A DNA stretch of 63,087 nucleotides, from positions 1 to 63,087 of the forward strand of contig VXMP01000071.1 of the NCBI GenBank assembly GCA_009841075.1. The letters are read 5' to 3'. The position numbers and the translations under genes were made by a program. Of this stretch, positions 1-63,087 are shown one piece after another (position 1 is the first letter of the stretch; the number at the start of each line of letters is the position of its first letter). Source of the DNA: Acidimicrobiia bacterium (GTDB taxonomy: Bacteria > Actinomycetota > Acidimicrobiia > Spongiisociales > Spongiisociaceae). Below the pieces are notes generated by a model, which had not been told where the DNA came from, made no database searches, and saw nothing but the letters and a program-made list of their open reading frames with translations.

Positions 1-77
1 TCGCGGGGGGGGGGGCGGCGTTTTCCGGGGGGTGTGCGCTACGGCGTGGGTGGGGGGGGGGGTGGGGGTCCGCCAGC
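1..77. other. G-homopolymer-rich contig end, probable sequence artefact
   Basis: Several G runs of up to 12 bases are separated by short mixed stretches. They interrupt an otherwise clean GlcD-like reading frame and do not encode the expected continuation of that family. Runs like this at a contig edge are typical of low-quality read ends. Confidence 0.6.
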
Positions 78-706
78 AGTGTCACCAAGGCTTCGGTGAC
101 AATTCCCAACGTCCCTTCCGAGCCGACCAGCAAACCTCGCATGTCCAGTCCGATCGGGTCGGGAGCCGGGCCGCCCACCCGGAGTACCTCTCCGTCCGCC
201 GTGACAATTTCCATCTCCATCACGTGGTTGACGGTGGTGCCTTCCGCCAGGCAATGGGGTCCACCGGAGTTGTTGGCCAGGTTGCCTCCGATGGTGCATA
301 TCGATTGGGAGGAAGGGTCCGGGGCGTAGTGCAGGCCGTATCGGGCGGTGTGCAAGCTCAGGTCCAGATTGATCACACCGGGTTGGACCCATACACAACG
401 ATTTCCTACATCGACCTTCCCGATCCGGTTCATCCGGGTGGTGACCATCAAAACGTGCGGGCCGGTGGTAACGGCACCTCCGGTCAGTCCGGTTCCCGAC
501 CCGCGGGGCACTACCGGCACCCCGTACTGTCCGGCGGTTCGCATGACCTGGACCACCTCGTCCCGGTCACGCGGGAAGACCACCATTCTCGGGTCACCCC
601 GCATAATCCCGGCGTCTTTCCCGAAAACGTATCGGTCGAGCGGGTCGGTCGCTACCTGCTCATCTCCCAGCCGATTACGAAGGTCAAGTTCCAAAGAAGA
701 AGACAT
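1..706 (-). CDS. FAD-linked oxidase (glycolate oxidase subunit GlcD-like), 3' end missing
   Basis: Partial gene running off the left edge; about 207 credible residues from an ATG at 706. The frame shows the FAD-binding type 4 (PCMH) fold: PRGSGTGLTGGAV near residue 68 binds the FAD pyrophosphate, followed by GGNLANNSGGPHC and GLLVGSEGTLGIVTEA. This order is typical of GlcD and D-lactate or 2-hydroxyacid dehydrogenases, flavoenzymes that oxidise 2-hydroxyacids. The C-terminal substrate domain is outside the window, so the substrate cannot be named. Upstream of about base 78 the translation turns into proline and histidine runs caused by G-homopolymers, so the last ~25 codons are untrustworthy. 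It is divergent from the Nfu-N gene at 781. Confidence 0.88.
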   Translation of the reverse strand, partial: MSSSLELDLRNRLGDEQVATDPLDRYVFGKDAGIMRGDPRMVVFPRDRDEVVQVMRTAGQYGVPVVPRGSGTGLTGGAVTTGPHVLMVTTRMNRIGKVDVGNRCVWVQPGVINLDLSLHTARYGLHYAPDPSSQSICTIGGNLANNSGGPHCLAEGTTVNHVMEMEIVTADGEVLRVGGPAPDPIGLDMRGLLVGSEGTLGIVTEALVTLLADPHPPPHPRRSAHPPENAAPPPA

Positions 707-767
707 GGTCAAGTCGATGGTAGTAGGGAGAGCACCTAAGGGATGGGGTGCATTAACCTCACCTCAC

Positions 768-774
768 AAGGAGG
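768..774 (+). promoter_or_regulatory. Strong Shine-Dalgarno AAGGAGG fixing the ATG at 781
   Basis: AAGGAGG lies 6 bases before ATG 781. This selects that ATG over the TTG immediately before it at 778. Confidence 0.7.
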
Positions 775-780
775 TACTTG

Positions 781-1035
781 ATGCCGGTAGTTTCTCAGTT
801 CACGCCCAACCCCAATGCCTTGAAGTTCAATGTCGGCAGGGAGGTAGGGGGCCCTCGTAGCTACACCGCCGCCAACGCTTCCGATGACCCGGTAGCGGGC
901 GAACTCTTCGCTATCGAAGGAGTGGTGAGCGTCTTCATGACCTCCGACTTCGTGACCGTAACCAAGAGCCCTGACGCCGACTGGGCCGACCTGACCTCTT
1001 TAACCGAAGAGGTTCTTAACCGACATTTTTCCTGA
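781..1035 (+). CDS. Nfu/NifU N-terminal-domain protein
   Basis: An 84-residue protein that is essentially one Nfu N-terminal domain. It starts with the hallmark TPNPNALKF near residue 8 and has the GVVSVF and SDFVTVTK strands. In two-domain Nfu proteins this module sits before the CXXC Fe-S scaffold domain; here no CXXC domain follows, so it cannot hold a cluster by that motif alone. The role is inferred as an accessory factor in Fe-S handling, consistent with erpA, mrp and a cysteine desulfurase within 6 kb. The ATG is fixed by AAGGAGG six bases upstream. It is convergent with the next gene. Confidence 0.85.
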   Translation: MPVVSQFTPNPNALKFNVGREVGGPRSYTAANASDDPVAGELFAIEGVVSVFMTSDFVTVTKSPDADWADLTSLTEEVLNRHFS

Positions 1036-1068
1036 TTAGGCCGCCCTATAGGACCGGCTTGTACGGCT

Positions 1069-1854
1069 TTATCGGGACCTGGGCCAGCCGATACCGGCCG
1101 GATCCACCACCCAAACCAGCTCTCCTTCCGGCATCGGAACAAGATCAGTCGAAGCAGGCTCGGTGATTTCGGGTAACGAGACCGCCCTTACCACCTCACC
1201 TTCTTCCACCCGGAGTTCTACCTCCACCTGCTCGGCGGGCAGACGCAGGAATTCGTCACCGTCGGCCGCGACCATACGGCGCATCATTACCGTGGTCAGG
1301 TAGGTACTCGGACCGGTCTGAACCAGCGATCTGGTACGAACCCACTCCACATAGGAGACGGTTTCCGAGCCCGATTCCGGGGCTAATTGTTCGGGGATAA
1401 GCAACCCGGAGGCGGTTTGAACCCGCTCCGCCCAGACCTCGGAGGGGTCGATGGTGAAGTATTCCAGAACCAACCACTCGGCATTCCCCATTACCAGGCG
1501 TTCGATTTCTCCCTGATCCACGGCCATTAGATCGGCTTCCGCAAGCTCTATCGAAACCCGAGGCTCGGAAAGAGGGGCGGTGATGGGGGTGGGCTCGTTA
1601 ACCGCCGGAGCCGGGGCAACACCGGTGGTGGCTACCGGATCGGCCGCTACCGACACCGCAACCACCGGGGTCAGGTCGGGCGATGATGATCGGGTTATCT
1701 GGCGGAAGACTATTCCTCCGAGCAGCAGAACCACCAGCCCGGCGGCTACTCCATAGATGAGTTTCCGCCGGTCCGGCTCGGGTGGGATGGTGAGATGCTC
1801 CCAAGGCAGGTGCTCGCTCACCGGGTCTTCGGAGTTGGGTGGGACATCAGGCAC
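1069..1854 (-). CDS. Membrane-anchored protein of unknown function
   Basis: A 261-residue protein from a GTG start, preceded by GAAAGGG about 8 bases upstream. Residues ~1-33 form an acidic/proline N-terminus (cytoplasmic), ~34-52 a single transmembrane helix (VAAGLVVLLLGGIVF), then a Pro/Thr/Val-rich linker to ~105 and an extracytoplasmic domain of about 150 residues. That domain looks like a mixed alpha/beta fold with conserved-looking EVWAERVQTASG and VSYVEWVRTRSL stretches. The layout resembles actinobacterial conjugation or secretion accessory proteins of the TcpC/VirB8-like kind, but I cannot assign it to that family. The function is unknown. Confidence 0.7.
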   Translation of the reverse strand: MPDVPPNSEDPVSEHLPWEHLTIPPEPDRRKLIYGVAAGLVVLLLGGIVFRQITRSSSPDLTPVVAVSVAADPVATTGVAPAPAVNEPTPITAPLSEPRVSIELAEADLMAVDQGEIERLVMGNAEWLVLEYFTIDPSEVWAERVQTASGLLIPEQLAPESGSETVSYVEWVRTRSLVQTGPSTYLTTVMMRRMVAADGDEFLRLPAEQVEVELRVEEGEVVRAVSLPEITEPASTDLVPMPEGELVWVVDPAGIGWPRSR

Positions 1855-2046
1855 AGATGGGACCCTTTCGTTTGGTCCCCTCGCCTAACCGGACATCGCG
1901 CAGGCTTCAATGTACCCTATACCCGAGTACTTTTGAACCCCCTTAACAGTGAGGGGCCCGAATCTTTTCGGGATTGGTGGTTGGGTTGGGTTGTTCCGAC
2001 CCGACCATATTCCAACTTAGAAGGCAGGAATCCGCCCGATGTTGAC

Positions 2047-2052
2047 TAACGT
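2047..2052 (+). promoter_or_regulatory. -10 box TAACGT for a probable leaderless transcript of the 2061 gene
   Basis: TAACGT is separated by 8 bases from ATG 2061. No Shine-Dalgarno is present, so transcription would start at or next to the start codon. This argues for ATG 2061 over TTG 2052. Confidence 0.45.
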
Positions 2053-2060
2053 TGTCCTTT

Positions 2061-2720
2061 ATGGCCTCTAATCCCGATCCCAGGCCCGGCCGCTGGATAC
2101 TTCCCTTGGTGGTTCTAGGGATGATCCTGTTCACCTGGGTATGGATCAACCGACTCGAACCCCCCGAGGTGGAGGGAACTGTCGCCGGTTCGACCTCCAG
2201 CACCTCGACTTCCGTTGTAACCGAACCAGGAGACGAAGATCCCACCGTTTCCGAAGATGTCGAAACGCCCGAAGAAACCACGACCACCACTCTTCCTCCG
2301 GCCATCGAGGTGTATCTGACCAACCTGGCCGAGGATAAGGAGGCGCTGGCGGCGGTGGTAGACGAGCTGAACCAGGTCAACGACAGCTGGGAGAACCGGG
2401 CCGAGACCGGAGTTACCTATTCGGAAACCGAAGCCGCCTTTGTAGCCGTATCTGAGCAGGCGGTGGTGTTCAGCGAAACGGTCGAGCTTCACCGTCCTCC
2501 GGCGGATGTGGCCGGATTGACCGACGCCCATCAACGGGTTTACGAGTCGGCCCTGGCGGTTACCGAAGCGGCCTCCGACGCGCTGGCCGGTTTGAGGGCA
2601 CCGGACACCGGAGAACTACGCCGGGAGGCGGTGGTCGAGTTCCGGGCCGCGGCGGCCACCTTCGATCAGAATGTCGACCAGATCAACGAGATAATCCTGC
2701 AAGGATTCGGAGCCGGATAA
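2061..2720 (+). CDS. Single-pass membrane protein with Ser/Thr-rich stalk, unknown function
   Basis: A 219-residue protein. Residues ~11-30 form one hydrophobic helix (ILPLVVLGMILFTWVWI), followed by a low-complexity Ser/Thr/Glu stalk to ~80 (STSSTSTS, ETTTTTLPP). A C-terminal all-helical domain of ~135 residues is rich in Ala, Glu and Val. The arrangement is a signal anchor with an exported helical domain held off the membrane by a stalk. No catalytic motif is visible. It resembles no family I can name. It ends just before a bidirectional terminator shared with glnII. Confidence 0.72.
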   Translation: MASNPDPRPGRWILPLVVLGMILFTWVWINRLEPPEVEGTVAGSTSSTSTSVVTEPGDEDPTVSEDVETPEETTTTTLPPAIEVYLTNLAEDKEALAAVVDELNQVNDSWENRAETGVTYSETEAAFVAVSEQAVVFSETVELHRPPADVAGLTDAHQRVYESALAVTEAASDALAGLRAPDTGELRREAVVEFRAAAATFDQNVDQINEIILQGFGAG

Positions 2721-2725
2721 ATAAA

Positions 2726-2772
2726 AAACGACCTGGTACCGAGCCTCTTTTTGACGCGACACCAGGTCGTTT
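2726..2772. terminator. Bidirectional intrinsic terminator between convergent genes
   Basis: AAACGACCTGGT (2726-2737) and ACCAGGTCGTTT (2761-2772) form a perfect 12-bp stem with a 23-base loop. The A-run on the left arm and T-run on the right make it symmetrical. It can end transcripts from the plus-strand gene stopping at 2720 and from glnII stopping at 2791. Confidence 0.8.
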
Positions 2773-2790
2773 AGACGGTGGGTTAGAAAA

Positions 2791-3816
2791 TCAGGAGGCG
2801 GCCGAGCAAACCGTCTCCATGATCAGTCGGGTCACCACATAGGGATCGCAGTTGGCGTTGGGGCGCCGGTCTTCGATGTAACCCTTTTGGTTCTTGTGGG
2901 TGGCCCAGGGAATCCTGATTGATGCTCCCCGGTCGGAAACCGCATAGTTGAACTGGTCGTAGCGCTGGGTTTCGTGAGCACCGGTCAGCCGCAACTCGAT
3001 ATCCACGCCGTAGTTCTTGACGTGCTCGGCGGCATTGGCACCCAAAGCCTCGCAGGCCGCCAGTACCGCATCGTAGTTTTCCATCATCTGCCGGGTGGAA
3101 AAGTTGGTGTGGCAGCCCGCACCGTTCCAGTCGCCCAGGACGGGTTTGGGATGCAGGGTTACCTCCAGCCCGTAGTCTTCGGCGATCCGCTCGATCATCC
3201 AACGGGCGATTATCAGCTGGTCCGAAACCTCCACCGGAGGCAGTGGGCCGATCTGATATTCCCACTGACCGGGCATCACCTCGGCGTTGGTACCTTCGAT
3301 CGATAGACCGGCGTCTATGCAGGCCTGACTATGGGCATCAACCACCGGCCTCCCGAAGGCGCGGTTGGCCCCCACCGAACAGTAATAGGGGCCCTGCGGG
3401 GCGGGATATCCACCGAGCGGGAAACCTGGGGGCGGCCCGTAATATTGACTGGCGGTCGGGTCCATCATGGTGATGAAGGTGTACTCCTGCTCCAGGCCGA
3501 AAATCGGGTTGAAGTCGGCGTACTTTTTCTCGGCTTCCACACAGGCGGCCCGGGTATTGGTCGGATGAGGTTCGAAGTCGGGGGTCAGGCACTCGCACAG
3601 CACCAGCACGTCGTTTCCGCCCCTGATCGGATCCGGAACGGTCTTGACCGGTCGGAGCACCACATCGGAGTCACCGCCGGGTGCCTGGTTGGTGCTGGAT
3701 CCGTCAAATCCCCATATAACAGGCTCTTCGCCGTCCTTGAGAATGTTTGTCTTGGATCGGAGCAAGGGAGTCGGTTCGGTTCCGTCCGACCAAATGTACA
3801 TTGCTCGATATACCAT
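2791..3816 (-). CDS. glnII: Glutamine synthetase, eukaryotic-like type II
   Basis: A 341-residue ATP-dependent glutamate-ammonia ligase of the GSII class, much shorter than the ~470-residue GSI. Family signatures run in order: YIWSDGTEPTPLLRSKT at the N-terminus, WGFDGSSTNQAPG (beta-grasp), FGLEQEYTF (metal-binding glutamates), GPYYCSVGANRAFGR, GDWNGAGCHTNFST (ATP/glutamate loop) and the C-terminal EDRRPNANCDPYVVT. GSII enzymes work as cytosolic decamers and are not controlled by adenylylation at a GSI-type tyrosine. Actinobacteria such as Streptomyces and Frankia carry glnII, usually as a second, nitrogen-regulated enzyme. GAGAGGAC precedes the ATG. The ~185-base upstream region probably carries the promoter, but no known operator was recognised. 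Confidence 0.96.
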   Translation of the reverse strand: MVYRAMYIWSDGTEPTPLLRSKTNILKDGEEPVIWGFDGSSTNQAPGGDSDVVLRPVKTVPDPIRGGNDVLVLCECLTPDFEPHPTNTRAACVEAEKKYADFNPIFGLEQEYTFITMMDPTASQYYGPPPGFPLGGYPAPQGPYYCSVGANRAFGRPVVDAHSQACIDAGLSIEGTNAEVMPGQWEYQIGPLPPVEVSDQLIIARWMIERIAEDYGLEVTLHPKPVLGDWNGAGCHTNFSTRQMMENYDAVLAACEALGANAAEHVKNYGVDIELRLTGAHETQRYDQFNYAVSDRGASIRIPWATHKNQKGYIEDRRPNANCDPYVVTRLIMETVCSAAS

Positions 3817-4002
3817 TGAGCCGTCCTCTCATCAAGTGGGTTCCCTTCCGAGGGCGGTTGGCACACCGTTAGAGATTTACCGACCGGCGCGCGCCCATAC
3901 CCCCGGGTTATGGGTTATAGATTCGTGGAAGGGTAGTCATTGAAAATACTATATAGAAATCAGGGGCGTACAAGTTAGCCGGATTTATGCACGGACTCTG
4001 GT

Positions 4003-4668
4003 TTATAGTGGCTTCCTGGCCTCCAGGCACACGTCATGGGCCGCCTTGGTCTCGCCGTTTTCCGTCTCCACCTGCCGAAAGACCTTTTCGTTGCGCCGAA
4101 TTTCCAACCCGGAGAAGTCGGCGGCGAGCCGGTTTTCGTTGAACAGCACTTCCGGATAGGGAGGGCCACCTACCCCCATAGAGATATTGTCGGAGTGGTG
4201 GGCGATCAGCCAGATGGTTCCGCCCGGTGCCAAGGCTTCAACCGCCTTACGATGCACCAACTGTCGATCCTCAGGCGGCAGCTGCAGATAGGAAAGGATT
4301 ATCAGATCAAACGCCTCCGGTGGCGGGTTCCATTCCCGGACCAGGTCGACGGTATCGAAGTCCACCTTCACCTGGTGATCCTTGGCCAACTGCCGGGCCT
4401 GTTCGATTGCCACCGGCGATAGGTCGAGTCCGGTTACCTGGTGGTTTTTTCCGGCCAGCCAGACCGAGTTGCGTCCCTGCCCGCATCCCAGGTCAAGTAC
4501 CCGGCAGGGGGTTAGCCCGGCGGCGAAAGCGGCCAGAAACTGATTTGGTTCGGTCCCCCAAACCATCCCTCGGGTCAGATAGCGCTCGTTCCACGCCTCA
4601 ACGGTGCCGCTCTCGTGATAGGAATCGGAAGGTACATGCCCGGCACTTTCGGGAACCGAGTGGTCCAT
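4003..4668 (-). CDS. Class I SAM-dependent methyltransferase
   Basis: A 221-residue cytosolic protein with a Rossmann methyltransferase core. Motif I is VLDLGCGQGRNSVWLA near residue 58, the acidic loop GLDLSPVAI follows near 80, then DLIILSYLQLPPEDR and the APGGTIWLIAHH region. It resembles the TehB/thiopurine-like branch acting on small molecules. The substrate cannot be told from sequence. It starts 12 bases after the ridA stop and is probably the last gene of an erpA-ridA-methyltransferase operon. Confidence 0.88.
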   Translation of the reverse strand: MDHSVPESAGHVPSDSYHESGTVEAWNERYLTRGMVWGTEPNQFLAAFAAGLTPCRVLDLGCGQGRNSVWLAGKNHQVTGLDLSPVAIEQARQLAKDHQVKVDFDTVDLVREWNPPPEAFDLIILSYLQLPPEDRQLVHRKAVEALAPGGTIWLIAHHSDNISMGVGGPPYPEVLFNENRLAADFSGLEIRRNEKVFRQVETENGETKAAHDVCLEARKPL

Positions 4669-4680
4669 CTCGAATCTTTT

Positions 4681-5067
4681 CTAGCCCTGGTTAAGGGTGG
4701 CCACGACCTCGATTTCCACCAGAAAACCCCCGGGCAGGGCCGACACCTCAACGGCGGATCGGGCCGGCGGTTCTTCATCGAAGTATCCGGCGTAGACCTC
4801 ATTTATAGCCGCGTAATCTCCCATGTCGACCATAAAGATGGTGGTCTTGGCGATGTCGGAGTAGTCCAGACCGAGGTCGGAAAGCAGGGCACCGATGTTG
4901 TTCATGATCTGGCGGGTCTGGGCGGTAACGTCACCGTCTTCCCGGCCACCCTCCGGTTTAAGGGCTACCTGACCGGATAGGAACACCAAACCGCCCGCTC
5001 TTACCGCTACCGAATACGGGCCCAGGGCCAGCGGGGCACCAGGAGTGGAAAGAACCTCTTTACCCAT
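4681..5067 (-). CDS. ridA: RidA family enamine/imine deaminase
   Basis: A 128-residue protein of the YjgF/YER057c/UK114 family. RidA trimers hydrolyse reactive 2-aminoacrylate and related imines made by PLP enzymes. Seen here: GPYSVAVRAGGLVFLSGQ, the mid-region NIGALLSDLGL, and PARSAVEVSALPGG, whose Arg matches the substrate-carboxylate arginine. Length is normal. A GGAGG sits 9 bases before the ATG. It lies between erpA and the methyltransferase, and its protective role fits a locus containing PLP-dependent cysteine desulfurase. Confidence 0.93.
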   Translation of the reverse strand: MGKEVLSTPGAPLALGPYSVAVRAGGLVFLSGQVALKPEGGREDGDVTAQTRQIMNNIGALLSDLGLDYSDIAKTTIFMVDMGDYAAINEVYAGYFDEEPPARSAVEVSALPGGFLVEIEVVATLNQG

Positions 5068-5120
5068 TCGCTCAAACCTCCGATTTACAGGCCGGATGGT
5101 GGGACAGCTTTATCTCAAAC

Positions 5121-5483
5121 TCAGCTGAAACTGTTGCCGCAACCGCAGGATCGGGTCACGTTGGGGTTGTTGATGGCGAACCCACCCTCCATGAGACCGT
5201 CCTTATAGTCCAGTACCGAACCGCGGAGCAGCTCAACACTCTGCTTGTCCACCAGCACGTTCACCCCGTCGAACTCTTCGATAACGTCCGCATCGGACTG
5301 CTCTGAATCGAAGAACATCTCATAAGAGAAGCCCGAGCACCCTCCCGGCCGAACGGCCATACGCAACGCCAAGGAAGGGTCTTGCTCGGCGACCAGCAGC
5401 TCCCGAACCTTGGTTACCGCCCCATCGGTCAGCGTGACTGCCCTCATCGGCCGACGAGAGGTGATGTTGACGAGCTGTTCCAT
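5121..5483 (-). CDS. erpA: A-type Fe-S carrier (ErpA/IscA/HesB family)
   Basis: A 120-residue protein with the three conserved cysteines of A-type carriers: one in GGCSGFSYEM and two in the C-terminal CGCGNSF. These bind and deliver [4Fe-4S] or [2Fe-2S] clusters to apo-proteins. The ATG at 5483 gives a short N-terminal extension before AVTLTDGAVTKV; an ATG 12 codons further in is also possible. A TATAAT box lies about 58 bases upstream. It is divergent from mrp across a 221-base spacer, so the two Fe-S genes may share control. Confidence 0.93.
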   Translation of the reverse strand: MEQLVNITSRRPMRAVTLTDGAVTKVRELLVAEQDPSLALRMAVRPGGCSGFSYEMFFDSEQSDADVIEEFDGVNVLVDKQSVELLRGSVLDYKDGLMEGGFAINNPNVTRSCGCGNSFS

Positions 5484-5540
5484 ATCTGGCCATCCGATCC
5501 CCGGGCCGGGCGTCCCCGGTCCGATTGGTTCCGGTACAAC

Positions 5541-5546
5541 ATTATA
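5541..5546 (-). promoter_or_regulatory. -10 box TATAAT upstream of erpA
   Basis: A perfect TATAAT on the minus strand in the divergent erpA/mrp spacer. The -35 is weak. It would give a 5' untranslated region of roughly 50 bases. Confidence 0.45.
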
Positions 5547-5704
5547 CAGGTACCCTGCCTAACAGAACGATAGCGAAGCCACCACGGGATCGGGGTGTAG
5601 CGGTTTTCCGGCGAACGCCCGGGGCCGTCAGGACAAGGTGGGATCGTTTTAGGTGTGGACGGGGATAAGGTAAGCCCTACCGAACCCGTTTGCGAAAGAG
5701 GCAA

Positions 5705-6841
5705 ATGCCCGCAACAGTGACCGAAGACCTGGTATTCGAGGCCCTACGGGGGGTTTTCGACCCCGAACTGGGGGCGGACGTGGTGGATTTGGGCATGGTT
5801 CGAGAAGTCAAGATAGAAGCGGGCGTCGTGGTCATCGGCTTAGCCCTCACCATCGCCGAGTGTCCTATGCGGGGACAGATCGAGAACGACACCACCCGCA
5901 AGATCGAAGCCCTGCCCGGTGTGGAGAAAGTCGTGGTCGAAACCCGGGCTATGACCAGAAAGCAGCGGTCCGAGCTGATGGAAAAGGCCCGCCGCCGGGC
6001 CCGGGAGAACGCCTCGCCCACCCAGGTGGCCCCCACTACCCGGGTCATTGTGGTCGGCAGCGGAAAGGGAGGGGTAGGCAAAAGCTCGGTTTCGGTCAAC
6101 CTGGCGATCGCGCTGCGTGGTCTGGGGCATCAGGTGGGTTTGCTGGACGCCGACATCTGGGGGTTTTCCGTTCCCAGGATGCTGGGGGTTACGGAGGCCC
6201 GGATCGAAGCCGACCCCGACACCCGGCTGATGCAGCCGGTGGAGGCCTACGGCATCCGGGTTATCTCGACCGGACTGATAATCGAATCGGAGGAAACCGC
6301 CCTGATGTGGCGGGGATTGATGCTGTCCAAAGCTTTGGAACAGTTCTTGCAGCAGGTGGAATGGGGTGAGCTGGGCTACCTGGTGATCGACCTTCCGCCC
6401 GGCACCGGTGACATTCAGATGGCCTTGGCCCGCCTGCTTCCCCAATCGGAGATGGTAGTGGTGACCACCCCACCCAGGACCGCCCAGAAGGTTGCGATTC
6501 GGGTAGCCGACATGGCCCGCCGTTCTGCCATGCCGGTGGTGGGGGTTATCGAAAACATGTCGTACTTCGAGACCCCGGAGGGACAGAGGTTCGAGGTTTT
6601 CGGTAAGGGAGGGGGGCAAGACCTGGCCGACTCGCTCAACATTCCATTGATCGGGGCAATCCCCTTGGACCCGACTTTGGGTTCGGGTGCCGACCAGGGC
6701 CGCCCGGTGGTGGCGGTTCGGCCCGACCTTCCGGTGTCTCGCAGCTTTGAGGAAATAGCGCGGCGGCTGGTAGAGCTGGTCCCTCCCGCCGATGCCGAGA
6801 CCTGCACCGGACGGATCGCCAAGCTAATGGCGGCGTTATAA
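5705..6841 (+). CDS. apbC: Mrp/ApbC-type P-loop ATPase, Fe-S cluster carrier
   Basis: A 378-residue protein with an N-terminal MIP18/DUF59 domain (residues ~1-90, FDPELGADVVDLGMV) followed by a MinD/Mrp NTPase. The deviant Walker A is GSGKGGVGKSSVSVNLA near 115; LLDADIWGFSVPRML and DLPPGTGDIQMALA also mark Mrp. Such ATPases assemble or deliver Fe-S clusters. The CXXC usually found after VIENMSYF is absent (ETPEGQRFEVFG), as in mycobacterial Mrp. AAAGAGG lies three bases before ATG 5705; a TTG at 5690 is the alternative start. Confidence 0.94.
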   Translation: MPATVTEDLVFEALRGVFDPELGADVVDLGMVREVKIEAGVVVIGLALTIAECPMRGQIENDTTRKIEALPGVEKVVVETRAMTRKQRSELMEKARRRARENASPTQVAPTTRVIVVGSGKGGVGKSSVSVNLAIALRGLGHQVGLLDADIWGFSVPRMLGVTEARIEADPDTRLMQPVEAYGIRVISTGLIIESEETALMWRGLMLSKALEQFLQQVEWGELGYLVIDLPPGTGDIQMALARLLPQSEMVVVTTPPRTAQKVAIRVADMARRSAMPVVGVIENMSYFETPEGQRFEVFGKGGGQDLADSLNIPLIGAIPLDPTLGSGADQGRPVVAVRPDLPVSRSFEEIARRLVELVPPADAETCTGRIAKLMAAL

Positions 6842-6865
6842 CCACCTGGGAGGGGGAGTATTGTT

Positions 6866-6894
6866 CGACCCGGGAAAAAGTTTCCCCTCGGTCG
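6866..6894. promoter_or_regulatory. Inverted repeat between mrp and the cysteine desulfurase gene
   Basis: Nested arms CGACC/GGTCG and GGGAAA/TTTCCC enclose AAG, giving about 11 base pairs with small internal loops. It ends 16 bases before the desulfurase ATG. It may be an operator or an RNA hairpin; there is no T-run, so it is not a classical terminator. Confidence 0.4.
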
Positions 6895-6910
6895 TGCAAC
6901 AATCACAGTC

Positions 6911-8047
6911 ATGCTATATCTTGACCATGCCGCTTCCTCGCCGCTGCGTCCCGAAACCTGGGCGGCGATGGAACCCTTTCGGATTGATCTGCACGGCAAC
7001 CCCTCCGGTAGCCATAACGTCTCTCGGCATGCCAAGAACGCCTTGGAGGATGCCCGCGACCTGATTGCGTCCCTAATCAACGCCGACCCTAAGGAGGTGG
7101 TGTTCACCGCTGGCGGCTCCGAGGCCGCCAACCTGGCCATCAAAGGACGGGCTTGGTCGGGAGGGTCAACCAGGGGTGACATAATCACCTCCCCCACCGA
7201 ACACGAGGCGGTCCTGCAAAGCGCCGAGTTTTGTGCCTCCCTGGGAAGCCGGATCATTCTGGTGAAAGTCGACCCGGACGGCTTGGCCGACCCCGCCGAG
7301 ATAGCCTCCCACGTAACGTCGGAAACCGCCGTGGTATCCATCATGATGGCCAACAACGAAACCGGGGTGAAGGCACCTATCAAGGAAATAACGGCGGCGG
7401 TGAAATCGGTCCACCCCACTACTGTTGTCCACACCGACGCGGTACAGGGATATGTTTCGGAGGCGGTGGACGTGGAGTCCATGGGGGTGGACCTGCTGTC
7501 GCTGGCCGCTCATAAGTTCGGCGGTCCCAAAGGCGTGGGTCTGTTATATGTGAGGTCCGGTACCCCTCTGGCACCGTTGATCCATGGAGGAGGTCAGGAA
7601 CTGGGGAGAAGATCCGGCACCCATGACGTGATGTCAATTGTGGGCATGGCCGCGGCTATGCAGGCCCTGGAGTCAGAACGCACCCTTTTCCGGCAGCGTA
7701 TCTCGGCGGAACGGAACCGCTTCGAATCCGACCTGGCCGACCGTCTACCGGATCTGGTAATTACCGGGGCCGGTGCTGGTCGGATGGCCCATACCAGCCA
7801 CGTCCGTATCCCTGGTGTCCGCAACGAGATGCTGCTGGTCAGTCTCGACCGAGCCGACCTGTCCGCGTCGGCGGCTTCTGCCTGCCAGTCCGGGGCCGCC
7901 TCGGTTTCCCACGTTCTCGAAGCCATGGGCATGACCCCTTCGGCCGCTCGGGAGTGCCTCCGGTTTTCCTTCGGGTGGTCGAACCTTGCCGGGGATGGGG
8001 CGACCGCCGCCGGGATAGTGGCTCGGGAGGCGGAGGCACTGCGATGA
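6911..8047 (+). CDS. iscS: Cysteine desulfurase (IscS/NifS family)
   Basis: A 378-residue PLP enzyme that removes sulfur from cysteine as a protein persulfide. Visible: LDHAASSPLRP at the N-terminus, TEHEAVLQ (His stacking on PLP), NNETGVKAPI, HTDAVQGY, the PLP lysine in SLAAHKFGGPKG, and the catalytic cysteine in SASAASACQSGAAS near residue 323. The stop overlaps the mnmA start (ATGA), so the two are probably translationally coupled. That makes MnmA a likely direct sulfur acceptor. No clear Shine-Dalgarno precedes the ATG. Confidence 0.95.
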   Translation: MLYLDHAASSPLRPETWAAMEPFRIDLHGNPSGSHNVSRHAKNALEDARDLIASLINADPKEVVFTAGGSEAANLAIKGRAWSGGSTRGDIITSPTEHEAVLQSAEFCASLGSRIILVKVDPDGLADPAEIASHVTSETAVVSIMMANNETGVKAPIKEITAAVKSVHPTTVVHTDAVQGYVSEAVDVESMGVDLLSLAAHKFGGPKGVGLLYVRSGTPLAPLIHGGGQELGRRSGTHDVMSIVGMAAAMQALESERTLFRQRISAERNRFESDLADRLPDLVITGAGAGRMAHTSHVRIPGVRNEMLLVSLDRADLSASAASACQSGAASVSHVLEAMGMTPSAARECLRFSFGWSNLAGDGATAAGIVAREAEALR

Positions 8048-9126
8048 AGGCACTGGTGGCCATGTCAGGCGGGGTGGACTCTTCGGTGGCGGCAGCCCTG
8101 ATGAAGGAGGAGGGCTGGGAGGTCATGGGGGTAACTATGAAGCTCTGGCAGGGTCCCGGCGGTGAGGCCCCCACCGCCGGATGCTGCACCGTATCCGATG
8201 CCGAAGATGCCCGGCGGGTGGCCGCTCAGCTGGATATCCCCTACTACGTCTGGGACTACACCGAGGAGTTCATGTCCGGCGTGGTTGAAGGCTTCGTTGA
8301 AGATTATGCCACCGGGCGCACGCCGAATCCCTGCATCGAATGCAATCGGACCGTCAAGTTCACCAACCTGCTGGCCCACGCCGAGGCCCTTGGTTATGAG
8401 GTGGTGGTAACCGGCCACTACGCCCGGGTTACGTCCGACTCCGACGGCTATCACCTCTGGCGAGGTGTTGATCCCCGAAAGGACCAGTCCTATGTGCTGT
8501 CGATGCTGGGACAGCAACAGCTGGCCCGGCTCCGCTTTCCGGTGGGTGAACTTACCAAGGAGGAAACCCGCAAAGTGGCTTCCCGCCTCGGTATCCGCAC
8601 GGCGGATAAGCCCGACAGCCAGGACATATGTTTTGTCGGTCAGGGCGACTACCGGCAGTTTCTCGGTTCGAGGGGGGTCACTCCGATCCAGGGGCCGATC
8701 CTCCATCGAGACGGTCGGATGTTGGGAGTCCATCACGGGATAACCAACTTCACCATCGGTCAGCGGCGAGGCCTCGGGGTCGCCGTCGGTGAACCGCTTT
8801 ATGTGTTCGACCTAGACGAAGACTCGGCGACGGTAATGGTGGGGGACCTAAGCGACCTGGCTGTTGATCAGGTGACCCTCACCCGCTTGAGCTGGATCAA
8901 CCGACCGGTGACCGGAGAGGTGCTAGCCCAGTATCGAGCCCATGGCCAGGCGGTCCCGAGCGAAATTTCGGTACAGGACGATCAGCCGGTGATCTGCTTT
9001 GTCGAGCCCCAGCAGGCCCTGGCGAAAGGACAGACCGTGTCCCTCTACCGTGACAACCAGGTAGTGGGCGGCGGGATCATCGAGAGCACCCACTACAACG
9101 GAACCCCTTCCAGCCGGCCTATCTGA
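8044..9126 (+). CDS. mnmA: tRNA-specific 2-thiouridylase
   Basis: A 360-residue enzyme that thiolates U34 of tRNA-Lys, -Glu and -Gln. It has the PP-loop ATP motif AMSGGVDSSVAAAL at residue ~6, the catalytic cysteine region NPCIECNRTVKF near 100, and the second cysteine in DSQDICFVGQGDYRQFL near 195. It also has TIGQRRGLGVA and a C-terminal beta-barrel. ATG 8044 overlaps the desulfurase stop by four bases; the in-frame sequence upstream to 7954 lies inside the desulfurase gene and is not part of this protein. ligA follows after 3 bases. Confidence 0.96.
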   Translation: MKALVAMSGGVDSSVAAALMKEEGWEVMGVTMKLWQGPGGEAPTAGCCTVSDAEDARRVAAQLDIPYYVWDYTEEFMSGVVEGFVEDYATGRTPNPCIECNRTVKFTNLLAHAEALGYEVVVTGHYARVTSDSDGYHLWRGVDPRKDQSYVLSMLGQQQLARLRFPVGELTKEETRKVASRLGIRTADKPDSQDICFVGQGDYRQFLGSRGVTPIQGPILHRDGRMLGVHHGITNFTIGQRRGLGVAVGEPLYVFDLDEDSATVMVGDLSDLAVDQVTLTRLSWINRPVTGEVLAQYRAHGQAVPSEISVQDDQPVICFVEPQQALAKGQTVSLYRDNQVVGGGIIESTHYNGTPSSRPI

Positions 9127-11175
<2,049 letters not shown>

Positions 11176-11265
11176 CTATATGAACCCATTCGTCTCAAAC
11201 CCCGGTTAGATGAAACTGCGGACCAAGCATCCCCATCTTCAGAGCCCTCCTAGCTTACGATCCAA

Positions 11266-13566
11266 GTGATCCTGCTTCTGCTCCTCCATACGGCGGTCGC
11301 CATGGTGATCTTGTTGTCCGGCGCTCGCCTCCATCGGCACGCCTTCCGCCTCGCCACCCTCGCGCCGGTCAGTACCGCCATTCTGTCGTTCACGAATTGG
11401 TCGGACGCAATGGACCACGATGGCCGGATGGAGGAGCTCACCTGGGTACCCGGTCTCGATCTGGTCATCAGCTTCAGACTTGACGCCCTCGCCGTGCTGT
11501 TTCTCGCCGTGATCGGCATCACCGGCACTGCGATCTTCTGGCACGCCGGACGGTACTTTTCCCCTGGCCCGCGGGTGACCCGATTCGCGGCGATCATGAC
11601 CTTGTTCGCCGGGTCCATGGCCGGGCTGGTGACCTCCGATGACCTGCTCTCCCTGTTCGTTTTCTGGGAGCTGACCACCGTGACTTCCTACCTGCTCATC
11701 GGCTACGACGATCACGTCGCCAAGGCCCGTTCTGCGGCCCTGCACGCCGCAGTGGTGACCGGATTCGGAGGCCTGGCCATGCTGGGTGGACTGGTGGTTC
11801 TTGGTATGGAGGCGGGCTCCTACCGTATATCCGACATCATCGCCGGTGCTCCGCTCTCCGGGACCGCGGCCGGCGTGGCCTGGGCGCTGGTTCTGCTGGG
11901 AGCAGCCACGAAGTCGGCCCAGTTCCCTTTCCACGGATGGCTCCCGGCGGCGATGGCAGCCCCCACCCCCGCCAGCGCCTTCCTCCACTCGGCCACCATG
12001 GTCAAGGCCGGGATCTTCTTGGTAGGACGGCTCGGTGTCCAGGCTGCGGAGAGCGTCACCTGGTGGAGACCGGCTGTCCTGGTGATCGGGTTCGTCACTA
12101 TGGCGATCGGGGCCTGGCAGGCGCTCCGCCAAACCGACCTCAAACTACTGCTGGCGAACAGCACGGTCAGCCAACTTGGTTTCATGTTCCTGCTGATCGG
12201 ATCGGGTGCCACCCCGCTCATCTATGGCGGCTTGGCACTGCTGGCCTCGCACGCGCTGTTCAAGGCGGCGTCCTTCCTGGTGGTCGGGACCATCGACCAC
12301 GAGACAGGCAGTCGCGACATCAGCCTGCTCTCGGGCCTTCGCTCGTCCATGCCCCTCACCTTCGCCACGGCTGTGACTGCGGCCGCATCAATGGCCGCTC
12401 TCCCTCTCACCTTCGGTTTCGCAGCCAAGGAGGCGGCCTTCGACGGGCTGGTGAACCAGGGCAGGATACCGGTCGCGATGGCTGCGGCCCTATCCGCCCT
12501 CACGGTCGCCTACACCGGACGGTTCATGATCGGTGCGTTCGGTTCCAACCTCCTAGGGACGGGTGAACCCGCAACCGCTCGTCACACCGGAAACCGCCTG
12601 GTGCTGCCGGCCGGCTTTATCGCCCTGCTGTCACTGGTGCTCGGTTTCTTCCCGGGCCTACTGGACGGCATCGTCACCTCGGCCACAGAAACCGTCGGCG
12701 GGCTCGGCGAACCCGGATACCTGGTTATCTGGCCAGGTCTGGTCGAGGCGCTCGGATGGTCGTTGTTGTCTCTCACGGCGGGCTTGGGCCTGGTCGCCGG
12801 GGCGCGTCGGGTCGATTTGACCATCAGCCGGATTCGTGCCAACACCGAGGCCATCCCGGGCGCGCAACCCGTCTTCAATTCGGCCATCCGCGTACTACTC
12901 GGCTTCGCCGACCGGGTAACCGGCACCATCCAAAACGGATCCCTCCCGGCCTATGTGGCGATTATTCTGCTGGTCGCGGTGGGGGCTCCGACCCTTGGCG
13001 TGGTGGGGGCAGACATTCCGGTATCCGTGCCTGGCGGCGCGACACCGGCTCAGGCCACCCTGGGTGCGGTCGTGCTGCTCTCCGCCGTGGCATTGGCCCT
13101 GGTACGCACCCGATTCGCTTCCGTTCTCCTTCTGGGTGCCGTCGGTTACGGAATCGCCGGCCTGTTCGCGGTGGCGGGCGGCCCGGATCTCGCCTTGACC
13201 CAAATTCTGGTCGAAACGCTGGCCGTTGCCCTATTTGCCCTGGTATTCAGGCACCTACCGGCCAGATTCCCTCGGGTGAGGGCTCCGGCATGGCGGGCCG
13301 GCGTGGGGGCAATCGTCGGCCTGTTTATCCTGGCTGCCGGACTGGTCGCGACCGCGGCAGACACCAATACTGCGGTCGCCGACCGCTATCTGGCCGACTC
13401 GGTTCCCGAGGCCGAGGGTGCCAATGTCGTCAACACCATCCTGGTCGACTTTCGCGCCTTCGACACGCTCGGCGAGATCGTGGTTCTGGCGGTCGCGGCG
13501 ATCGGTGCGGCAGGACTGGTGCGCCCCGTTCTCAGAAGAGCCTCAAAACGGAGGGCCGACCGTTGA
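11266..13566 (+). CDS. mrpA: Mrp cation/proton antiporter subunit A
   Basis: A 766-residue polytopic membrane protein from a GTG start. The N-terminal part is NuoL-like (proton antiporter M domain, residues ~100-390), with the proton-channel stretch PTPASAFLHSATMVKAGIFLVGRL. The C-terminal ~180 residues carry the MbhD/DUF4040 and MbhE-like modules typical of full-length MrpA. It forms the main ion pathway of the Mrp complex, which exchanges Na+ or K+ for H+. A TAGCTT box lies 9 bases before the GTG. Its TGA overlaps the mrpB start. Confidence 0.95.
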   Translation: MILLLLLHTAVAMVILLSGARLHRHAFRLATLAPVSTAILSFTNWSDAMDHDGRMEELTWVPGLDLVISFRLDALAVLFLAVIGITGTAIFWHAGRYFSPGPRVTRFAAIMTLFAGSMAGLVTSDDLLSLFVFWELTTVTSYLLIGYDDHVAKARSAALHAAVVTGFGGLAMLGGLVVLGMEAGSYRISDIIAGAPLSGTAAGVAWALVLLGAATKSAQFPFHGWLPAAMAAPTPASAFLHSATMVKAGIFLVGRLGVQAAESVTWWRPAVLVIGFVTMAIGAWQALRQTDLKLLLANSTVSQLGFMFLLIGSGATPLIYGGLALLASHALFKAASFLVVGTIDHETGSRDISLLSGLRSSMPLTFATAVTAAASMAALPLTFGFAAKEAAFDGLVNQGRIPVAMAAALSALTVAYTGRFMIGAFGSNLLGTGEPATARHTGNRLVLPAGFIALLSLVLGFFPGLLDGIVTSATETVGGLGEPGYLVIWPGLVEALGWSLLSLTAGLGLVAGARRVDLTISRIRANTEAIPGAQPVFNSAIRVLLGFADRVTGTIQNGSLPAYVAIILLVAVGAPTLGVVGADIPVSVPGGATPAQATLGAVVLLSAVALALVRTRFASVLLLGAVGYGIAGLFAVAGGPDLALTQILVETLAVALFALVFRHLPARFPRVRAPAWRAGVGAIVGLFILAAGLVATAADTNTAVADRYLADSVPEAEGANVVNTILVDFRAFDTLGEIVVLAVAAIGAAGLVRPVLRRASKRRADR

Positions 13567-13991
13567 AGTCACGCCCCTCACCCATCCTGGACGCGGGCAT
13601 GGCCATTGCGGCCGGTCCGATCCTGGTTTTCTCGCTCTACCTACTGTTCGCCGGCCATAACCAGCCGGGTGGGGGATTCGCCGGTGGTCTGGTGGCCGGA
13701 GTGGTAGTGGTGATGGCCTGGGTGGTCGGCGGAACCGAACCTATGCGCCGGATACTGCCGATCCGCTCCTCCGCCCTGCTGGGCACCGGCCTTTTTTTGG
13801 CCTCCGCAACCGGCTTTGCCTCTTTGTTCCTGGGCGGTGCCTTTCTTGAGTCTGCCGCTGTCACGGTCACCATCCCGTTGGTCGGCTCGGTCAAGGCGGT
13901 CTCGGTGCTCATATTCGACATCGGTGTCTACCTGGTCGTGGTAGGGATGGCACTCTGGTTGGTCCGAGCGCTCGGAGAGGAAGGTACGTGA
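13563..13991 (+). CDS. mrpB: Mrp antiporter subunit B
   Basis: A 142-residue protein with four predicted helices and the MnhB signature FAGHNQPGGGFAGGLVAG near residue 30. The start is TTG 13563, overlapping the mrpA stop as TTGA, which gives the usual MrpB N-terminus (SPILDAGMAIAAGPILVFSLYLL). The same frame is open far upstream inside mrpA, but that translation has no membrane character and is not part of this gene. Essential small subunit of the complex. Confidence 0.93.
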   Translation: MKSRPSPILDAGMAIAAGPILVFSLYLLFAGHNQPGGGFAGGLVAGVVVVMAWVVGGTEPMRRILPIRSSALLGTGLFLASATGFASLFLGGAFLESAAVTVTIPLVGSVKAVSVLIFDIGVYLVVVGMALWLVRALGEEGT

Positions 13992-13992
13992 T

Positions 13993-14352
13993 ATGACCCC
14001 GGTGACGCTGGTAGTTGTGGCCTCCCTCTTCGGGATCGGCACCTATTTGGTTCTGGCTCGATCATTCGCCCGAGTAGTCATCGGTCTCGCCCTGATCTCG
14101 CATGGTGCCAACCTCTTTATATTCACGACCTCGTCACGCACCGGGTCGGCACCGATCATCGAAAACGGCACCACCGGACTTACCGACCCCCTCCCCCAGG
14201 CCTTGGTGCTGACCGCCATAGTGATCACATTCGGGGTCACCGCCTTCCTGCTTGCCTTGGCCCTCCGCAGCTTCCTGCTCACCGGTAGCGATGCCGTGGA
14301 AGACGATATCGAGGACCGCCGTATCGCTCGCCTGGGAACCCCCTCCACATGA
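13993..14352 (+). CDS. mrpC: Mrp antiporter subunit C
   Basis: A 119-residue NuoK-like subunit with three transmembrane helices. Diagnostic stretches are GIGTYLVLARSFARVVIGLALISHGANLF and DPLPQALVLTAIVITFGVTAF. It starts one base after mrpB ends and its stop overlaps the mrpD start as ATGA. Confidence 0.95.
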   Translation: MTPVTLVVVASLFGIGTYLVLARSFARVVIGLALISHGANLFIFTTSSRTGSAPIIENGTTGLTDPLPQALVLTAIVITFGVTAFLLALALRSFLLTGSDAVEDDIEDRRIARLGTPST

Positions 14353-15818
14353 CCTGGCTGGTCCCCACACTTGTTGCCGGTCCGATTCTCGCGGCGGGGT
14401 TGACCCTGTTGATGGGCCGTCGTTTGATCCCGCAGAGGATCGTCACGCTAGCGACCGTCGGCAGTGTGTTCGTAATGTCGGCGACCCTTCTCTGGTCTGC
14501 CGATACGTCTGGTCCGATCGTCGTGCAGCTTGGAGCGTGGGAAGCCCCGAACGGCATCACCCTTATCGTGGACCGCTTCTCCGCCATCGTGCTGAGCGTA
14601 TCTACTCTGATGCTGGCCGCTGTGCTCTTGTATGCGATCTTCCAGCTGGGCAAGGACGCGGTCGATTGGTGGTTCCACACCAAGTACCTGGCCTTGACAA
14701 GTGGGGTGGTGCTCTCCCTCGTGACCGGCGACCTGTTCAACCTCTTCGTAGGTTTCGAGGTCATGCTCGTGGCCAGCTACGTTTTGCTCACGGTTCGAAG
14801 CGGCCCGAACGAGATCCGGGCCACCATGTCCTATGTGGTCATCAACCTGATCGCCTCGGCGCTGTTTCTGGTGTTGATCGCCGTCACCTACGGTCTGTTC
14901 GGCACGGTGAACATGGCCGACATCGCTTCACGGATGCACGAACTCGAAGACGGTACCCGGACCGCTCTTTCCTTGCTGATGCTCGCCGTGTTCGGCATCA
15001 AGGCGGCGTTGTTCCCCCTCTTCATGTGGCTCCCCGATTCCTACCCCACGGCCCCTACCCCGGTTACCGCCATCTTTGCCGGACTTCTCACCAAGGTGGG
15101 CGTCTTCGTGATCATCCGCACCCAGACCCTGTTCTTCGACTCCGGTGGCCCCTCTACCCTGCTGCTTTTCGTGGCCGGAGCAACCATGGTCTTCGGAGTG
15201 CTGGGTGCCATTGCCCAGAACGATGTGAAGCGAATCCTCTCCTTCCACATCGTCAGCCAGATCGGCTACATGATCATGGGTCTCGGATTCCTCACCGTCG
15301 CCGGCGTCGCAGCCGCCATCCTGTACATGTCCCACCATATCATTGTGAAGACCGGTCTCTTCCTGGTGGGAGGAGTCGTTGAACGGGAGTTCGGTACCGG
15401 TGCCCTGGACAGGACCGGTGGCCTGCTCCGCAGCCATCCGGTGGTGGCTGCAATGTTCCTACCGCTCGCTTTCTCCCTGGCCGGGCTCCCCCCGTTCAGC
15501 GGTTTCGTCGCCAAACTGGCCCTCGTGCAGGAAGGAGTCGGCCTCGGTCTGTGGGCCATCGTCGGGGTTAGCCTGGGCGTTAGCCTCCTGACCTTCTACT
15601 CGATGACCAAGATCTGGGGGGCGGCGTTTTGGGGCGAGGCACAGGAGTCCGTTGACCGTGCCGGCATAGGCATGCTAACTGTGGTGGGATTGGTGGTGGC
15701 GGCGAGCATCGGCGTCGCGGCACTGGCCGGACCTCTGATCGAGTTGAGCGCCCGGGCGGCAAGCGAGCTTTTGGACCCGACCATCTACATCGACGCGGTG
15801 TTGGGTTCAAGCGCATGA
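14349..15818 (+). CDS. mrpD: Mrp antiporter subunit D
   Basis: A 489-residue NuoN/NuoM-like proton-translocating subunit with about 14 helices. It has VGFEVMLVASYVLL, GIKAALFPLFMWLPDSYPTAPTPVTAIFAGLLTKVGVF (the conserved proton-antiporter core; lysine and glutamate in the channel) and FHIVSQIGYMIMG. It overlaps mrpC and mrpF by four bases on either side, as expected for tightly coupled membrane subunits. Confidence 0.96.
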   Translation: MTWLVPTLVAGPILAAGLTLLMGRRLIPQRIVTLATVGSVFVMSATLLWSADTSGPIVVQLGAWEAPNGITLIVDRFSAIVLSVSTLMLAAVLLYAIFQLGKDAVDWWFHTKYLALTSGVVLSLVTGDLFNLFVGFEVMLVASYVLLTVRSGPNEIRATMSYVVINLIASALFLVLIAVTYGLFGTVNMADIASRMHELEDGTRTALSLLMLAVFGIKAALFPLFMWLPDSYPTAPTPVTAIFAGLLTKVGVFVIIRTQTLFFDSGGPSTLLLFVAGATMVFGVLGAIAQNDVKRILSFHIVSQIGYMIMGLGFLTVAGVAAAILYMSHHIIVKTGLFLVGGVVEREFGTGALDRTGGLLRSHPVVAAMFLPLAFSLAGLPPFSGFVAKLALVQEGVGLGLWAIVGVSLGVSLLTFYSMTKIWGAAFWGEAQESVDRAGIGMLTVVGLVVAASIGVAALAGPLIELSARAASELLDPTIYIDAVLGSSA

Positions 15819-16081
15819 CCAACACGGCCCTGACCGTTTTAGAGGTCATCCTCGGACTCGGAGGCGTGATCGCACTCATAAGGGTCCTGAGGGGGCCCAC
15901 GCTCGCCGACCGGATCATCGCCCTCGACCTGATCTTGCTGATCCTGGCCGGAGGCTTCGCGGTGGAGTCGGTACGAAGAGACAGCGAAGTGCTTACCGGC
16001 GTCCTGATCGTTATCGCCCTGGTGGCGTTTACCGGAACCGTACTGGTGGGCCGCTTTATCGAATGGAGGGATACCGAATGA
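15815..16081 (+). CDS. mrpF: Mrp antiporter subunit F
   Basis: An 88-residue, three-helix subunit with the MrpF signature RGPTLADRIIALDLI near residue 26. The start ATG overlaps the mrpD stop, and its own stop overlaps ATG 16078 of the next gene. In canonical operons subunit E comes before F; here F follows D directly because E has moved to the end as a fusion. Confidence 0.93.
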   Translation: MTNTALTVLEVILGLGGVIALIRVLRGPTLADRIIALDLILLILAGGFAVESVRRDSEVLTGVLIVIALVAFTGTVLVGRFIEWRDTE

Positions 16082-16914
16082 GCGTGATCGGTATCTTGGT
16101 GATGGCGACCGGTGTGGGCATATCGGTTCTGGCCGCCTATGGCCTGGTCAACTTCCCTACAGCACTATCCAGAATGCACGCCTCTACAAAATCCGCCTCG
16201 CTCGGCCTCGCCCTGATCGTCTTTGGTGCGGGCATCGCCGGCGAATCCTGGGAGCTGGTCGGCTTGGCGCTCTTGGTGGCCGCATTCCTCTTCGTTACCG
16301 CACCGATATCGGGACATGTAGTGGGAAGAGCCGCCTATCTGGCCGGTCAGGCCAAGGGTCTGGTTCACGACGACCTGGCCGGGGCCCGGGCACAGCCTGC
16401 TCGGGCCATGCCTACCAGTCGAGACTTCTCGTTTGTCCGCTGGGCAGGCCTAACCGGAGTGTGGATGCTGGTGTGGCGTGATATCAGCCTCGGAACCGCC
16501 GTCGGTGGGGCCGTGGTCGCCGGGTTGGTAGAGGCGCTACGGGGGAGCATAGATCGTCGAAGTGCACTCCGAGCGGTGGGGATCCCCGGCTTCGCCTTCA
16601 GATATCTCGGTTTGTTGGTGAGGTCGAATACCAGGGTGGCCTGGGAGGTCTTGACCATTTCGAACGCAGGCATTCGCGAGGCAATCGTGGCCGTTCCCCT
16701 GGCAGATCGATCTTTGTCCGCCGCCCTGCTGGTGGCCAACGCGGTCTCCTTTACCCCGGGCACTCTTTCGGTTGAGCTGACCAGCGATCCCATGGTCCTC
16801 TACGTTCACGTGCTCCACTTCGAGAGTGTGGAGGCCACGATCACCGACGTGCGTACCATCGAAGAAATGGCCGTCAGGGTTTTGCACGAGCCCACAAGGA
16901 CTCTTAGCTGTTAG
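16078..16914 (+). CDS. mrpGE: Mrp antiporter subunits G and E fused in one polypeptide
   Basis: A 278-residue protein. Residues 1-~100 are MrpG (three helices; LVNFPTALSRMHASTKSASLG and the PISGHVVGRAAY end). After a linker of ~15 residues, residues ~115-278 are MrpE (helices around GVWMLVWRD, then FRYLGLLVRSNTRVAWEVL and NAVSFTPGTLSVELTSDPMVLYVHVLH). Both subunits are normally separate, about 100-120 and 160 residues. The frame is open throughout with no stop at the junction. An in-frame ATG at 16408 (residue 111) could also start a free MrpE, but no Shine-Dalgarno precedes it. The 3' end overlaps the convergent gene by 4 bases. Confidence 0.92.
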   Translation: MSVIGILVMATGVGISVLAAYGLVNFPTALSRMHASTKSASLGLALIVFGAGIAGESWELVGLALLVAAFLFVTAPISGHVVGRAAYLAGQAKGLVHDDLAGARAQPARAMPTSRDFSFVRWAGLTGVWMLVWRDISLGTAVGGAVVAGLVEALRGSIDRRSALRAVGIPGFAFRYLGLLVRSNTRVAWEVLTISNAGIREAIVAVPLADRSLSAALLVANAVSFTPGTLSVELTSDPMVLYVHVLHFESVEATITDVRTIEEMAVRVLHEPTRTLSC

Positions 16915-17312
16915 AAAACCCGAAACTCCCAGCTGTATTCGCCAACCTCAGGGAGTCCGCTCAGCTTGCGCCAGCTCACGGTCACGGTGTGGGATCCAGG
17001 CATCCATAGCAGGGTGGTTGATCGGAGAGGAACCCAGGAGTGCACGCCGGTTCCCCGCACGAAAACTACCTCCGATTCCGGTACCCGAAACCCGTCGACA
17101 TAGATATCCGCCCGATAGCCCACCGGAAGATCAACCTCGATAGGCGTCTGGAGAGGAACCTGGCTTCCCGGCAGGGGAGAGATCCCTTCAATAGCTTCGG
17201 GAAGCGGTTCACCTCCCGTATCCGATGATCCGTATAAATAGCCCAGCACTACCACCAAAATCGCCAAGCCTCCGAGCAACAGGAAAACGATTCGATAGGT
17301 CCGGTCGGTCAT
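16911..17312 (-). CDS. Membrane-anchored beta-domain protein, unknown
   Basis: A 133-residue protein with a short basic N-terminus, a transmembrane helix at ~8-27 (IVFLLLGGLAILVVVLGYLY) and an extracytoplasmic domain of about 100 residues. The Val/Tyr/Trp alternation (EVDLPVGYRADIYVDG, GSHTVTVSWRK, YSWEFRVF) suggests an Ig-like beta sandwich. No enzyme motif is present. It is convergent with the Mrp operon and overlaps its last codons. It is divergent from dapC. Confidence 0.7.
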   Translation of the reverse strand: MTDRTYRIVFLLLGGLAILVVVLGYLYGSSDTGGEPLPEAIEGISPLPGSQVPLQTPIEVDLPVGYRADIYVDGFRVPESEVVFVRGTGVHSWVPLRSTTLLWMPGSHTVTVSWRKLSGLPEVGEYSWEFRVF

Positions 17313-17401
17313 GTCTGCTCCATAGGAGGCGGGTTTACGTAAAGGAGGGGTTCGCCCGTCCCGCCTTACCCGGGGTGTCCGATTGATAACGCTACCCTCA
17401 G

Positions 17402-18544
17402 ATGGTGCGCTTGAATCCGGTGCTGGGCCAGATCGGGTCCTACGCTATCGCAACCATACAGAACCGGGCTCGCCGGTTACGCGAGGACGGCCATCCTTTG
17501 GTGGACTTCTCTATCGGTGACCCTCGGGAACCCACCCCGTCTTTCATCCCGAAAGCTCTTAAAGAGGCCGTTCCGGAGATTTCGCAGTATCCCACCATCA
17601 TGGGTTTACCCGCTCTTCGGCAAGCCATCGCCGGGTACGTCTCCCGCCGCTTCGGTGTGCAGGTGGACCCCGAGACAGAAGTGCTTCCCACCACCGGTTC
17701 CAAGGAAGCTATCTTCTCCACCCCGCTGGCCTTTGTCGACCGGGAGGCGGCCGACGGAGTGATTTGGGCAACCCCCGGCTATCCGATCTACGAAAGAGGG
17801 GCTCGCCTGGCCGGAGCCGTCCCTTTCCCGATCACCCTGCCGGAGGATTTTCGGTTTCGGGCTTCCTTGATACCCGAACCGGTATGGCAGTCGGCCCGAA
17901 TAGTCTGGCTGAACAGCCCCCATAACCCGGCCGGGGTGGTTATTCCTCTTTCGGATCTGGCCCGTTTTCGGGATATGGCCCGCCGTTACGAGGTTCTGTT
18001 GTGCTCGGACGAATGTTACGTGGATCTTTATGATCACGATCCGCCCATTTCCCTGCTGGAAGAGGGGGGTACCGAAGGGGCGCTGGTCTATCTCAGCCTG
18101 TCGAAGCGCAGCGGCATGACCGGCTACCGAAGTGGTGCCGTAGTGGGAGATGCCCGAGCGATCGCCGCCCTCAAATCGCTTCGCACCGGAACCGGCACCG
18201 CCCCTCCCGAGTTCACCCAGGCCGCCGCCATCGCCGCCTGGAAAGACGACCGACACGTGGAGGAGCGCCGCCTACTTTTCGGCCGCAAGCGGGCGATTAT
18301 TTCTCGTACCATGGAGTCGCTGGGCTATCCCACTGTTGGCTCCGAGGCAGGCCTCTACATCTGGCTAAAGGTGGGTGACGACCTGGCCATGACCGAACGT
18401 TTGCTGGAGCATGGGGTGGTGGTTTCCCCCGGCCGTCTGTTCGGACCGGGCGGCGAAGGGTATATCCGGTTGGCGCTGGTGCCCGGTCTAGAGGAGTGCA
18501 AGCAGGCGGCAGAAGTCCTTAAAGAATGCCTGGGGGGCGTCTGA
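17402..18544 (+). CDS. dapC: Succinyldiaminopimelate aminotransferase (class I/II)
   Basis: A 380-residue fold-type I PLP aminotransferase. Seen: DFSIGDPREPTPSFIP, YPTIMGLPALRQAIAGY, LNSPHNPAGVV, SDECYVDLY, the PLP lysine in LSLSKRSGMTGYRSG and the C-terminal arginine in GYIRLALV. The sequence style matches actinobacterial DapC, which converts N-succinyl-2-amino-6-ketopimelate to succinyl-diaminopimelate for lysine and peptidoglycan. The next gene is the following pathway step and overlaps by one base, which supports the assignment. A different aminotransferase specificity remains possible. Confidence 0.9.
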   Translation: MVRLNPVLGQIGSYAIATIQNRARRLREDGHPLVDFSIGDPREPTPSFIPKALKEAVPEISQYPTIMGLPALRQAIAGYVSRRFGVQVDPETEVLPTTGSKEAIFSTPLAFVDREAADGVIWATPGYPIYERGARLAGAVPFPITLPEDFRFRASLIPEPVWQSARIVWLNSPHNPAGVVIPLSDLARFRDMARRYEVLLCSDECYVDLYDHDPPISLLEEGGTEGALVYLSLSKRSGMTGYRSGAVVGDARAIAALKSLRTGTGTAPPEFTQAAAIAAWKDDRHVEERRLLFGRKRAIISRTMESLGYPTVGSEAGLYIWLKVGDDLAMTERLLEHGVVVSPGRLFGPGGEGYIRLALVPGLEECKQAAEVLKECLGGV

Positions 18545-19590
18545 TGTTGGCCGAAACCCTGGCGTGGCTGGTCAACATCCCCTCACCGACCGGCCAGGAG
18601 ACAGCCATCTGTGATGCCATCGCCCGGCGGATGCGCTCCACCTATCCGCCCGACCAAATCCGTAGGATCGGCGACAGTCTGGTGGTGGGAAGCCCCGGCC
18701 CAGGCCCCCTGATCTTGCTGGTCGGACACATCGACACGGTTCCTCCGCAAGGGCAGGGTCCGGCCCGGATCGAAGAAGGTGTCATGTTCGGGCTGGGCAC
18801 GTCGGATATGAAGTCGGGTGTAGCGGTCATGATCCATCTGCTGGAAGAAGACGCGGTCCGCAACGGCCCCTACGAAGTGGTGGGGGTGTTCTACCACGGC
18901 GAGGAAGGCACCTTCGCCGACAACGGCCTCGAACCGGTTCTGCAGGAAACCACGTGGCTGTCCGAAGCCGCCTTCGCGGTGGTGGTAGAGCCGACCGATC
19001 TGGAGCTGCAGCTGGGATGCCAGGGAACCGCCAACGCCACGGTCGGTTTTCGGGGTAAGGCGGCCCATAGCGCCCGTCCCTGGCTAGGAGAGAACGCCAT
19101 CACCAAAGCGGGTGCCTGGCTGGAATCGCTCCACCATCGGCAGCCGGTCGAACACGTGCTGGCCGGGTTGTCCTTTTTCGAGGTGTTTTCGGTGACCCGT
19201 GCAGCCGCCGGAGTGGCCAACAATGTGATTCCCGCCGACTTCGATCTGCATCTCAACTATCGGTTTCCGCCTCATCTAACCCTCGACCAGGCGCAGGAGA
19301 GAATGATCGAGGTGGCGGAGCCGGCCGATAATCTGGAGATCCATGAGGTGGTACCCGGAGCTCCCATTCCGGAAGGTAACCCCTACCTGGACCTGCTGAA
19401 GCAGGTGACTCAAGCTCCGGTCACCCCCAAGCAGGCCTGGACCGACGTAGCCCGACTGTCCCAACACGGTATAGCCGCGGTCAATTACGGGCCCGGGGAG
19501 GTGGCCCAGGCCCATCAGGTCACCGAAAGCGTCCCGATCAACAACCTGGATCAGGCCTATCAAGCCCTTCTACGATTTCTGACGGAATGA
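18544..19590 (+). CDS. dapE: Succinyl-diaminopimelate desuccinylase
   Basis: A 348-residue M20-family metallohydrolase. Zinc ligands and catalytic residues are visible in GHIDTVP, GLGTSDMKSG (bridging Asp), FYHGEEGTF (general-base Glu then ligand Glu), VVVEPTD and the C-terminal AHQVTESV. The lid domain spans ~160-270. It releases succinate from N-succinyl-LL-diaminopimelate. ATG 18544 overlaps the dapC TGA by one base. Other M20 activities are possible in isolation, but the pairing with dapC makes DapE most likely. Confidence 0.91.
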   Translation: MLAETLAWLVNIPSPTGQETAICDAIARRMRSTYPPDQIRRIGDSLVVGSPGPGPLILLVGHIDTVPPQGQGPARIEEGVMFGLGTSDMKSGVAVMIHLLEEDAVRNGPYEVVGVFYHGEEGTFADNGLEPVLQETTWLSEAAFAVVVEPTDLELQLGCQGTANATVGFRGKAAHSARPWLGENAITKAGAWLESLHHRQPVEHVLAGLSFFEVFSVTRAAAGVANNVIPADFDLHLNYRFPPHLTLDQAQERMIEVAEPADNLEIHEVVPGAPIPEGNPYLDLLKQVTQAPVTPKQAWTDVARLSQHGIAAVNYGPGEVAQAHQVTESVPINNLDQAYQALLRFLTE

Positions 19591-19810
19591 AGTCGGGAAT
19601 CGGAATGAGCGATCGGTCTTCCTGAGCCAGGAGCGATTTAGGGCTACTGATCCGAGATAGGGGGTTGAAAAATTTCCACCACCATACACGAATCGTATCT
19701 GGCGGGCGTCCGACTCAAACTCTTCACTCATGCGGAATCCCCACACATATTGAGTACGAATCTTGCCCATTCAGCCGGACGTTCACGGTTGTTTCAACCC
19801 TCTGGCCTTT
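19591..19810. other. Intergenic spacer, no feature recognised
   Basis: A 220-base spacer between convergent dapE and the methylase gene. No convincing hairpin-plus-T-run, repeat or small gene was seen. It marks the left border of a probable insertion. Confidence 0.4.
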
Positions 19811-22699
19811 TCAGGTCAAGCCGCCCGCGCCGCCGTGCACCGAAGGCTCGTGGCACCATTGCTCGCGCAGCACGGCCAATGGTTCGAGTATGTCTTCGGA
19901 CAGCCCCAGCAGGTCAACGAGCACCGCTCGGTCCAGGTCGCGACGCGTGTCATCAAGGTGGGCCTGATGGGCGGGCAGAAACTCCCGGGTTGAGAACTCG
20001 TCAAATATTTTCCCGGACAACTTGATCTGCGAGGCGCTCAACGATCTCATGTCCAGCATCGGCAACGAGGGCAGGGTCTGGATGGTCAGGCGCACGCGCC
20101 CCTGATGCTGGCGGGTTCCCGCAAACCAGAAGGAAATAAGCCCAGGCGTGGTGTTGGCCCAGAGAACCGCGGCGGCTTCCCAGGTTGAATCGCGGAGAAT
20201 GAAGTTGGGCCAGGCTGTTCCTCCAATCGACCGGTCAGGCGTCAGGCATGCGGCCAGACTCTGCGAGTTCAACCGGAAGTCAAGGTTGAAGTGAAGCCGG
20301 GTGGCGGTCTCCCACACCTCCAAGGCCTTGGCCTTGCACCCCTGTCGAACCCGCCCCTGCGTATCGGGTTCGACCACCATGCGCCTCTCCCTTTGAGCAT
20401 TGTGGCGGGAGAGGGCGGGATACGAAGCAACCCGGCCAGGAGGAAGATCCTGCATATCAAACGGCCCCCGGTTTGGTCCCTTGATATCAAGGTGGTATAG
20501 ACCGCGGTCACCGAGGCTTCCTAACGTAGTGAACGGTATTTCTATCGCACCGATGCGGGACATTTCCAAACTGCCCTTGATCAGGCCCAGCGCGGCGGTA
20601 AGCACATCCGGCTCCCTGACACCCACGCAGCCCCCATCCCCGATCCCGGCTCGGACAAAGCATCCCACTTCCTCTTCGCCGATAGTGAGCCAACCGTGAT
20701 TAGTGCCGGTGGCAGTGGCCACCACTCGAGCTACTTCCACTGCCGAGGTAAGGCCCGCCGGTCGACGAGTCAGGTTGACGTAGAGTGTTTGGCCCTCCTG
20801 ATTCCGGTCTCGCCGCGAAGGATCGTTCTTGGTGGCAACTACCAGCACCTCACCCATGTTCGTATCCTCCGAGAAGGAGCGGTCGCGTTCCCGAACGGCG
20901 GCGATGGTGACCATCGTCAGATCGTGGTAGTCGCGCCTCAACAGCTCCCGAACCTTCGACCACGAGGCCCCTGAGACGAGCGCTATAGGCATCACCAGCG
21001 CCAATACCCCGCCGGGCTTCACCTTGGCGTGTGCCAGATCTACAAAGTTGGAAGCCAGTCCGGCGTTCCCGTCGCCAACACGATCCGGCAACTTTCGATA
21101 GATATCCTTCAGAACGGCCGACATCCGGCGCTGTTCTTCCTCGCTGGTGGAAAAGCCGGCGAATGACGGGACCGGCACTCTGGCCACCTGATGATTGGTC
21201 GGCCTGGTATAGGGCGGGTTCATGATCACCAGATCCGCCGAACCGTGTGCCATAACGAAACGCCGCTCGTACAAATCCACGTCCACGTCACCGCTCCCCG
21301 CCGTGGCCATCCTTCCCGTTCCGAACAGTGACAACACCTGTTCTTCGGTGATTAGATCGAGTGATCCGATAGCGACCGGCCTTCCGTTGTCCTGGTCTCC
21401 ATACGGCATGGTGTAGATCATCGTGTTACCGAACGGGACGGCCGGATGGGCGGCGGAGAGCATCGAGGCAGTTAGGTGCGTAGCGGCAGGCATGATGTCG
21501 GCACCGATCAACGCTCTTCCCATCATGTCGGCATGTATGCGACGGTCGTCGCCTCCGGCCCGCCGATGCCGGGTAGCGACACGCACATACGCCGCCGACA
21601 GCAGGGCACCGGTACCGCAGGCCAGGTCGGCGATCCGCAATCCGGTCAGCTCCTCGGGAGAGCCGAAGTCCTTCTCGAGACGGCTGACCGCCAACTCCGC
21701 CAGCAACATGGCCGATGACGGCAGCGTGTAGAACGTAGCCAGAAACTTCCGGTCGGCGATCAGACGGCCGAACATCTGGCCCGACAGGTCATGGGTGGTA
21801 GTGACACCGATACCCGCCATCTCATCCGCTACAGCAGCCAGCTCGTCGAGGATACGGGTTGCCTTTCGAGCCGGTGTCACCTTCAGTAGATCCGAAGCTA
21901 TCTTGAAGATAGGCCAGTAGTTGATCCGCAGTATCCTGGTCCATTCGTCCAGGACATTCTGCTGTGACATGGACCGTCGCGTGGCCATGCGTAGTTCTGC
22001 GAGGGTGGCGACATCGTGATCGCCGGCGATGGCAGTATGGAACATGAGGGCATTGGCAACGATGGCCATGGCCATCCGTGATGTCTGCTCGCCGTCCTCC
22101 TGCTTGAGAATGCGAGCCATTTTCTCGAGAAACGCCCCGCCGTCATCCGATCGAAGGAATCGCGCGGCCGCAGCCACTCCCCTCTCCAGCGCCAACGTTC
22201 CCTTCATGATGAGCCGTTCGGAGAGCGAGGTCAGCTCGATGAAACCGGTCAGGTCGTCGATTCCACCTCGGAGCCACCCGGAGGTGGGGAATCGAACCAC
22301 GCTCTGGGGTTGGAGTTCCTCGCCGGTCAGGCTCAACAGGCAGTACTCGAACTCGGCGCTCCCAATGGCCTCCGCCAACCCGATCCGGCTCTCGCGAAGG
22401 CTCAGGGGCGTCCGTACAGCCACCACGTTCTCGACCACCTCGTCGGTCGCCTCGAGATACCTTCCTAGCCGGGATCGGGCATCTGCCTCCACGCTACGAG
22501 CGGGCAGCACCTCGGTCTCAACGATTACCGGAGACCCGCCCGGATGTACCAGAACGATGTCCGGCTGCGCGGCCGGATCACCTAGTAGAACCCCGGTCGA
22601 CTCCACGGTTATGGCTTGCTGTTCGGCCCAGCGGGGATGCCGTCGCCCAAGCGCCCGGGCTAACTCGGCATTGATAACAACCTCTGTGTTCCGTGCCAT
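19811..22699 (-). CDS. Large N6-adenine DNA methylase-type protein, possibly type IIG restriction-modification
   Basis: A 962-residue protein. Residues ~345-520 form an N6_Mtase domain: motif I LACGTGALLSAAY and motif IV NPPYTRP, the catalytic loop that flips adenine. Before it lie ~330 mostly helical residues; after it ~350 residues suited to target recognition. An N-terminal block reads QPDIVLV then PVIVETEV near residues 45-65, resembling a PD-(D/E)XK nuclease core but with Glu in place of the usual Lys, so cleavage is uncertain. No specificity subunit, helicase or BREX/DISARM gene is nearby. It sits alone between dapE and proA, which suggests a horizontally gained defence or epigenetic gene. 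Confidence 0.82.
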   Translation of the reverse strand: MARNTEVVINAELARALGRRHPRWAEQQAITVESTGVLLGDPAAQPDIVLVHPGGSPVIVETEVLPARSVEADARSRLGRYLEATDEVVENVVAVRTPLSLRESRIGLAEAIGSAEFEYCLLSLTGEELQPQSVVRFPTSGWLRGGIDDLTGFIELTSLSERLIMKGTLALERGVAAAARFLRSDDGGAFLEKMARILKQEDGEQTSRMAMAIVANALMFHTAIAGDHDVATLAELRMATRRSMSQQNVLDEWTRILRINYWPIFKIASDLLKVTPARKATRILDELAAVADEMAGIGVTTTHDLSGQMFGRLIADRKFLATFYTLPSSAMLLAELAVSRLEKDFGSPEELTGLRIADLACGTGALLSAAYVRVATRHRRAGGDDRRIHADMMGRALIGADIMPAATHLTASMLSAAHPAVPFGNTMIYTMPYGDQDNGRPVAIGSLDLITEEQVLSLFGTGRMATAGSGDVDVDLYERRFVMAHGSADLVIMNPPYTRPTNHQVARVPVPSFAGFSTSEEEQRRMSAVLKDIYRKLPDRVGDGNAGLASNFVDLAHAKVKPGGVLALVMPIALVSGASWSKVRELLRRDYHDLTMVTIAAVRERDRSFSEDTNMGEVLVVATKNDPSRRDRNQEGQTLYVNLTRRPAGLTSAVEVARVVATATGTNHGWLTIGEEEVGCFVRAGIGDGGCVGVREPDVLTAALGLIKGSLEMSRIGAIEIPFTTLGSLGDRGLYHLDIKGPNRGPFDMQDLPPGRVASYPALSRHNAQRERRMVVEPDTQGRVRQGCKAKALEVWETATRLHFNLDFRLNSQSLAACLTPDRSIGGTAWPNFILRDSTWEAAAVLWANTTPGLISFWFAGTRQHQGRVRLTIQTLPSLPMLDMRSLSASQIKLSGKIFDEFSTREFLPAHQAHLDDTRRDLDRAVLVDLLGLSEDILEPLAVLREQWCHEPSVHGGAGGLT

Positions 22700-22890
22700 G
22701 GGCCTAATTTATCGGATCGGTACGACATATCATGTTCGCAGGTACCAGCCAATCTCAGAGGAATTGTCGCCGGGACGGGTACCCTCGGCTTATCTGCAGG
22801 CCGGATGCCCCCGCCTTGACCCGGTAAGAGCAGCAGATACTTATCGGGTCTCCGCAAAGCTGGGCTGTTTCTACCGGAACGGTATAAGGG

Positions 22891-22896
22891 TAAAAT
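22891..22896 (+). promoter_or_regulatory. -10 box TAAAAT for a leaderless proA transcript
   Basis: TAAAAT followed by exactly 7 bases and ATG 22904. There is no Shine-Dalgarno. The predicted transcript begins at the A of the start codon. Confidence 0.55.
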
Positions 22897-22903
22897 AGAT
22901 GTT

Positions 22904-24199
22904 ATGTCACAGGCCGGAACAGCTTCTAAACAGGCGGGTAGGGCGCGTGAGGCGCAGCGGGTTTTCGGGGCTTTGGATACCGAGGTTAGAACCGCCGCTC
23001 TCCGCAATCTGGAACGACTGCTTGAGGAGCGGGAAGACGATCTGCTGGCCGCCAATCAAAAGGACTTGGACGACCCGGGGGCCGCCGACCTGCCTGGCCC
23101 GATTCTGAAAAGGTTGGCCCTTTCTCCCTCCAAACTGGAAACCCTTCGGGAGGGAGTTCGTATTCTGGTGGGATCGGCTGATCCGATCGGGCGTCCCTTG
23201 GTTCGGCGGGAACTGGATGACGGGCTGATCCTGGAGCAGGTTCGGGTTCCTATCGGCGTGCTTTTGATCGTCTTTGAAAGCCGTCCTGACGCGGTGATCC
23301 AAATCGGCTCGTTGGCGATCAGAACCGGCAATGCGATACTGATGAAGGGTGGTTCGGAGGCCAGGCATTCCAACCAGGCTCTGACCGACCTTTTACGGGA
23401 GGCGATTGCCGCTGCCTACGCCCCGGCCGACGTGGTGCAAAATATCGAGGGTCGCCAAGCGGTGGCCGACCTCCTGTCGTTGGACGAACATATCGATCTG
23501 GTGATCCCGAGGGGCTCCGCCCAGCTGGTCCGCGATATCAAAGCAGCCTCCCGGATTCCGGTCCTGGGCCACTCGGACGGCATCTGCCATGTTTATATTG
23601 ACGCTGACGCCGATCCGGAAATGGCTGTTCGGGTAGCGCTTGACTCCAAGACCAACTACGCGGCGGTCTGTAACGCAGCCGAAACCCTGTTGCTCGATCG
23701 CCGCTTCCCTCAGGGTGGAGCCGTGATCCAGGCTCTCCTCAATGCGGGAGTCGAGGTAAGGGGCGGGCCGGATATTTCCGCCTTGGCCGAAGGGGTAACC
23801 CCGGCCCAACCGTCCGACTTCGGTCAAGAGTATGGGGATTTCACCATCGCCGCCCGGGTGGTGGAGAACCTGGATGAGGCTATCGCCCATATCCATACCT
23901 ACGGTTCGGCCCACACCGACACCATCGTTACCAACAACGGCGAAACGGCGAAACGATTTCTGGAAACCGTGGACTCCTCCTCGGTGTTCTGGAATGCCAG
24001 TACCCGGTTCGCCGACGGGTTCCGCTACGGGCTGGGGGCGGAGGTCGGAATCGCTACCGGCCGGGTCCACGCCCGAGGTCCGATGGGAGCGGAAGGCCTC
24101 TACACCACCAAGTGGCTTCTGACGGGTAACGGGCATGTGGTCGGTGACTATGGGCCCGGAAAACGTTCCTTTACCCATCAGGACCTGGCTGTTTCCTGA
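22904..24199 (+). CDS. proA: Gamma-glutamyl phosphate reductase
   Basis: A 431-residue NADPH-dependent enzyme of proline synthesis, reducing glutamyl-5-phosphate to glutamate-5-semialdehyde. It has the aldehyde-dehydrogenase-like fold with RVPIGVLLIVFESRPDA, MKGGSEARHSN, DLVIPRGSAQLVRDIK and the catalytic cysteine in NYAAVCNAAETLL near residue 270. The C-terminus has RFADGFRYGLGAEVGIATGRVHARGP. Length is normal. proB is not adjacent in this window. Expression is probably from the leaderless promoter immediately upstream. Confidence 0.97.
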   Translation: MSQAGTASKQAGRAREAQRVFGALDTEVRTAALRNLERLLEEREDDLLAANQKDLDDPGAADLPGPILKRLALSPSKLETLREGVRILVGSADPIGRPLVRRELDDGLILEQVRVPIGVLLIVFESRPDAVIQIGSLAIRTGNAILMKGGSEARHSNQALTDLLREAIAAAYAPADVVQNIEGRQAVADLLSLDEHIDLVIPRGSAQLVRDIKAASRIPVLGHSDGICHVYIDADADPEMAVRVALDSKTNYAAVCNAAETLLLDRRFPQGGAVIQALLNAGVEVRGGPDISALAEGVTPAQPSDFGQEYGDFTIAARVVENLDEAIAHIHTYGSAHTDTIVTNNGETAKRFLETVDSSSVFWNASTRFADGFRYGLGAEVGIATGRVHARGPMGAEGLYTTKWLLTGNGHVVGDYGPGKRSFTHQDLAVS

Positions 24200-24226
24200 T
24201 ATCCCGAATCCTTGCCGGACCGGTCT

Positions 24227-24700
24227 CTATGCGACCAGCAGAACCAGAGTTTCTGCCACACACGCCGGGCGGTCGCTGCCTTGCAGGTCGATGGTCACTT
24301 CTTCTTTGAGCCGAACACCTTGAGGGGCTTCTACCACCCCTATGAGCCGGCACCTGACCCTTACCTTCGATCCCGCCGGAACCGGACTCAGGAAACGAAC
24401 CCGATCAAGTCCGTAGTTGATCACCATCTTGACCTCGGGATAGTCGTATTCGGGCCCGATACCGGGTATCAGCGCCAAGGTCATAAACCCGTGGGCGATG
24501 GTGGCTCCGAACGGCCCTTTCGCAGCCCGTTCCCTATCCAAATGGATCCATTGATGGTCGCGGGTGGCATCCGCGAATTTCTCGATATCGGCCTGGGTGA
24601 CTGTATGCCAGTCGCCGCTAGCGGTCTCCTCTCCTACCCTGGTGCCGAGCAGCTTCAGGAGGCCCGCTCGGTGATCGTCCTCTGATTTCTTCGGATCCAT
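24227..24700 (-). CDS. MaoC-like dehydratase ((R)-enoyl-CoA hydratase family)
   Basis: A 157-residue single hot-dog-fold protein. The hydratase signature is clear: DATRDHQWIHLDRERAA and FGATIAHGFMTLALIP, with Asp and His as the catalytic dyad. Such enzymes add water to trans-2-enoyl-CoA. It begins 10 bases after the stop of the alanyl-tRNA editing gene and is probably co-transcribed with it. The substrate chain length cannot be inferred. Confidence 0.9.
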   Translation of the reverse strand: MDPKKSEDDHRAGLLKLLGTRVGEETASGDWHTVTQADIEKFADATRDHQWIHLDRERAAKGPFGATIAHGFMTLALIPGIGPEYDYPEVKMVINYGLDRVRFLSPVPAGSKVRVRCRLIGVVEAPQGVRLKEEVTIDLQGSDRPACVAETLVLLVA

Positions 24701-24710
24701 TGGAAGAGCG

Positions 24711-25433
24711 TTAAACCGGTTCGTCCAGTGCGACCCTGATCCTTCGGAACCCGCGCCCTTTCGACTGAACCTTGGTGATTTTCACCCTTCCCACCTCCTC
24801 GGTAGAGCGGACATGGGTTCCACCGTCTGCTTGGCGATCCAAGCCCACAATGTCAATGACCCGCACCTGTTGAACCGAGGCCGGAATCAGGTTGACCTTG
24901 GTTCGGATTAGGCTGGGATCCAGATCGGCCTCGTGGCGGGGCATAAACGATATTTCCACCGGCAGATAACGGGATATGGCTTCGTTCAAGGCCGCCTCGA
25001 CGGGATCCCGATCCTCCGGATCCCATTCGGGAAGCTCGAAATCCAAACGGCCATGACCGGGCTCCATGTTCCCTCCGGTCACCGGACTTTGGAAACGATC
25101 CCAGATCACCCCGCACAAGGCATGCAAGGCGGTGTGGGTGCGCATCAGCCGATAACGCCGGTCCCAATCGATGCGGCCGGAGAGGCCGGTCCCTACTGGA
25201 GGAAGACCGCCCCGAAGCCAATGCCATACCCCATCTGAATCCTGGGTCACCCGCACCACCTCCAGACGATCGTCCCCGATTATCAGCTCCCCAAGGTCTA
25301 CCGGTTGTCCACCTCCGCCGGCGTAGAACACGGTTTTATCCAGTAAAACCCTTTGATCCTCCCGATCGATGCCCACCACCACGGCGGACATTTCCCTGGC
25401 GTAGGAGTCGGTGGAAAAGATGCGTTCGGTCAT
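24711..25433 (-). CDS. alaX: Alanyl-tRNA editing protein (AlaX type)
   Basis: A 240-residue stand-alone editing domain that removes serine or glycine wrongly attached to tRNA-Ala. FYAGGGGQPVD is typical. The zinc site is HTALH (H100, H104) plus QADGGTHV near residue 205. In AlaRS the latter usually contains Cys; Asp here is a common AlaX variant. There is no N-terminal aminoacylation domain. AGGTAGG precedes the ATG by three bases. Confidence 0.93.
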   Translation of the reverse strand: MTERIFSTDSYAREMSAVVVGIDREDQRVLLDKTVFYAGGGGQPVDLGELIIGDDRLEVVRVTQDSDGVWHWLRGGLPPVGTGLSGRIDWDRRYRLMRTHTALHALCGVIWDRFQSPVTGGNMEPGHGRLDFELPEWDPEDRDPVEAALNEAISRYLPVEISFMPRHEADLDPSLIRTKVNLIPASVQQVRVIDIVGLDRQADGGTHVRSTEEVGRVKITKVQSKGRGFRRIRVALDEPV

Positions 25434-25439
25434 ATGCCT

Positions 25440-25464
25440 ACCTAACCCTACCTGTAAGTTAGGT
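25440..25464. repeat. 7-bp inverted repeat in the alaX leader
   Basis: ACCTAAC (25440-25446) and GTTAGGT (25458-25464) are perfect complements around an 11-base loop, a few bases upstream of the alaX start. A GGTTAGG-like direct repeat also lies in the loop. It may be an operator or an RNA hairpin. Confidence 0.35.
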
Positions 25465-25522
25465 CGTCAAGAAGGGGCGGGAGCGGGCAAGAAATTCAAT
25501 TCCGCCGGTGGGCGGGACCGGT

Positions 25523-25828
25523 TTAGCCCGCCTCCTTCAGCTCCTTCAGCCAACGTTGCCTGAGTCGGCGACGCTCACCAGGGGTGGTGGCACCCCAAAC
25601 GCCTTCTGTCTGATTGGTGCTGACCGCATATGACAGGCATTCGGACGCCACCGGACATTCGGCGCATATCTGCTTGGCATTTTCTATTCCCTCCGTATCG
25701 GCGGGATCAAGAAAGAACATTTCCGGAGGCAGGGCGCGGCAAGCAGCCCGGTCACGCCAATTCCGCTTCTCTTCATCGGAGGTCTGTGGCCAGGAGAGCA
25801 AGGTCGAGGAAAATACCTGATTGGTCAT
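25523..25828 (-). CDS. WhiB-family Fe-S transcription factor
   Basis: A 101-residue protein with the four cluster cysteines of the Wbl family: C30, C55, C58 and C64 (WRDRAACR, then ICAECPVASEC). They are followed by the G[VI]WGG-like turn GVWGATT and a basic C-terminal tail ERRRLRQRWLKELK that contacts DNA. Wbl proteins bind a [4Fe-4S] cluster and the primary sigma factor, and exist only in Actinobacteria and their phages. This places the contig taxonomically. Which Wbl subclass it is cannot be told. Confidence 0.95.
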   Translation of the reverse strand: MTNQVFSSTLLSWPQTSDEEKRNWRDRAACRALPPEMFFLDPADTEGIENAKQICAECPVASECLSYAVSTNQTEGVWGATTPGERRRLRQRWLKELKEAG

Positions 25829-26018
25829 ACCCTGTACAACAAGCCGGAACGGGTAAATGTTCCTGGATTTTAGGTTATTGTCAGCGGCTCCCGGAATTGG
25901 AAAATGGGCAAAAGAGCCCGCCTGCTCCTACCTACTACACTTGTTTTATGGGACCGGACATTTATTACCCCGCCAAAGGGGGGTCCGCATCTATAACCGG
26001 CCTCACCGGGAGTGAAGA

Positions 26019-26660
26019 GTGCTGAGATTCGCCGAGGAAATGCTGCTTCTCCTGCTTCGAGACGAAGACGGTCGGTTCGTGCATGTGTCCAGATTCGCCC
26101 TGGACCGGGCTTTGGCCGGGTCCGTGCTCATGGACCTTGCCCTGGAAAACCGGATCGATACCGATCTTGAAGACCTGATCCTGATCGACGCCACCCCCAC
26201 CGGCGATTCGCTGCTGGATCCGACCCTATCCCTGATCGTGGCCGGAGAAAAACGCAACGCCCTTTACTGGGTGGAGCAGATTGCCATGAATGCCGACGAA
26301 ATCCGAGAGGCGGCCTTGGACCGACTGGTCGAACGGGGGATACTCGAACGCCAGGAAGACACCTTCCTTTGGGTATTCCGATCTCGGCGTTACCCGGCTA
26401 TCGACGGTGTGGTCGAGCGAGAGGTGAAGTTAAGGATCATGGGGGTTCTCTTCAGCGACGAGATACCCGACCCACATGACGTGGTGCTCATCTGCCTCGC
26501 TGAAGTGTGTGGCATCTTCAAGCTCCTACTGTCCAAGCAAGAACTGGAACAGGCCTCCGAGCGCATCGACCAGGTGAGGAAACTGGACCTGATCGGCCAG
26601 GCTGTGTCGCAGGCCATCCGGGAGATAGAAATCTCTATCGCCTCCTCGGTCATGTTCTAA
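26019..26660 (+). CDS. GOLPH3/VPS74 (GPP34) family protein
   Basis: A 213-residue all-helical protein from a GTG start. The N-terminal EEMLLLLLRDEDGRFVHVS, then LAGSVLMDLALENRIDTD and ERGILERQEDTFLWVFRSRRYPAID, match the GPP34 fold. In eukaryotes this fold binds phosphatidylinositol-4-phosphate and retains Golgi glycosyltransferases. Actinobacteria encode homologues of unproven role, perhaps lipid-binding membrane adaptors. The basic SRRYP segment fits the phosphoinositide-pocket region. No signal peptide is present. It is a single gene followed by the HEPN/MNT pair. Confidence 0.85.
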   Translation: MLRFAEEMLLLLLRDEDGRFVHVSRFALDRALAGSVLMDLALENRIDTDLEDLILIDATPTGDSLLDPTLSLIVAGEKRNALYWVEQIAMNADEIREAALDRLVERGILERQEDTFLWVFRSRRYPAIDGVVEREVKLRIMGVLFSDEIPDPHDVVLICLAEVCGIFKLLLSKQELEQASERIDQVRKLDLIGQAVSQAIREIEISIASSVMF

Positions 26661-26715
26661 TCCCCCATTCCTCCACAAACAAGTCACCGTCACTCCAAGT
26701 AGGATTTAGTGGTTC

Positions 26716-27117
26716 ATGGTTGATCTTGGCTCCCGCCCAGCCACTCCCTCCCCGGTCGGTGAGATTCCTGACCCTTGGCCGACGGTGGAAGACGCCCTGG
26801 AGGCTGCCACCTTGGTGTCGAACAAGGCACGGGAGATGTATGGGGAGGGATTGATACGCACCCTTTTGTATGGGTCACGAGCCCGGGGAGATCACGATCG
26901 ATACTCGGATCTCGATATTCTGCTGGTACTCAAACCGGAGGCCTATGACCCTCGGGAGGGCAAGGTATCGGAGTTGTTGGATTACTTCTGGATTGAACTT
27001 CCCTACGATCTGAAGTGGGTGAAACTATCGGTGATGTCGGCAACCGTAGAACAGGTGGAGAACTGGGACACCACCTTCTACCGTAATGTTCGGGCTGATG
27101 CGCTGGAGGTTACGTGA
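26716..27117 (+). CDS. MNT-type nucleotidyltransferase (antitoxin of a HEPN/MNT pair)
   Basis: A 133-residue minimal nucleotidyltransferase with GSRARGDHDRYSDLDILLVL at ~52-71, giving the Gly-Ser and Asp-X-Asp catalytic residues. In HEPN/MNT modules the MNT enzyme adds AMP to a tyrosine of the partner HEPN RNase and silences it. The stop codon overlaps the GTG of the HEPN gene. The base composition is lower in GC than neighbours, in line with mobile toxin-antitoxin genes. Confidence 0.87.
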   Translation: MVDLGSRPATPSPVGEIPDPWPTVEDALEAATLVSNKAREMYGEGLIRTLLYGSRARGDHDRYSDLDILLVLKPEAYDPREGKVSELLDYFWIELPYDLKWVKLSVMSATVEQVENWDTTFYRNVRADALEVT

Positions 27118-27527
27118 CCTACCTAGATGAGGTGCGCGCCTGTTTACAGCGAGCGGAGGACGAGCTGCAGAACGCCAGAGATATTTATGGCCAGGGCCTT
27201 TATCGCATCGCTGTGTCGGTTTCTTATCGGTCGGTCTTTGCGGCCGCCAAAGCGGTTTTGGCTTTCTATCAAGACGGTACCAAGACCCATAGAGGTTTAA
27301 GGGAACGATTCGGCTTATACACGGTAGCCCAATCGGACTTCCCTCCCCATATAGCGCGTTATATCAAACGTACTGAAAGATATCGTTTATTAGCCGATTA
27401 TGACATGTCCCGACCCAGCGGCGACTGGGAGGAGGAAGAGGCTGCCGAGGCTATCGGTGCTGCCGAAGAGTTCTTAAGCGAAGTCCAAGCCTGGTTTAAG
27501 CGCCACCATCCCGAGCACTTCGCTTAG
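27114..27527 (+). CDS. HEPN-domain protein (probable RNase toxin of a HEPN/MNT pair)
   Basis: A 137-residue four-helix HEPN protein. It has YLDEVRACLQRAEDELQNARDIY, SVSYRSVFAAAKAVL and, near residue 90, RTERYRLLADYD; an Arg followed by a Tyr/Asp cluster is the expected active-site region. HEPN toxins cut RNA. The GTG start overlaps the upstream MNT stop (GTGA), so the two are coupled. The 3' end overlaps the convergent RHH-like gene by 32 bases. Confidence 0.85.
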   Translation: MTYLDEVRACLQRAEDELQNARDIYGQGLYRIAVSVSYRSVFAAAKAVLAFYQDGTKTHRGLRERFGLYTVAQSDFPPHIARYIKRTERYRLLADYDMSRPSGDWEEEEAAEAIGAAEEFLSEVQAWFKRHHPEHFA

Positions 27528-27780
27528 CCGGGGGAAGGCTCTCCAAGAGGGAAGACAAAGAATAAAGGTGGTCTTCCAGGTAGGTCACCTCTTCTCCGCT
27601 GCCGGCCGGATCAAGCACATCGTTTTTGTGGTATTCCTCAAAGTCTTCCAGGTCGTCCAGGCTTCTAATCCTGATCTCGGCTAATTTCCGGCGATAGTAC
27701 GCCTTCGGACGACCGGTTTTCTCAACCAGATAATTCACTGTCGCCTCGATCTCGGGTGACAAATAAGTAGAAAAATCCAT
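27496..27780 (-). CDS. Orphan RelB/ribbon-helix-helix-like antitoxin
   Basis: A 94-residue protein. Residues 1-45 resemble RHH antitoxins: a short strand (STYLSPEIEATVNYLVEKTGRPKAYYRRKL) followed by a helix that ends in SLDDLEDFEEYH, the pattern of RelB/DinJ-like repressors. The remaining acidic C-terminus could be a toxin-binding tail. No toxin follows it; its 3' end instead collides with the HEPN gene. It is probably a DNA-binding autoregulator, either a stray antitoxin or a third control element of the HEPN/MNT pair. A good promoter precedes it. Confidence 0.6.
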   Translation of the reverse strand: MDFSTYLSPEIEATVNYLVEKTGRPKAYYRRKLAEIRIRSLDDLEDFEEYHKNDVLDPAGSGEEVTYLEDHLYSLSSLLESLPPAKRSARDGGA

Positions 27781-27788
27781 TACCCAAA

Positions 27789-27817
27789 ATAATATATAGA
27801 CATTTGCCGAGCGCCAA
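27789..27817 (-). promoter_or_regulatory. Promoter of the RHH-like gene (TTGGCG-17-TATTAT)
   Basis: On the minus strand, TTGGCG at 27817-27812 and TATTAT at 27794-27789 are separated by 17 bases. TATTAT ends 8 bases before ATG 27780, so the message is probably leaderless. Confidence 0.5.
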
Positions 27818-27903
27818 AAGCCGTCTTCGGGCCATAATTACAGGACGAACATCTCGCCGAGCCCTCACCGATCGGTGAGATTCGCGGCCTCTTCGATCCC
27901 TGT

Positions 27904-27909
27904 TAGCTT
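27904..27909 (+). promoter_or_regulatory. -10 box TAGCTT for a leaderless transcript
   Basis: TAGCTT followed by 8 bases and the GTG start at 27918. No Shine-Dalgarno is visible. Confidence 0.4.
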
Positions 27910-27917
27910 GGGCGCTC

Positions 27918-28835
27918 GTGGCTGCTTTGATCGCAAGAGACCCGCTAACCCGTAAGTTCGACCTGGGCAGGCCTCTGAACCTACGCACCACGCTGATGGT
28001 TAAGGGCATTCGCGGCCCCTCTCTTCGGGCCGGGCCGGACGGTCTGTGGAGAGCCTGTCGCCTCGACTTGGGAGAGGTCACCGTTCGGATGAAAGTGGAA
28101 GACGGATCCCTTATCGCCGCTGCCTGGGGAAAGGGGGCCGAATCCGCCTTAGATCAAATGCCGGAATGGGTGGGAGAACATGATGATCCTTCGGCGCTGG
28201 TTGCGGAACATCGGGCCTTGGAGCGGGCTATGCGGCAAGGGCGGGGGATGCGCCTACCGTCGGCGGGTGGACTGGTAGAAGTCCTCATCCCTACTATCCT
28301 CGCCCAGAAAGTAACCGGCTTGGAAGCCAACAGGAGCTATCGAAGACTGACCAGACGCTACGGGGAGCCCGCACCCGGACCGACCGATTTGCTTCTTCCG
28401 CCTAAACCCGACCGCCTGGCCTTCCTCCAATACTACGACTTTCATCCGCTGGGAGTGGAACGCCGTCGGGCCGAAACCATCTTGAGGGTGTGCCGAGAGG
28501 CGGACCGAATCAACGCTTGGGGGAGGATGGAGAACTTGGCGGAAGTATATGGATTCTTACATCGGATTCCCGGGATAGGAAAGTGGACCAGCGCCCGGGC
28601 ATTGGCTGTGGTCCGAGGCGACCCCGATGCGGTTCCAGTGGGGGATTTCCATGTTCCCAACCTGGTCGCCTGGGCCCTGGCCGGCGAGCCACGTGCAACC
28701 GATCAAAGAATGCTGGAGTTGTTAGACCCTTATAAAGGGCAACGCGGCCGGGTAGTGCAACTACTGGAACGCTTCGGCGATAAAGCCCCGGACTACGGCC
28801 CCAAACACGCCATCAGAGACTTCCGCCGCCAGTGA
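27918..28835 (+). CDS. AlkA-like DNA-3-methyladenine glycosylase (HhH-GPD)
   Basis: A 305-residue base-excision-repair glycosylase. The C-terminal half has the helix-hairpin-helix IPGIGKWTSARALAVVRGDPDAVPVGDFHVPN; the Asp in GDFHVPN is the catalytic residue of the HhH-GPD family. ILAQKVTGLEANRSYRRL matches the conserved helix in AlkA enzymes. An N-terminal ~90-residue domain resembles the AlkA beta-domain. It would remove alkylated purines. A second member of this family lies at 30480. The GTG start fits the adjacent -10 box. Confidence 0.85.
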   Translation: MAALIARDPLTRKFDLGRPLNLRTTLMVKGIRGPSLRAGPDGLWRACRLDLGEVTVRMKVEDGSLIAAAWGKGAESALDQMPEWVGEHDDPSALVAEHRALERAMRQGRGMRLPSAGGLVEVLIPTILAQKVTGLEANRSYRRLTRRYGEPAPGPTDLLLPPKPDRLAFLQYYDFHPLGVERRRAETILRVCREADRINAWGRMENLAEVYGFLHRIPGIGKWTSARALAVVRGDPDAVPVGDFHVPNLVAWALAGEPRATDQRMLELLDPYKGQRGRVVQLLERFGDKAPDYGPKHAIRDFRRQ

Positions 28836-28879
28836 AGTAATCCGTGGTTGCGGAGAAGAGGTTAGGCATAAACTGTCAG

Positions 28880-29983
28880 TCAAGGCCGTTCCTCTGATGC
28901 GTCCGACACCAATTGCAATCTATCGCGAAGGTGGTTTCCTTGTGAATGCTTCCAGATACCTTCGTGCTGAAGCCTTCCTACCACGATGCCAGGGTGGACG
29001 CCGACGGACGCGGCAAAGGCTCGAACCTCGGCCTCCGACCTAAGCCGCCCTAATTCCTCGGCACGCTCCGGTGGTATAAGGAAGGATTGGGCAAATTGAT
29101 CGGCTCTCTGTTCTTCCGGTGAGTCCTTATTCGGGCCGCTCAGGAAGATGGGTCGCTTGGCCTGTTCAAGAATATGTTTGGCTTCATGGAAAAAAGAGAA
29201 CCAGAAGATGTCACTCCACTTGCCTCTGTCGCTCAGTTGGATCAGGCCTTTATTCGGGGTGAGCCAGCGGGCAGCACCGTTGGTCCGCGCTCCATCTAAT
29301 TCCGGTATGACAACAACGGCGATGCCTGCGCTCGCACACAGCTCGACCAGTTTGGGGTGCCAAACGGTGGGATCGCTCACCGGCGTGAGATCACGTACCT
29401 GCTTCAGTACCTCCTTGAACCTGACCGGATCCCAAGGCACACAGTCAATCTTTGACGCTTCAATCTCGCCCATCCGTAACCAGACCGCTACCGCCGCCGG
29501 GTCGCAACGGTGGGCCTTGGACATCCTGAAGGAGGCTTGTAAGGATCCCAGAGTCTTGTTCCATGCCTCCCGATTCCCCACCCCTAGGTACATCAAGACC
29601 TCTCTTAGTCGATCATATTTGCCGAGCCGTTTCGTCAGGAGCCCAAGCCTTACCATCGCCGCGATCGGTAGCTCATCGAGTAGTGGTAGGTCGTCCACCA
29701 GAGTGGATTCGTCGAGGCGGACTAGTTGTTCCTGGTAGGTGGCCTCCAGTCTCAACCAGAGCCCGGCAGGCACGTCTGTCGCTCGCTCCAGGCGGATGGC
29801 GACGTCCGGGCTGATCTGAACGTGTCCTTTGATTATCCGATTGATGTGTTTATGCGAGAGATCTGTGCGCCGCGCCAATTCGGTTTGGCTCATACCTCTC
29901 TCCTCAAGTACCTCGGCCAGCGTGTCGCCCGGCGGCACGGCGTAATTCGGAAGATAGTCAAACAGTATGGGCGATTCGGCCAT
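28880..29983 (-). CDS. higA: HigA-type antitoxin fused to an ImmA/IrrE metallopeptidase
   Basis: A 367-residue protein. Residues ~12-75 form an XRE/HigA helix-turn-helix (PGDTLAEVLEERGMSQTELARRTDLSHKHINRIIKG). Residues ~220-330 are a COG2856/ImmA domain with the zinc motif FFHEAKHIL (HEXXH-like) and FAQSFLIPPE downstream. Such proteins repress their own operon and can cleave a repressor or antitoxin on stress. The ATG at 29983 is chosen because GGAAAGGAG lies five bases upstream; an earlier GTG at 30034 would overlap the toxin gene. The HigB-like toxin gene ends 20 bases upstream. Confidence 0.86.
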   Translation of the reverse strand: MAESPILFDYLPNYAVPPGDTLAEVLEERGMSQTELARRTDLSHKHINRIIKGHVQISPDVAIRLERATDVPAGLWLRLEATYQEQLVRLDESTLVDDLPLLDELPIAAMVRLGLLTKRLGKYDRLREVLMYLGVGNREAWNKTLGSLQASFRMSKAHRCDPAAVAVWLRMGEIEASKIDCVPWDPVRFKEVLKQVRDLTPVSDPTVWHPKLVELCASAGIAVVVIPELDGARTNGAARWLTPNKGLIQLSDRGKWSDIFWFSFFHEAKHILEQAKRPIFLSGPNKDSPEEQRADQFAQSFLIPPERAEELGRLRSEAEVRAFAASVGVHPGIVVGRLQHEGIWKHSQGNHLRDRLQLVSDASEERP

Positions 29984-30003
29984 AGTTTCTCCTTTCCATC
30001 TTT

Positions 30004-30339
30004 CTAGTGGACTACTGCTAGTGGTAGTCCACAATCTCCGTCACGATTATTTACCGATGACCAGTCCAGCCCCGCGTCTCCTTCGACCGGAGAGCCGCCC
30101 GGGCGGAAAATCAGTCGATATCCTCCGTGGAGGGTGACCGCCAGTTGTCCATTCCGGTTGCCCTTTAGCTCATGACACCCTCCGGGCAGGTGTCGCATCT
30201 CTTCCAACGTGGCCGCGGATAACAGATGGGACAGTCGACTCTCTACCTTGTCGGCAACCGGCCGACCGTACTTGCGCACCAGCAACTTCTGGTTGATGCA
30301 TAACGAGCCGAACCGAGGAGACTCGAAATTGAGCTTCAT
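30004..30339 (-). CDS. higB: HigB/RelE-type toxin
   Basis: A 111-residue RelE-fold protein with RLSHLLSAATLEEMRHLPGGCHELKGNRNGQLAVTLHGGYRLIF, a very typical HigB/RelE core. The conserved His and the Arg in the GGYRLIF strand are the expected mRNA-contacting residues. These toxins cut mRNA on the ribosome. It is larger than most by about 20 residues at the C-terminus. The toxin gene precedes the antitoxin gene, the usual HigBA order. Palindromic operators lie just upstream. Confidence 0.84.
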   Translation of the reverse strand: MKLNFESPRFGSLCINQKLLVRKYGRPVADKVESRLSHLLSAATLEEMRHLPGGCHELKGNRNGQLAVTLHGGYRLIFRPGGSPVEGDAGLDWSSVNNRDGDCGLPLAVVH

Positions 30340-30351
30340 AGGGTGTCCATG

Positions 30352-30386
30352 TTGGTATAACCAATCTGGTAAATAATTTATTCACC
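30352..30386 (-). promoter_or_regulatory. Two palindromes in the higBA control region
   Basis: TTGGTATAACCAA (30352-30364; arms TTGGT/ACCAA) overlaps a possible -10. Next to it is a 19-base imperfect palindrome at 30368-30386 (GGTAAATAA and TTATTCACC arms; 16 of 19 positions symmetrical). Their place directly before higB fits autorepression by the HigA helix-turn-helix. Confidence 0.6.
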
Positions 30387-30479
30387 GTAAGTGGCCGAGT
30401 CAACTCCAGGCTGTGAGAAGAAGGCGGCTTTGCCTCGGCCGTTTTTACTGCCTATTCCTATCCTTGGGGGAAGGTCGAT

Positions 30480-31442
30480 CTAGCGGGAGTGTTCCTCCGC
30501 CCATCGTTCCAGCAGTAGATGGATGGCCCAATTGGTACCGTCACCCCAGGACTCCACTGCGGCCCGCACCTCAGGTTCGGGAAACACCTCATCTTCTACG
30601 CCCATGACGTAACGGGAGACCACTTTTCGTACCCCCAGATCTCCGGCAGCTACCGCGTCGGGGCGACCTAGACAGCGGGCCAGGAACCATTCCGCCGTCC
30701 AAACCCCGACACCTCGGAGGGCTACCAGGCGGCGTATCACCGTTTCGTTACCCTCTTCCTCAATTCCCGAAAGGCAACCGTCGGCCACCGCCTTGGCTAC
30801 TCCGACTATGTAGGAGGCCTTGCGGTTGGTGTATTGAAGGGCACTTATCTCGGAGGGATCAATTAGGGCCAGGCGCTCGGGCGAAGGGAACCGCCACCAT
30901 TGCATCAATTCCAACTCCATCCTGGTACCGAAGGTTTCGATCAGTCGGTAAAGAGTGGTGTGTGCCCACTTCATGTTGACCTGCTGGGCACTGATGGAAG
31001 AGATAAGCACTTCAAAAGAAGCCGGGTTGACGGGAACCCGGTAACCGGGCATCCGTCTTAGCTGATCGGCTACCGCAGGTACTCGTTCGGCCACCTCCGC
31101 CAAAGGAGAATACGGCAGGCCTTCACCAAAACGGATACGAGATTCCTCCACCGCGTCCTGAAGATCCTGGTCGGTGGAGGCCTCCACCCGAATATCGCCT
31201 TGGTCGGTCTGAGAAAGTCGATAGGGAACCCCCTCCTTGGTGGTGCGAAAGATGTATCCCTCTGTGACCTCCTCCAACCGATTTCGGCCGTAGCGGATAT
31301 GTCGCGAGCGGACAGACTCCAGATCAATGGGCGTTTGGGGAGTCCAGACCGCACTTTTCAAGGCAGATGTAGTGGGGTAGGAGTTGCCGTTGAAGGTTGT
31401 AAATGGAGTTTGGGCCGGTACCTCCCGGATGTTTCTGCTCAT
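30480..31442 (-). CDS. DNA-3-methyladenine glycosylase, HhH-GPD family (second copy)
   Basis: A 320-residue protein. FEVLISSISAQQVNMKWAHTTLYRL and LRGVGVWTAEWFLARCLGRPDAVAAGDLGVRK place it in the AlkA/Ogg-like HhH-GPD superfamily; the Asp in AAGDLGVRK is catalytic. The N-terminal ~110 residues look like the AlkA accessory domain. The sequence differs widely from the glycosylase at 27918, so they are not recent duplicates. ATG 31442 has AAGGA eight bases upstream and is preferred over GTG 31448. It begins 12 bases after pgl and is probably co-transcribed. Confidence 0.85.
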   Translation of the reverse strand: MSRNIREVPAQTPFTTFNGNSYPTTSALKSAVWTPQTPIDLESVRSRHIRYGRNRLEEVTEGYIFRTTKEGVPYRLSQTDQGDIRVEASTDQDLQDAVEESRIRFGEGLPYSPLAEVAERVPAVADQLRRMPGYRVPVNPASFEVLISSISAQQVNMKWAHTTLYRLIETFGTRMELELMQWWRFPSPERLALIDPSEISALQYTNRKASYIVGVAKAVADGCLSGIEEEGNETVIRRLVALRGVGVWTAEWFLARCLGRPDAVAAGDLGVRKVVSRYVMGVEDEVFPEPEVRAAVESWGDGTNWAIHLLLERWAEEHSR

Positions 31443-31454
31443 TTTCACTTTCCT

Positions 31455-32228
31455 TTATAGATCGGATGCTGCGGCCTCATCCACCAGCCAGGTAACCGGT
31501 GCCTCCCCCTCCATCAGACGGCGGGCGGGAAGCCGTCTATCGGAACCAGTCAGGAGAACTTCCGCCAGGGCGGAGGATTTTGACCGTCCTGATACCAGAA
31601 CGTATATCTGTTTGGCTCGGTGTACAAGGGGGTATGTGGCGGTTAGCCGCCAGGATGAGGTCGGGGCGGCTACTTCGGTGGCGATATACCATCGGTCGGT
31701 GACTCTCAGGGCTTCGGAGCCGGGGAAAAGGGACAAGGTGTGGCCATCGTCTCCCATTCCCGCCAGGATGAGGTCGGGCCGGGGTAACCCGTCGGGGTCG
31801 ATGGTCATTGAAGTCAGCAGCTGCGTCTCGTAGATCTCGGCTGCCCGCTTGGCGGAACGATCCTCGGCCCAGGGGATCGGTAGGAAATGGGCGGAAGTGT
31901 GGTAGATAATGGCCTGGCCGATCATGGTGCCGTTGTTGGCCGGGTCATCCGGTGCCACATATCGTTCGTCCCCGACCCAGGCGCAGACCCGCTCCCAAGG
32001 GACATCCAGAGCCGAAATTTCACGATAGGTTGCAGCCGGGGTTGACCCACCTGCCATCGCCACGTTCACCTGGCGGTCGATGGACATCTCGGCCGCCTGG
32101 TCTCGGATAAAACCGGCTATCAGAGCCGCCGCGCCAGAGGCTAAAGCGGAAGGGTTTTCGTATATCCAAATCTCTGCCGGCCCGATCCGCCGGGTTCTTG
32201 AAGGTGTTCTTGGAAGCGATTTTGCCAT
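31455..32228 (-). CDS. pgl: 6-phosphogluconolactonase
   Basis: A 257-residue enzyme of the oxidative pentose phosphate pathway, hydrolysing 6-phosphogluconolactone. It has the NagB/DevB fold with AMAGGSTPAATYREI, VCAWVGDERYVAPDDPANNG and LILAGMGDDGHTLSLFPGSEAL, all conserved in Pgl. ATG 32228 is chosen; a TTG at 32252 upstream would add eight residues. No glucose-6-phosphate dehydrogenase gene is adjacent in this window. Confidence 0.93.
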   Translation of the reverse strand: MAKSLPRTPSRTRRIGPAEIWIYENPSALASGAAALIAGFIRDQAAEMSIDRQVNVAMAGGSTPAATYREISALDVPWERVCAWVGDERYVAPDDPANNGTMIGQAIIYHTSAHFLPIPWAEDRSAKRAAEIYETQLLTSMTIDPDGLPRPDLILAGMGDDGHTLSLFPGSEALRVTDRWYIATEVAAPTSSWRLTATYPLVHRAKQIYVLVSGRSKSSALAEVLLTGSDRRLPARRLMEGEAPVTWLVDEAAASDL

Positions 32229-32297
32229 GGGGTAATAATAAGAGGGTTTCAATCACACGCCCCCTTAAAAGCCTCAACCAGAAGGAAGGCCGGTTCT

Positions 32298-32954
32298 TTG
32301 AGGAGAGAGATTACGATCGAAATTGAACCCGGCCGGTCGGTAAGCGGGCGCTGGCGGGTTCCTGGTCAACCGAGTTCAACTGCCGTGCTGCTGGCTCACG
32401 GGGCCGGGGCAGGTCAAGACCATCCTGCTATTACCCGCCTGGCAGAGGGTCTGGTCGGACGGGGTCTTCCGGTGCTCACCTTTAACTATCCATATATGGA
32501 CGCCGGGCGTCGGTTCCCCGACCGTCAGGAGGTTCTGCTGAGCTGCCATCGGGCCGCCGCAGACTGGCTGACACAACAGTCCTTTCGCCGCCTGGTGCTG
32601 GCGGGTCGCTCCATGGGTGGGCGAATGGCCTCGTATCTGGCCGCCGAGGGTTATCCCTGTGCCGGCCTGGTCTTATACGCCTACCCACTCCATCCGGCCG
32701 GAAAACCTGATCGGATCAGAGCCGACCATCTTCCAAGGGTTACCGTCCCGATGTTGTTCTTCGTGGGAGGCCGAGATCGACTGGCCCTACCCCATCTGGT
32801 GGAACGACATCTGACGACTCTGAAAAGAGGGGAGCTGAAGATAATCCCCCACGCCGACCACAGCTTCAACGTCCCTAAGCGGGTGGGATCCCGACAAGAA
32901 GTGCTCAAAGGTATCCTGTACCACACCGCCCAATGGATCAGTAGCCTGGGTTAG
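32298..32954 (+). CDS. Small alpha/beta hydrolase (KANL3/Tex30-like)
   Basis: A 218-residue hydrolase from a TTG start preceded by GAAGGAAGG. The catalytic triad is visible: the nucleophile in AGRSMGGRMAS near 103, Asp in FVGGRDRLALP near 160 and His in IPHADHSFNVP near 190. AVLLAHGAGAGQDHPAI is the oxyanion-loop region. The compact form without a cap matches Tex30/KANL3 or dienelactone-hydrolase-like families. The substrate is unknown. It lies upstream of the MenF-MenD locus, but nothing indicates it is MenH. Confidence 0.82.
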   Translation: MRREITIEIEPGRSVSGRWRVPGQPSSTAVLLAHGAGAGQDHPAITRLAEGLVGRGLPVLTFNYPYMDAGRRFPDRQEVLLSCHRAAADWLTQQSFRRLVLAGRSMGGRMASYLAAEGYPCAGLVLYAYPLHPAGKPDRIRADHLPRVTVPMLFFVGGRDRLALPHLVERHLTTLKRGELKIIPHADHSFNVPKRVGSRQEVLKGILYHTAQWISSLG

Positions 32955-33053
32955 AGAGGTGGGTTTTTCGCGTTCTCCGAGGTAGGGATTTGGATACATC
33001 CTTCTGAACAAGGAGTTTCCGGGGCTGAAGACATCTTTCCTAGCAATCACTCC

Positions 33054-33059
33054 TAGAGT
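33054..33059 (+). promoter_or_regulatory. -10 box TAGAGT for a leaderless merR-menFD transcript
   Basis: TAGAGT followed by 7 bases and ATG 33067, with no Shine-Dalgarno. Because menFD overlaps merR, this promoter may drive both. Confidence 0.45.
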
Positions 33060-33066
33060 GTGGGCT

Positions 33067-33810
33067 ATGGCAAATACGACTATCACCTATCGGGTTGAGG
33101 AACTGGCCACCCAGGCCGGTATCGGAGTCGACACGATCCGTTACTACCAGGGCATGGGGCTTCTTCCCCCCACCGGACGGGAAGGCCGAACCGTGGTATA
33201 CAGATCTGCCCATCTGACCCGACTAACCACCATCAGAGCCTTGGCCGAAGACGGTTTCAGCCTGGCTCAAATCAAACAGCTGCTCCAAGATTCCGGCCAT
33301 CCTTTGCTGGCTTCGTTAGCCGGCCCGACCCTCGGCCTAAGCCGACAAGAGCTGGCGGAGGGTTCAGGGCTTCCGCTTCCGCTGGTTGATATGGCGGTTT
33401 CGGCCGGTCTGGTCGAACCGTTGGAAAACCGCGGAGAAGAAGAGCTGTTCGCTCCCGAGGTAGTTCCCATGCTGGCGGCCGGCATGTCGTTGCTGGAAGC
33501 CGGATTTCCTATCGACCGGCTGGCAGCTCTGGCGGCGCGGCATGCCACCTCGGTAGAAAACGTGGTAGACGGTGCCATCAACCTCTTCAACGAACATGTA
33601 CGGGATGCCCAAACCCACCCTCCTGAGGAGGTGGCGAAACTGTTTCGAGTTCTCTTGCTTCACGTCACCCGCCTGGTCGCCCACCATTTCCAACGCACCG
33701 TTATAACCCGGGTCAGGGAAAGGCTGGAAAGTTCGGGTGATCAGGCGCTGGTGACAGCTTTCGAAGACCTGGAAACCCGCCGGATGACCGTTTACGCCGA
33801 ATGGCGCTAG
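33067..33810 (+). CDS. MerR-family transcriptional regulator
   Basis: A 247-residue regulator. The N-terminal winged helix-turn-helix is classic MerR: YRVEELATQAGIGVDTIRYYQGMGLLPP, then RLTTIRALAEDGFSLAQIKQLL. The ~170-residue C-terminal effector domain has no metal-binding cysteines, so it is not a metal sensor of the MerR/ZntR kind; it may bind a small molecule. Its last ten bases overlap the start of the MenF-MenD fusion. It could control menaquinone synthesis, but that is inference. Confidence 0.9.
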   Translation: MANTTITYRVEELATQAGIGVDTIRYYQGMGLLPPTGREGRTVVYRSAHLTRLTTIRALAEDGFSLAQIKQLLQDSGHPLLASLAGPTLGLSRQELAEGSGLPLPLVDMAVSAGLVEPLENRGEEELFAPEVVPMLAAGMSLLEAGFPIDRLAALAARHATSVENVVDGAINLFNEHVRDAQTHPPEEVAKLFRVLLLHVTRLVAHHFQRTVITRVRERLESSGDQALVTAFEDLETRRMTVYAEWR

Positions 33811-36800
33811 CCCCTCGTCGCCAACTGGAGAATCGGGTCTCCAGGGCAGCGGCCCGAGCGGCCGTGGCCGGGATTCCATCCATCGTCACCCTGGCTGTAC
33901 CGGCGGAGGAGTCCGACCCTTTGGCGGTGGCGATGCAGGCCGAGCCACCGTTTGTCTACCTGGAATTGCCTGATCGGGGTTTCGCCATGGCCGCCTTCGG
34001 TGAGGCCGGTCGCATCCTCACCCCGCCTACAGAAGAACGGTTTGGGCTGGCTTCTTCCGCCCTCCTTGACCTAGCCGACCGTACCCACTCGTTGGCATGG
34101 GACGGTGCCGACCCGGAACCTTTACTGATCGGAGGCTTCTCCTTCTCTCCGGTCGACACCTGGCCCGGCTTTCCGTCCGGGCGAATGGTTTTGCCCGAGC
34201 TGGCCTACATAAGGCGCGATACCGACCGTCGGGTTTGGGTAGCCGCGGCAGAGGTAAAGGGCGACTCCGATCCCACCGAAGTAGCTGCCCGGCTAATCGA
34301 AATTATCGGACCGTCCGGCCCCCTGAAGAAAGGCCCGGAGACTCTTCACTCCGGCCCAACCGGTCCTTCCCGACCTTATGAGCTCGACCTGTTCGACCCG
34401 GATTATCTCGCCGCCGCAAAAGAGGCGGTTCGGGTTATCAGAGACGGAGCCCTACAAAAGGTCGCCTTTGCTCGACGGGTGGATTTAGATTATCGCCCCT
34501 CCCTAGGGCCGTTTCTGGCCACCTTGCGGAACCTTTACGGACGCTGCGCCATCTTCGCCTTCGGTCGGGCCGATGGCCGGGTGTTCTGCGGAGCTTCTCC
34601 CGAGCTGTTAGCCCGGGTTACGGGCGTGAGGATGGAAACCGTCGCCCTGGCCGGAACGGCTCCACGAGGCCGGACGGATTCGGAGGAACAACAGCTCGCC
34701 GACCGTCTTATAAACGACGAAAAGGAGCTACAGGAACACGGCCTGGTTCGCTCTGAGCTGAGGAAACAATTGGCCAAGGACGGTTTCGTGCTCGACCCTC
34801 CGGAACCGACCGGAGTCCTTCGGCTGCCCGGCATCCTCCATCTGGCCACCCCTATCAGTGCGGTCGCCCCGGTCGGCACCAATGTTTTAGACGTGGTGGG
34901 TTCCCTGCATCCTACGCCCGCAGTGGGAGGCCTACCCGGAAAGAAGGCATTGGCTTGGATAGCCGACCACGAACCCTTCGACCGAGGTTGGTACGCCGGG
35001 CCGATCGGATACTGCGATCTATCCGGCAACGGGGAGTTCCATGTCGCCCTTCGGTCCTGTCTGATGGAAGACAACCGGATCGGATTGTTCGCCGGGGCCG
35101 GCATAGTCTCGGCCTCAAGCCCTGTCCAAGAGCTGGCCGAAACCAACCTGAAGCTGAAGGCCCTGCTCCGAGCTTTTTATGATGACGGCGATCACCGGAG
35201 GCGTACCTATGCCACCGCCGATGCCTTGGTGTCCGCACTTCAAGCCGGCGGGGTAGCCGGCGTGGTCATTTCACCAGGTTCCCGCTCCACCCCCCTTGTC
35301 CTGGCCGTCCACGAAGACGGCCCGCCTTCCTACATTGTCTTGGACGAACGCTCGGCCGGTTTTCTCGCCCTTGGGATGGCCAGGTCAACCGGCCTTCCCG
35401 TCGCCCTGGTCTGCACCTCCGGCTCGGCGGCGGCCAACTATCTTCCGGCTCTGGTAGAAGCCGATCGGGCGCGGATTCCGCTGGTGGTATTAACCGCCGA
35501 CCGGCCACCCGGCTCCCTCGATCGGGATACCCCTCAGACCATCGACCAGATCGGGCTCTACGGTTCCAGAACCAGGGCAGCCGTCAACTTCGACACACGG
35601 GAATGCGATCCGATGCGGGTAGCCGACCAAGCTCTACAGGCGATAGGTGCCACCTACCCACCCCATGCCGGACCGGTTCACCTGAACGTCCCGTTTGCCA
35701 AGCCGCTGGAACCCCCTAGCCGACGGGACCCCCTCCCCTCTTTTAACCTGACCCTCCCGGCAGAGTCAGAAGTACCGATACAAACCGGCTCGGTGGAGGC
35801 CCTTCAAGACCTCTTCGAACAGGCTGAACGGGGCTTGATAGTGGCGGGCCCCCAAGAAACCGGCCCGGCTGCCAGGGAGTCTTTGATCAGGATTTCAAGG
35901 GAATCCGGCTGGCCGCTTCTGGCCGACGGTTTATCAATGCTGCGGCAGACCCCCTTTGAAAACCTGATCACTACCGGTGATATGTTGGCCTCCGACCCGG
36001 TTTTTGTAGGTGGGTATTCGCCGGATGCGGTGCTGCGCCTGGGAGGTACCCCCACGGGAACGGCTAGCCAGGATTGGTTGGCCGGACTTCAAGCTGCGGA
36101 GATGGTCTTGGATCCGGACAGTCGATGGACTGCACCGGGAAGGCAAATCGTGTTGCGCGACCCGATCGCCCCTCTTCTGGGCCGGATTTCACCCTCTCCG
36201 GCGAAACCGTGCTGGACCGATAGTTGGAAGAGCGCCGAGCGTCGTCTTCGGGAACGACGGCGGAGCGAACGAGGCAACCATCCTCATAGCGAGCTCGCGG
36301 TTACCGGAATGATCCTTGATCACGAACCGATGGTGTGGGTTGGTTCCAGCCTGCCGGTACGTCATGTGAACGCCATGATGGAGCCCGGCTGTGGCGCGAC
36401 CGTGTGGGGAAACCGAGGGGCCTGCGGAATCGACGGTGCCATAGCCACCGCCGCCGGATGCGCCTTGGGTATCGGACAACGGTTGGTGGCCCTGATGGGC
36501 GACCTGTCTTTTCTCCATGATGTCGGGAGCCTTAACGCCGCCCGCAGCCTGAAGGTGGACCTGACCGTGGTGGTTTTGGACAACGGGGGTGGTGCCATAT
36601 TCGACTCCCTCCCCTATCTGAAGTCGCTTCACCAACCAACAGATACAGAAGATTTCCAGCGGATTCGCGACCTGTTCTACACCCCTCACAACCAGGACTT
36701 GGCGGCTATAGCCCGCGGGTTCGGGGTTCGGGGCGACCGGATCGATCCCCACGATTTGAGAGACGGATTAAAACAAGCCCGAGCACAGCCGGGAGTAAGC

Positions 36801-36866
36801 GTGCTGATAGTCAAAAGTAACCCGAGGGAAACGTTCGCCGCCTATGACCGACTGTATGGTCGGTAG
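33801..36866 (+). CDS. menFD: MenF-MenD fusion: isochorismate synthase and SEPHCHC synthase
   Basis: A 1021-residue bifunctional enzyme. Residues ~1-458 are a chorismate-utilising isochorismate synthase (KVAFARRVDLDY, FCGASPELL, ALAGTAPRGRTDSEE, HPTPAVGGLPG, GWYAGPIGY). Residues ~468-1021 are ThDP-dependent MenD (VVISPGSRSTPLVLA, ALVCTSGSAAANYLPALVEA, the GDLSFLHDVGSL ThDP motif, DNGGGAIFDSLPY). Together they convert chorismate to isochorismate and then to SEPHCHC, the first two committed steps of menaquinone synthesis. There is no linker and no credible in-frame start at the junction, so this is one protein and may channel isochorismate. The enzymes are normally separate in bacteria. Confidence 0.95.
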   Translation: MALAPRRQLENRVSRAAARAAVAGIPSIVTLAVPAEESDPLAVAMQAEPPFVYLELPDRGFAMAAFGEAGRILTPPTEERFGLASSALLDLADRTHSLAWDGADPEPLLIGGFSFSPVDTWPGFPSGRMVLPELAYIRRDTDRRVWVAAAEVKGDSDPTEVAARLIEIIGPSGPLKKGPETLHSGPTGPSRPYELDLFDPDYLAAAKEAVRVIRDGALQKVAFARRVDLDYRPSLGPFLATLRNLYGRCAIFAFGRADGRVFCGASPELLARVTGVRMETVALAGTAPRGRTDSEEQQLADRLINDEKELQEHGLVRSELRKQLAKDGFVLDPPEPTGVLRLPGILHLATPISAVAPVGTNVLDVVGSLHPTPAVGGLPGKKALAWIADHEPFDRGWYAGPIGYCDLSGNGEFHVALRSCLMEDNRIGLFAGAGIVSASSPVQELAETNLKLKALLRAFYDDGDHRRRTYATADALVSALQAGGVAGVVISPGSRSTPLVLAVHEDGPPSYIVLDERSAGFLALGMARSTGLPVALVCTSGSAAANYLPALVEADRARIPLVVLTADRPPGSLDRDTPQTIDQIGLYGSRTRAAVNFDTRECDPMRVADQALQAIGATYPPHAGPVHLNVPFAKPLEPPSRRDPLPSFNLTLPAESEVPIQTGSVEALQDLFEQAERGLIVAGPQETGPAARESLIRISRESGWPLLADGLSMLRQTPFENLITTGDMLASDPVFVGGYSPDAVLRLGGTPTGTASQDWLAGLQAAEMVLDPDSRWTAPGRQIVLRDPIAPLLGRISPSPAKPCWTDSWKSAERRLRERRRSERGNHPHSELAVTGMILDHEPMVWVGSSLPVRHVNAMMEPGCGATVWGNRGACGIDGAIATAAGCALGIGQRLVALMGDLSFLHDVGSLNAARSLKVDLTVVVLDNGGGAIFDSLPYLKSLHQPTDTEDFQRIRDLFYTPHNQDLAAIARGFGVRGDRIDPHDLRDGLKQARAQPGVSVLIVKSNPRETFAAYDRLYGR

Positions 36867-36917
36867 AGGGCGATAATTTCCCGGTCCGGTCCGGGGAAGA
36901 AACTGTTGGGGTACCGC

Positions 36918-36923
36918 TAAAGT
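36918..36923 (+). promoter_or_regulatory. -10 box TAAAGT for a leaderless MBL-hydrolase transcript
   Basis: TAAAGT followed by 8 bases and ATG 36932. No Shine-Dalgarno is present. Confidence 0.45.
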
Positions 36924-36931
36924 CAGTCACC

Positions 36932-37549
36932 ATGAGCTGGACTTTTGACAACGGAACCATCTTGACCAAGGCCGCCCTGGTGGGTGATTTCTATAACAAC
37001 GCCTACGTGGTGGCCTGCGCCCAAACCGGTAAAGGGGTGATAATCGACGCCGCCGCCGAGCCCGACCGGATTCTGGAGCTGGCCGACGGGGTAGAAATAC
37101 AGGCAGTTTTAACCACCCATGGGCACCACGACCACCTTCGGGCGGTGGCACCGGTGGTCGAAGCCCTCCAAACGCCATTCCGTCTGCACCAGGCCGACCA
37201 TCGGCTGGCGGCTCAAACCACCTCCGTCACCCCCACCCCGCTGGACGACCAGGAGGTCATACCGCTCGGAGAAACCAGCCTTTTAACCATGCACACCCCC
37301 GGCCACACTCCCGGGTCGGTGTGTTTCCTCAGCCCGGGGGTGCTTTTTTCCGGCGACACCCTTTTTCCTGGCGGGCCAGGTGCTACCCAATATGAGGGCG
37401 GGGACTTCGACCTGATCATCAAGAGCATCAAAGAGCGGCTCTTCACCCTGGTAGACGACACCGACGTCTACCCGGGGCACGGCCCGACCAAAACCACTAT
37501 CGGAACGGAAAAACCGCAGCTCCCCGATTGGATCGCCCGAGGGTGGTAA
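36932..37549 (+). CDS. Metallo-beta-lactamase-fold hydrolase (glyoxalase II-like)
   Basis: A 205-residue binuclear-metal hydrolase. THGHHDHLRAVAP supplies four metal ligands, THTPGH-like MHTPGHTPGSVCF the fifth, FSGDTLFPGG the bridging Asp, and VYPGHGPTTI-like VYPGHGPTKTTIG the last His. The short length without the glyoxalase II C-terminal domain fits the hydroxyacylglutathione-hydrolase-like subgroup of Actinobacteria. Substrate is probably a thioester, but this is not shown by sequence. Confidence 0.9.
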   Translation: MSWTFDNGTILTKAALVGDFYNNAYVVACAQTGKGVIIDAAAEPDRILELADGVEIQAVLTTHGHHDHLRAVAPVVEALQTPFRLHQADHRLAAQTTSVTPTPLDDQEVIPLGETSLLTMHTPGHTPGSVCFLSPGVLFSGDTLFPGGPGATQYEGGDFDLIIKSIKERLFTLVDDTDVYPGHGPTKTTIGTEKPQLPDWIARGW

Positions 37550-37720
37550 TCCTTTGGTCGGCAGAGTAGGATAAAGGTACCCGACCGGAACGGTACGACC
37601 TCTTTGAGGCGAGCCAGTTCCCCATCTCGGACCCCCACATAATCCTATGCCTCCAGCCCCAAACCGGGTTCGGAAAAAGTCCCCCAACCGACCACAAGGT
37701 GGGGAGAAACGGAGCAAACC

Positions 37721-38662
37721 ATGGCCGCAGCAGCATCGGCAGCGCCGGCACCCGGCCGGTCCGGAGCCGGTTCCCGAAGCAAGATAACCATCCCGATCGT
37801 GCAAGGTCGCAAGGGGGGACCGAAGCTCACCATGGTGACTGCCTATGATTTTCCGGGGGCCAGACTCGCCGAGGCAGCCGAGGTAGACCTTATCCTGGTA
37901 GGCGATTCGGTAGCCAACGTAGTGCTCGGCTACGAGACCACCACTCGGGTAACCCTGGACGACATGATCCACCACACCAAAGCGGTAGCCCGGGCCAAAC
38001 CCCAGGCCCTCTTGGTGGTCGACATGCCTTGGATGACCTTCCATGTCAGCCCCGAAGACACCCTCAAAAATGCTGCCCGGCTGATCCGAGAAGGGGGAGC
38101 AGAAGCAGTCAAGCTGGAGGGGGGTGCCAACCGAGTGGAAATGGTCCGCAGGCTGGTATCGGCCGAGATACCGGTGATGGGCCACATCGGCCTAACCCCC
38201 CAGTCGGTGCTGAGCGCGGGCGGATACCAAATCCAGGGCAGAAAGTTGGAAGAGGCGCAGGCGATGATAAAAGACGCCCAAGCCCTGGAGGAAGCCGGGG
38301 TCTTCGCTCTGGTACTTGAAGGAGTTCCCGCCATTCTCGGCCAGATCATCACCCAAAAAGTGCAGATTCCGACCATTGGCATCGGTGCCGGCCCCGACAC
38401 CGACGGGCAGGTGCTGGTTATGCATGATCTGCTCGGTCTCAACTTCGGACACTACCCCAGGTTCGTGCGCCGATATGCCGAGTTCGCCGACCAGGGGGTA
38501 GCGGCGCTCCAACTGTGGATAGAAGACGTCCGGCGAGGCTCCTTCCCCGGTGCAGAAGAGTCATATCAGATGATCGACGCCGCCGCCTTGGAACTGCTCG
38601 AAAGGTCGTCCGGCGACCATTCCGATCGGTCCTTGACTGCCCAAGGGTCGGTACTCCCATAA
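37721..38662 (+). CDS. panB: 3-methyl-2-oxobutanoate hydroxymethyltransferase
   Basis: A 313-residue TIM-barrel enzyme, the first step of pantothenate (coenzyme A) synthesis: it adds a hydroxymethyl group from methylene-THF to 2-oxoisovalerate. Seen: MVTAYDFPGARLAE, LVGDSVANVVLGYETT (Mg-binding Asp), GAEAVKLEGG, VMGHIGLTPQS, LVLEGVPA and IGIGAGPDTDGQVLVMHDLLG. The first ~23 residues are a low-complexity Ala/Gly/Ser extension not needed for the fold. panC is not adjacent. GGGGAGAAACGGAG lies upstream of the ATG. Confidence 0.96.
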   Translation: MAAAASAAPAPGRSGAGSRSKITIPIVQGRKGGPKLTMVTAYDFPGARLAEAAEVDLILVGDSVANVVLGYETTTRVTLDDMIHHTKAVARAKPQALLVVDMPWMTFHVSPEDTLKNAARLIREGGAEAVKLEGGANRVEMVRRLVSAEIPVMGHIGLTPQSVLSAGGYQIQGRKLEEAQAMIKDAQALEEAGVFALVLEGVPAILGQIITQKVQIPTIGIGAGPDTDGQVLVMHDLLGLNFGHYPRFVRRYAEFADQGVAALQLWIEDVRRGSFPGAEESYQMIDAAALELLERSSGDHSDRSLTAQGSVLP

Positions 38663-38695
38663 CATTTCCCGAAGATAACCACCCTGACCGATTCT

Positions 38696-39742
38696 GTGTT
38701 CCCCTCGTCTGGCCCTTTCGCCCAAACCGTGCAGGGGCCGATTCCCGCCGAGGAGTTGGGTGTCACTCTGGTCCACGAGCATCTGCTGGTGGACCTGCGC
38801 TGCAACTGGCGGCCGGATGAAGATCCGGATATAGCCTTCCGGCCGGTCACAATCGAGCGCCTTGGGCGGATCAGGGCCAATCCGTTCGCCTGTGAAGATA
38901 ACCTGATGGTCAGCGAACCCCACGTTCTGGCCGAAGAACTCAAACTCTTCCGGCGGGCAGGAGGACGCTCGATCGTGGACGCTACTCCTTCCGGGTTGGG
39001 ACGAGATCCCCAGGTTCTGGAATGGCTGTCCGAGGTGTCGGGGATCAACATCATCGCCGGATGCGGTTTCTACATTGCGAGCACCCACCCGGACAGCCTG
39101 GCGCAGTGGTCTGTGGAAGATATTGCCGAGAAGATGATCCGTGACCTCACCGAAGGGATGGACGATACCCGGATCAAGGCCGGGGTGATCGGCGAGATGG
39201 GGGTCACGAAATACCCGATGGAAAACGCGGAGCGGAGGGTTTTGCAGGCGGCCGCTCTCGCCCAAAAGGAGGTCGGATGCGCCATCATCGCCCACTCCGC
39301 CGCCGGTAGCGAATCCCCTTTCGAGGTCATCCAGGTCTTGTTGGAAGCCGGGGCGGACCCGACCAAGCTGGTGCAAAGCCACCTGGACGATCGGTTCCGT
39401 TCGAACCTCTCCCTCTACCGCCGGGTCGGCGATATGGGCGTGGGTTTGGGTCTCGACACTTTCGGGCGGGAGATCTACTACGCCCCTCGCCAGGCCTATC
39501 TCGTGTCCGATCAAGAACGAATAGAAGCGCTGACGATGCTGATCGAAGCGGAAATGACCGAGCAGGTCTTCCCGGCTCAGGATATCTGCTTTAAGCACGA
39601 ATTATCCAGGTACGGAGGTCACGGCTTCGACCATTTTCTGCGACACATCACCCCCCTCCTCAAAGAGCTGGGAGTAACCGATCAGGCCCTGGACACACTG
39701 TTAATCCACAACCCGGCCCGCCTCCTATCCAGACCCCTCTGA
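38696..39742 (+). CDS. Phosphotriesterase-family metal-dependent hydrolase
   Basis: A 348-residue amidohydrolase-superfamily barrel from a GTG start. Metal ligands are H27 and H29 in VHEHLLVD, a Glu in GVIGEMGVTKYP where PTE/PLL enzymes carry a carbamylated Lys, then His residues in IIAHSAAG and QSHLDD, and the catalytic Asp in GLGLDTFG. Glu at the bridging site is known in the PHP branch. The family includes lactonases and esterases; the physiological substrate is unknown. It follows panB by 33 bases and may share its transcript. Confidence 0.85.
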   Translation: MFPSSGPFAQTVQGPIPAEELGVTLVHEHLLVDLRCNWRPDEDPDIAFRPVTIERLGRIRANPFACEDNLMVSEPHVLAEELKLFRRAGGRSIVDATPSGLGRDPQVLEWLSEVSGINIIAGCGFYIASTHPDSLAQWSVEDIAEKMIRDLTEGMDDTRIKAGVIGEMGVTKYPMENAERRVLQAAALAQKEVGCAIIAHSAAGSESPFEVIQVLLEAGADPTKLVQSHLDDRFRSNLSLYRRVGDMGVGLGLDTFGREIYYAPRQAYLVSDQERIEALTMLIEAEMTEQVFPAQDICFKHELSRYGGHGFDHFLRHITPLLKELGVTDQALDTLLIHNPARLLSRPL

Positions 39743-39743
39743 A

Positions 39744-39786
39744 CCGGACATCTAGGCAAGGCCCAACGGCAGTATCCGGGTTTTTT
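39744..39786 (+). terminator. Possible terminator after the phosphotriesterase-like gene
   Basis: CCGGA (39744-39748) and TCCGG (39775-39779) can pair across a 26-base loop, followed by a run of six T. The stem is short, so confidence is low. Confidence 0.35.
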
Positions 39787-39966
39787 CGCGTTCTATATGA
39801 AGGGGGATCAAGGGGGTTGAAAATGTCCCTCGGGCATTGTAAGTAAAGGGTTGCCAAGCACCGAAGGCCGGGCAAGAGGAATGGTATCCCGATCGGATCC
39901 CCGGCCCCAAGAGAACATAGTCCGGAGGGAACATAGCGTATGGAGCGAACAGCCGAACCGTAGTCT

Positions 39967-39983
39967 CCCGGCTTCAGTCCGGG
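39967..39983. repeat. Hairpin CCCGG-CTTCAGT-CCGGG
   Basis: A five-bp GC stem with a seven-base loop. The CTTCAGT loop in a CCCGG stem resembles hairpins at IS200/IS605 element ends. Confidence 0.45.
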
Positions 39984-40031
39984 CATGGCTGACCACGCTC
40001 CAAATCAGGTAGTGCAAGGCGGGGGGCGGGG

Positions 40032-40048
40032 ACCCGGCGAAGCCGGGT
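40032..40048. repeat. Perfect hairpin ACCCGGC-GAA-GCCGGGT
   Basis: A seven-bp stem closed by a GAA triloop, embedded in a G-rich stretch. It is not followed by a T-run. Confidence 0.55.
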
Positions 40049-40128
40049 GAGGTGGGCGGATTTTGCGATTCTTGTGAATGTTTTCTCAGTTTATAAGGGG
40101 TTTCTGACAAACTTAGGGTCCAAGTATA

Positions 40129-40188
40129 TTACTGATATAGTATTTTACTGATAACTTTGTAAACTTTAGATTCAAGACGTTACCGATA
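40129..40188 (+). repeat. Three copies of TTACYGATA in an AT-rich tract
   Basis: TTACTGATA at 40129-40137 and 40145-40153, and TTACCGATA at 40180-40188. Spacings between starts are 16 and 35 bases. The tract is far more AT-rich than its surroundings. It could be a protein-binding array or part of a decayed mobile element. Confidence 0.45.
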
Positions 40189-40219
40189 ACACTATCGAGC
40201 TTTCGCTTCGCCGGAGCGG

Positions 40220-41644
40220 TTAACGGCGGGTGGTAATCGCTACCTGTTCGACCAGCCGATCGGCGGTGACGGTTCGGTTGGCTTGGAGCTCGGCACCGGC
40301 GACTCCGTGCCAGTAGGCGGCGGAGCGGGCCGCCTGGGTGCCGCTGCCTCCCCTAGCCGCCCAAAACGCCCCGATCATTCCGGCCAACACGTCTCCCGTT
40401 CCGATGGTGGCCAGCTCCGGACCCCCGGTATCCACCACCCATCTTTCCTCTCCTATCACAAAGGTCGGTGATCCCTTCAGCAACACCGTAACCCCGGTTT
40501 CGTGGGCTAGCCGAGAGGCGGCCTCATAGGAGCCTGGCCACCCGGTCAAACGCTGGAACTCGCCCGTATGTGGAGTGATGACCGTTTCCCCGTTTCGGAT
40601 CAGCCCGGCCGGACCATCCAGTGCGTTCAAGGCGTCGGCATCAGCTACCACCGGCCCGGGCCAGTCTTGGAGAAAGCGGTTGACGAAACCGGACAGATCA
40701 GGTGAAGTGCCAAGTCCAGGCCCGATCACCGCCAGGTCAAAACGCTGTACCAGCTCCAACACCGGGGGTAGATCATCGATGGTCAAAGACCGGCCCGAGC
40801 CGACCGCCCTGGTCATAATCTCCGGAGCTCGAACCCGGTCCTCCACGGTGGGCGGGCAGGCGATCATCACCGCGCCGGCACCGGCCCGCAGAGCAGAACG
40901 GGCGGTGAGGGTGGCCGCTCCGTCCAGACCATCCGAGCCCCCAATTACCAGTACCGAACCGGACGACCATTTGTGAGCAGTGCAGGAACGAACCGGTAGG
41001 GGAGCGTCGCTCTCCTCGCACAGCCACATTTCCGGCTCGATATCCGGTAGGCCGATATCCGCCACCACAATCCGGCCGCATAGATCAGGGCCGGACCCGA
41101 CCAGATGACCTACCCGATATCCGTGGAAGGTGACCGTTGCCCGGGCGGGCATGGTTCCCGATGCGGCTTCTCCGGTGGTGGCATCTAAGCCGGAGGGAAC
41201 ATCCACCGCCAACCAAGGTGCCGGACTTCCATCCATTGGGGTGGCCCGATTCGAGAGGTTGGGAAGGGTGCCCCGGAAGCCGCCGCCGAACAAGGCGTCT
41301 ATAACCAAATCTGCCGGGCGGTTTTCTTCCCGGTCACGGATTGGCACACCCGCTTTACGGACCAGTTCATGAGCCCATTGGGCCGGATCGGTGCGGGGGG
41401 ACGCCAACGGATAGACGTCCACCGAGACGCCTCGGGCGGCCAAATATCGGGCGGCCACATAGCCGTCGCCTCCGTTGTTGCCCGGACCGGCCAGGACGGC
41501 TACCCGTGACCCGTACCCCACATCCATGGCCACCGCCTGTCGAGCCACCGCCCATCCGGCTCGGTCCAATAGAACCCAAGGATCATCTGCAGCCTGCGCA
41601 TCTTGATGCCTGGATTGCTCGGCGGTTAGAACAGGACGCATCAT
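40220..41644 (-). CDS. nnr: Bifunctional NAD(P)H-hydrate epimerase / ADP-dependent dehydratase
   Basis: A 474-residue metabolite-repair enzyme. Residues ~1-205 are the YjeF_N epimerase (LAGPGNNGGDGYVAARYLA, VIDALFGGGFRG, AVDVPSGLDATTG). Residues ~215-474 are the ribokinase-like dehydratase (GSVLVIGGSDGLDGAATLTARSALRAGAG, GPGLGTS, NALDG, VITPHTGEFQRLTG, GTGDVLAGMIGAFWAARG). It restores NAD(P)H from its hydrated, inactive form. Three start codons lie in tandem (TTG, ATG, ATG at 41647, 41644, 41641); the middle one is given. Confidence 0.95.
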   Translation of the reverse strand: MMRPVLTAEQSRHQDAQAADDPWVLLDRAGWAVARQAVAMDVGYGSRVAVLAGPGNNGGDGYVAARYLAARGVSVDVYPLASPRTDPAQWAHELVRKAGVPIRDREENRPADLVIDALFGGGFRGTLPNLSNRATPMDGSPAPWLAVDVPSGLDATTGEAASGTMPARATVTFHGYRVGHLVGSGPDLCGRIVVADIGLPDIEPEMWLCEESDAPLPVRSCTAHKWSSGSVLVIGGSDGLDGAATLTARSALRAGAGAVMIACPPTVEDRVRAPEIMTRAVGSGRSLTIDDLPPVLELVQRFDLAVIGPGLGTSPDLSGFVNRFLQDWPGPVVADADALNALDGPAGLIRNGETVITPHTGEFQRLTGWPGSYEAASRLAHETGVTVLLKGSPTFVIGEERWVVDTGGPELATIGTGDVLAGMIGAFWAARGGSGTQAARSAAYWHGVAGAELQANRTVTADRLVEQVAITTRR

Positions 41645-41759
41645 CAACCCTATAGCCGGTAGTTCTATTCCGTGCTTAACAGTGTCCGGTCAAACCCCCG
41701 GCACAAATGTACCGATATAGGGTTAGGGGGTGGTAGTGGATTCTGGGTTGTGGGGGATG

Positions 41760-43883
41760 TCAATCGAATACGTCGTTGTTCAGGTCAATCGAATTGCTCA
41801 CGCTCGGATCCCTCGAATAACGGAGGTAGGTGACATTTTTATGATTTCCGGCCCGTAGCGCTCTTTCAAAATCACCGGTCGACACGATTTCGCCATCCAC
41901 GCTCAGTTTGTCGCCATTTTTGTAGTTGAGGACCCGGGGTATCGGATCGGTGACCACGATCAGATTTCGGGTGGTGTCGAAAAACAAATAGGGAACCCCC
42001 AGCACAGAGGCGTTATCTTTTACCAGGCGAGCCCAAAAGTGGCTCAACATGGTGGTATAGCCGGTTTCCTCCAGCTCGGCGGTTATCACCTCGATGCGCG
42101 GATCATTGCCGTCACGGAGATAGCGTAAGCGAACTATCCCGTCGGAGTCGGTGGTCTGGGTGGTCGGGAAAACAGAGGAAGCGGAAGGATCATTCGACGA
42201 AAGCCGAACCGAAGCGTTAGCTACCGGATCACCATATTGGTCGCCCACAAAGACAGTAATCGCGTGGGTTAAACCGGGGCCGGAATCCTCCAAAATGGTG
42301 AAGTCATTGACCTGGGTCAACCGCACGGCGAGGGCGGAGGGCGGATCATCGGACCATTCAAACCAGATGTCTGAGGATTCATTGTCATCGTTGGCGACAA
42401 CTTCTGTGGTGGTACGGTCCAAAATATCGAGCAACCCGGCATGAATATCCAAATCCATGCGGGCATAGTCACCCTCCCGCTCGGGATCAGGGTCCTCGGC
42501 GGTAAAGGAAAGCCTCACCCTTCCCTGATCATCGGTCGAGTAGGTCCTTATAACCCGGCGATCTCTTATCCCATTGGTCTCCAAAAGGGTTTGAACCTGG
42601 ACCCGACCATCATCGTCCTCCACCGCCAGGCCATCTTCGTCCACCAGCTTTAAAACAATTTCGACCGGTTCGCCCAGGAGGATGGCCTCGGCATTCGGTG
42701 GCAGATCGTCGCTGACTGCCACCGCCACGGCATCTTTTTGTACCTTGATATCCAGTGCGTCCGCTTCGACTGAACCATAAACGAAGGTCTGTGCGAACGA
42801 TCCCGTCCACACCCATAATCTGAGGTGATCGTCGGGCTGGAAGCTAATGGTCAGATTCCCATCGGAATCAAGCTGGTGATCCAGCCGGTCGATTAGGCAG
42901 GGCCGGGTGCCGATCACCCTCACCGCGTCCGCCGTACACCTACCGTTATTGAAGTCGGATTCGGAACTGCCGAAAGGAGTTCGGAAGATGTCCACATACT
43001 CCCCTGGGATCGGGATGTGTTGACTATCGCGTAATGACACATTAATTTTTACTGTATCATTTGTAAAAAATTGTTCTCCTTCGCTTTGGATAGTCAGACC
43101 GGCTGGCCGGGTATTGGTGTGATCGAGCGTCCTGGCGATAAATAGCGCCATCTGTCCTCGGGTTACGATCGAACCGGGCGAGAAGGTTTGGGGGGTTTTG
43201 CCGGTGGTGATCCCCATCTCGTAGAGAGCCCTTATAGCGTCGAGGGCTTCCCCGGTTATCCCTCCTATATCCTGAAAATGGTTGTCGTCCGGCACGACAT
43301 CGTAAACGTCCACGCCTCCTGGTCCGGGAAGGGCTTCCTTAAGGAAGCGGTACAGAAATAAAGCCATCTGGCGGCGGTCCACCAAGCCGTTTGGAGTGAA
43401 GGTTATGGCCGAGGTTCCCCGGGTTATACCGGCTGCGGACAGATGATTTATAGCATCCTTGACTGCCTGGGATTGATCCTCCAGATCCCGATACCCCTGG
43501 TCTACCGGTTCGCGCAGGTTGATTCCGGACAGACGGGCGGCGCGGGCGAGGAACAACGCCATCTGTCGCCGGGTTACCGGTTGGCTCGGGCTGTAGAGGC
43601 CTGACCCGGTACCTTGGGTTATGCCGTAATAAGCGAGGCAATCAACCGCCGTCCGGGATACCGAGCCGACCGTATCCGTGAAACCGGCTGAGCGGGTGGC
43701 AGGCCCGGCACAAGCGGTCACCGAGGCCAGGTCGTCGGGTACCCCATCTATCGCCTGGGCGGGTTGGGTGGACAAAGCCATACCGGATCCGACCAAAGCC
43801 CAGATCACGATGGCCAAAAACCAGGCTCGGCCGGTTGGTAATGTCATCTCGGTCTTCAAAAGCCACCTTCGATCTTTTCGCAT
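41760..43883 (-). CDS. S-layer-homology surface protein with Ig-like domains
   Basis: A 707-residue exported protein. A signal peptide spans ~13-44 (AIVIWALVGSGMALSTQPAQA, cleaved after AQA). Three SLH repeats follow at ~70-255, each with the FTD/FQDI-type start and a final QMALFLARA, QMALFLYRF or QMALFIART. Then come about 430 residues of beta-rich sequence with Big_1/invasin-like repeats (DEDGLAVEDDDGRVQVQTLL, DQYGDPVANASVRLSSNDP). SLH domains attach proteins to cell-wall polymers. The SLH set at the N-terminus with an Ig-like stalk suggests an anchored surface protein of unknown binding target. Confidence 0.88.
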   Translation of the reverse strand: MRKDRRWLLKTEMTLPTGRAWFLAIVIWALVGSGMALSTQPAQAIDGVPDDLASVTACAGPATRSAGFTDTVGSVSRTAVDCLAYYGITQGTGSGLYSPSQPVTRRQMALFLARAARLSGINLREPVDQGYRDLEDQSQAVKDAINHLSAAGITRGTSAITFTPNGLVDRRQMALFLYRFLKEALPGPGGVDVYDVVPDDNHFQDIGGITGEALDAIRALYEMGITTGKTPQTFSPGSIVTRGQMALFIARTLDHTNTRPAGLTIQSEGEQFFTNDTVKINVSLRDSQHIPIPGEYVDIFRTPFGSSESDFNNGRCTADAVRVIGTRPCLIDRLDHQLDSDGNLTISFQPDDHLRLWVWTGSFAQTFVYGSVEADALDIKVQKDAVAVAVSDDLPPNAEAILLGEPVEIVLKLVDEDGLAVEDDDGRVQVQTLLETNGIRDRRVIRTYSTDDQGRVRLSFTAEDPDPEREGDYARMDLDIHAGLLDILDRTTTEVVANDDNESSDIWFEWSDDPPSALAVRLTQVNDFTILEDSGPGLTHAITVFVGDQYGDPVANASVRLSSNDPSASSVFPTTQTTDSDGIVRLRYLRDGNDPRIEVITAELEETGYTTMLSHFWARLVKDNASVLGVPYLFFDTTRNLIVVTDPIPRVLNYKNGDKLSVDGEIVSTGDFERALRAGNHKNVTYLRYSRDPSVSNSIDLNNDVFD

Positions 43884-44072
43884 TGACGTGGACCGGCTTC
43901 CCCCACAGTGACACTATCCGGCCCTGAAAATCTTCCGATCCGACCCACCCCCTGAATATAAGGGGTCCGAAGTTTAGTGGCATCTCACTGATCTATCCCC
44001 AAAAAATTCACTATGAATAGGGTCGCCGCACCGAGTTGTATACACTGACCGGCGTAGGCGGTTAGGAGGGCC

Positions 44073-44657
44073 TTGTCCGCAGAGTTGGCCGAGCACAGTA
44101 ATCGGCTTCTGGAGATCCTGAAAACCAAGGCACTCAGCCATCGTGAGGAAGCAATACAGCTCGCCTGCGGAGCCATGTCCAGGGACTTCATCGACGCCAA
44201 GGAAGGGTTGGCGGCCTGGGAAGACCTGGAAGTCGCCTGCCGGGCAATCCACGAAACGGTGAGTAAGGAGCAGATTCGGTTCGACTCGGTGGGGGGCCTG
44301 ACCTTGGGTGCCGACGCTCTGGCGGTGGGGATCGCGGCGGTTAGCAACCAGCACTGGTTCATTATCCGAAAACAGCAGAAGGGTCGAGGAACCCGCCGCC
44401 GGGTGGAGGGTCAACAAATCGGACCAGGGAATAAGGTTCTGTTGATCGATGACGTGGTTACAACCGGCGGGTCGATCCTGGAAGCCCTAGAGGTGGTGGA
44501 ACAAACCCAAGCCAAAATTGTCGCAGCCGTAACCCTGGTAGATCGGGGCGATCTGGCCCGCCCGGCGTTCCAACAGCACGGCATCCCCTATTTTCCGATG
44601 GCTACCTACCACGACATGGGGATAGCCCCGGTTATTCCCCCCACCACAGCGGCCTGA
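44073..44657 (+). CDS. Orotate phosphoribosyltransferase-like protein
   Basis: A 194-residue type I phosphoribosyltransferase from a TTG start. The PRPP-binding motif is VLLIDDVVTTGGSILEAL near residue 126; GGLTLGADALAVGIAAVS and FIIRKQQKGRGTRRRVEG match the OPRT flexible-loop region. OPRT adds ribose-5-phosphate to orotate in pyrimidine synthesis. No pyrimidine genes are adjacent, so a paralogous role is possible. AGGAGG ends three bases before the TTG, closer than usual; a TTG four codons on is the alternative. TATACA about 30 bases upstream may be the -10. Confidence 0.82.
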   Translation: MSAELAEHSNRLLEILKTKALSHREEAIQLACGAMSRDFIDAKEGLAAWEDLEVACRAIHETVSKEQIRFDSVGGLTLGADALAVGIAAVSNQHWFIIRKQQKGRGTRRRVEGQQIGPGNKVLLIDDVVTTGGSILEALEVVEQTQAKIVAAVTLVDRGDLARPAFQQHGIPYFPMATYHDMGIAPVIPPTTAA

Positions 44658-44701
44658 GCAAAACGGAAGAATTGACCGGGACCAGATCAAATCTCGGGGG
44701 A

Positions 44702-45166
44702 TTAGGTGCCCTTGGGGAAACCGGTTTGACGCCAGGCCTCGTACAGGGTTACCGCCACCGAATTGGCCAGGTTAAGGCTTCTGCGATCCGCCAGCATGGG
44801 GATGCGAAGGGTTGCGGTTATGGATTCATGGGCCAGGATCTCCTCTCCAAGACCCACGCTCTCCGGGCCGAATAGAAACCCGTCTCCGGATTGGAAGGAA
44901 AACTCCGTGTACCACTTTTGGGCTCTCCCCGATAAAGCGTACAGACGTTGTGGTTGGGCGGTGTTCAGATACGAGTCAAAGTCGAGATGTTCCGCGACCG
45001 TTGCGTAGTCGTGATAATCCAAACCGGCCCTTCTCAAGCGGGTGTCGTCCATGGAGAAACCGAGCGGATGGATCAGGTGAAGCTGCGCTCCCACGTTGGC
45101 GCATAGACGAATGATGTTGCCGGTGTTAGGAGGAATCTCCGGCCGATACAAGACGACCTGGAACAC
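44702..45166 (-). CDS. trmL: tRNA (cytidine(34)-2'-O)-methyltransferase, SPOUT family
   Basis: A 154-residue protein of the usual TrmL length from GTG 45166. Seen: VVLYRPEIPPNTGNIIRLCANVGAQLHLIHPLGF, then FLFGPESVGLGEEI and RSLNLANSVAVTLYEAWRQ, the trefoil-knot SAM site. It methylates the ribose of wobble nucleotide 34 in tRNA-Leu. The start overlaps the nucS stop by one base (TAGTG); in-frame sequence further upstream belongs to nucS and has no relation to SPOUT proteins. Confidence 0.94.
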   Translation of the reverse strand: MFQVVLYRPEIPPNTGNIIRLCANVGAQLHLIHPLGFSMDDTRLRRAGLDYHDYATVAEHLDFDSYLNTAQPQRLYALSGRAQKWYTEFSFQSGDGFLFGPESVGLGEEILAHESITATLRIPMLADRRSLNLANSVAVTLYEAWRQTGFPKGT

Positions 45167-45825
45167 TAGAAAAGTCGCAAATGGTTGGAGGGGGCTCCTC
45201 TCATTTGGTCGTAGTCCACTTCGACGCATCGGATCCCTCGGGCGGTGGCCAGTACCTTGGCCTGCTGTGTGATCGAAACAGCCGCCAAGGTTCCACGAAG
45301 GGGATGAAGTCGGGAGTCGTTGCCGAGCCGATCCAGATATCGGGTTAGCTGCTCCACGCCGTCCAGCTCGCCCCGCCTTTTCACCTCCACCGCTACCGTG
45401 CTGCCGTCGGTCGCTCGACACAACAGGTCAACCGGTCCGATGTCGGTCTGATATTCCCGGTGAACCAGTACCAACCCTTTTTCCAACAGGTCGGGCTTTT
45501 TGGCCAGCAGCTCCTGAAGATGAGCCTCCACTCCGTCCTTCTCCAGCCCCGGATCCGGGCCCAGGTCGTGCCGGTGATCGAACAGTATCTCTTCCAGGTT
45601 GATGGTCAGCTCCTCCCCCTTCGGGTTGGTCACCACCCAACGATCTTCCTCCTCAACCAGGGTATTGGGTGCGTTCATCCAGTTCAAGGGCTTGTAGGCA
45701 CCGCCATCGGAATGAATCGCCACACAGCCGTCCGCCTTGATCATTATCAGACGAACTGCAGAAGGAAGATGGGCGGCCAGACGACCCTGATAGTCCACCG
45801 AACATTGTGCCAAAACCAAACGCAT
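45166..45825 (-). CDS. nucS: Mismatch endonuclease NucS/EndoMS
   Basis: A 219-residue nuclease. The N-terminal ~100-residue DNA-binding domain ([46 protein letters not shown]) and the RecB-like C-terminal domain with [17 protein letters not shown] and [22 protein letters not shown] give the PD-(D/E)XK catalytic Asp, Glu and Lys. NucS replaces MutS/MutL in most Actinobacteria, cutting both strands at mismatches. It depends on the sliding clamp through a C-terminal tail, here SNHLRLF. trmL overlaps downstream. Confidence 0.95.
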
Positions 45826-45938
45826 AATTTATCGAACCAGGATAACTATTCGATTTTGACCGGGCCCGTGTCGGACTGTCACACCCTCTGGATAGGATCG
45901 CATCGGAAATATCCCCAGCGGAGTCAGGAAGGCTGAGA

Positions 45939-46812
45939 ATGGGCACGAAAGTCGTGTGTTGGAACATCGCCAGGATAAACGACCCGTGGCGGGAGTTGGC
46001 AGAGATGGACGCTGATGTGGCTCTGTTGCAGGAAGCCGGGAAGGTACCGGAAGACGTGGCCTCGGAGGTGGAAATCGGCCCCCCCGAACATTGGGACTCT
46101 CACTGTTGGAACTCGGAGTGGTACAAAGACCGGTTACCTTTTCTGTTAGATAGGTGGCCGATGGTGGTGAAACTATCGGACCGGGTCGAGGTCGAGTGGT
46201 TCAAGCAGGTCAGCCCGATCAAAGCTACCGCCGAGGACGAGATAGCGGTCAGCGGGATTGGAACCATCGCCGCCGCTCGGATCATCCCCCGAGATGACGA
46301 ACCGTTCATCGCGGTGTCCATGTATGTATGCCCTCTTGATCGACCCACACCCAACCGCCCTCGGACGACAGAAATACTACGACGGATCTGTGCATCGGAT
46401 CATCTCGGACCTGTCCGCATTCATAGGTAGAACCGACCCCGGCACGCATCGCATCCTCGCCGCCGGTGACCTCAACATGGAGTTCAGCCGGGCGAACGAA
46501 AAAAGCCCCTGGTTGAGGCGGGAACGCACCATCATTGACCGGATGGCCGCGCTCGGCCTAGAGATGTTGGGGCCACAGTACCCGAACGGCCGGAAGGCGG
46601 ACACAACCCCAGAACGCCTCCCGCCGGACACCCGCAACGTGCCCACCTACCGCTACCTGAAAGAACCCCTCGAAACCATAACTTGGCAACTCGACTGGGC
46701 CTTCGCGTCCCGCGGCTTCCACCAAGACATCATCGTGCGCGCCCTCAACCAAGTCGAAGAATGGGGATCAAGCGACCACTGCCGTCTACTCATCGAAATT
46801 GGCGGCGGCTAA
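45939..46812 (+). pseudogene. Endonuclease/exonuclease/phosphatase-family gene broken by a 4-base tandem duplication
   Basis: Two reading frames together encode one EEP-fold protein. The first half has VVCWNIARINDPWRELAEMDADVALLQE (metal-binding Asn and Glu). The second half, in another frame, has ILAAGDLNMEF, QLDWAFASRGF and WGSSDHCRLLIEI (catalytic Asp-Asn and the final Ser-Asp-His). The break is at 46320-46330, where ATGTATGTATG is a tandem repeat of ATGT. Removing one four-base unit joins the frames into an uninterrupted 289-residue protein. It could be a true frameshift, a slippage-switched gene or an assembly error. AGGAAGG precedes the ATG. Confidence 0.82.
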
Positions 46813-47368
46813 GTCGTTGCCCCATCCAACCTATCCCTCCCACGCATATCACGCACAGCGTGGCCACGAACAGGACGGTCTTGGCCGAGGTGAAGACGCC
46901 TGCAGCCCATGCCAACGGCGACGGCGCACCGTCATGGCTTAGCGCCAGTGCCGCGACGGTGACATTCTCCAGCGCATCCGCCAAGGCAGCGGTCACCGGC
47001 AGCAAGTACAGCGGTGCTCGGCCTCGAAACATCCGGAGCAACAGCATGGCGAACAGCAGGCCGTAGGAGGCCGGGAAGACCATGTCGATGGTGAGTGCGG
47101 TCGTCGCATAGACAGCCAGGGCGCTCGCGTCCAGCCGATCCAGCGAATCGAACAGTACGGCCGCCTCGTCCGGTGTATACCAGCCCCGACTGTCGAGCAA
47201 GTCCAATCCTGACAACCTTGCCTGTCGCCAAGCCAACCCACCCACGGACCCGACCACGCCAACCAGTCCGGCGATCACCCCTCGCCAGGTCGAACATCGC
47301 CCCACCGTCACACCGACCCACTCCACCAAGCCCGATGCCGCCCAACCTGCTGACCCCTCGTCGGACAT
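46790..47368 (-). CDS. Multi-pass membrane protein, unknown function
   Basis: A 192-residue protein with about four transmembrane helices (near 28-46, 88-110, 117-137 and 153-180). An extracellular or periplasmic loop around 55-85 reads LDSRGWYTPDEAAVLFDSLDRLDASAL. The fourth-helix lead-in FTSAKTVLFVATL is Lys-marked. No family is recognised. It overlaps the broken nuclease gene by 23 bases, convergently. Confidence 0.6.
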   Translation of the reverse strand: MSDEGSAGWAASGLVEWVGVTVGRCSTWRGVIAGLVGVVGSVGGLAWRQARLSGLDLLDSRGWYTPDEAAVLFDSLDRLDASALAVYATTALTIDMVFPASYGLLFAMLLLRMFRGRAPLYLLPVTAALADALENVTVAALALSHDGAPSPLAWAAGVFTSAKTVLFVATLCVICVGGIGWMGQRLSRRQFR

Positions 47369-47372
47369 CCTC

Positions 47373-47945
47373 CTAGCGCCGCGGGAGCGATTTGATCAGT
47401 CGGTCCAGCACCATAGGAATGTTCCGGAGAAAGCAATCCTCTTCCTGAGCCTCCTTAATTCTCGCTTCTACGAGCGGCCAATCTATGCGGTCTCGGGCGG
47501 TGATTGCCAGGGCAAGCGCCTCCTCCCAGGTGACGGATGTTCCATCGGTTGCCTGTACGAGACGATCCATCATCAGGTCGTTTATGGAGATGACCCGTAC
47601 CACCACACCTTCGATCTCTACCAATTCCGGCGGGTCCTCACCAAACAGCGTCTCTGATGGCACCTCTATAACGAGCGCGTCGGTGCCGGTGCCGAAGACC
47701 CAGTGTCGTCCGTTGCGCACGAACCCCAATCGAGATAATGATTCCCGGTCACGGGAGTCAACCGGGCCGACCATGTCGATGTCGGTCGAACGTCGGAGGC
47801 CCGTGTGGATCATCTGGGCTGCACCGCCCACCAGAACGAGCGGTCCCCGGACGGCAGTGTCGAAAGCGGCAGCCGCGAGGAGGACACGTTCAGCGCTGCT
47901 CGGCGAGGCCTGAAAAGCCAAGGCGATCAGCTCGGAGGCTTTCAC
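47373..47945 (-). CDS. Nucleotidyltransferase-like partner of an XRE protein (putative toxin)
   Basis: A 190-residue protein from a GTG start overlapping the XRE gene stop. VLVGGAAQMIHTGLRRSTDIDMVGP at ~36-60 carries the nucleotidyltransferase pattern Gly-Gly then Arg-x-Thr-x-Asp-x-Asp. It resembles the DUF6036/AbiEii-like enzymes found as toxins beside helix-turn-helix antitoxins. Such enzymes modify tRNA or other targets by NTP transfer. LISINDLMMDRLVQATDG-type text further on is also typical. The target cannot be predicted. Confidence 0.75.
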   Translation of the reverse strand: MKASELIALAFQASPSSAERVLLAAAAFDTAVRGPLVLVGGAAQMIHTGLRRSTDIDMVGPVDSRDRESLSRLGFVRNGRHWVFGTGTDALVIEVPSETLFGEDPPELVEIEGVVVRVISINDLMMDRLVQATDGTSVTWEEALALAITARDRIDWPLVEARIKEAQEEDCFLRNIPMVLDRLIKSLPRR

Positions 47946-48280
47946 TCGAGAAGTCGTCGCTCAACCGTAGTGTCGACGCCGCGGGCCTCTTTCCACTCCA
48001 GCCTTTGCTCGATATCAGGCGGCGGGATGCCATGCTCGGCCAGCCGTCGGGCACCATCGGCCATCCGGGCCTTGACGTCGGCGAGCGTGATAACGGGCGG
48101 CTCCGAAATCACCAACTCCACTCCCAGGGCGCGTGCTATCCGAGCCAGTGTGGAATACCTGGCGTCCACCTTCCCGGCTTCGATACGGGACAGATTCGGT
48201 TGCGCAATGCCGGTCAGGGCCGACAAATGGGAGAGGGTGATTCCCTTGGCCAACCGAGTCTCCCGGAGCTCCTTATACAT
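47942..48280 (-). CDS. XRE-family helix-turn-helix regulator (putative antitoxin)
   Basis: A 112-residue protein. Residues 4-60 form a lambda-Cro-type domain (LRETRLAKGITLSHLSALTGIAQPNLSRIEAGK). The C-terminal ~45 residues are charged and helical, ending in VERRLLE, and could wrap the partner enzyme. The stop overlaps the nucleotidyltransferase start, so they form a two-gene operon with the regulator first. A TATACT box sits 8 bases before its ATG. Confidence 0.83.
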   Translation of the reverse strand: MYKELRETRLAKGITLSHLSALTGIAQPNLSRIEAGKVDARYSTLARIARALGVELVISEPPVITLADVKARMADGARRLAEHGIPPPDIEQRLEWKEARGVDTTVERRLLE

Positions 48281-48288
48281 AGGCCGAA

Positions 48289-48294
48289 AGTATA
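48289..48294 (-). promoter_or_regulatory. -10 box TATACT for a leaderless XRE-operon transcript
   Basis: Minus-strand TATACT followed by 8 bases and ATG 48280. An ATCATATCATAT repeat just upstream may be the XRE operator. Confidence 0.5.
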
Positions 48295-48345
48295 GCGAAT
48301 ATGATATGATTAGAACCTTGCGTGCCCTTTCGGTTAAAAATAGCC

Positions 48346-48383
48346 AACCGTTCCGTCTAGATTTAGGTTGGGCGTGAACGGTT
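48346..48383. promoter_or_regulatory. Inverted repeat upstream of the ABC exporter
   Basis: AACCGTTC (48346-48353) and GAACGGTT (48376-48383) are perfect complements with a 22-base loop. It lies about 120 bases before the ATP-binding gene and may be an operator for it. Confidence 0.35.
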
Positions 48384-48504
48384 CGACATCCGGTAGAAAC
48401 CCAAGAACGCTATTACCAGGACCAAGAAGGCGGTCAGACCGTCCCCGGCAGAACCAAAACCCATCCGACAGTAACTGCGCACACCGATCGAAAGGAAACA
48501 ACCA

Positions 48505-49233
48505 ATGAGCGGACCAGCCGCCCGAGCCGAGGGTGTGACCAAAGTGTACGGGTGGGGAGATACCAGGGTTACCGCCCTTGACAACCTTTCGATCGAGTTC
48601 GATCAGGGTGTTTTCACCGCCGTAATGGGCCCCTCCGGTTCGGGTAAATCCACCCTGATGCACTGCATGGCCGGTCTGGATTCGGTGACCAACGGTTCGG
48701 TATTCATCGGGGATATGGAACTGTCCAACCTGAACGACCGGCAGCTCACCAAGCTCCGCCGGGAACAGATCGGATTTATCTTCCAGGCCTTCAACCTGGT
48801 ACCCACCCTCACCGCCAGAGAGAACATCACCCTTCCCCTCGACCTGGCCGGATCCAAGGTCGATCACTCCTGGTTTGACTCCGTGGTGGAGGTACTGGGA
48901 TTGGAGGATCGGCTCAAACACCGTCCAACCGAGCTGTCGGGCGGACAACAACAGCGGGTAGCCGCCGCCCGGGCCATGGTCTCCCGGCCGGAGCTGATCT
49001 TCGCCGACGAACCCAGCGGCAACCTGGACTCCAGGTCGAGCACCGATCTGCTGACCTTCCTCCAACAAGCGGTCCAGGATCATGCCCAGACCATCGTCAT
49101 GGTTACCCACGACGCCACAGCCGCCGGATATGCCGACTCGGTGGTGTTCCTTTCCGATGGCAAGGTGGTGGACACGATGGATGGCCCCACCCCCGAGCGG
49201 GTGTTGGACCGTCTCAAGAGCCTGGAATACTAG
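48505..49233 (+). CDS. ABC transporter ATP-binding protein (MacB/LolD type)
   Basis: A 242-residue ATPase. Walker A is [16 protein letters not shown] near 46, the Q-loop FQAFNLVP, the signature [15 protein letters not shown] near 148, Walker [13 protein letters not shown] and the H-loop VTHD. The LolD/MacB branch is recognised by [12 protein letters not shown] and DEPSGNLDS. It powers the adjacent FtsX-type permease, moving lipids, peptides or antibiotics outward. AAAGGAAA precedes the ATG. The permease starts at the next base after its stop. Confidence 0.95.
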
Positions 49234-51861
49234 ATGCTGCGGGTTTCCTTAAAGGGGGTCTGGGCACACAAGATTCGCCTGGTTCTGACCGCCCTGGCCA
49301 TCCTGCTCGGCGTGGGTCTGATCACCGGCGTCTACATCTACACCGACACCATACGCAAGGGTTTCGACCAGATCTTCGTAGAGGCCTACGCCAACACCGA
49401 CATAGCAATCTCTTCCGAGACGGAAACCGGACCGGTTGGGGGCTTGGAACGATATCTGGATGAAGGTCTAGTAGCCGAGGTCGACGCGATAGAAGGAGTA
49501 GCCCAGGTTTTCCCCTTCATTCAGGGACAGGGTGTCGACGTCCTCGACAACGAAGGCGAGGTAATCGGATCCGGCTTTGGCCCCCCCACCTTCGTGGCCA
49601 ATCTGGACGCACCCAAATCGATCGACGCTGTTAACCGCGATTGGTTCGAGCTGGCCGAAGGAACCTACCCCATGGGATGGGACGAGATGGCCTTGGATCG
49701 GGCCACCGCCAACCTAGGAGGATTTACGGTTGGATCAACGGTCAGCATCCTGTCGAACCTGCTGGGACCGATGGAAAAAACCCTCACCGGCGTGGTTACC
49801 TTCCGTGGCGATGACACCATCGGAGGCACCGGATGGGTTCTGTTTGATTTGGCCACCGCCCAAGAGATGCTGGGACGACAAGACAAGATCTCGGGCGCTT
49901 CCATCCAAGTCGACGCCGGGATGGTGGTCGATGAGGTGATACCAAGTATCGAAAGCGTCCTTCCCGAGGATGCCGTCGCCCGCTCCGGACAGGACGCCGC
50001 AGAAGCGGACGCCGCCGACATTCAGACCGCCTTGTCGTTCTTCACCGTGTTTCTGTCTGCCTTCGGCTGGATCGCCCTGTTCGTGGGCTCCTTTTTGATC
50101 TACAACACCTTCCGCATAGTGGTAAGCCAGAGAAGCCGGGAGCTGGCTTTGCTGCGGGCGTTAGGGGCTAGCAGCCGCCAGGTACTGTCGATCGTGCTCC
50201 TCGAAGCCGCCTTGATAGGAGCAATCGGGGCGGTGCTGGGATTGGGATTCGGGGTGGCGATCGCGTTGTTGATCCAGACCGCTCTGCCGGCTCTGGGGAT
50301 CGAGCTCCCGGAAGCCGGCTTGACGATCCTCCCCCGCACCGTGATCGTCGGTCTGGCCGCCGGGCTGGTTATCACCTTGCTCTCAGCCATTATCCCGGCC
50401 CGCCGAGCCTCGAAGGTGGAGGTCATGTCCGCCTTAAGGGACGATCCGGCCGGACCGGCGGGGGCACGAAACCTGCGCCGGATAATCACCGGTCTGACGG
50501 TGTTCCTACTGGGTTTGGCCGCCTTACTGTTCGGCTTGTTCGGCGACACCGGTTCCGGCCCCTCCCCGGTGGTTTACGTCGGGATCGGGATCGGCGTCAT
50601 CTTCATAGCCATGTTCATCCTTAGCCCGCTGATCGCCCAGCCGGTCACCAACATCATCGGCTGGGCTCTGGAAAGGTTCTCCGGTATCCCCGGCCGTCTG
50701 GCCCGACGCAACGCCCAACGGAGCCCGGACCGGAGCGCCGCCACCGCCGCCGCGGTGATGATCAGCATTACCTTGGTCGCCTTGGCGGCCACACTGACCG
50801 GCTCGATCCGGGGAACCATCAACGACATCATCTCCAACGACGTGGTAGCCGACGTCACGGTTCAACCCTCCGGTTTAAACGACCCGACTACCTCGTTCGC
50901 CCCGGTGGTAGCCCGCAACCTGGCTGATCTGGACATTGTGGAAGACCTCTCTCGCCTCCAGATCGGCTTCGTGCGGCTCCTGGTCGACGGCGGCCCTGAA
51001 GAGGCTTGGACGGATAGCTTTGCGGGTGGCGTGGAACCCAACCTGGCCGAGTTCGCCATACCCGAATCGGTGGAAGGAACCCTTAAGCCCGAGTCGGGAG
51101 AAGTGATCTTGGACCCGGCCAACGCCGAAGCGGCCGGGGTCTCGATCGGAGATACCGTGGTGCTCGAGTTCCAAGAAACCGGCCGACAGTCTTTCACCTT
51201 GGTGGGCATCGCCGGAGGTGCGGCCTGGGCGGGAACGATCGGTATTGCCCGAGACGACTGGATCGCCAACTACGGGGTGGAGCAGGATAGCGCCGTTTAC
51301 ATCAAGGCTGTAGACGGGGTTAGCGCAGAGGAACTGAAAGCCGTGGTAGAACAGGAAATCGCGGAGTATCCCAACCTGGCCGCCAACACCATAGAAGACC
51401 TGCAAACCCAGGCCGAAAGCCAGCTGAACGGTCTGCTCAACTTCATCCTGGCCTTGCTGGCCTTAGCGGTGGGCATCGGCATGTTGGGGGTCACCAACAC
51501 CATGGCCTTGTCGGTCTTCGAACGCACCCGTGAGATCGGCCTGCTCAGGGCGGTGGGCATGAACCGGCGCACCACCCGATGGATGGTCCGGTTGGAAGCC
51601 TCGATCGTGTCCATGTTCGGTGCCGTGCTGGGTATCGGCCTCGGCATATTTTTCGGTTGGGCGCTGATCCGAGCCCTTGAGGATCTGGGTCTGTCTGTTT
51701 TCCTGATCCCCTGGCTCCCGTCTTCACTAACCATTTCGGGGGTGCTGGGAAGCCTGCTCTTCTGGCTGTTCGCCACCGGAATCCTGGGAGTGGCCTTTGC
51801 GGTCTATCCGGCCCGGCGAGCGGCCAGGATGAAGGTGATCGAAGCTATCGCCCATCTCTGA
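49234..51861 (+). CDS. FtsX-like ABC transporter permease
   Basis: An 875-residue permease with two FtsX repeats. Helix 1 is at ~15-38, followed by an extracellular MacB-PCD-like domain to ~260. The first FtsX block is at ~265-400 (SQRSRELALLRALGASSRQVL), the middle helices at ~415-470, a second external domain at ~530-720 and the second FtsX block at ~730-870 (FERTREIGLLRAVGMNRRTTR). This is the single-chain form of the actinobacterial mechanotransmission exporter. It overlaps the convergent DUF454 gene by 17 bases. Confidence 0.94.
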   Translation: MLRVSLKGVWAHKIRLVLTALAILLGVGLITGVYIYTDTIRKGFDQIFVEAYANTDIAISSETETGPVGGLERYLDEGLVAEVDAIEGVAQVFPFIQGQGVDVLDNEGEVIGSGFGPPTFVANLDAPKSIDAVNRDWFELAEGTYPMGWDEMALDRATANLGGFTVGSTVSILSNLLGPMEKTLTGVVTFRGDDTIGGTGWVLFDLATAQEMLGRQDKISGASIQVDAGMVVDEVIPSIESVLPEDAVARSGQDAAEADAADIQTALSFFTVFLSAFGWIALFVGSFLIYNTFRIVVSQRSRELALLRALGASSRQVLSIVLLEAALIGAIGAVLGLGFGVAIALLIQTALPALGIELPEAGLTILPRTVIVGLAAGLVITLLSAIIPARRASKVEVMSALRDDPAGPAGARNLRRIITGLTVFLLGLAALLFGLFGDTGSGPSPVVYVGIGIGVIFIAMFILSPLIAQPVTNIIGWALERFSGIPGRLARRNAQRSPDRSAATAAAVMISITLVALAATLTGSIRGTINDIISNDVVADVTVQPSGLNDPTTSFAPVVARNLADLDIVEDLSRLQIGFVRLLVDGGPEEAWTDSFAGGVEPNLAEFAIPESVEGTLKPESGEVILDPANAEAAGVSIGDTVVLEFQETGRQSFTLVGIAGGAAWAGTIGIARDDWIANYGVEQDSAVYIKAVDGVSAEELKAVVEQEIAEYPNLAANTIEDLQTQAESQLNGLLNFILALLALAVGIGMLGVTNTMALSVFERTREIGLLRAVGMNRRTTRWMVRLEASIVSMFGAVLGIGLGIFFGWALIRALEDLGLSVFLIPWLPSSLTISGVLGSLLFWLFATGILGVAFAVYPARRAARMKVIEAIAHL

Positions 51862-52279
51862 GCACGGCGGAACCCGGCTGAGGGGTTTCGGTCGGCTTGG
51901 TGGGGAGCCGGAGGATATAGATAATCAGACCCATGCCTAGCAAGATCAGCCCCACCCTGATAATCAGGCTATCGATGGCAAATACCACCGTTAACGCGAA
52001 CGAGAGGGTTATGGCGACCACCGCCACCAGCTTGAGGCGGACGGTGAACCCGTGTCCCGCCCTCCAGTCCCTGGTTATGGGGCCGAAAACCCGATGTTGA
52101 AGAATCCATTGATCGAATCGGGTAGAAGACTTCGAGAACAGGAAGGCGGCCAAAAGGATGGGGCCGGTGGTGGGGACAACCGGAACCCATATGCCGATGA
52201 TCCCGATTCCCACAAAGAACAACCCCAAAACAAGGAGCACCAACCTGAGGGCGCGGTTCCGCACGATTCCTGATTCCAT
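51845..52279 (-). CDS. YbaN/DUF454 inner-membrane protein
   Basis: A 144-residue protein with three to four helices. It carries the DUF454 pattern GIIGIWVPVVPTTGPILLAAFLFSKSSTRFDQWILQHRVFGPITRDW and the following basic stretch. The function is not established. ATG 52279 is chosen over TTG 52285 because a TAAATT -10 box lies exactly 8 bases upstream of it. Confidence 0.87.
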   Translation of the reverse strand: MESGIVRNRALRLVLLVLGLFFVGIGIIGIWVPVVPTTGPILLAAFLFSKSSTRFDQWILQHRVFGPITRDWRAGHGFTVRLKLVAVVAITLSFALTVVFAIDSLIIRVGLILLGMGLIIYILRLPTKPTETPQPGSAVLRDGR

Positions 52280-52287
52280 AGGCAAAC

Positions 52288-52293
52288 AATTTA
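52288..52293 (-). promoter_or_regulatory. -10 box TAAATT for a leaderless ybaN-like transcript
   Basis: Minus-strand TAAATT followed by 8 bases and ATG 52279, without Shine-Dalgarno. Confidence 0.45.
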
Positions 52294-52476
52294 GGCCGAG
52301 TGGTTAGGGACAGTTAGTCGGAACCCTGAGCCCCACCACTGTTAAGCCGAGTCTCCGCGGAGGGTGCTGAAAAAGGCGAGGATGAGTTGGCCGCTCTAAA
52401 TCTAAACCTTGGGCGCTTCTGCCGGCGGGCCAACGGGGATATTTTCAGTACCCCTCCTGGTTTAAACTGCCTTCTT
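52294..52476 (+). ncRNA. Candidate structured leader of nhaA
   Basis: A ~180-base untranslated stretch before nhaA. It contains the hairpin CTCCGCGGAG, followed by a purine-rich block GGGTGCTGAAAAAGGCGAGG and complementary GCC/GGC and GGCC segments that could form a multi-branched fold. Leaders of nhaA genes are known to hold Li+ riboswitches (the nhaA-I and nhaA-II motifs). I cannot match the consensus by eye, so the class is unassigned. If the TTG at 52387 were the true start, part of this would be coding. Confidence 0.35.
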
Positions 52477-53829
52477 GTGCCTATACCCAGAAACAGCTGG
52501 ATAGATTCGGATCGGTTCATCCCTAGCCGGTTCGTCAGGCCGGCCCTGCGACTCACCCATATCGAGGCTTCCTCCGGAATTGTTTTGGTAGTTGCGGCGG
52601 TCGTAGCGTTCCTTTGGGCAAACCTGTCCTTCTTCGGTGATTCCTACCTCGACTTCTGGCATACCCACCTCGAGATTTCAGTCGGACCGTTCCATCTGGA
52701 GAACGACCTCAAGCACTTCGTGAACGATGGCCTGATGGCTCTCTTCTTTTTGGTGGTGGGTCTGGAGATCAAACGGGAGCTGGTACTGGGTGAGCTCCGT
52801 AACCCCCGCAAGGCCCTGTTGCCGGTAGTAGCCGCCCTAGGTGGAATGATTTTTCCGGCGGCCATTTATCTGGTGTTTAACGGCGGAGACTCCATAGCCG
52901 TCAGGGGCTGGGGTATTCCGATGGCCACCGATATCGCTTTCTCGCTCGGTATTTTGGCGCTGCTGGGTAGTCGGGTTCCGGTCGGTGCCCGGCTCTTCCT
53001 CCTGGCCGTGGCGATCGCCGACGACATCGGTGCCATCCTGGTCATCGCTATTTTTTACACCTCGGATCTCAACCTGACCTTCCTGGTGTTTGGACTGCTG
53101 GTGTTGTTCGTCATGTGGGTTAGCGCCAATATCAACATCCAATCCCCCATGTTCTTCGTGCCGCTGGGAATCCTGGCCTGGTACTGCTTCTATGAATCCG
53201 GCGTCCACGCCACCATCGCCGGGGTGATCATCGGCTTTATCACCCCGACCACCTCCCTCTACAACTCCGAGGAGTATGACCAGGCCACCCGCCAGATCTC
53301 TGACATGTTCCCGGTTCGTTCCGCGGAGGAAGATTTTCGGGCCAAGGTGGAGTATGAAGCCAGGCTGCTGTCAGACGTCTCACGCCAGTCGATCGCCCCC
53401 CTGTCCCGGCTCCAGCACGGACTTCACAATTGGAGCGCTTTCCTTATCGTTCCCATCTTCGCCTTGGCAAATGCCGGAGTCCGGCTGGGCGGAATAGACA
53501 TTCTTGATTCCTTGACCTCAAATTTGGCGATAGGTATAGGGCTCGGCCTGGTAGTCGGCAAAACCATCGGCATTACCGGCCTGGCCTGGCTGGTGGCCAA
53601 ACTGGGTTTAGGCCAGCTGCCCACCGGGGTGGACGGACGGATTCTCACCGGCGTAGCCATGCTCGGCGGGGTGGGCTTCACCGTGTCGCTTTTCATCGGC
53701 GAGCTGGCCTTCAGAGGCGAATACCAACCGCTTTTGGACACTGCCAAGTTGGGAGTGTTCAGCGGGTCGATAGTGGCAGGCCTGATCGGATACCTTCTAC
53801 TACGAATCGGAACCCGAAAGCACTACTAA
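52477..53829 (+). CDS. nhaA: Na+/H+ antiporter NhaA
   Basis: A 450-residue antiporter with 12 helices. Seen: EASSGIVLVVAAVVAFLWANL, NDGLMALFFLVVGLEIKREL, the ion-binding pair in LAVAIADDIGAILVIAIFY (equivalent to Asp163/Asp164 of E. coli NhaA), the discontinuous helix GWGIPMATDIAFSLGILALLG and FALANAGVRLGG. It expels Na+ or Li+ in exchange for two protons. GTG 52477 is given as start, about 20 residues before helix 1 as in other NhaA proteins; TTG 52387 would add 30 residues of no clear character. A TAAACT box lies 8 bases before the GTG. Confidence 0.93.
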   Translation: MPIPRNSWIDSDRFIPSRFVRPALRLTHIEASSGIVLVVAAVVAFLWANLSFFGDSYLDFWHTHLEISVGPFHLENDLKHFVNDGLMALFFLVVGLEIKRELVLGELRNPRKALLPVVAALGGMIFPAAIYLVFNGGDSIAVRGWGIPMATDIAFSLGILALLGSRVPVGARLFLLAVAIADDIGAILVIAIFYTSDLNLTFLVFGLLVLFVMWVSANINIQSPMFFVPLGILAWYCFYESGVHATIAGVIIGFITPTTSLYNSEEYDQATRQISDMFPVRSAEEDFRAKVEYEARLLSDVSRQSIAPLSRLQHGLHNWSAFLIVPIFALANAGVRLGGIDILDSLTSNLAIGIGLGLVVGKTIGITGLAWLVAKLGLGQLPTGVDGRILTGVAMLGGVGFTVSLFIGELAFRGEYQPLLDTAKLGVFSGSIVAGLIGYLLLRIGTRKHY

Positions 53830-54010
53830 GCTATGCAAACATACAAATCGTAAGGGTTTACTCCAAGGCCTTTCGGGCATTGTGAGGAGCAGGAATCATC
53901 CCGGCGGCAGTAGTGGCGTCGTCAGAGGGATTGCGGATTTGGATGGTCTCTGCAGGCATCGCTCTGATTAAGGTTTCTCTTTTGCCCAGTCGATCAGCTT
54001 GGGGCTTACA
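53830..54010. other. Intergenic spacer, nothing recognised
   Basis: A 181-base gap after nhaA. No convincing small gene, hairpin or promoter was seen. Confidence 0.4.
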
Positions 54011-54331
54011 TCAAACTTTAGAGACAATAGAGGCCAGCCTCATTACCATGAGCAGATCACCCAATGCCTGTTCCTTGGCAAGGGGAAGGCGGGTGTGCGG
54101 ATCAATGGTGGCGGTCTGCCAGTAATGGAAGGTGCCGTTGGTTCCTATCGCCATGTAAAGGACTGGATGACCGTCGATTTCACGCGCCGTTATCCGACAG
54201 GGCAACCCCGGGCGAAGTTCCGTTTCGATTCGATCTTCCCCAACCCCAACCCAGTCATAGCCACTACCGGCTATCTCCTCCAGCCAGGCCGCCGCACCCT
54301 CCATACCCATCGAGCGTAGCATTCCAAACAT
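54011..54331 (-). CDS. Small hypothetical protein
   Basis: A 106-residue protein preceded by AGGGAAAGGGA directly before the ATG. It reads as a compact alpha/beta domain (RSMGMEGAAAWLEEIAGSGYDWVG, HPVLYMAIGTNGTFHYWQTATIDP) with no membrane helix, cysteine or catalytic motif. Overlapping frames on the other strand look random. No family is recognised. Confidence 0.5.
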   Translation of the reverse strand: MFGMLRSMGMEGAAAWLEEIAGSGYDWVGVGEDRIETELRPGLPCRITAREIDGHPVLYMAIGTNGTFHYWQTATIDPHTRLPLAKEQALGDLLMVMRLASIVSKV

Positions 54332-54403
54332 TCCCTTTCCCTCTCCCTATACGGCCACAATAGACGGTCACGAGACCTTCGCATATTTGGAATTTGCCGT
54401 AAG

Positions 54404-54817
54404 TTACGTCTCCACAGAAGCGGTCGTACCCAAAACTTCAAGGCCGCGGCCGACGGCCCGTGATGCGAGCTTGTCGTCGAATGTCGCGACCGCTCGGGCC
54501 CCCAGGTGCAGGGCGGTGTCGAGCACGATGCAATCGGGAAGCCGCAGTCCGGTTGTAGTCCGCAATCGAGCCCACCGCAGCGGAGCGTCGGGATCGACAT
54601 CGACCACGGAGAACGAGGCCCTGAGCGCGGCGGCGGCCTCCTTCAGTACTCCAAGTCTTGCGGGTGCAACCAAGCATTCAGCGAGCGTCACCGGGTGGAG
54701 CGCCGCATTCTCTTCGGCGATCTCGCGAGACGTCTCAACCGCTCGACGGTGATGAGCGTCGCGAGGATCGCGCAGCGCCACTACCCAGCTGGTATCGAGC
54801 ACGATCACGTCGGCCAC
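54404..54817 (-). CDS. vapC: PIN-domain RNase toxin (VapC-like)
   Basis: A 137-residue PIN-fold nuclease from a GTG start. The four acidic metal-binding residues are D8 (VLDTSWVVAL), E47 (TLAECLV), D95 (LRLPDCIVLDTAL) and D114 (TFDDKL). VapC toxins cut tRNA or rRNA and stop growth. The start overlaps the end of the upstream antitoxin by 13 bases, so translation is coupled. Confidence 0.9.
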   Translation of the reverse strand: MADVIVLDTSWVVALRDPRDAHHRRAVETSREIAEENAALHPVTLAECLVAPARLGVLKEAAAALRASFSVVDVDPDAPLRWARLRTTTGLRLPDCIVLDTALHLGARAVATFDDKLASRAVGRGLEVLGTTASVET

Positions 54818-55044
54818 TCCTCTGCGCGATCATAGAGATCCGAGGAGCCCGGCAGCGCGCCGATCAGGCCTTCGCGGGCTCGAACGCGAGACGAGGGTGA
54901 CCGGCCACCCTTGGCCCAATCCCGCATGACAAGAAGAATCAGCTTGGCCCTGGGTGCGTCGGACCACCGCCGCGAGGCCTCGTCGAGAATCTCGGTGACT
55001 TCATCGGTTTCGGTTACAGCGTGGCGGGGGCGAGTAGTAGGCAC
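54805..55044 (-). CDS. Antitoxin partner of the PIN toxin
   Basis: A 79-residue protein from GTG 55044, chosen because a TACACT box lies 8 bases upstream and the sequence then begins PTTRPRHAVTETDEVTEILDEASRRW. That block is found in a class of actinobacterial PIN-associated antitoxins without an obvious AbrB or RHH domain. A central basic helix (RAKLILLVMRDWAKGG) and an acidic C-terminus (DLYDRAEEW) could bind the PIN active site. The class assignment rests mainly on the neighbouring vapC. Confidence 0.7.
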   Translation of the reverse strand: MPTTRPRHAVTETDEVTEILDEASRRWSDAPRAKLILLVMRDWAKGGRSPSSRVRAREGLIGALPGSSDLYDRAEEWPT

Positions 55045-55052
55045 AGCTACCA

Positions 55053-55058
55053 AGTGTA
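55053..55058 (-). promoter_or_regulatory. -10 box TACACT for the antitoxin-vapC operon
   Basis: Minus-strand TACACT followed by 8 bases and GTG 55044; leaderless arrangement. Confidence 0.45.
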
Positions 55059-55186
55059 CCACCAGGTGCAGCACCGTGGGGTTACAACTTAAACTCCCGA
55101 TGAGCGTTCAGGGTTGGTCGCAGGCAGGTTGGCAGAATGATAATTCAGGCTGTTAAGAGTTATACGCCGCCAGAGGCCCAAAGAGC

Positions 55187-56446
55187 TTATCGCACTCCTA
55201 CGGGGACTCGGGCGGCCAGGTGGTTGTTAAGGTGTTCTACCAGGTCGTGGGCGTCGGCTTGGGCACCGCTTATGAAGCTGGAATTGCGCCTGCGCAGGAA
55301 GTTCAGTCCTATTACATACAGTCCCGGGGAGTCGGTAACCACCCCGCCCTGGTGACGTAACCGGCCTTTGTGGTCGAAAACCGGAAGGTGCAGCCAGGAA
55401 TAGTCGGGGCGATAGCCGGTGGCCCATAGGACGGTGCGGATATGGCCGTTGTCCAAGTTGAGTTCCAGCGGAGGAGAGGACTCCACCCGGGTGGGCTCAA
55501 ACCTATGGGGAGGGTCGTATCTTCCATCCAGGTCCCGCTCGGTTATCCATTCGTCAATGGTGTTAAGCAGACGATCCATTTTGAGATCGGCCCGCTTCAC
55601 CTTGTTGCGTAGGGCACCGGAACACTGGGCCTTACCGTCTTTAATGCCCGCCAGACGGCCTACCATCCGCACTCCCTGATCGGTCAGGGCGTTGAGGTCG
55701 AGCGTCCGGCGTTCGGGCGTCCCGACCAGCTGGGGGGAGGGAACCTGGCGAGCCCGGACAATGTCGTCCACCTCATCGAAACGTTCGGTCGAGACTTCGG
55801 TTACATCCATCCAATACCGAATGTCGCGGCCCCGATAAACCCGGGGTAGACGCACATGCTCACCCACCGAGACGGTCACCGGGCGGCCCGAACGATGGAT
55901 TTCCTCGGCCAGCTGAACTCCGGTAGCGGACACCCCCACCACCAGCACCCCTCCGTCCTCCAGATCGGAAGGCTGGCGATATTCGAGCGGGGTGATGGAA
56001 CGAACCTGGTCGGGAAGGGCCGCCGCAATTGGAGGCACCTTGGCCAGGTTGAACCCTCCGCTGGCCAGAAAAACCGACCGGGCATACACCACACCATTAT
56101 TGGTCACCACCTCGTACCCGATACGGTCCGGGCGAACAGAGGTGACGGTGGTGGAGGTGTAGAGCGGAGGGTTCACGAACCGGGCGTACCGAGCGATGAA
56201 GTCCACCGTCTCGGTCATGGTCATGAAACCATCGGGGTCGTCGCCGTCGTAAGCGAAGCCGGGCAGCCGAGCCTGCCAATTGGGGGTCAGCAGCCGAAGG
56301 GAGTCCCAGCGTTCGGTTCGCCAGGTATTGGCTACCTCACCTCGCTCGAGAACTATATGGTCGATTCCCCGAGCAGACAGGTAATAGCTGACCGACAGGC
56401 CGGCGTGTCCGGCACCGATTACAACCGCAGTGGTTTCTACCACCAA
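55187..56446 (-). CDS. Flavin-containing monooxygenase (CzcO/FMO-like)
   Basis: A 419-residue flavoprotein. The FAD-binding GAGHAGLSVSYYL is at residue ~11, the NADPH-binding GVSATGVQLAEE near 175, and the FMO ATGY motif is ATGYRPDYSWL near 350. Related enzymes oxidise S- or N-containing substrates or ketones using NADPH and O2. The final SSFISGAQADAHDLVEHL is typical of the actinobacterial CzcO-like branch. It starts 15 bases after the OsmC gene and is the last gene of the SAM-riboswitch operon. AAGGA lies 7 bases before TTG 56446. The substrate is unknown; a sulfur compound is suggested by the riboswitch. Confidence 0.9.
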   Translation of the reverse strand: MVVETTAVVIGAGHAGLSVSYYLSARGIDHIVLERGEVANTWRTERWDSLRLLTPNWQARLPGFAYDGDDPDGFMTMTETVDFIARYARFVNPPLYTSTTVTSVRPDRIGYEVVTNNGVVYARSVFLASGGFNLAKVPPIAAALPDQVRSITPLEYRQPSDLEDGGVLVVGVSATGVQLAEEIHRSGRPVTVSVGEHVRLPRVYRGRDIRYWMDVTEVSTERFDEVDDIVRARQVPSPQLVGTPERRTLDLNALTDQGVRMVGRLAGIKDGKAQCSGALRNKVKRADLKMDRLLNTIDEWITERDLDGRYDPPHRFEPTRVESSPPLELNLDNGHIRTVLWATGYRPDYSWLHLPVFDHKGRLRHQGGVVTDSPGLYVIGLNFLRRRNSSFISGAQADAHDLVEHLNNHLAARVPVGVR

Positions 56447-56461
56447 AATGGAATCCTTGGT

Positions 56462-57016
56462 TTAGCTGACGTTGACGGTCACGTTGGTGGGATTGGTCAT
56501 GATGTCGAAGACCGCCGAAACCTTCTGCGACTGGGCTACCAAAGCCTCCAGATCGGCCTCGCTGGCATCATCCGCCTCGATCTGATAGTTGACCCGCACG
56601 TCGCTGAACCCGTTCCGCACTTCGGGATCCGCTCCCAAAATACCGGCGATGTCCATATCGGCCTCGACGCTGGCCTTGACCGAACGGAGCTTGATCTCGC
56701 GGTTTTCGGCAACAGCCGCCACTCCTGCGGTCAGGCAGCTGGCCAGGCCGACCAGCACTATCTCCACCGGCGTGGCCGCATTGTCTTCGGCGGCGAAAAC
56801 CAGCGGATGATCCGAATCGAACTTGAAGGTGTCGGTGTGGTCGTGGTCCTCTCCTAGGCCGAAATAGCCTTTGACGGTCGACTTACTGTGGGTTCCGTGC
56901 ACCCACTCGTTCTGGGCCTTCCAGGTGAACTTGCCGGCTTCGGGGGCATCCCCTACGGCCGCTCTGGCCCCTAATAGGTGGGTGGTGTTCACCCCATTTA
57001 TCTGTCCTGTGCTCAT
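56462..57016 (-). CDS. OsmC-family protein
   Basis: A 184-residue protein of the OsmC/Ohr fold, which in studied members reduces organic hydroperoxides with paired cysteines. It has HPLVFAAEDNAATPVEIVLVGLASCLTAGVAAVA, with one conserved Cys. At the second-Cys position the sequence reads KVSAVFDIMTNPTNVTV with no Cys. So this belongs to the one-cysteine subgroup whose activity is uncertain. AAAAGGAG precedes the ATG by about 12 bases. It is downstream of a SAM riboswitch and a short Cys-Cys ORF and is coupled with a flavin monooxygenase. Confidence 0.92.
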   Translation of the reverse strand: MSTGQINGVNTTHLLGARAAVGDAPEAGKFTWKAQNEWVHGTHSKSTVKGYFGLGEDHDHTDTFKFDSDHPLVFAAEDNAATPVEIVLVGLASCLTAGVAAVAENREIKLRSVKASVEADMDIAGILGADPEVRNGFSDVRVNYQIEADDASEADLEALVAQSQKVSAVFDIMTNPTNVTVNVS

Positions 57017-57212
57017 GATGGATGGTTCTCCTTTTGGTTTCTTGGTTGTCTGATTGGTCGGATATTTCTTGGTTTTTCGAGACCGTTCTCCGCCGATTTT
57101 GTGACCCTGATTAATCCCAGGCTTGCTTCTGGACAGCAGGGGAGATCGGAGAAGGCGGTTCCGATTTAGCCGGGCCTTGAAGAAGGGGGACTCCCGAGTG
57201 GTGGCTGCGGCT

Positions 57213-57311
57213 TAGGGGCGGTTGCCAGGACCGCCCGGGTAGGCCACCCGGGAGCCTGGACAACACATGTACCCGCGAAATCCTGGCTTGATGATGGGCA
57301 GGTAATCCATG
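57213..57311 (-). CDS. Candidate 32-residue Cys-Cys peptide under SAM-riboswitch control
   Basis: A short ORF beginning MDYLPIIKPGFRGY and containing CCPGSRVAYPGG, in the leader between the riboswitch and osmC. GGAG lies 10 bases before its ATG. Its distal half overlaps a strong hairpin (57226-57260). It could be a regulatory leader peptide whose translation across the paired cysteines senses sulfur supply, a small functional protein or a modified-peptide precursor. A 71-residue frame starting 15 bases earlier overlaps it, but its composition looks random. Confidence 0.5.
57226..57260 (-). promoter_or_regulatory. Strong hairpin within the Cys-Cys peptide ORF
   Basis: CCCGGGT and ACCCGGG pair around a five-base loop, flanked by further CCAGG/CCTGG pairing. 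It lies over codons after the Cys-Cys pair, so ribosome position could decide whether it forms. No T-run follows. Confidence 0.5.
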
Positions 57312-57342
57312 TGTGACAGTCTCCATTCTCGCTTGTTTTACG

Positions 57343-57357
57343 CGCTCGTCGAGCGCC
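57343..57357 (-). promoter_or_regulatory. Hairpin GCGCTCG-A-CGAGCGC following the riboswitch
   Basis: A perfect palindromic stem immediately after the aptamer's 3' hairpin. It lacks a T-run, so it is not a simple terminator; it may belong to the expression platform. Confidence 0.4.
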
Positions 57358-57359
57358 GC

Positions 57360-57461
57360 GAGCGGAATACCGCCTCGGCTGTCTCATCGATCAGGCATTG
57401 GCACCCCTCCAAGGGTTGCCGCGGCTTCGTAGGGCCTGTCCCTCCACCGCTCTGGATGAGC
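57360..57461 (-). ncRNA. S-adenosylmethionine riboswitch (SAM-I / SAM-I-IV type)
   Basis: The minus strand shows the S-box core: P1 CTCATC (57461-57456) with GATGAG (57389-57384), then AGAGCGGTGGAGGGACAGG, CGAAGCCGCGGCAACC and GGTGCCAA. P2 is GCGG/CCGC with a kink-turn-like internal loop. P3 is GGCAACCC with GGGGTGCC. The P2 loop CAGGC can pair perfectly with GCCTG after P3, the expected pseudoknot. There is no room for P4, and an extra hairpin CGAGGCGG-TATT-CCGCTCG follows P1; both features point to the SAM-I-IV variant. It starts ~15 bases after a good -10. It should control the genes down to 55187. Confidence 0.88.
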
Positions 57462-57476
57462 GCGTTGTTGATTGAA

Positions 57477-57505
57477 TTAGACCACATGTTACCAAGAATG
57501 TCAAA
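57477..57505 (-). promoter_or_regulatory. Sigma-70-type promoter TTGACA-17-TCTAAT for the riboswitch operon
   Basis: TTGACA (57505-57500) is a perfect -35, spaced 17 bases from TCTAAT (57482-57477). Transcription would start near 57470, some 9 bases before the aptamer. It is the strongest promoter match in the window. Confidence 0.8.
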
Positions 57506-57575
57506 GACCTCGGCACATCGGGAAAGAAGCGCCCGGTTGGTAGCCTCATTTGGCGAGGCGATGCACCCGAGTGGT

Positions 57576-58445
57576 CTAGTCCTGCCAGAGGGTGGGGCGT
57601 TGACGTATCCCTTGAAAACCGAGACGCTCGCACAGCTCGATAAATCCGGAACGATGCGCGCCTTTCCATTCCAGGTCCTCCAAGGTTTCGACCAGCGGAG
57701 CATCACGGCGAAGGACGGTGAGCTTCCGATAGAGATAGGCCTCGTCACGGGCGGATTCCAGGTTGGTGGACAGGCGAGCGGCACCCCGAACCTTGACATC
57801 CCATTCCGCCGGTGAGGGAGGGATGTCTTCTATGCAACCGTATCGGGCCAAAAGGGTGGAGGCGGATTTAGCCCCCCAACCGGGGATGCCGGGGATACGG
57901 TCCGCCGCGTCCCCTACCAAGGCAAGATAGTCGGGAATAGAAGTAGGAAGTACTCCGAATTTTTCCTGCACGCCCGCCTCGTCATATCGCTTCCGTTCTC
58001 GACGGTTATAGGTGACTACCCGATCCTTGACCACGCACTGTGTAAGGTCTTTGTCCGGACTGAGGATTACCACCCGATCCACCTGGTCCATCCAACGATC
58101 GGCGGCGGTGGCGATGGCGTCGTCGGCTTCGAATTCGCGCATCGCCCAGACGGTCACCCCGATGGTCTCCAGCGCTTCCTCGGCCAGACGAAATTGGGCC
58201 AGCAGCTCCGGTTCTATACCTTCGCCGGTCTTGTAACCCGGGAAGATATCGTTACGAAAGGATTCGATCACCGCATCCGTGGCAGCCCCCAGATGGGTGA
58301 CTCCCGGCTCGGCCAGCAGGCGCAAAGTCGAATCGACCACCCCGTAGACCGCACCCACCTCCATCCCTTCAGGAGAAAGCCGCCTGGGATATCCGAAATA
58401 GGCTCGGAACAGCTCGTAGGTGGCGTCTAGAAGATGGAGAAACAC
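57576..58445 (-). CDS. 5'-3' exonuclease (PIN/FEN-like, H3TH)
   Basis: A 289-residue protein from a GTG start, corresponding to the N-terminal nuclease of DNA polymerase I but free-standing. Metal-binding acids are in LLDATYELFRAYF, FEADDAIATAA and ILSPDKDLTQCV. The helix-3-turn-helix is DYLALVGDAADRIPGIPGWGAKSASTLLARYG. It would trim flap or RNA-primer ends in replication and repair. No polymerase domain follows. Directly after it comes the riboswitch promoter. Confidence 0.92.
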   Translation of the reverse strand: MFLHLLDATYELFRAYFGYPRRLSPEGMEVGAVYGVVDSTLRLLAEPGVTHLGAATDAVIESFRNDIFPGYKTGEGIEPELLAQFRLAEEALETIGVTVWAMREFEADDAIATAADRWMDQVDRVVILSPDKDLTQCVVKDRVVTYNRRERKRYDEAGVQEKFGVLPTSIPDYLALVGDAADRIPGIPGWGAKSASTLLARYGCIEDIPPSPAEWDVKVRGAARLSTNLESARDEAYLYRKLTVLRRDAPLVETLEDLEWKGAHRSGFIELCERLGFQGIRQRPTLWQD

Positions 58446-58541
58446 GAGAATGACAGGGTAGTCCGGCTCTGCTTCCGAGGCAGCTCACATCAACATCTAC
58501 GGTTTGCAAACGGATAGAATACCCCACCTGGAGGTTATGAA

Positions 58542-58970
58542 ATGAAAGACAAAAACACCGAACCGCAGTCCGACAGCATAGAGGAGAAAACCACCCGGTA
58601 CGCGGAATTGGGCGACCTCTTGCGATCCTCATTTGAAGACGAGAAAGCGGGTGCCGAGCTCCGTGAGGCTTGGATCGCGTTCGTCGAGGCCGGCCGTGAT
58701 CTGGGCGCAGCGCTGGCCGCCACCGCCGGCGACCCCGAAGTGCGCGCCAACCTGAAAAACGCGACCCGTTCGCTGGTGGAGACGGTCGGGAATATCGCCA
58801 AGGAAGCCGCCGAGACCGCCGCGGAACGGGTGCGAACCGTCACCAACCAAACCAAGGACGGTTCCGAGAGGGCGGCCGGTCAGACCGAACCCACATCCGA
58901 AAGCTCGGAAACAGCCGCTGATAACGGTGAGGGTGGGGCGGAAAAGGCCGACAGCAGCGCCTCCAAGTGA
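58542..58970 (+). CDS. Small helical hypothetical protein
   Basis: A 142-residue soluble protein. Residues ~15-105 form long amphipathic helices (DLLRSSFEDEKAGAELREAWIAFVEAGRDLGAALAAT, LVETVGNIAKEAAETAAERVRTVT) and the last 35 residues are a disordered Ser/Glu/Thr tail. It has no membrane segment or cysteine. The pattern is like actinobacterial DUF/PhaP-like coiled-coil proteins, but no family is assigned. GGAGG lies upstream of the ATG. Confidence 0.75.
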   Translation: MKDKNTEPQSDSIEEKTTRYAELGDLLRSSFEDEKAGAELREAWIAFVEAGRDLGAALAATAGDPEVRANLKNATRSLVETVGNIAKEAAETAAERVRTVTNQTKDGSERAAGQTEPTSESSETAADNGEGGAEKADSSASK

Positions 58971-59063
58971 GACATCTCTGAGCCGAAATAGTGCTCTTTA
59001 GAATGCTCTTAAGAAACTCGAATCTCGGGTCGGCAGATGGTTTAGCCGAGCGTTTGACCTGAA

Positions 59064-59918
59064 ATGTCTTGGGATTCGCCGATCGTCAGTTGCGCCTGGC
59101 TGGCAGATCGTCTTGACGACCAAATGGTGCGTATTGTGGACACCCGCTGGTTCCTGGGCGAGCCCGGCGTGGGGAGGCTTCGATATCAGAAAGACCACAT
59201 CCCCGGTGCGGTCTTCATGGACCTGGACGAAGACCTGGCTGCTACGGAGGGCCCGGGCCGGCATCCGCTCCCTAGCCGAGAGGACTTTGCCGATCTGCTG
59301 GGACGTAATGGCATAGGCAACCAACACCAGGTGGTGGTCTACGACCAGGGACCAGGGGCGATAGCCGCCCGTCTGTGGTGGATGCTGCGAAGCGTGGGCC
59401 ATTTCTCGGTGAGCGTGCTCGACGGTGGCTACGGAAAGTGGTTGGATAAAGGCCATCCGATCGACTCTTCCGAACCATTGGTCACCCACTGCGTATTTAC
59501 GGTCGACACCGGCCCCACCCGTATCGTGGACCGGGATCGGCTGCTGGAGCGATTGGGCTCCGTCCAGGTGTTGGACGCCAGAGAACCGGAACGTTATCGG
59601 GGCGAGATAGAGCCCATAGACCAGGTGGCCGGACACATACCGACCGCCCTACCGTCACCCGTCGCAGAAAATGTCAATCCGGACGGCACCTTCAAGTCCG
59701 CCTCGGCGTTGGCGGCCCGTTTCGCCGAGATGGGCCTGGACCCAAACCTTCCGGTGGTCAGTTACTGCGGAAGCGGGGTGACGGCCTGTCATAACCTGAT
59801 GGCCCTGCAAATGGCCGGGTTTTCGGAGGGGATTCTCTATCCGGGATCATGGTCGGATTGGTCGTCTTCGGGGATGCCTATCGCCACCGGACCCGACCCC
59901 GGATCTCCACCTGCCTGA
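59064..59918 (+). CDS. sseA: Sulfurtransferase, two rhodanese domains
   Basis: A 284-residue thiosulfate or 3-mercaptopyruvate sulfurtransferase. The N-terminal, inactive rhodanese domain (VDTRWFLGEPGVGRLRYQKDHIPGAVFMDLD) is followed by the active C-terminal one. Its active-site loop is CGSGVTAC near residue 235, where the first Cys carries the persulfide. CGSGVTA is the 3-mercaptopyruvate-type loop. It could feed sulfur into the pathways seen elsewhere in the window. Confidence 0.93.
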   Translation: MSWDSPIVSCAWLADRLDDQMVRIVDTRWFLGEPGVGRLRYQKDHIPGAVFMDLDEDLAATEGPGRHPLPSREDFADLLGRNGIGNQHQVVVYDQGPGAIAARLWWMLRSVGHFSVSVLDGGYGKWLDKGHPIDSSEPLVTHCVFTVDTGPTRIVDRDRLLERLGSVQVLDAREPERYRGEIEPIDQVAGHIPTALPSPVAENVNPDGTFKSASALAARFAEMGLDPNLPVVSYCGSGVTACHNLMALQMAGFSEGILYPGSWSDWSSSGMPIATGPDPGSPPA

Positions 59919-59936
59919 ACCCTTGGATTTCAGGTA

Positions 59937-60794
59937 TTAGCTCGTGTGCCGGCGGAAGATCGGTGACCGGAAGTCCGAGAGGACCACATCTTCGGGTATT
60001 TCTATCCCACCCTGGCGCACCCATTCATACTCGGCGATACGCCAGGCCGCGTCGCCGGGATGCACTTTTGACACCTCTCCCGGGGCGTTGCAATGCATCG
60101 ACAGGAACGTCAACCCGGTGGCTTGGTCCAAAAACCGTTTATAGACCGAAGCCGGATCCAGGTGATCGTAGCTGAGCCCCATCAGAAACTGATCTATGCC
60201 CACCCCGCCTTCGGAGATCAGATCGTCTCTCAGCTCACCCAGGACCGAAAGCCCGGCAGGCCCCAAATCCAGAACCGACCTATACCCTTCGGGATCAAGG
60301 GGCATCAGCACCGTTAGGCCGTGACGGCGCGCCACCCGCAGGGTGATTTCGGCCCACTCCGGAGCGAGCGCCCCTCCCATGTGATGATCCAGATGGGTAA
60401 GTTCAAGACCGGCGGTTTTGGCGGCGGCCAGCTGGGTTTCCAGCTCCTCCTCCACCGCCTGGGGTTGGGCATGGGCTCGTAGCTCCGCCACCGTTGCCCA
60501 CATGTATCCGTCCGAGTCGATCAGCCCGGAGGTTCGAGAGGAGGTGGACATGGGTCGCCACCGCATCTGAGCGGATTCGGAGGTCAAGGTCAGATGGAGA
60601 CCCAGATCGAGATCGGGCCGACGGTTGGCCAACTCGGCTGCCGCCGGAAACCAGGGGCACGGCACCATAATCGAACCGGAGGTAACAAAACCCTGGCCGG
60701 CCAACTCTTCCATCGCCTCAACTGACCCGAGGGTCACCCCGATGTCGTCGATATGTGGAATCACCTCGGCCCGGATTTCGCCTAAGGAAGTCAT
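59937..60794 (-). CDS. ChbG/HpnK-family (YdjC) deacetylase
   Basis: A 285-residue carbohydrate deacetylase-like barrel. The metal-binding block usually written as N-A-D-D appears as VIPHIDDIGVTLG near residue 11. It is followed by LDLGLHLTLTSE and LTHLDHHMGGALAPEW, which supply the His ligands. Relatives deacetylate chitooligosaccharides or hopanoid intermediates. The changed first motif still keeps both Asp. Its start overlaps the pncA stop (ATGA), so the two are co-transcribed, but a functional link is unclear. Confidence 0.87.
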   Translation of the reverse strand: MTSLGEIRAEVIPHIDDIGVTLGSVEAMEELAGQGFVTSGSIMVPCPWFPAAAELANRRPDLDLGLHLTLTSESAQMRWRPMSTSSRTSGLIDSDGYMWATVAELRAHAQPQAVEEELETQLAAAKTAGLELTHLDHHMGGALAPEWAEITLRVARRHGLTVLMPLDPEGYRSVLDLGPAGLSVLGELRDDLISEGGVGIDQFLMGLSYDHLDPASVYKRFLDQATGLTFLSMHCNAPGEVSKVHPGDAAWRIAEYEWVRQGGIEIPEDVVLSDFRSPIFRRHTS

Positions 60795-61378
60795 CCCACC
60801 GTCACACCCTCACTGCGGAGCTCGGCAACCGCTTTATCCCCGTCGCCGGGCTCAAGGTTGACAGCTCCGGTTGCGTCCAACAGCACGGTGGTTTCGAATC
60901 CGCCCCGGGCGACGTCCAAGGCGGTGTCCTTGACGCAGTAGTCCAGGGCCAGCCCCACTACCACCACCTTCTGGCAACCGGCCGCTCGGATCATGGATTC
61001 CAGCTCGGTGGGTTTTTCTTCACCCGACACGGGATCCCTCATGGTGAAGCCCGAGTAGCCGTCCTCTCCGTTGGCACCTTTATAGACGCTCGGCCCCTCA
61101 ACCAGCAGATCGGGATGGAACTCGGCCCCGACGGTTCCGGCTACGCAATGGACCGGCCAGATACCCCCGTCCGTGGCGAAATGAGGGGTGCGTTCCGGGT
61201 GCCAATCCTGGGTGTAGAAGACGGAGGCACCCGCTTCGATCGCCGAAGAAACCTGCCGGTTAACCGCCGGAATTACTCGGGTGTCGGCCTCGGGAACGTA
61301 GAGGCTTCCATCCGGGTCGGCAAAGTCGTTCTGAACATCAACCACTACCAAGGCGGTGTCGGTCGAATATTCTGTCAT
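60791..61378 (-). CDS. pncA: Nicotinamidase
   Basis: A 195-residue isochorismatase-fold amidase that converts nicotinamide to nicotinate for NAD salvage. The triad is Asp in VVVDVQNDF (D14), Lys in SVYKGANGE and Cys in LALDYCVKDTALDV. Metal ligands lie in FYTQDWHPERTPHF. ATG 61378 is preferred to TTG 61384. It is divergent from pncB, the next step of the same pathway, across only 35 bases. Confidence 0.95.
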   Translation of the reverse strand: MTEYSTDTALVVVDVQNDFADPDGSLYVPEADTRVIPAVNRQVSSAIEAGASVFYTQDWHPERTPHFATDGGIWPVHCVAGTVGAEFHPDLLVEGPSVYKGANGEDGYSGFTMRDPVSGEEKPTELESMIRAAGCQKVVVVGLALDYCVKDTALDVARGGFETTVLLDATGAVNLEPGDGDKAVAELRSEGVTVG

Positions 61379-61400
61379 AGCCAAATAGTACCTTCTCAGG

Positions 61401-61406
61401 TAACGT
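61401..61406 (+). promoter_or_regulatory. -10 box TAACGT for a leaderless pncB transcript
   Basis: TAACGT followed by 7 bases and GTG 61414. It lies in the short pncA/pncB divergent spacer. Confidence 0.45.
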
Positions 61407-61413
61407 AATACCC

Positions 61414-62943
61414 GTGCTCAACGAGGGCATCCTCTTCACAGATCATTACCAGCTGACCATGGCCCAGCTCTACCATGGTTACGGTCTGGCCGACCGCCGG
61501 GCCCAGTTCGACTATCACTTTCGCTCCTACCCCGATTATGGGGTGCATCAGGCCGGGTACTGCATCTCCGCCGGCCTGGGTCCGCTGGTCGATTGGATGG
61601 AAAACACCTGGTTCGACGAGCAGGATTTAGCCGCCCTTCGCACCATCAGAACAAGCTCGGGTGAGCGCCTCTTCAAGGAGCCTTTCCTGGAATGGCTGGA
61701 AGGATCGGACGGCTTCCAATCCCTCTCGATGTGGGCTATCCCTGAGGGCCGGGTGGTGCACGCCCAGACCCCGATAGTAACAGTCGAAGGGCCGTTGGCG
61801 GTGGCACAGCTCCTGGAAACGGCCCTGCTCAACCGGCTCAATTACGCCATTTTGATAGCGGGCAAGACCTCCAGGGCGGTGGAAGCCGCCGGAGGTAACG
61901 GGGTGCTGGAGTTCGGAATGCGGCGAGCGCCCGGTGCGGCCGCCCATACCGCCACCCGATCGGCCCTGATCGGAGGGGCCACCGGATCGTCCAACTTCGC
62001 CGCCTCATACGAGCTCGGCTTTCTACCCCGCGGCACCCACGCCCATTCCTTGGTGCAGGTGTTCATCGCCGAATGCGACAGCGAGCTGGAAGCCTTCCGA
62101 GCCTACGCCGACCTGTATCCCGATGACTGCCTTTTGCTGGTGGATACCATCAACACCCTGGAGTCGGGTGTCCCCAACGCCATCACCGTCTTCGAAGAGT
62201 TACGAAAGCGGGGGCATCGGCCGGTCGGGATCAGGCTCGATTCGGGTGACCTGGCCCATCTGGCGGTTCGGTCCGCCGCCCTCCTCGACCGGGCCGGTTT
62301 CCCTGACGTGTCGATCGTGCTGTCCTCCGACCTGGACGAGCTGATCATCTGGCAGGTGCGGAACCAGATACTGGAAGAGGCGGGACGCTACGGGGTGGAT
62401 GCCGACCATCTGCTGAACCGGCTGGTCTACGGGGTGGGAACCCGTTTGGTCACCTCGGACGGTTGTCCCAGCCTAAACGGGGTGTTCAAGCTGGTGGCGG
62501 TGGAGGGGACAGACGGGAATTGGGCGGCGGCCATCAAGATCTCCGAGGACCCCACCAAGGTGCTCGATCCCGGCCGTAAACGGCTGTGGAGGATATACGA
62601 TCATCGGGGAACGGCCACCGTTGACCTGATAACCGAGTCCGATTACGACCCGGCGGCCCGGCCCATCCACCTGGTACATCCCGGCCATCCCGATATTCGC
62701 CGCACGCTTGGAGCCACCCAGATCTCGGAAGTCGAGCCCCTTCGGATCCAGGTTCTGAACAACGGGGAGCGAGTGGCCGACAACCTTGGCGATATCGAGG
62801 CGGCCCGGAACCGGAGAGTAGCGGACCTTGCCCGCCTTGATCCGGGAGTGAGAAGATTGGTCAACCCTCATACCTATCATGTTTCTCTCAGTCCGCAACT
62901 ATCGAAGCTGAAACAGGACCTGATTGCAGATTTTCGTTCCTGA
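61414..62943 (+). CDS. pncB: Nicotinate phosphoribosyltransferase
   Basis: A 509-residue enzyme making nicotinate mononucleotide from nicotinate and PRPP, from a GTG start. Seen: LFTDHYQLTMAQLYHGYGL, FDYHFRSYP, the catalytic-His block LEFGMRRAPGAAAHTATRSALIGGATGSSN and IRLDSGDLAHLAV (PRPP-binding acidic motif). It belongs to the longer PncB2-like group. With pncA it completes the nicotinamide-to-NaMN route. Confidence 0.96.
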   Translation: MLNEGILFTDHYQLTMAQLYHGYGLADRRAQFDYHFRSYPDYGVHQAGYCISAGLGPLVDWMENTWFDEQDLAALRTIRTSSGERLFKEPFLEWLEGSDGFQSLSMWAIPEGRVVHAQTPIVTVEGPLAVAQLLETALLNRLNYAILIAGKTSRAVEAAGGNGVLEFGMRRAPGAAAHTATRSALIGGATGSSNFAASYELGFLPRGTHAHSLVQVFIAECDSELEAFRAYADLYPDDCLLLVDTINTLESGVPNAITVFEELRKRGHRPVGIRLDSGDLAHLAVRSAALLDRAGFPDVSIVLSSDLDELIIWQVRNQILEEAGRYGVDADHLLNRLVYGVGTRLVTSDGCPSLNGVFKLVAVEGTDGNWAAAIKISEDPTKVLDPGRKRLWRIYDHRGTATVDLITESDYDPAARPIHLVHPGHPDIRRTLGATQISEVEPLRIQVLNNGERVADNLGDIEAARNRRVADLARLDPGVRRLVNPHTYHVSLSPQLSKLKQDLIADFRS

Positions 62944-62968
62944 AATACGCATAACCTCAGATATACGG

Positions 62969-62974
62969 TAAAAT
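62969..62974 (+). promoter_or_regulatory. -10 box TAAAAT for the last, truncated gene
   Basis: TAAAAT followed by exactly 7 bases and ATG 62982, the same arrangement as at proA. Confidence 0.5.
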
Positions 62975-62981
62975 CTGTTCA

Positions 62982-63087
62982 ATGGCCCTTATAAAGATAG
63001 ACTCGAAACGCACCAGTCAGAAGTTATTGGTTGGAGCCCGACGCCACCTAGCCGAGGGTGACCTGCTCCAAGCCTCCGAGAAAGGTT
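62982..63087 (+). CDS. PaREP1/HEPN-like protein, 3' end outside the window
   Basis: Only 35 residues are visible, starting MALIKIDSKRTSQKLL. The end LAEGDLLQASEKG matches the N-terminal helix pattern of PaREP1/HEPN-related proteins (AxxLxxGDLxQASEK). The function in this group is unproven; some act in HEPN modules. The start is supported by the adjacent TAAAAT box. Confidence 0.55.
   Translation, partial: MALIKIDSKRTSQKLLVGARRHLAEGDLLQASEKG

Follow-up and report, generated by a model that had tools for sequence, protein, structure and literature searches.

A probable cysteine- and methionine-sensing leader peptide behind a SAM-I riboswitch upstream of osmC in one order of Acidimicrobiia

On the minus strand of the stretch of DNA analysed here (63,087 nt; hereafter the window), a short open reading frame (ORF) with two adjacent cysteine codons lies between a SAM-I riboswitch and an osmC-like gene, which raises the question of whether it yields a functional peptide or serves as a string of codons on which ribosomes wait. 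An earlier note on this DNA had favoured a translation-dependent attenuator that senses cysteine supply, stacked after a SAM sensor, and had named a real small protein or a modified-peptide precursor as the alternatives. Our main reading, to which we assign a probability of about 0.8, is that the ORF encodes a leader peptide for ribosome-mediated attenuation in response to charged Cys- and Met-tRNA, in series behind the SAM-I riboswitch, and that osmC would as a result be expressed under sulfur shortage. The comparison of related sequences argues strongly for such an attenuator; the effect of its helices on expression and the coupling between riboswitch and ORF are what we infer beyond it.

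The leader in the window and its riboswitch

The elements follow one another on the minus strand in the order promoter-like sequence, SAM-I riboswitch, GGAG, ORF and osmC, with a gap of about 195 nt between the leader ORF and osmC. The position of the ORF between riboswitch and osmC, the GGAG ten bases upstream of its start and the CCPGSR motif in its peptide had all been described correctly in the earlier note. The ORF itself is real as well, although the coordinates 57213-57311, given there with no strand, were off by one and become 57310-57212 on the minus strand. Where a single hairpin had been placed over the distal codons, two are seen, at 57252-57234 and 57236-57216, and a conserved helix that runs from the ORF to past its stop codon had been missed. 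The features are as follows.

57476..57504, minus strand: promoter-like sequence TTGACA-17 nt-TCTAAT, read by eye in the window and in aligned relatives, where it is kept; not reported by a simple consensus scan
57381..57462, minus strand: SAM-I riboswitch aptamer, Rfam RF00162, with the P4 hairpin missing in the Rfam alignment (cmscan, 68.1 bits against a cut-off of 44.4, E 9e-14)
57321..57324, minus strand: Shine-Dalgarno sequence GGAG of the leader ORF, ending 10 nt 5' of the ATG
57212..57310, minus strand: leader ORF of 32 codons, MDYLPIIKPGFRGYMCCPGSRVAYPGGPGNRP and a stop codon, from the sequence and its orthologues
57260..57268, minus strand: putative sensor codons Met-Cys-Cys (ATG TGT TGT), from the codon -3 rule across leaders
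57244..57256, minus strand: strand A, GGCTCCCGGGTGG, the 5' arm of helix H1 (codons G-S-R-V-A), from H1 covariation
57234..57252, minus strand: local hairpin A:B (CCCGGGT...ACCCGGG; in full CCCGGGTggcctACCCGGG), an alternative to H1
57216..57236, minus strand: local hairpin B:B2 (GGGCGGT-N7-ACCGCCC), compatible with H1 and ending just 5' of the stop codon
57189..57201, minus strand: strand C, CCACTCGGGAGTC, the 3' arm of H1, just past the stop of the ORF
57168..57206, minus strand: helix H2 (C0:D), which flanks strand C, with four pairs in the window (AGCC:GGCT)
56462..57016, minus strand: osmC-like gene (PF02566, E 6.7e-18), presumably controlled by the leader
55187..56446, minus strand: flavin-dependent oxidoreductase gene, near TIGR04046 and below its cut-off

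The last of these, next after osmC and its probable operon partner, resembles the MSMEG_0569 family of flavin-dependent oxidoreductases, under the family cut-off.

Many SAM-I aptamers of this order are short, at 82-103 nt (57462-57381 in the window; L041, L043, L059, L075), and others (L036) seem to retain P4. One SAM-I riboswitch was seen in the genome of the window (G000) versus two in each of nine congeners; its second copy may have been lost or be absent from the assembly. A relaxed-threshold Rfam scan of the leader for a second known element returned chance-level matches only, and Rfam holds no family for this leader. In simple folds, closure of the aptamer was without effect on the ribosome site of the leader ORF (0.42 versus 0.44), and sequestration of that site by the aptamer was rejected on these folds. 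Only 11-14 nt separate the aptamer from the start of the ORF in one family's metY leaders, so direct interference between aptamer and ORF is plausible there. The riboswitch may affect either transcription or the translation of the leader ORF, and this coupling is among the least certain parts of the proposal.

Conservation of the leaders and their Cys/Met codons

A translated search (E 1e-5 to 9e-9) recovered the ORF in all nine other genomes of the genus that were searched and also in a further two genera of its family; the order of promoter, riboswitch, ORF and osmC is constant there. Most relatives have a GGAG/GAGG-type site. The frame is kept, the start codon standing 19 codons from the helix in 11/11 orthologues and, in the leader of a second osmC, 26 codons from it in 9/9. 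An internal ATG at 57268 was considered as the true start and rejected, as the upstream ATG, which has a ribosome site, stays at a constant distance and the internal Met is one of the sensor codons. Upstream of the helix, substitutions at the first, second and third codon positions number 18/14/16 and 30/27/23 in two orthologue groups, and the ratios of non-synonymous to synonymous change are 2.5 and 4.4 against unconstrained expectations of 3.6 and 2.8. With ratios on either side of expectation and approximately equal change at the three positions, it follows that the frame and length are kept and most residues are not; purifying selection on amino acids was not found outside the helix. A frame and length that persist while residues drift favour an attenuator read by the ribosome over a small protein or peptide precursor. 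Equal synonymous and non-synonymous change, with which the earlier note would have refuted its proposal, is thus largely what the orthologues display, and it strikes at the protein and precursor readings rather than at the attenuator.

Leader cores gathered by three routes (riboswitch, helix model and DNA pattern) amount to 64 distinct sequences, all in one order of Acidimicrobiia, with 43 behind a SAM-I aptamer and 21 without one, a split made in the later sets by a simple sequence test and not by RF00162. One set was assembled blind to the peptide, with the SAM-I riboswitches of 59 relatives and 148 class genomes as starting points and with a long helix downstream, its 5' arm in a short ORF and its 3' arm past the stop, as the criterion; three leaders of the same type below the length limit were added by hand. 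Codon -3, counted from the helix Ser codon, is Cys or Met in 35/35 distinct leaders of this set (the final Cys in the window), and over the last eight codons Cys and Met account for 41% in the ORF frame versus 14% and 2% in the other frames. The Cys/Met codons concentrate at codons -3 to -8 ahead of strand A, as in MTKVRSSSAPMMCCCMPCSRVVSSL, MTANPTLSAVMWCCMPCSRVVRPL and MIFEFSSYPMMCRCMLRS. In two leaders of the peptide-blind set the cluster has Met and no Cys (PMAMMPSSRV), and because Met-only clusters (MAMMP, MMMML) and alternating ones (MCMCM) occur among the leaders, the sensed residues would be Cys and Met, not Cys alone. The attenuator proposed at the outset, and its stacking on a SAM sensor, therefore gain comparative support with a widened specificity: the Cys/Met cluster is kept, but the Cys-Cys pair is not strictly conserved, since Met replaces Cys in some leaders.

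A covariance model of the helix region matched 63/138 genomes of the order, and as it includes the sensor region, these matches are no independent test of Cys/Met. The model added riboswitch-less leaders with MCMCM clusters, for example in G018 and G025, genomes with no RF00162 match. In a scan of 295 genomes of the class, 50 had a match, all inside the order of the window, and the Acidimicrobiia genomes outside the order had no leader match; the sole match outside the order in 246 genomes of the phylum appears to be internal to another gene and was judged to be due to chance. Most of the named records that show the helix pattern are Acidimicrobiia or MAGs with loose names. Pattern matches in Frankia, Streptomyces, Micrococcus and similar genera had no such ORF by a script test and were likewise attributed to chance.

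Leader lengths differ widely between families. Five rhodanese leaders with no riboswitch (L216, L220, L222, L223, L265) look leaderless or nearly so, a promoter-like sequence running straight into the GTG or ATG of the Cys/Met-rich ORF. Three SAM-I leaders of family f3 (L047, L063, L070) have a short ORF with Cys/Met beside the stop (HRCPMSN, RHRCCRMP, THRCPMSSG) and no H1 helix, and are possibly of a different attenuator design.

The first genes after the leaders are mainly sulfur genes. Most are OsmC-like, followed by MetY-type (PF01053) and rhodanese sulfurtransferase (PF00581) genes; the others encode an NMT1/THI5-like substrate-binding protein (PF09084) and a DUF4395 protein, and one has no Pfam match. 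SAM-V riboswitches precede osmC and metY in Candidatus Pelagibacter, where both are among the most strongly induced transcripts under sulfur limitation, osmC leading the list (PMC5069961). By analogy, this response fits a switch that would be turned on when sulfur is short.

Pairing of the leader RNA and the position of the ribosome

Helix H1, of 10-13 bp, joins the codons right after the Cys/Met cluster to a strand beyond the stop, pairing A (GCTCYCGGGTGG, the S-R-V codons) with C (CCACCCGRGAGC), which in most leaders starts 6-13 nt past the stop and usually 7 or 10 nt past it. All 13/13 A:C pairs are kept in the window, two of them as G.U. Across 33 distinct sequences, 95.9% of cells are paired, a percentage inflated by the choice of loci for complementarity, and 6/11 pairs have changes on both sides. 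Double-change cells number 24; shuffling gives 5.4, with 0/500 shuffles reaching the observed count, and slid controls give no more than 2, and the specificity of the pairing exceeds that of permuted partners (26.65 versus 23.6, sd 0.23). The compensatory changes alter the peptide, turning SRV into SQV, SPV or SRA or placing a stop codon in the arm; as the peptide shifts along with H1, it is the RNA and not the peptide that is conserved at these codons.

A second helix, H2, forms between the bases immediately preceding C and a strand that lies, as a rule, 8-25 nt past C. It scores 16.6, whereas shuffling gives 10.3 and permuting the partners gives 13.0 (sd 0.32). Its pairs are diverse (GACACC:GGTGTC, GTGCCG:CGGCAC, GCCGCACACC:GGTGTGCGGC), and it is weak in the window, with 5-11 pairs in many relatives. 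Strand A is common to H1 and to the local pairing A:B, which has up to eight pairs and a three-base loop and occurs with the same spacing in most leaders; B also pairs with B2 directly before the stop. H1 and H2 have no strand in common, so they may coexist as a pseudoknot. A simple terminator scan found no intrinsic terminator (GC hairpin and U-tract) after the leader ORF, and across the leaders the tails of H2 are mostly not U-rich, with a few U-rich relatives; the leader was not placed in the intrinsic-terminator class because this U-tract test failed.

The proposed mechanism turns on where the ribosome stands. A ribosome awaiting Cys or Met at codon -3 would cover the first half of A, so that H1 is blocked and H2 can form; a ribosome finishing the ORF would halt 6-13 nt (usually 7 or 10) before C, covering the 5' strand of H2 and leaving H1. 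H1 would be the OFF state and its loss the ON state, a polarity chosen because of pathway logic. The route by which H1 might repress, whether Rho-dependent termination, pausing or an effect on osmC translation, is the least certain element. In folds predicted without pseudoknots and masked with an assumed E. coli-like footprint, a ribosome at codon -3 gave H1 in 0/64, a loss largely imposed by the mask itself, and H2 in 32/64; a ribosome at the stop gave H1 in 34/64 and H2 in 2/64, and with no ribosome H1 formed in 46/64. As modelled, codon -3 and the stop occupy fixed positions that appear suited to toggling H1 and H2. Accessibility of the ribosome site of the main gene changes slightly with ribosome position (0.54 in the stalled fold versus 0.47), and sequestration of that site was rejected on account of so weak a difference.

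An extended form of the proposal is a three-input sulfur sensor in one leader, in which SAM would be read by the aptamer and Cys- and Met-tRNA by a ribosome that chooses between two abutting helices, or makes and breaks a pseudoknot, instead of choosing between terminator and antiterminator hairpins with a strand in common, with the aptamer gating translation of the leader peptide; we offer it tentatively, at somewhat less than even odds.

The same two helices can be read with opposite polarity, H2 being a terminator and H1 an antiterminator that forms while the ribosome waits 5' of strand A. A few leaders are indeed U-rich after H2 (GGCGTTTTTATC in G224, GCGGCCTTTTCG in G198), and stalls at codons -6 to -8 leave A free, with H1 in 53/64 masked folds. 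However, most H2 tails are not U-rich, and the invariant sensor codon is codon -3, from which a ribosome would cover half of A, so that this polarity seems unlikely, if still deserving serious attention. It is improbable that an H-type pseudoknot of H1 and H2 acts alone, for example as a second ligand- or protein-binding element, with an incidental ORF. Such an RNA would account for the contiguity of the helices (0-3 nt apart), for a crossing loop of at least 8 nt and for the covariation of both, but would leave unexplained why the independently chosen leaders all have Cys or Met at codon -3, and in a single frame, and why their start and stop are fixed; moreover, the riboswitch-less leaders include apparently leaderless ORFs at the promoter.

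Readings in which the peptide itself is the product fare worse. The conserved ribosome site, frame and length would suit a genuine small protein, for instance a Cys-Cys peptide that binds metal or thiols. Its residues outside the cluster and helix nevertheless drift, changing to a similar extent at all three codon positions, the changes in SRV track RNA pairing, Cys is replaced by Met, lengths vary widely between families and the leader peptide has no match in Pfam or NCBIfam, which leaves the protein very improbable. A short Cys-containing peptide close to an oxidoreductase gene also recalls a modified-peptide (RiPP) precursor, a reading that is barely credible given that neither a conserved leader nor a conserved core sequence is present and that the same type of ORF precedes osmC, metY, rhodanese and transporter genes.

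Comparison with known leaders

A literature search found nothing on a SAM riboswitch in Acidimicrobiia and nothing relevant on a leader peptide in Acidimicrobiia. In attenuators of the trp type, the terminator and antiterminator share strands. The present leaders resemble the classical trp, his and leu attenuators in having regulatory codons and a ribosome whose position would select a helix, and differ from them in that no U-tract terminator is present and the long-range helix reaches from the coding region to a strand after the stop. In the LEU element 5' of actinobacterial leuA, leucine codons pair with the leuA Shine-Dalgarno sequence (PMC1262725); a leader peptide and a pseudoknot-like RNA pairing are common to both systems, but here the ribosome site of the gene lies outside the helix.

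The mycobacterial cys operons provide a further comparison. Cys leader peptides were predicted for them, but conserved terminator hairpins were lacking (Seliverstov et al., 2005, PMC1262725); later work reportedly showed these polycysteine ORFs to be cysteine-responsive attenuators (Canestrari et al., 2020, as cited in PMC9094748 and PMC13236596). Both there and here, a short actinobacterial ORF with clustered Cys codons stands 5' of sulfur genes with no intrinsic terminator. In contrast to the mycobacterial ORFs, Cys and Met would both serve in these leaders, the cluster abuts a covarying helix whose arms lie on either side of the stop codon, and the majority of copies follow a SAM-I riboswitch. 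The mycobacterial ORFs are leaderless, whereas the ORF of the window has a riboswitch 5' of it and a GGAG, and some of its riboswitch-less relatives look leaderless. The pairing of a riboswitch for a metabolite with a short ORF that is translated from the same leader recalls M. tuberculosis metE and ppe2, whose B12 riboswitch and uORF leaders show interplay (Kipkorir et al., 2024, PMC11260477); the ligand and aptamer are different there, and the abstract of that paper does not present the ORFs as amino-acid sensors by codon content.

The leader is therefore filed as a new form of leader-peptide attenuation. Actinobacterial Cys leader peptides have been reported without a recognisable RNA switch (PMC1262725), and in this clade a switch is visible by covariation, with Met codons added to the Cys codons and a SAM riboswitch stacked on top. 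If the proposal is true, one mRNA leader could monitor three sulfur metabolites ahead of the activation of sulfur genes, and since related genera offer copies of the leader both behind a riboswitch and free of one, what the riboswitch adds can be tested directly.
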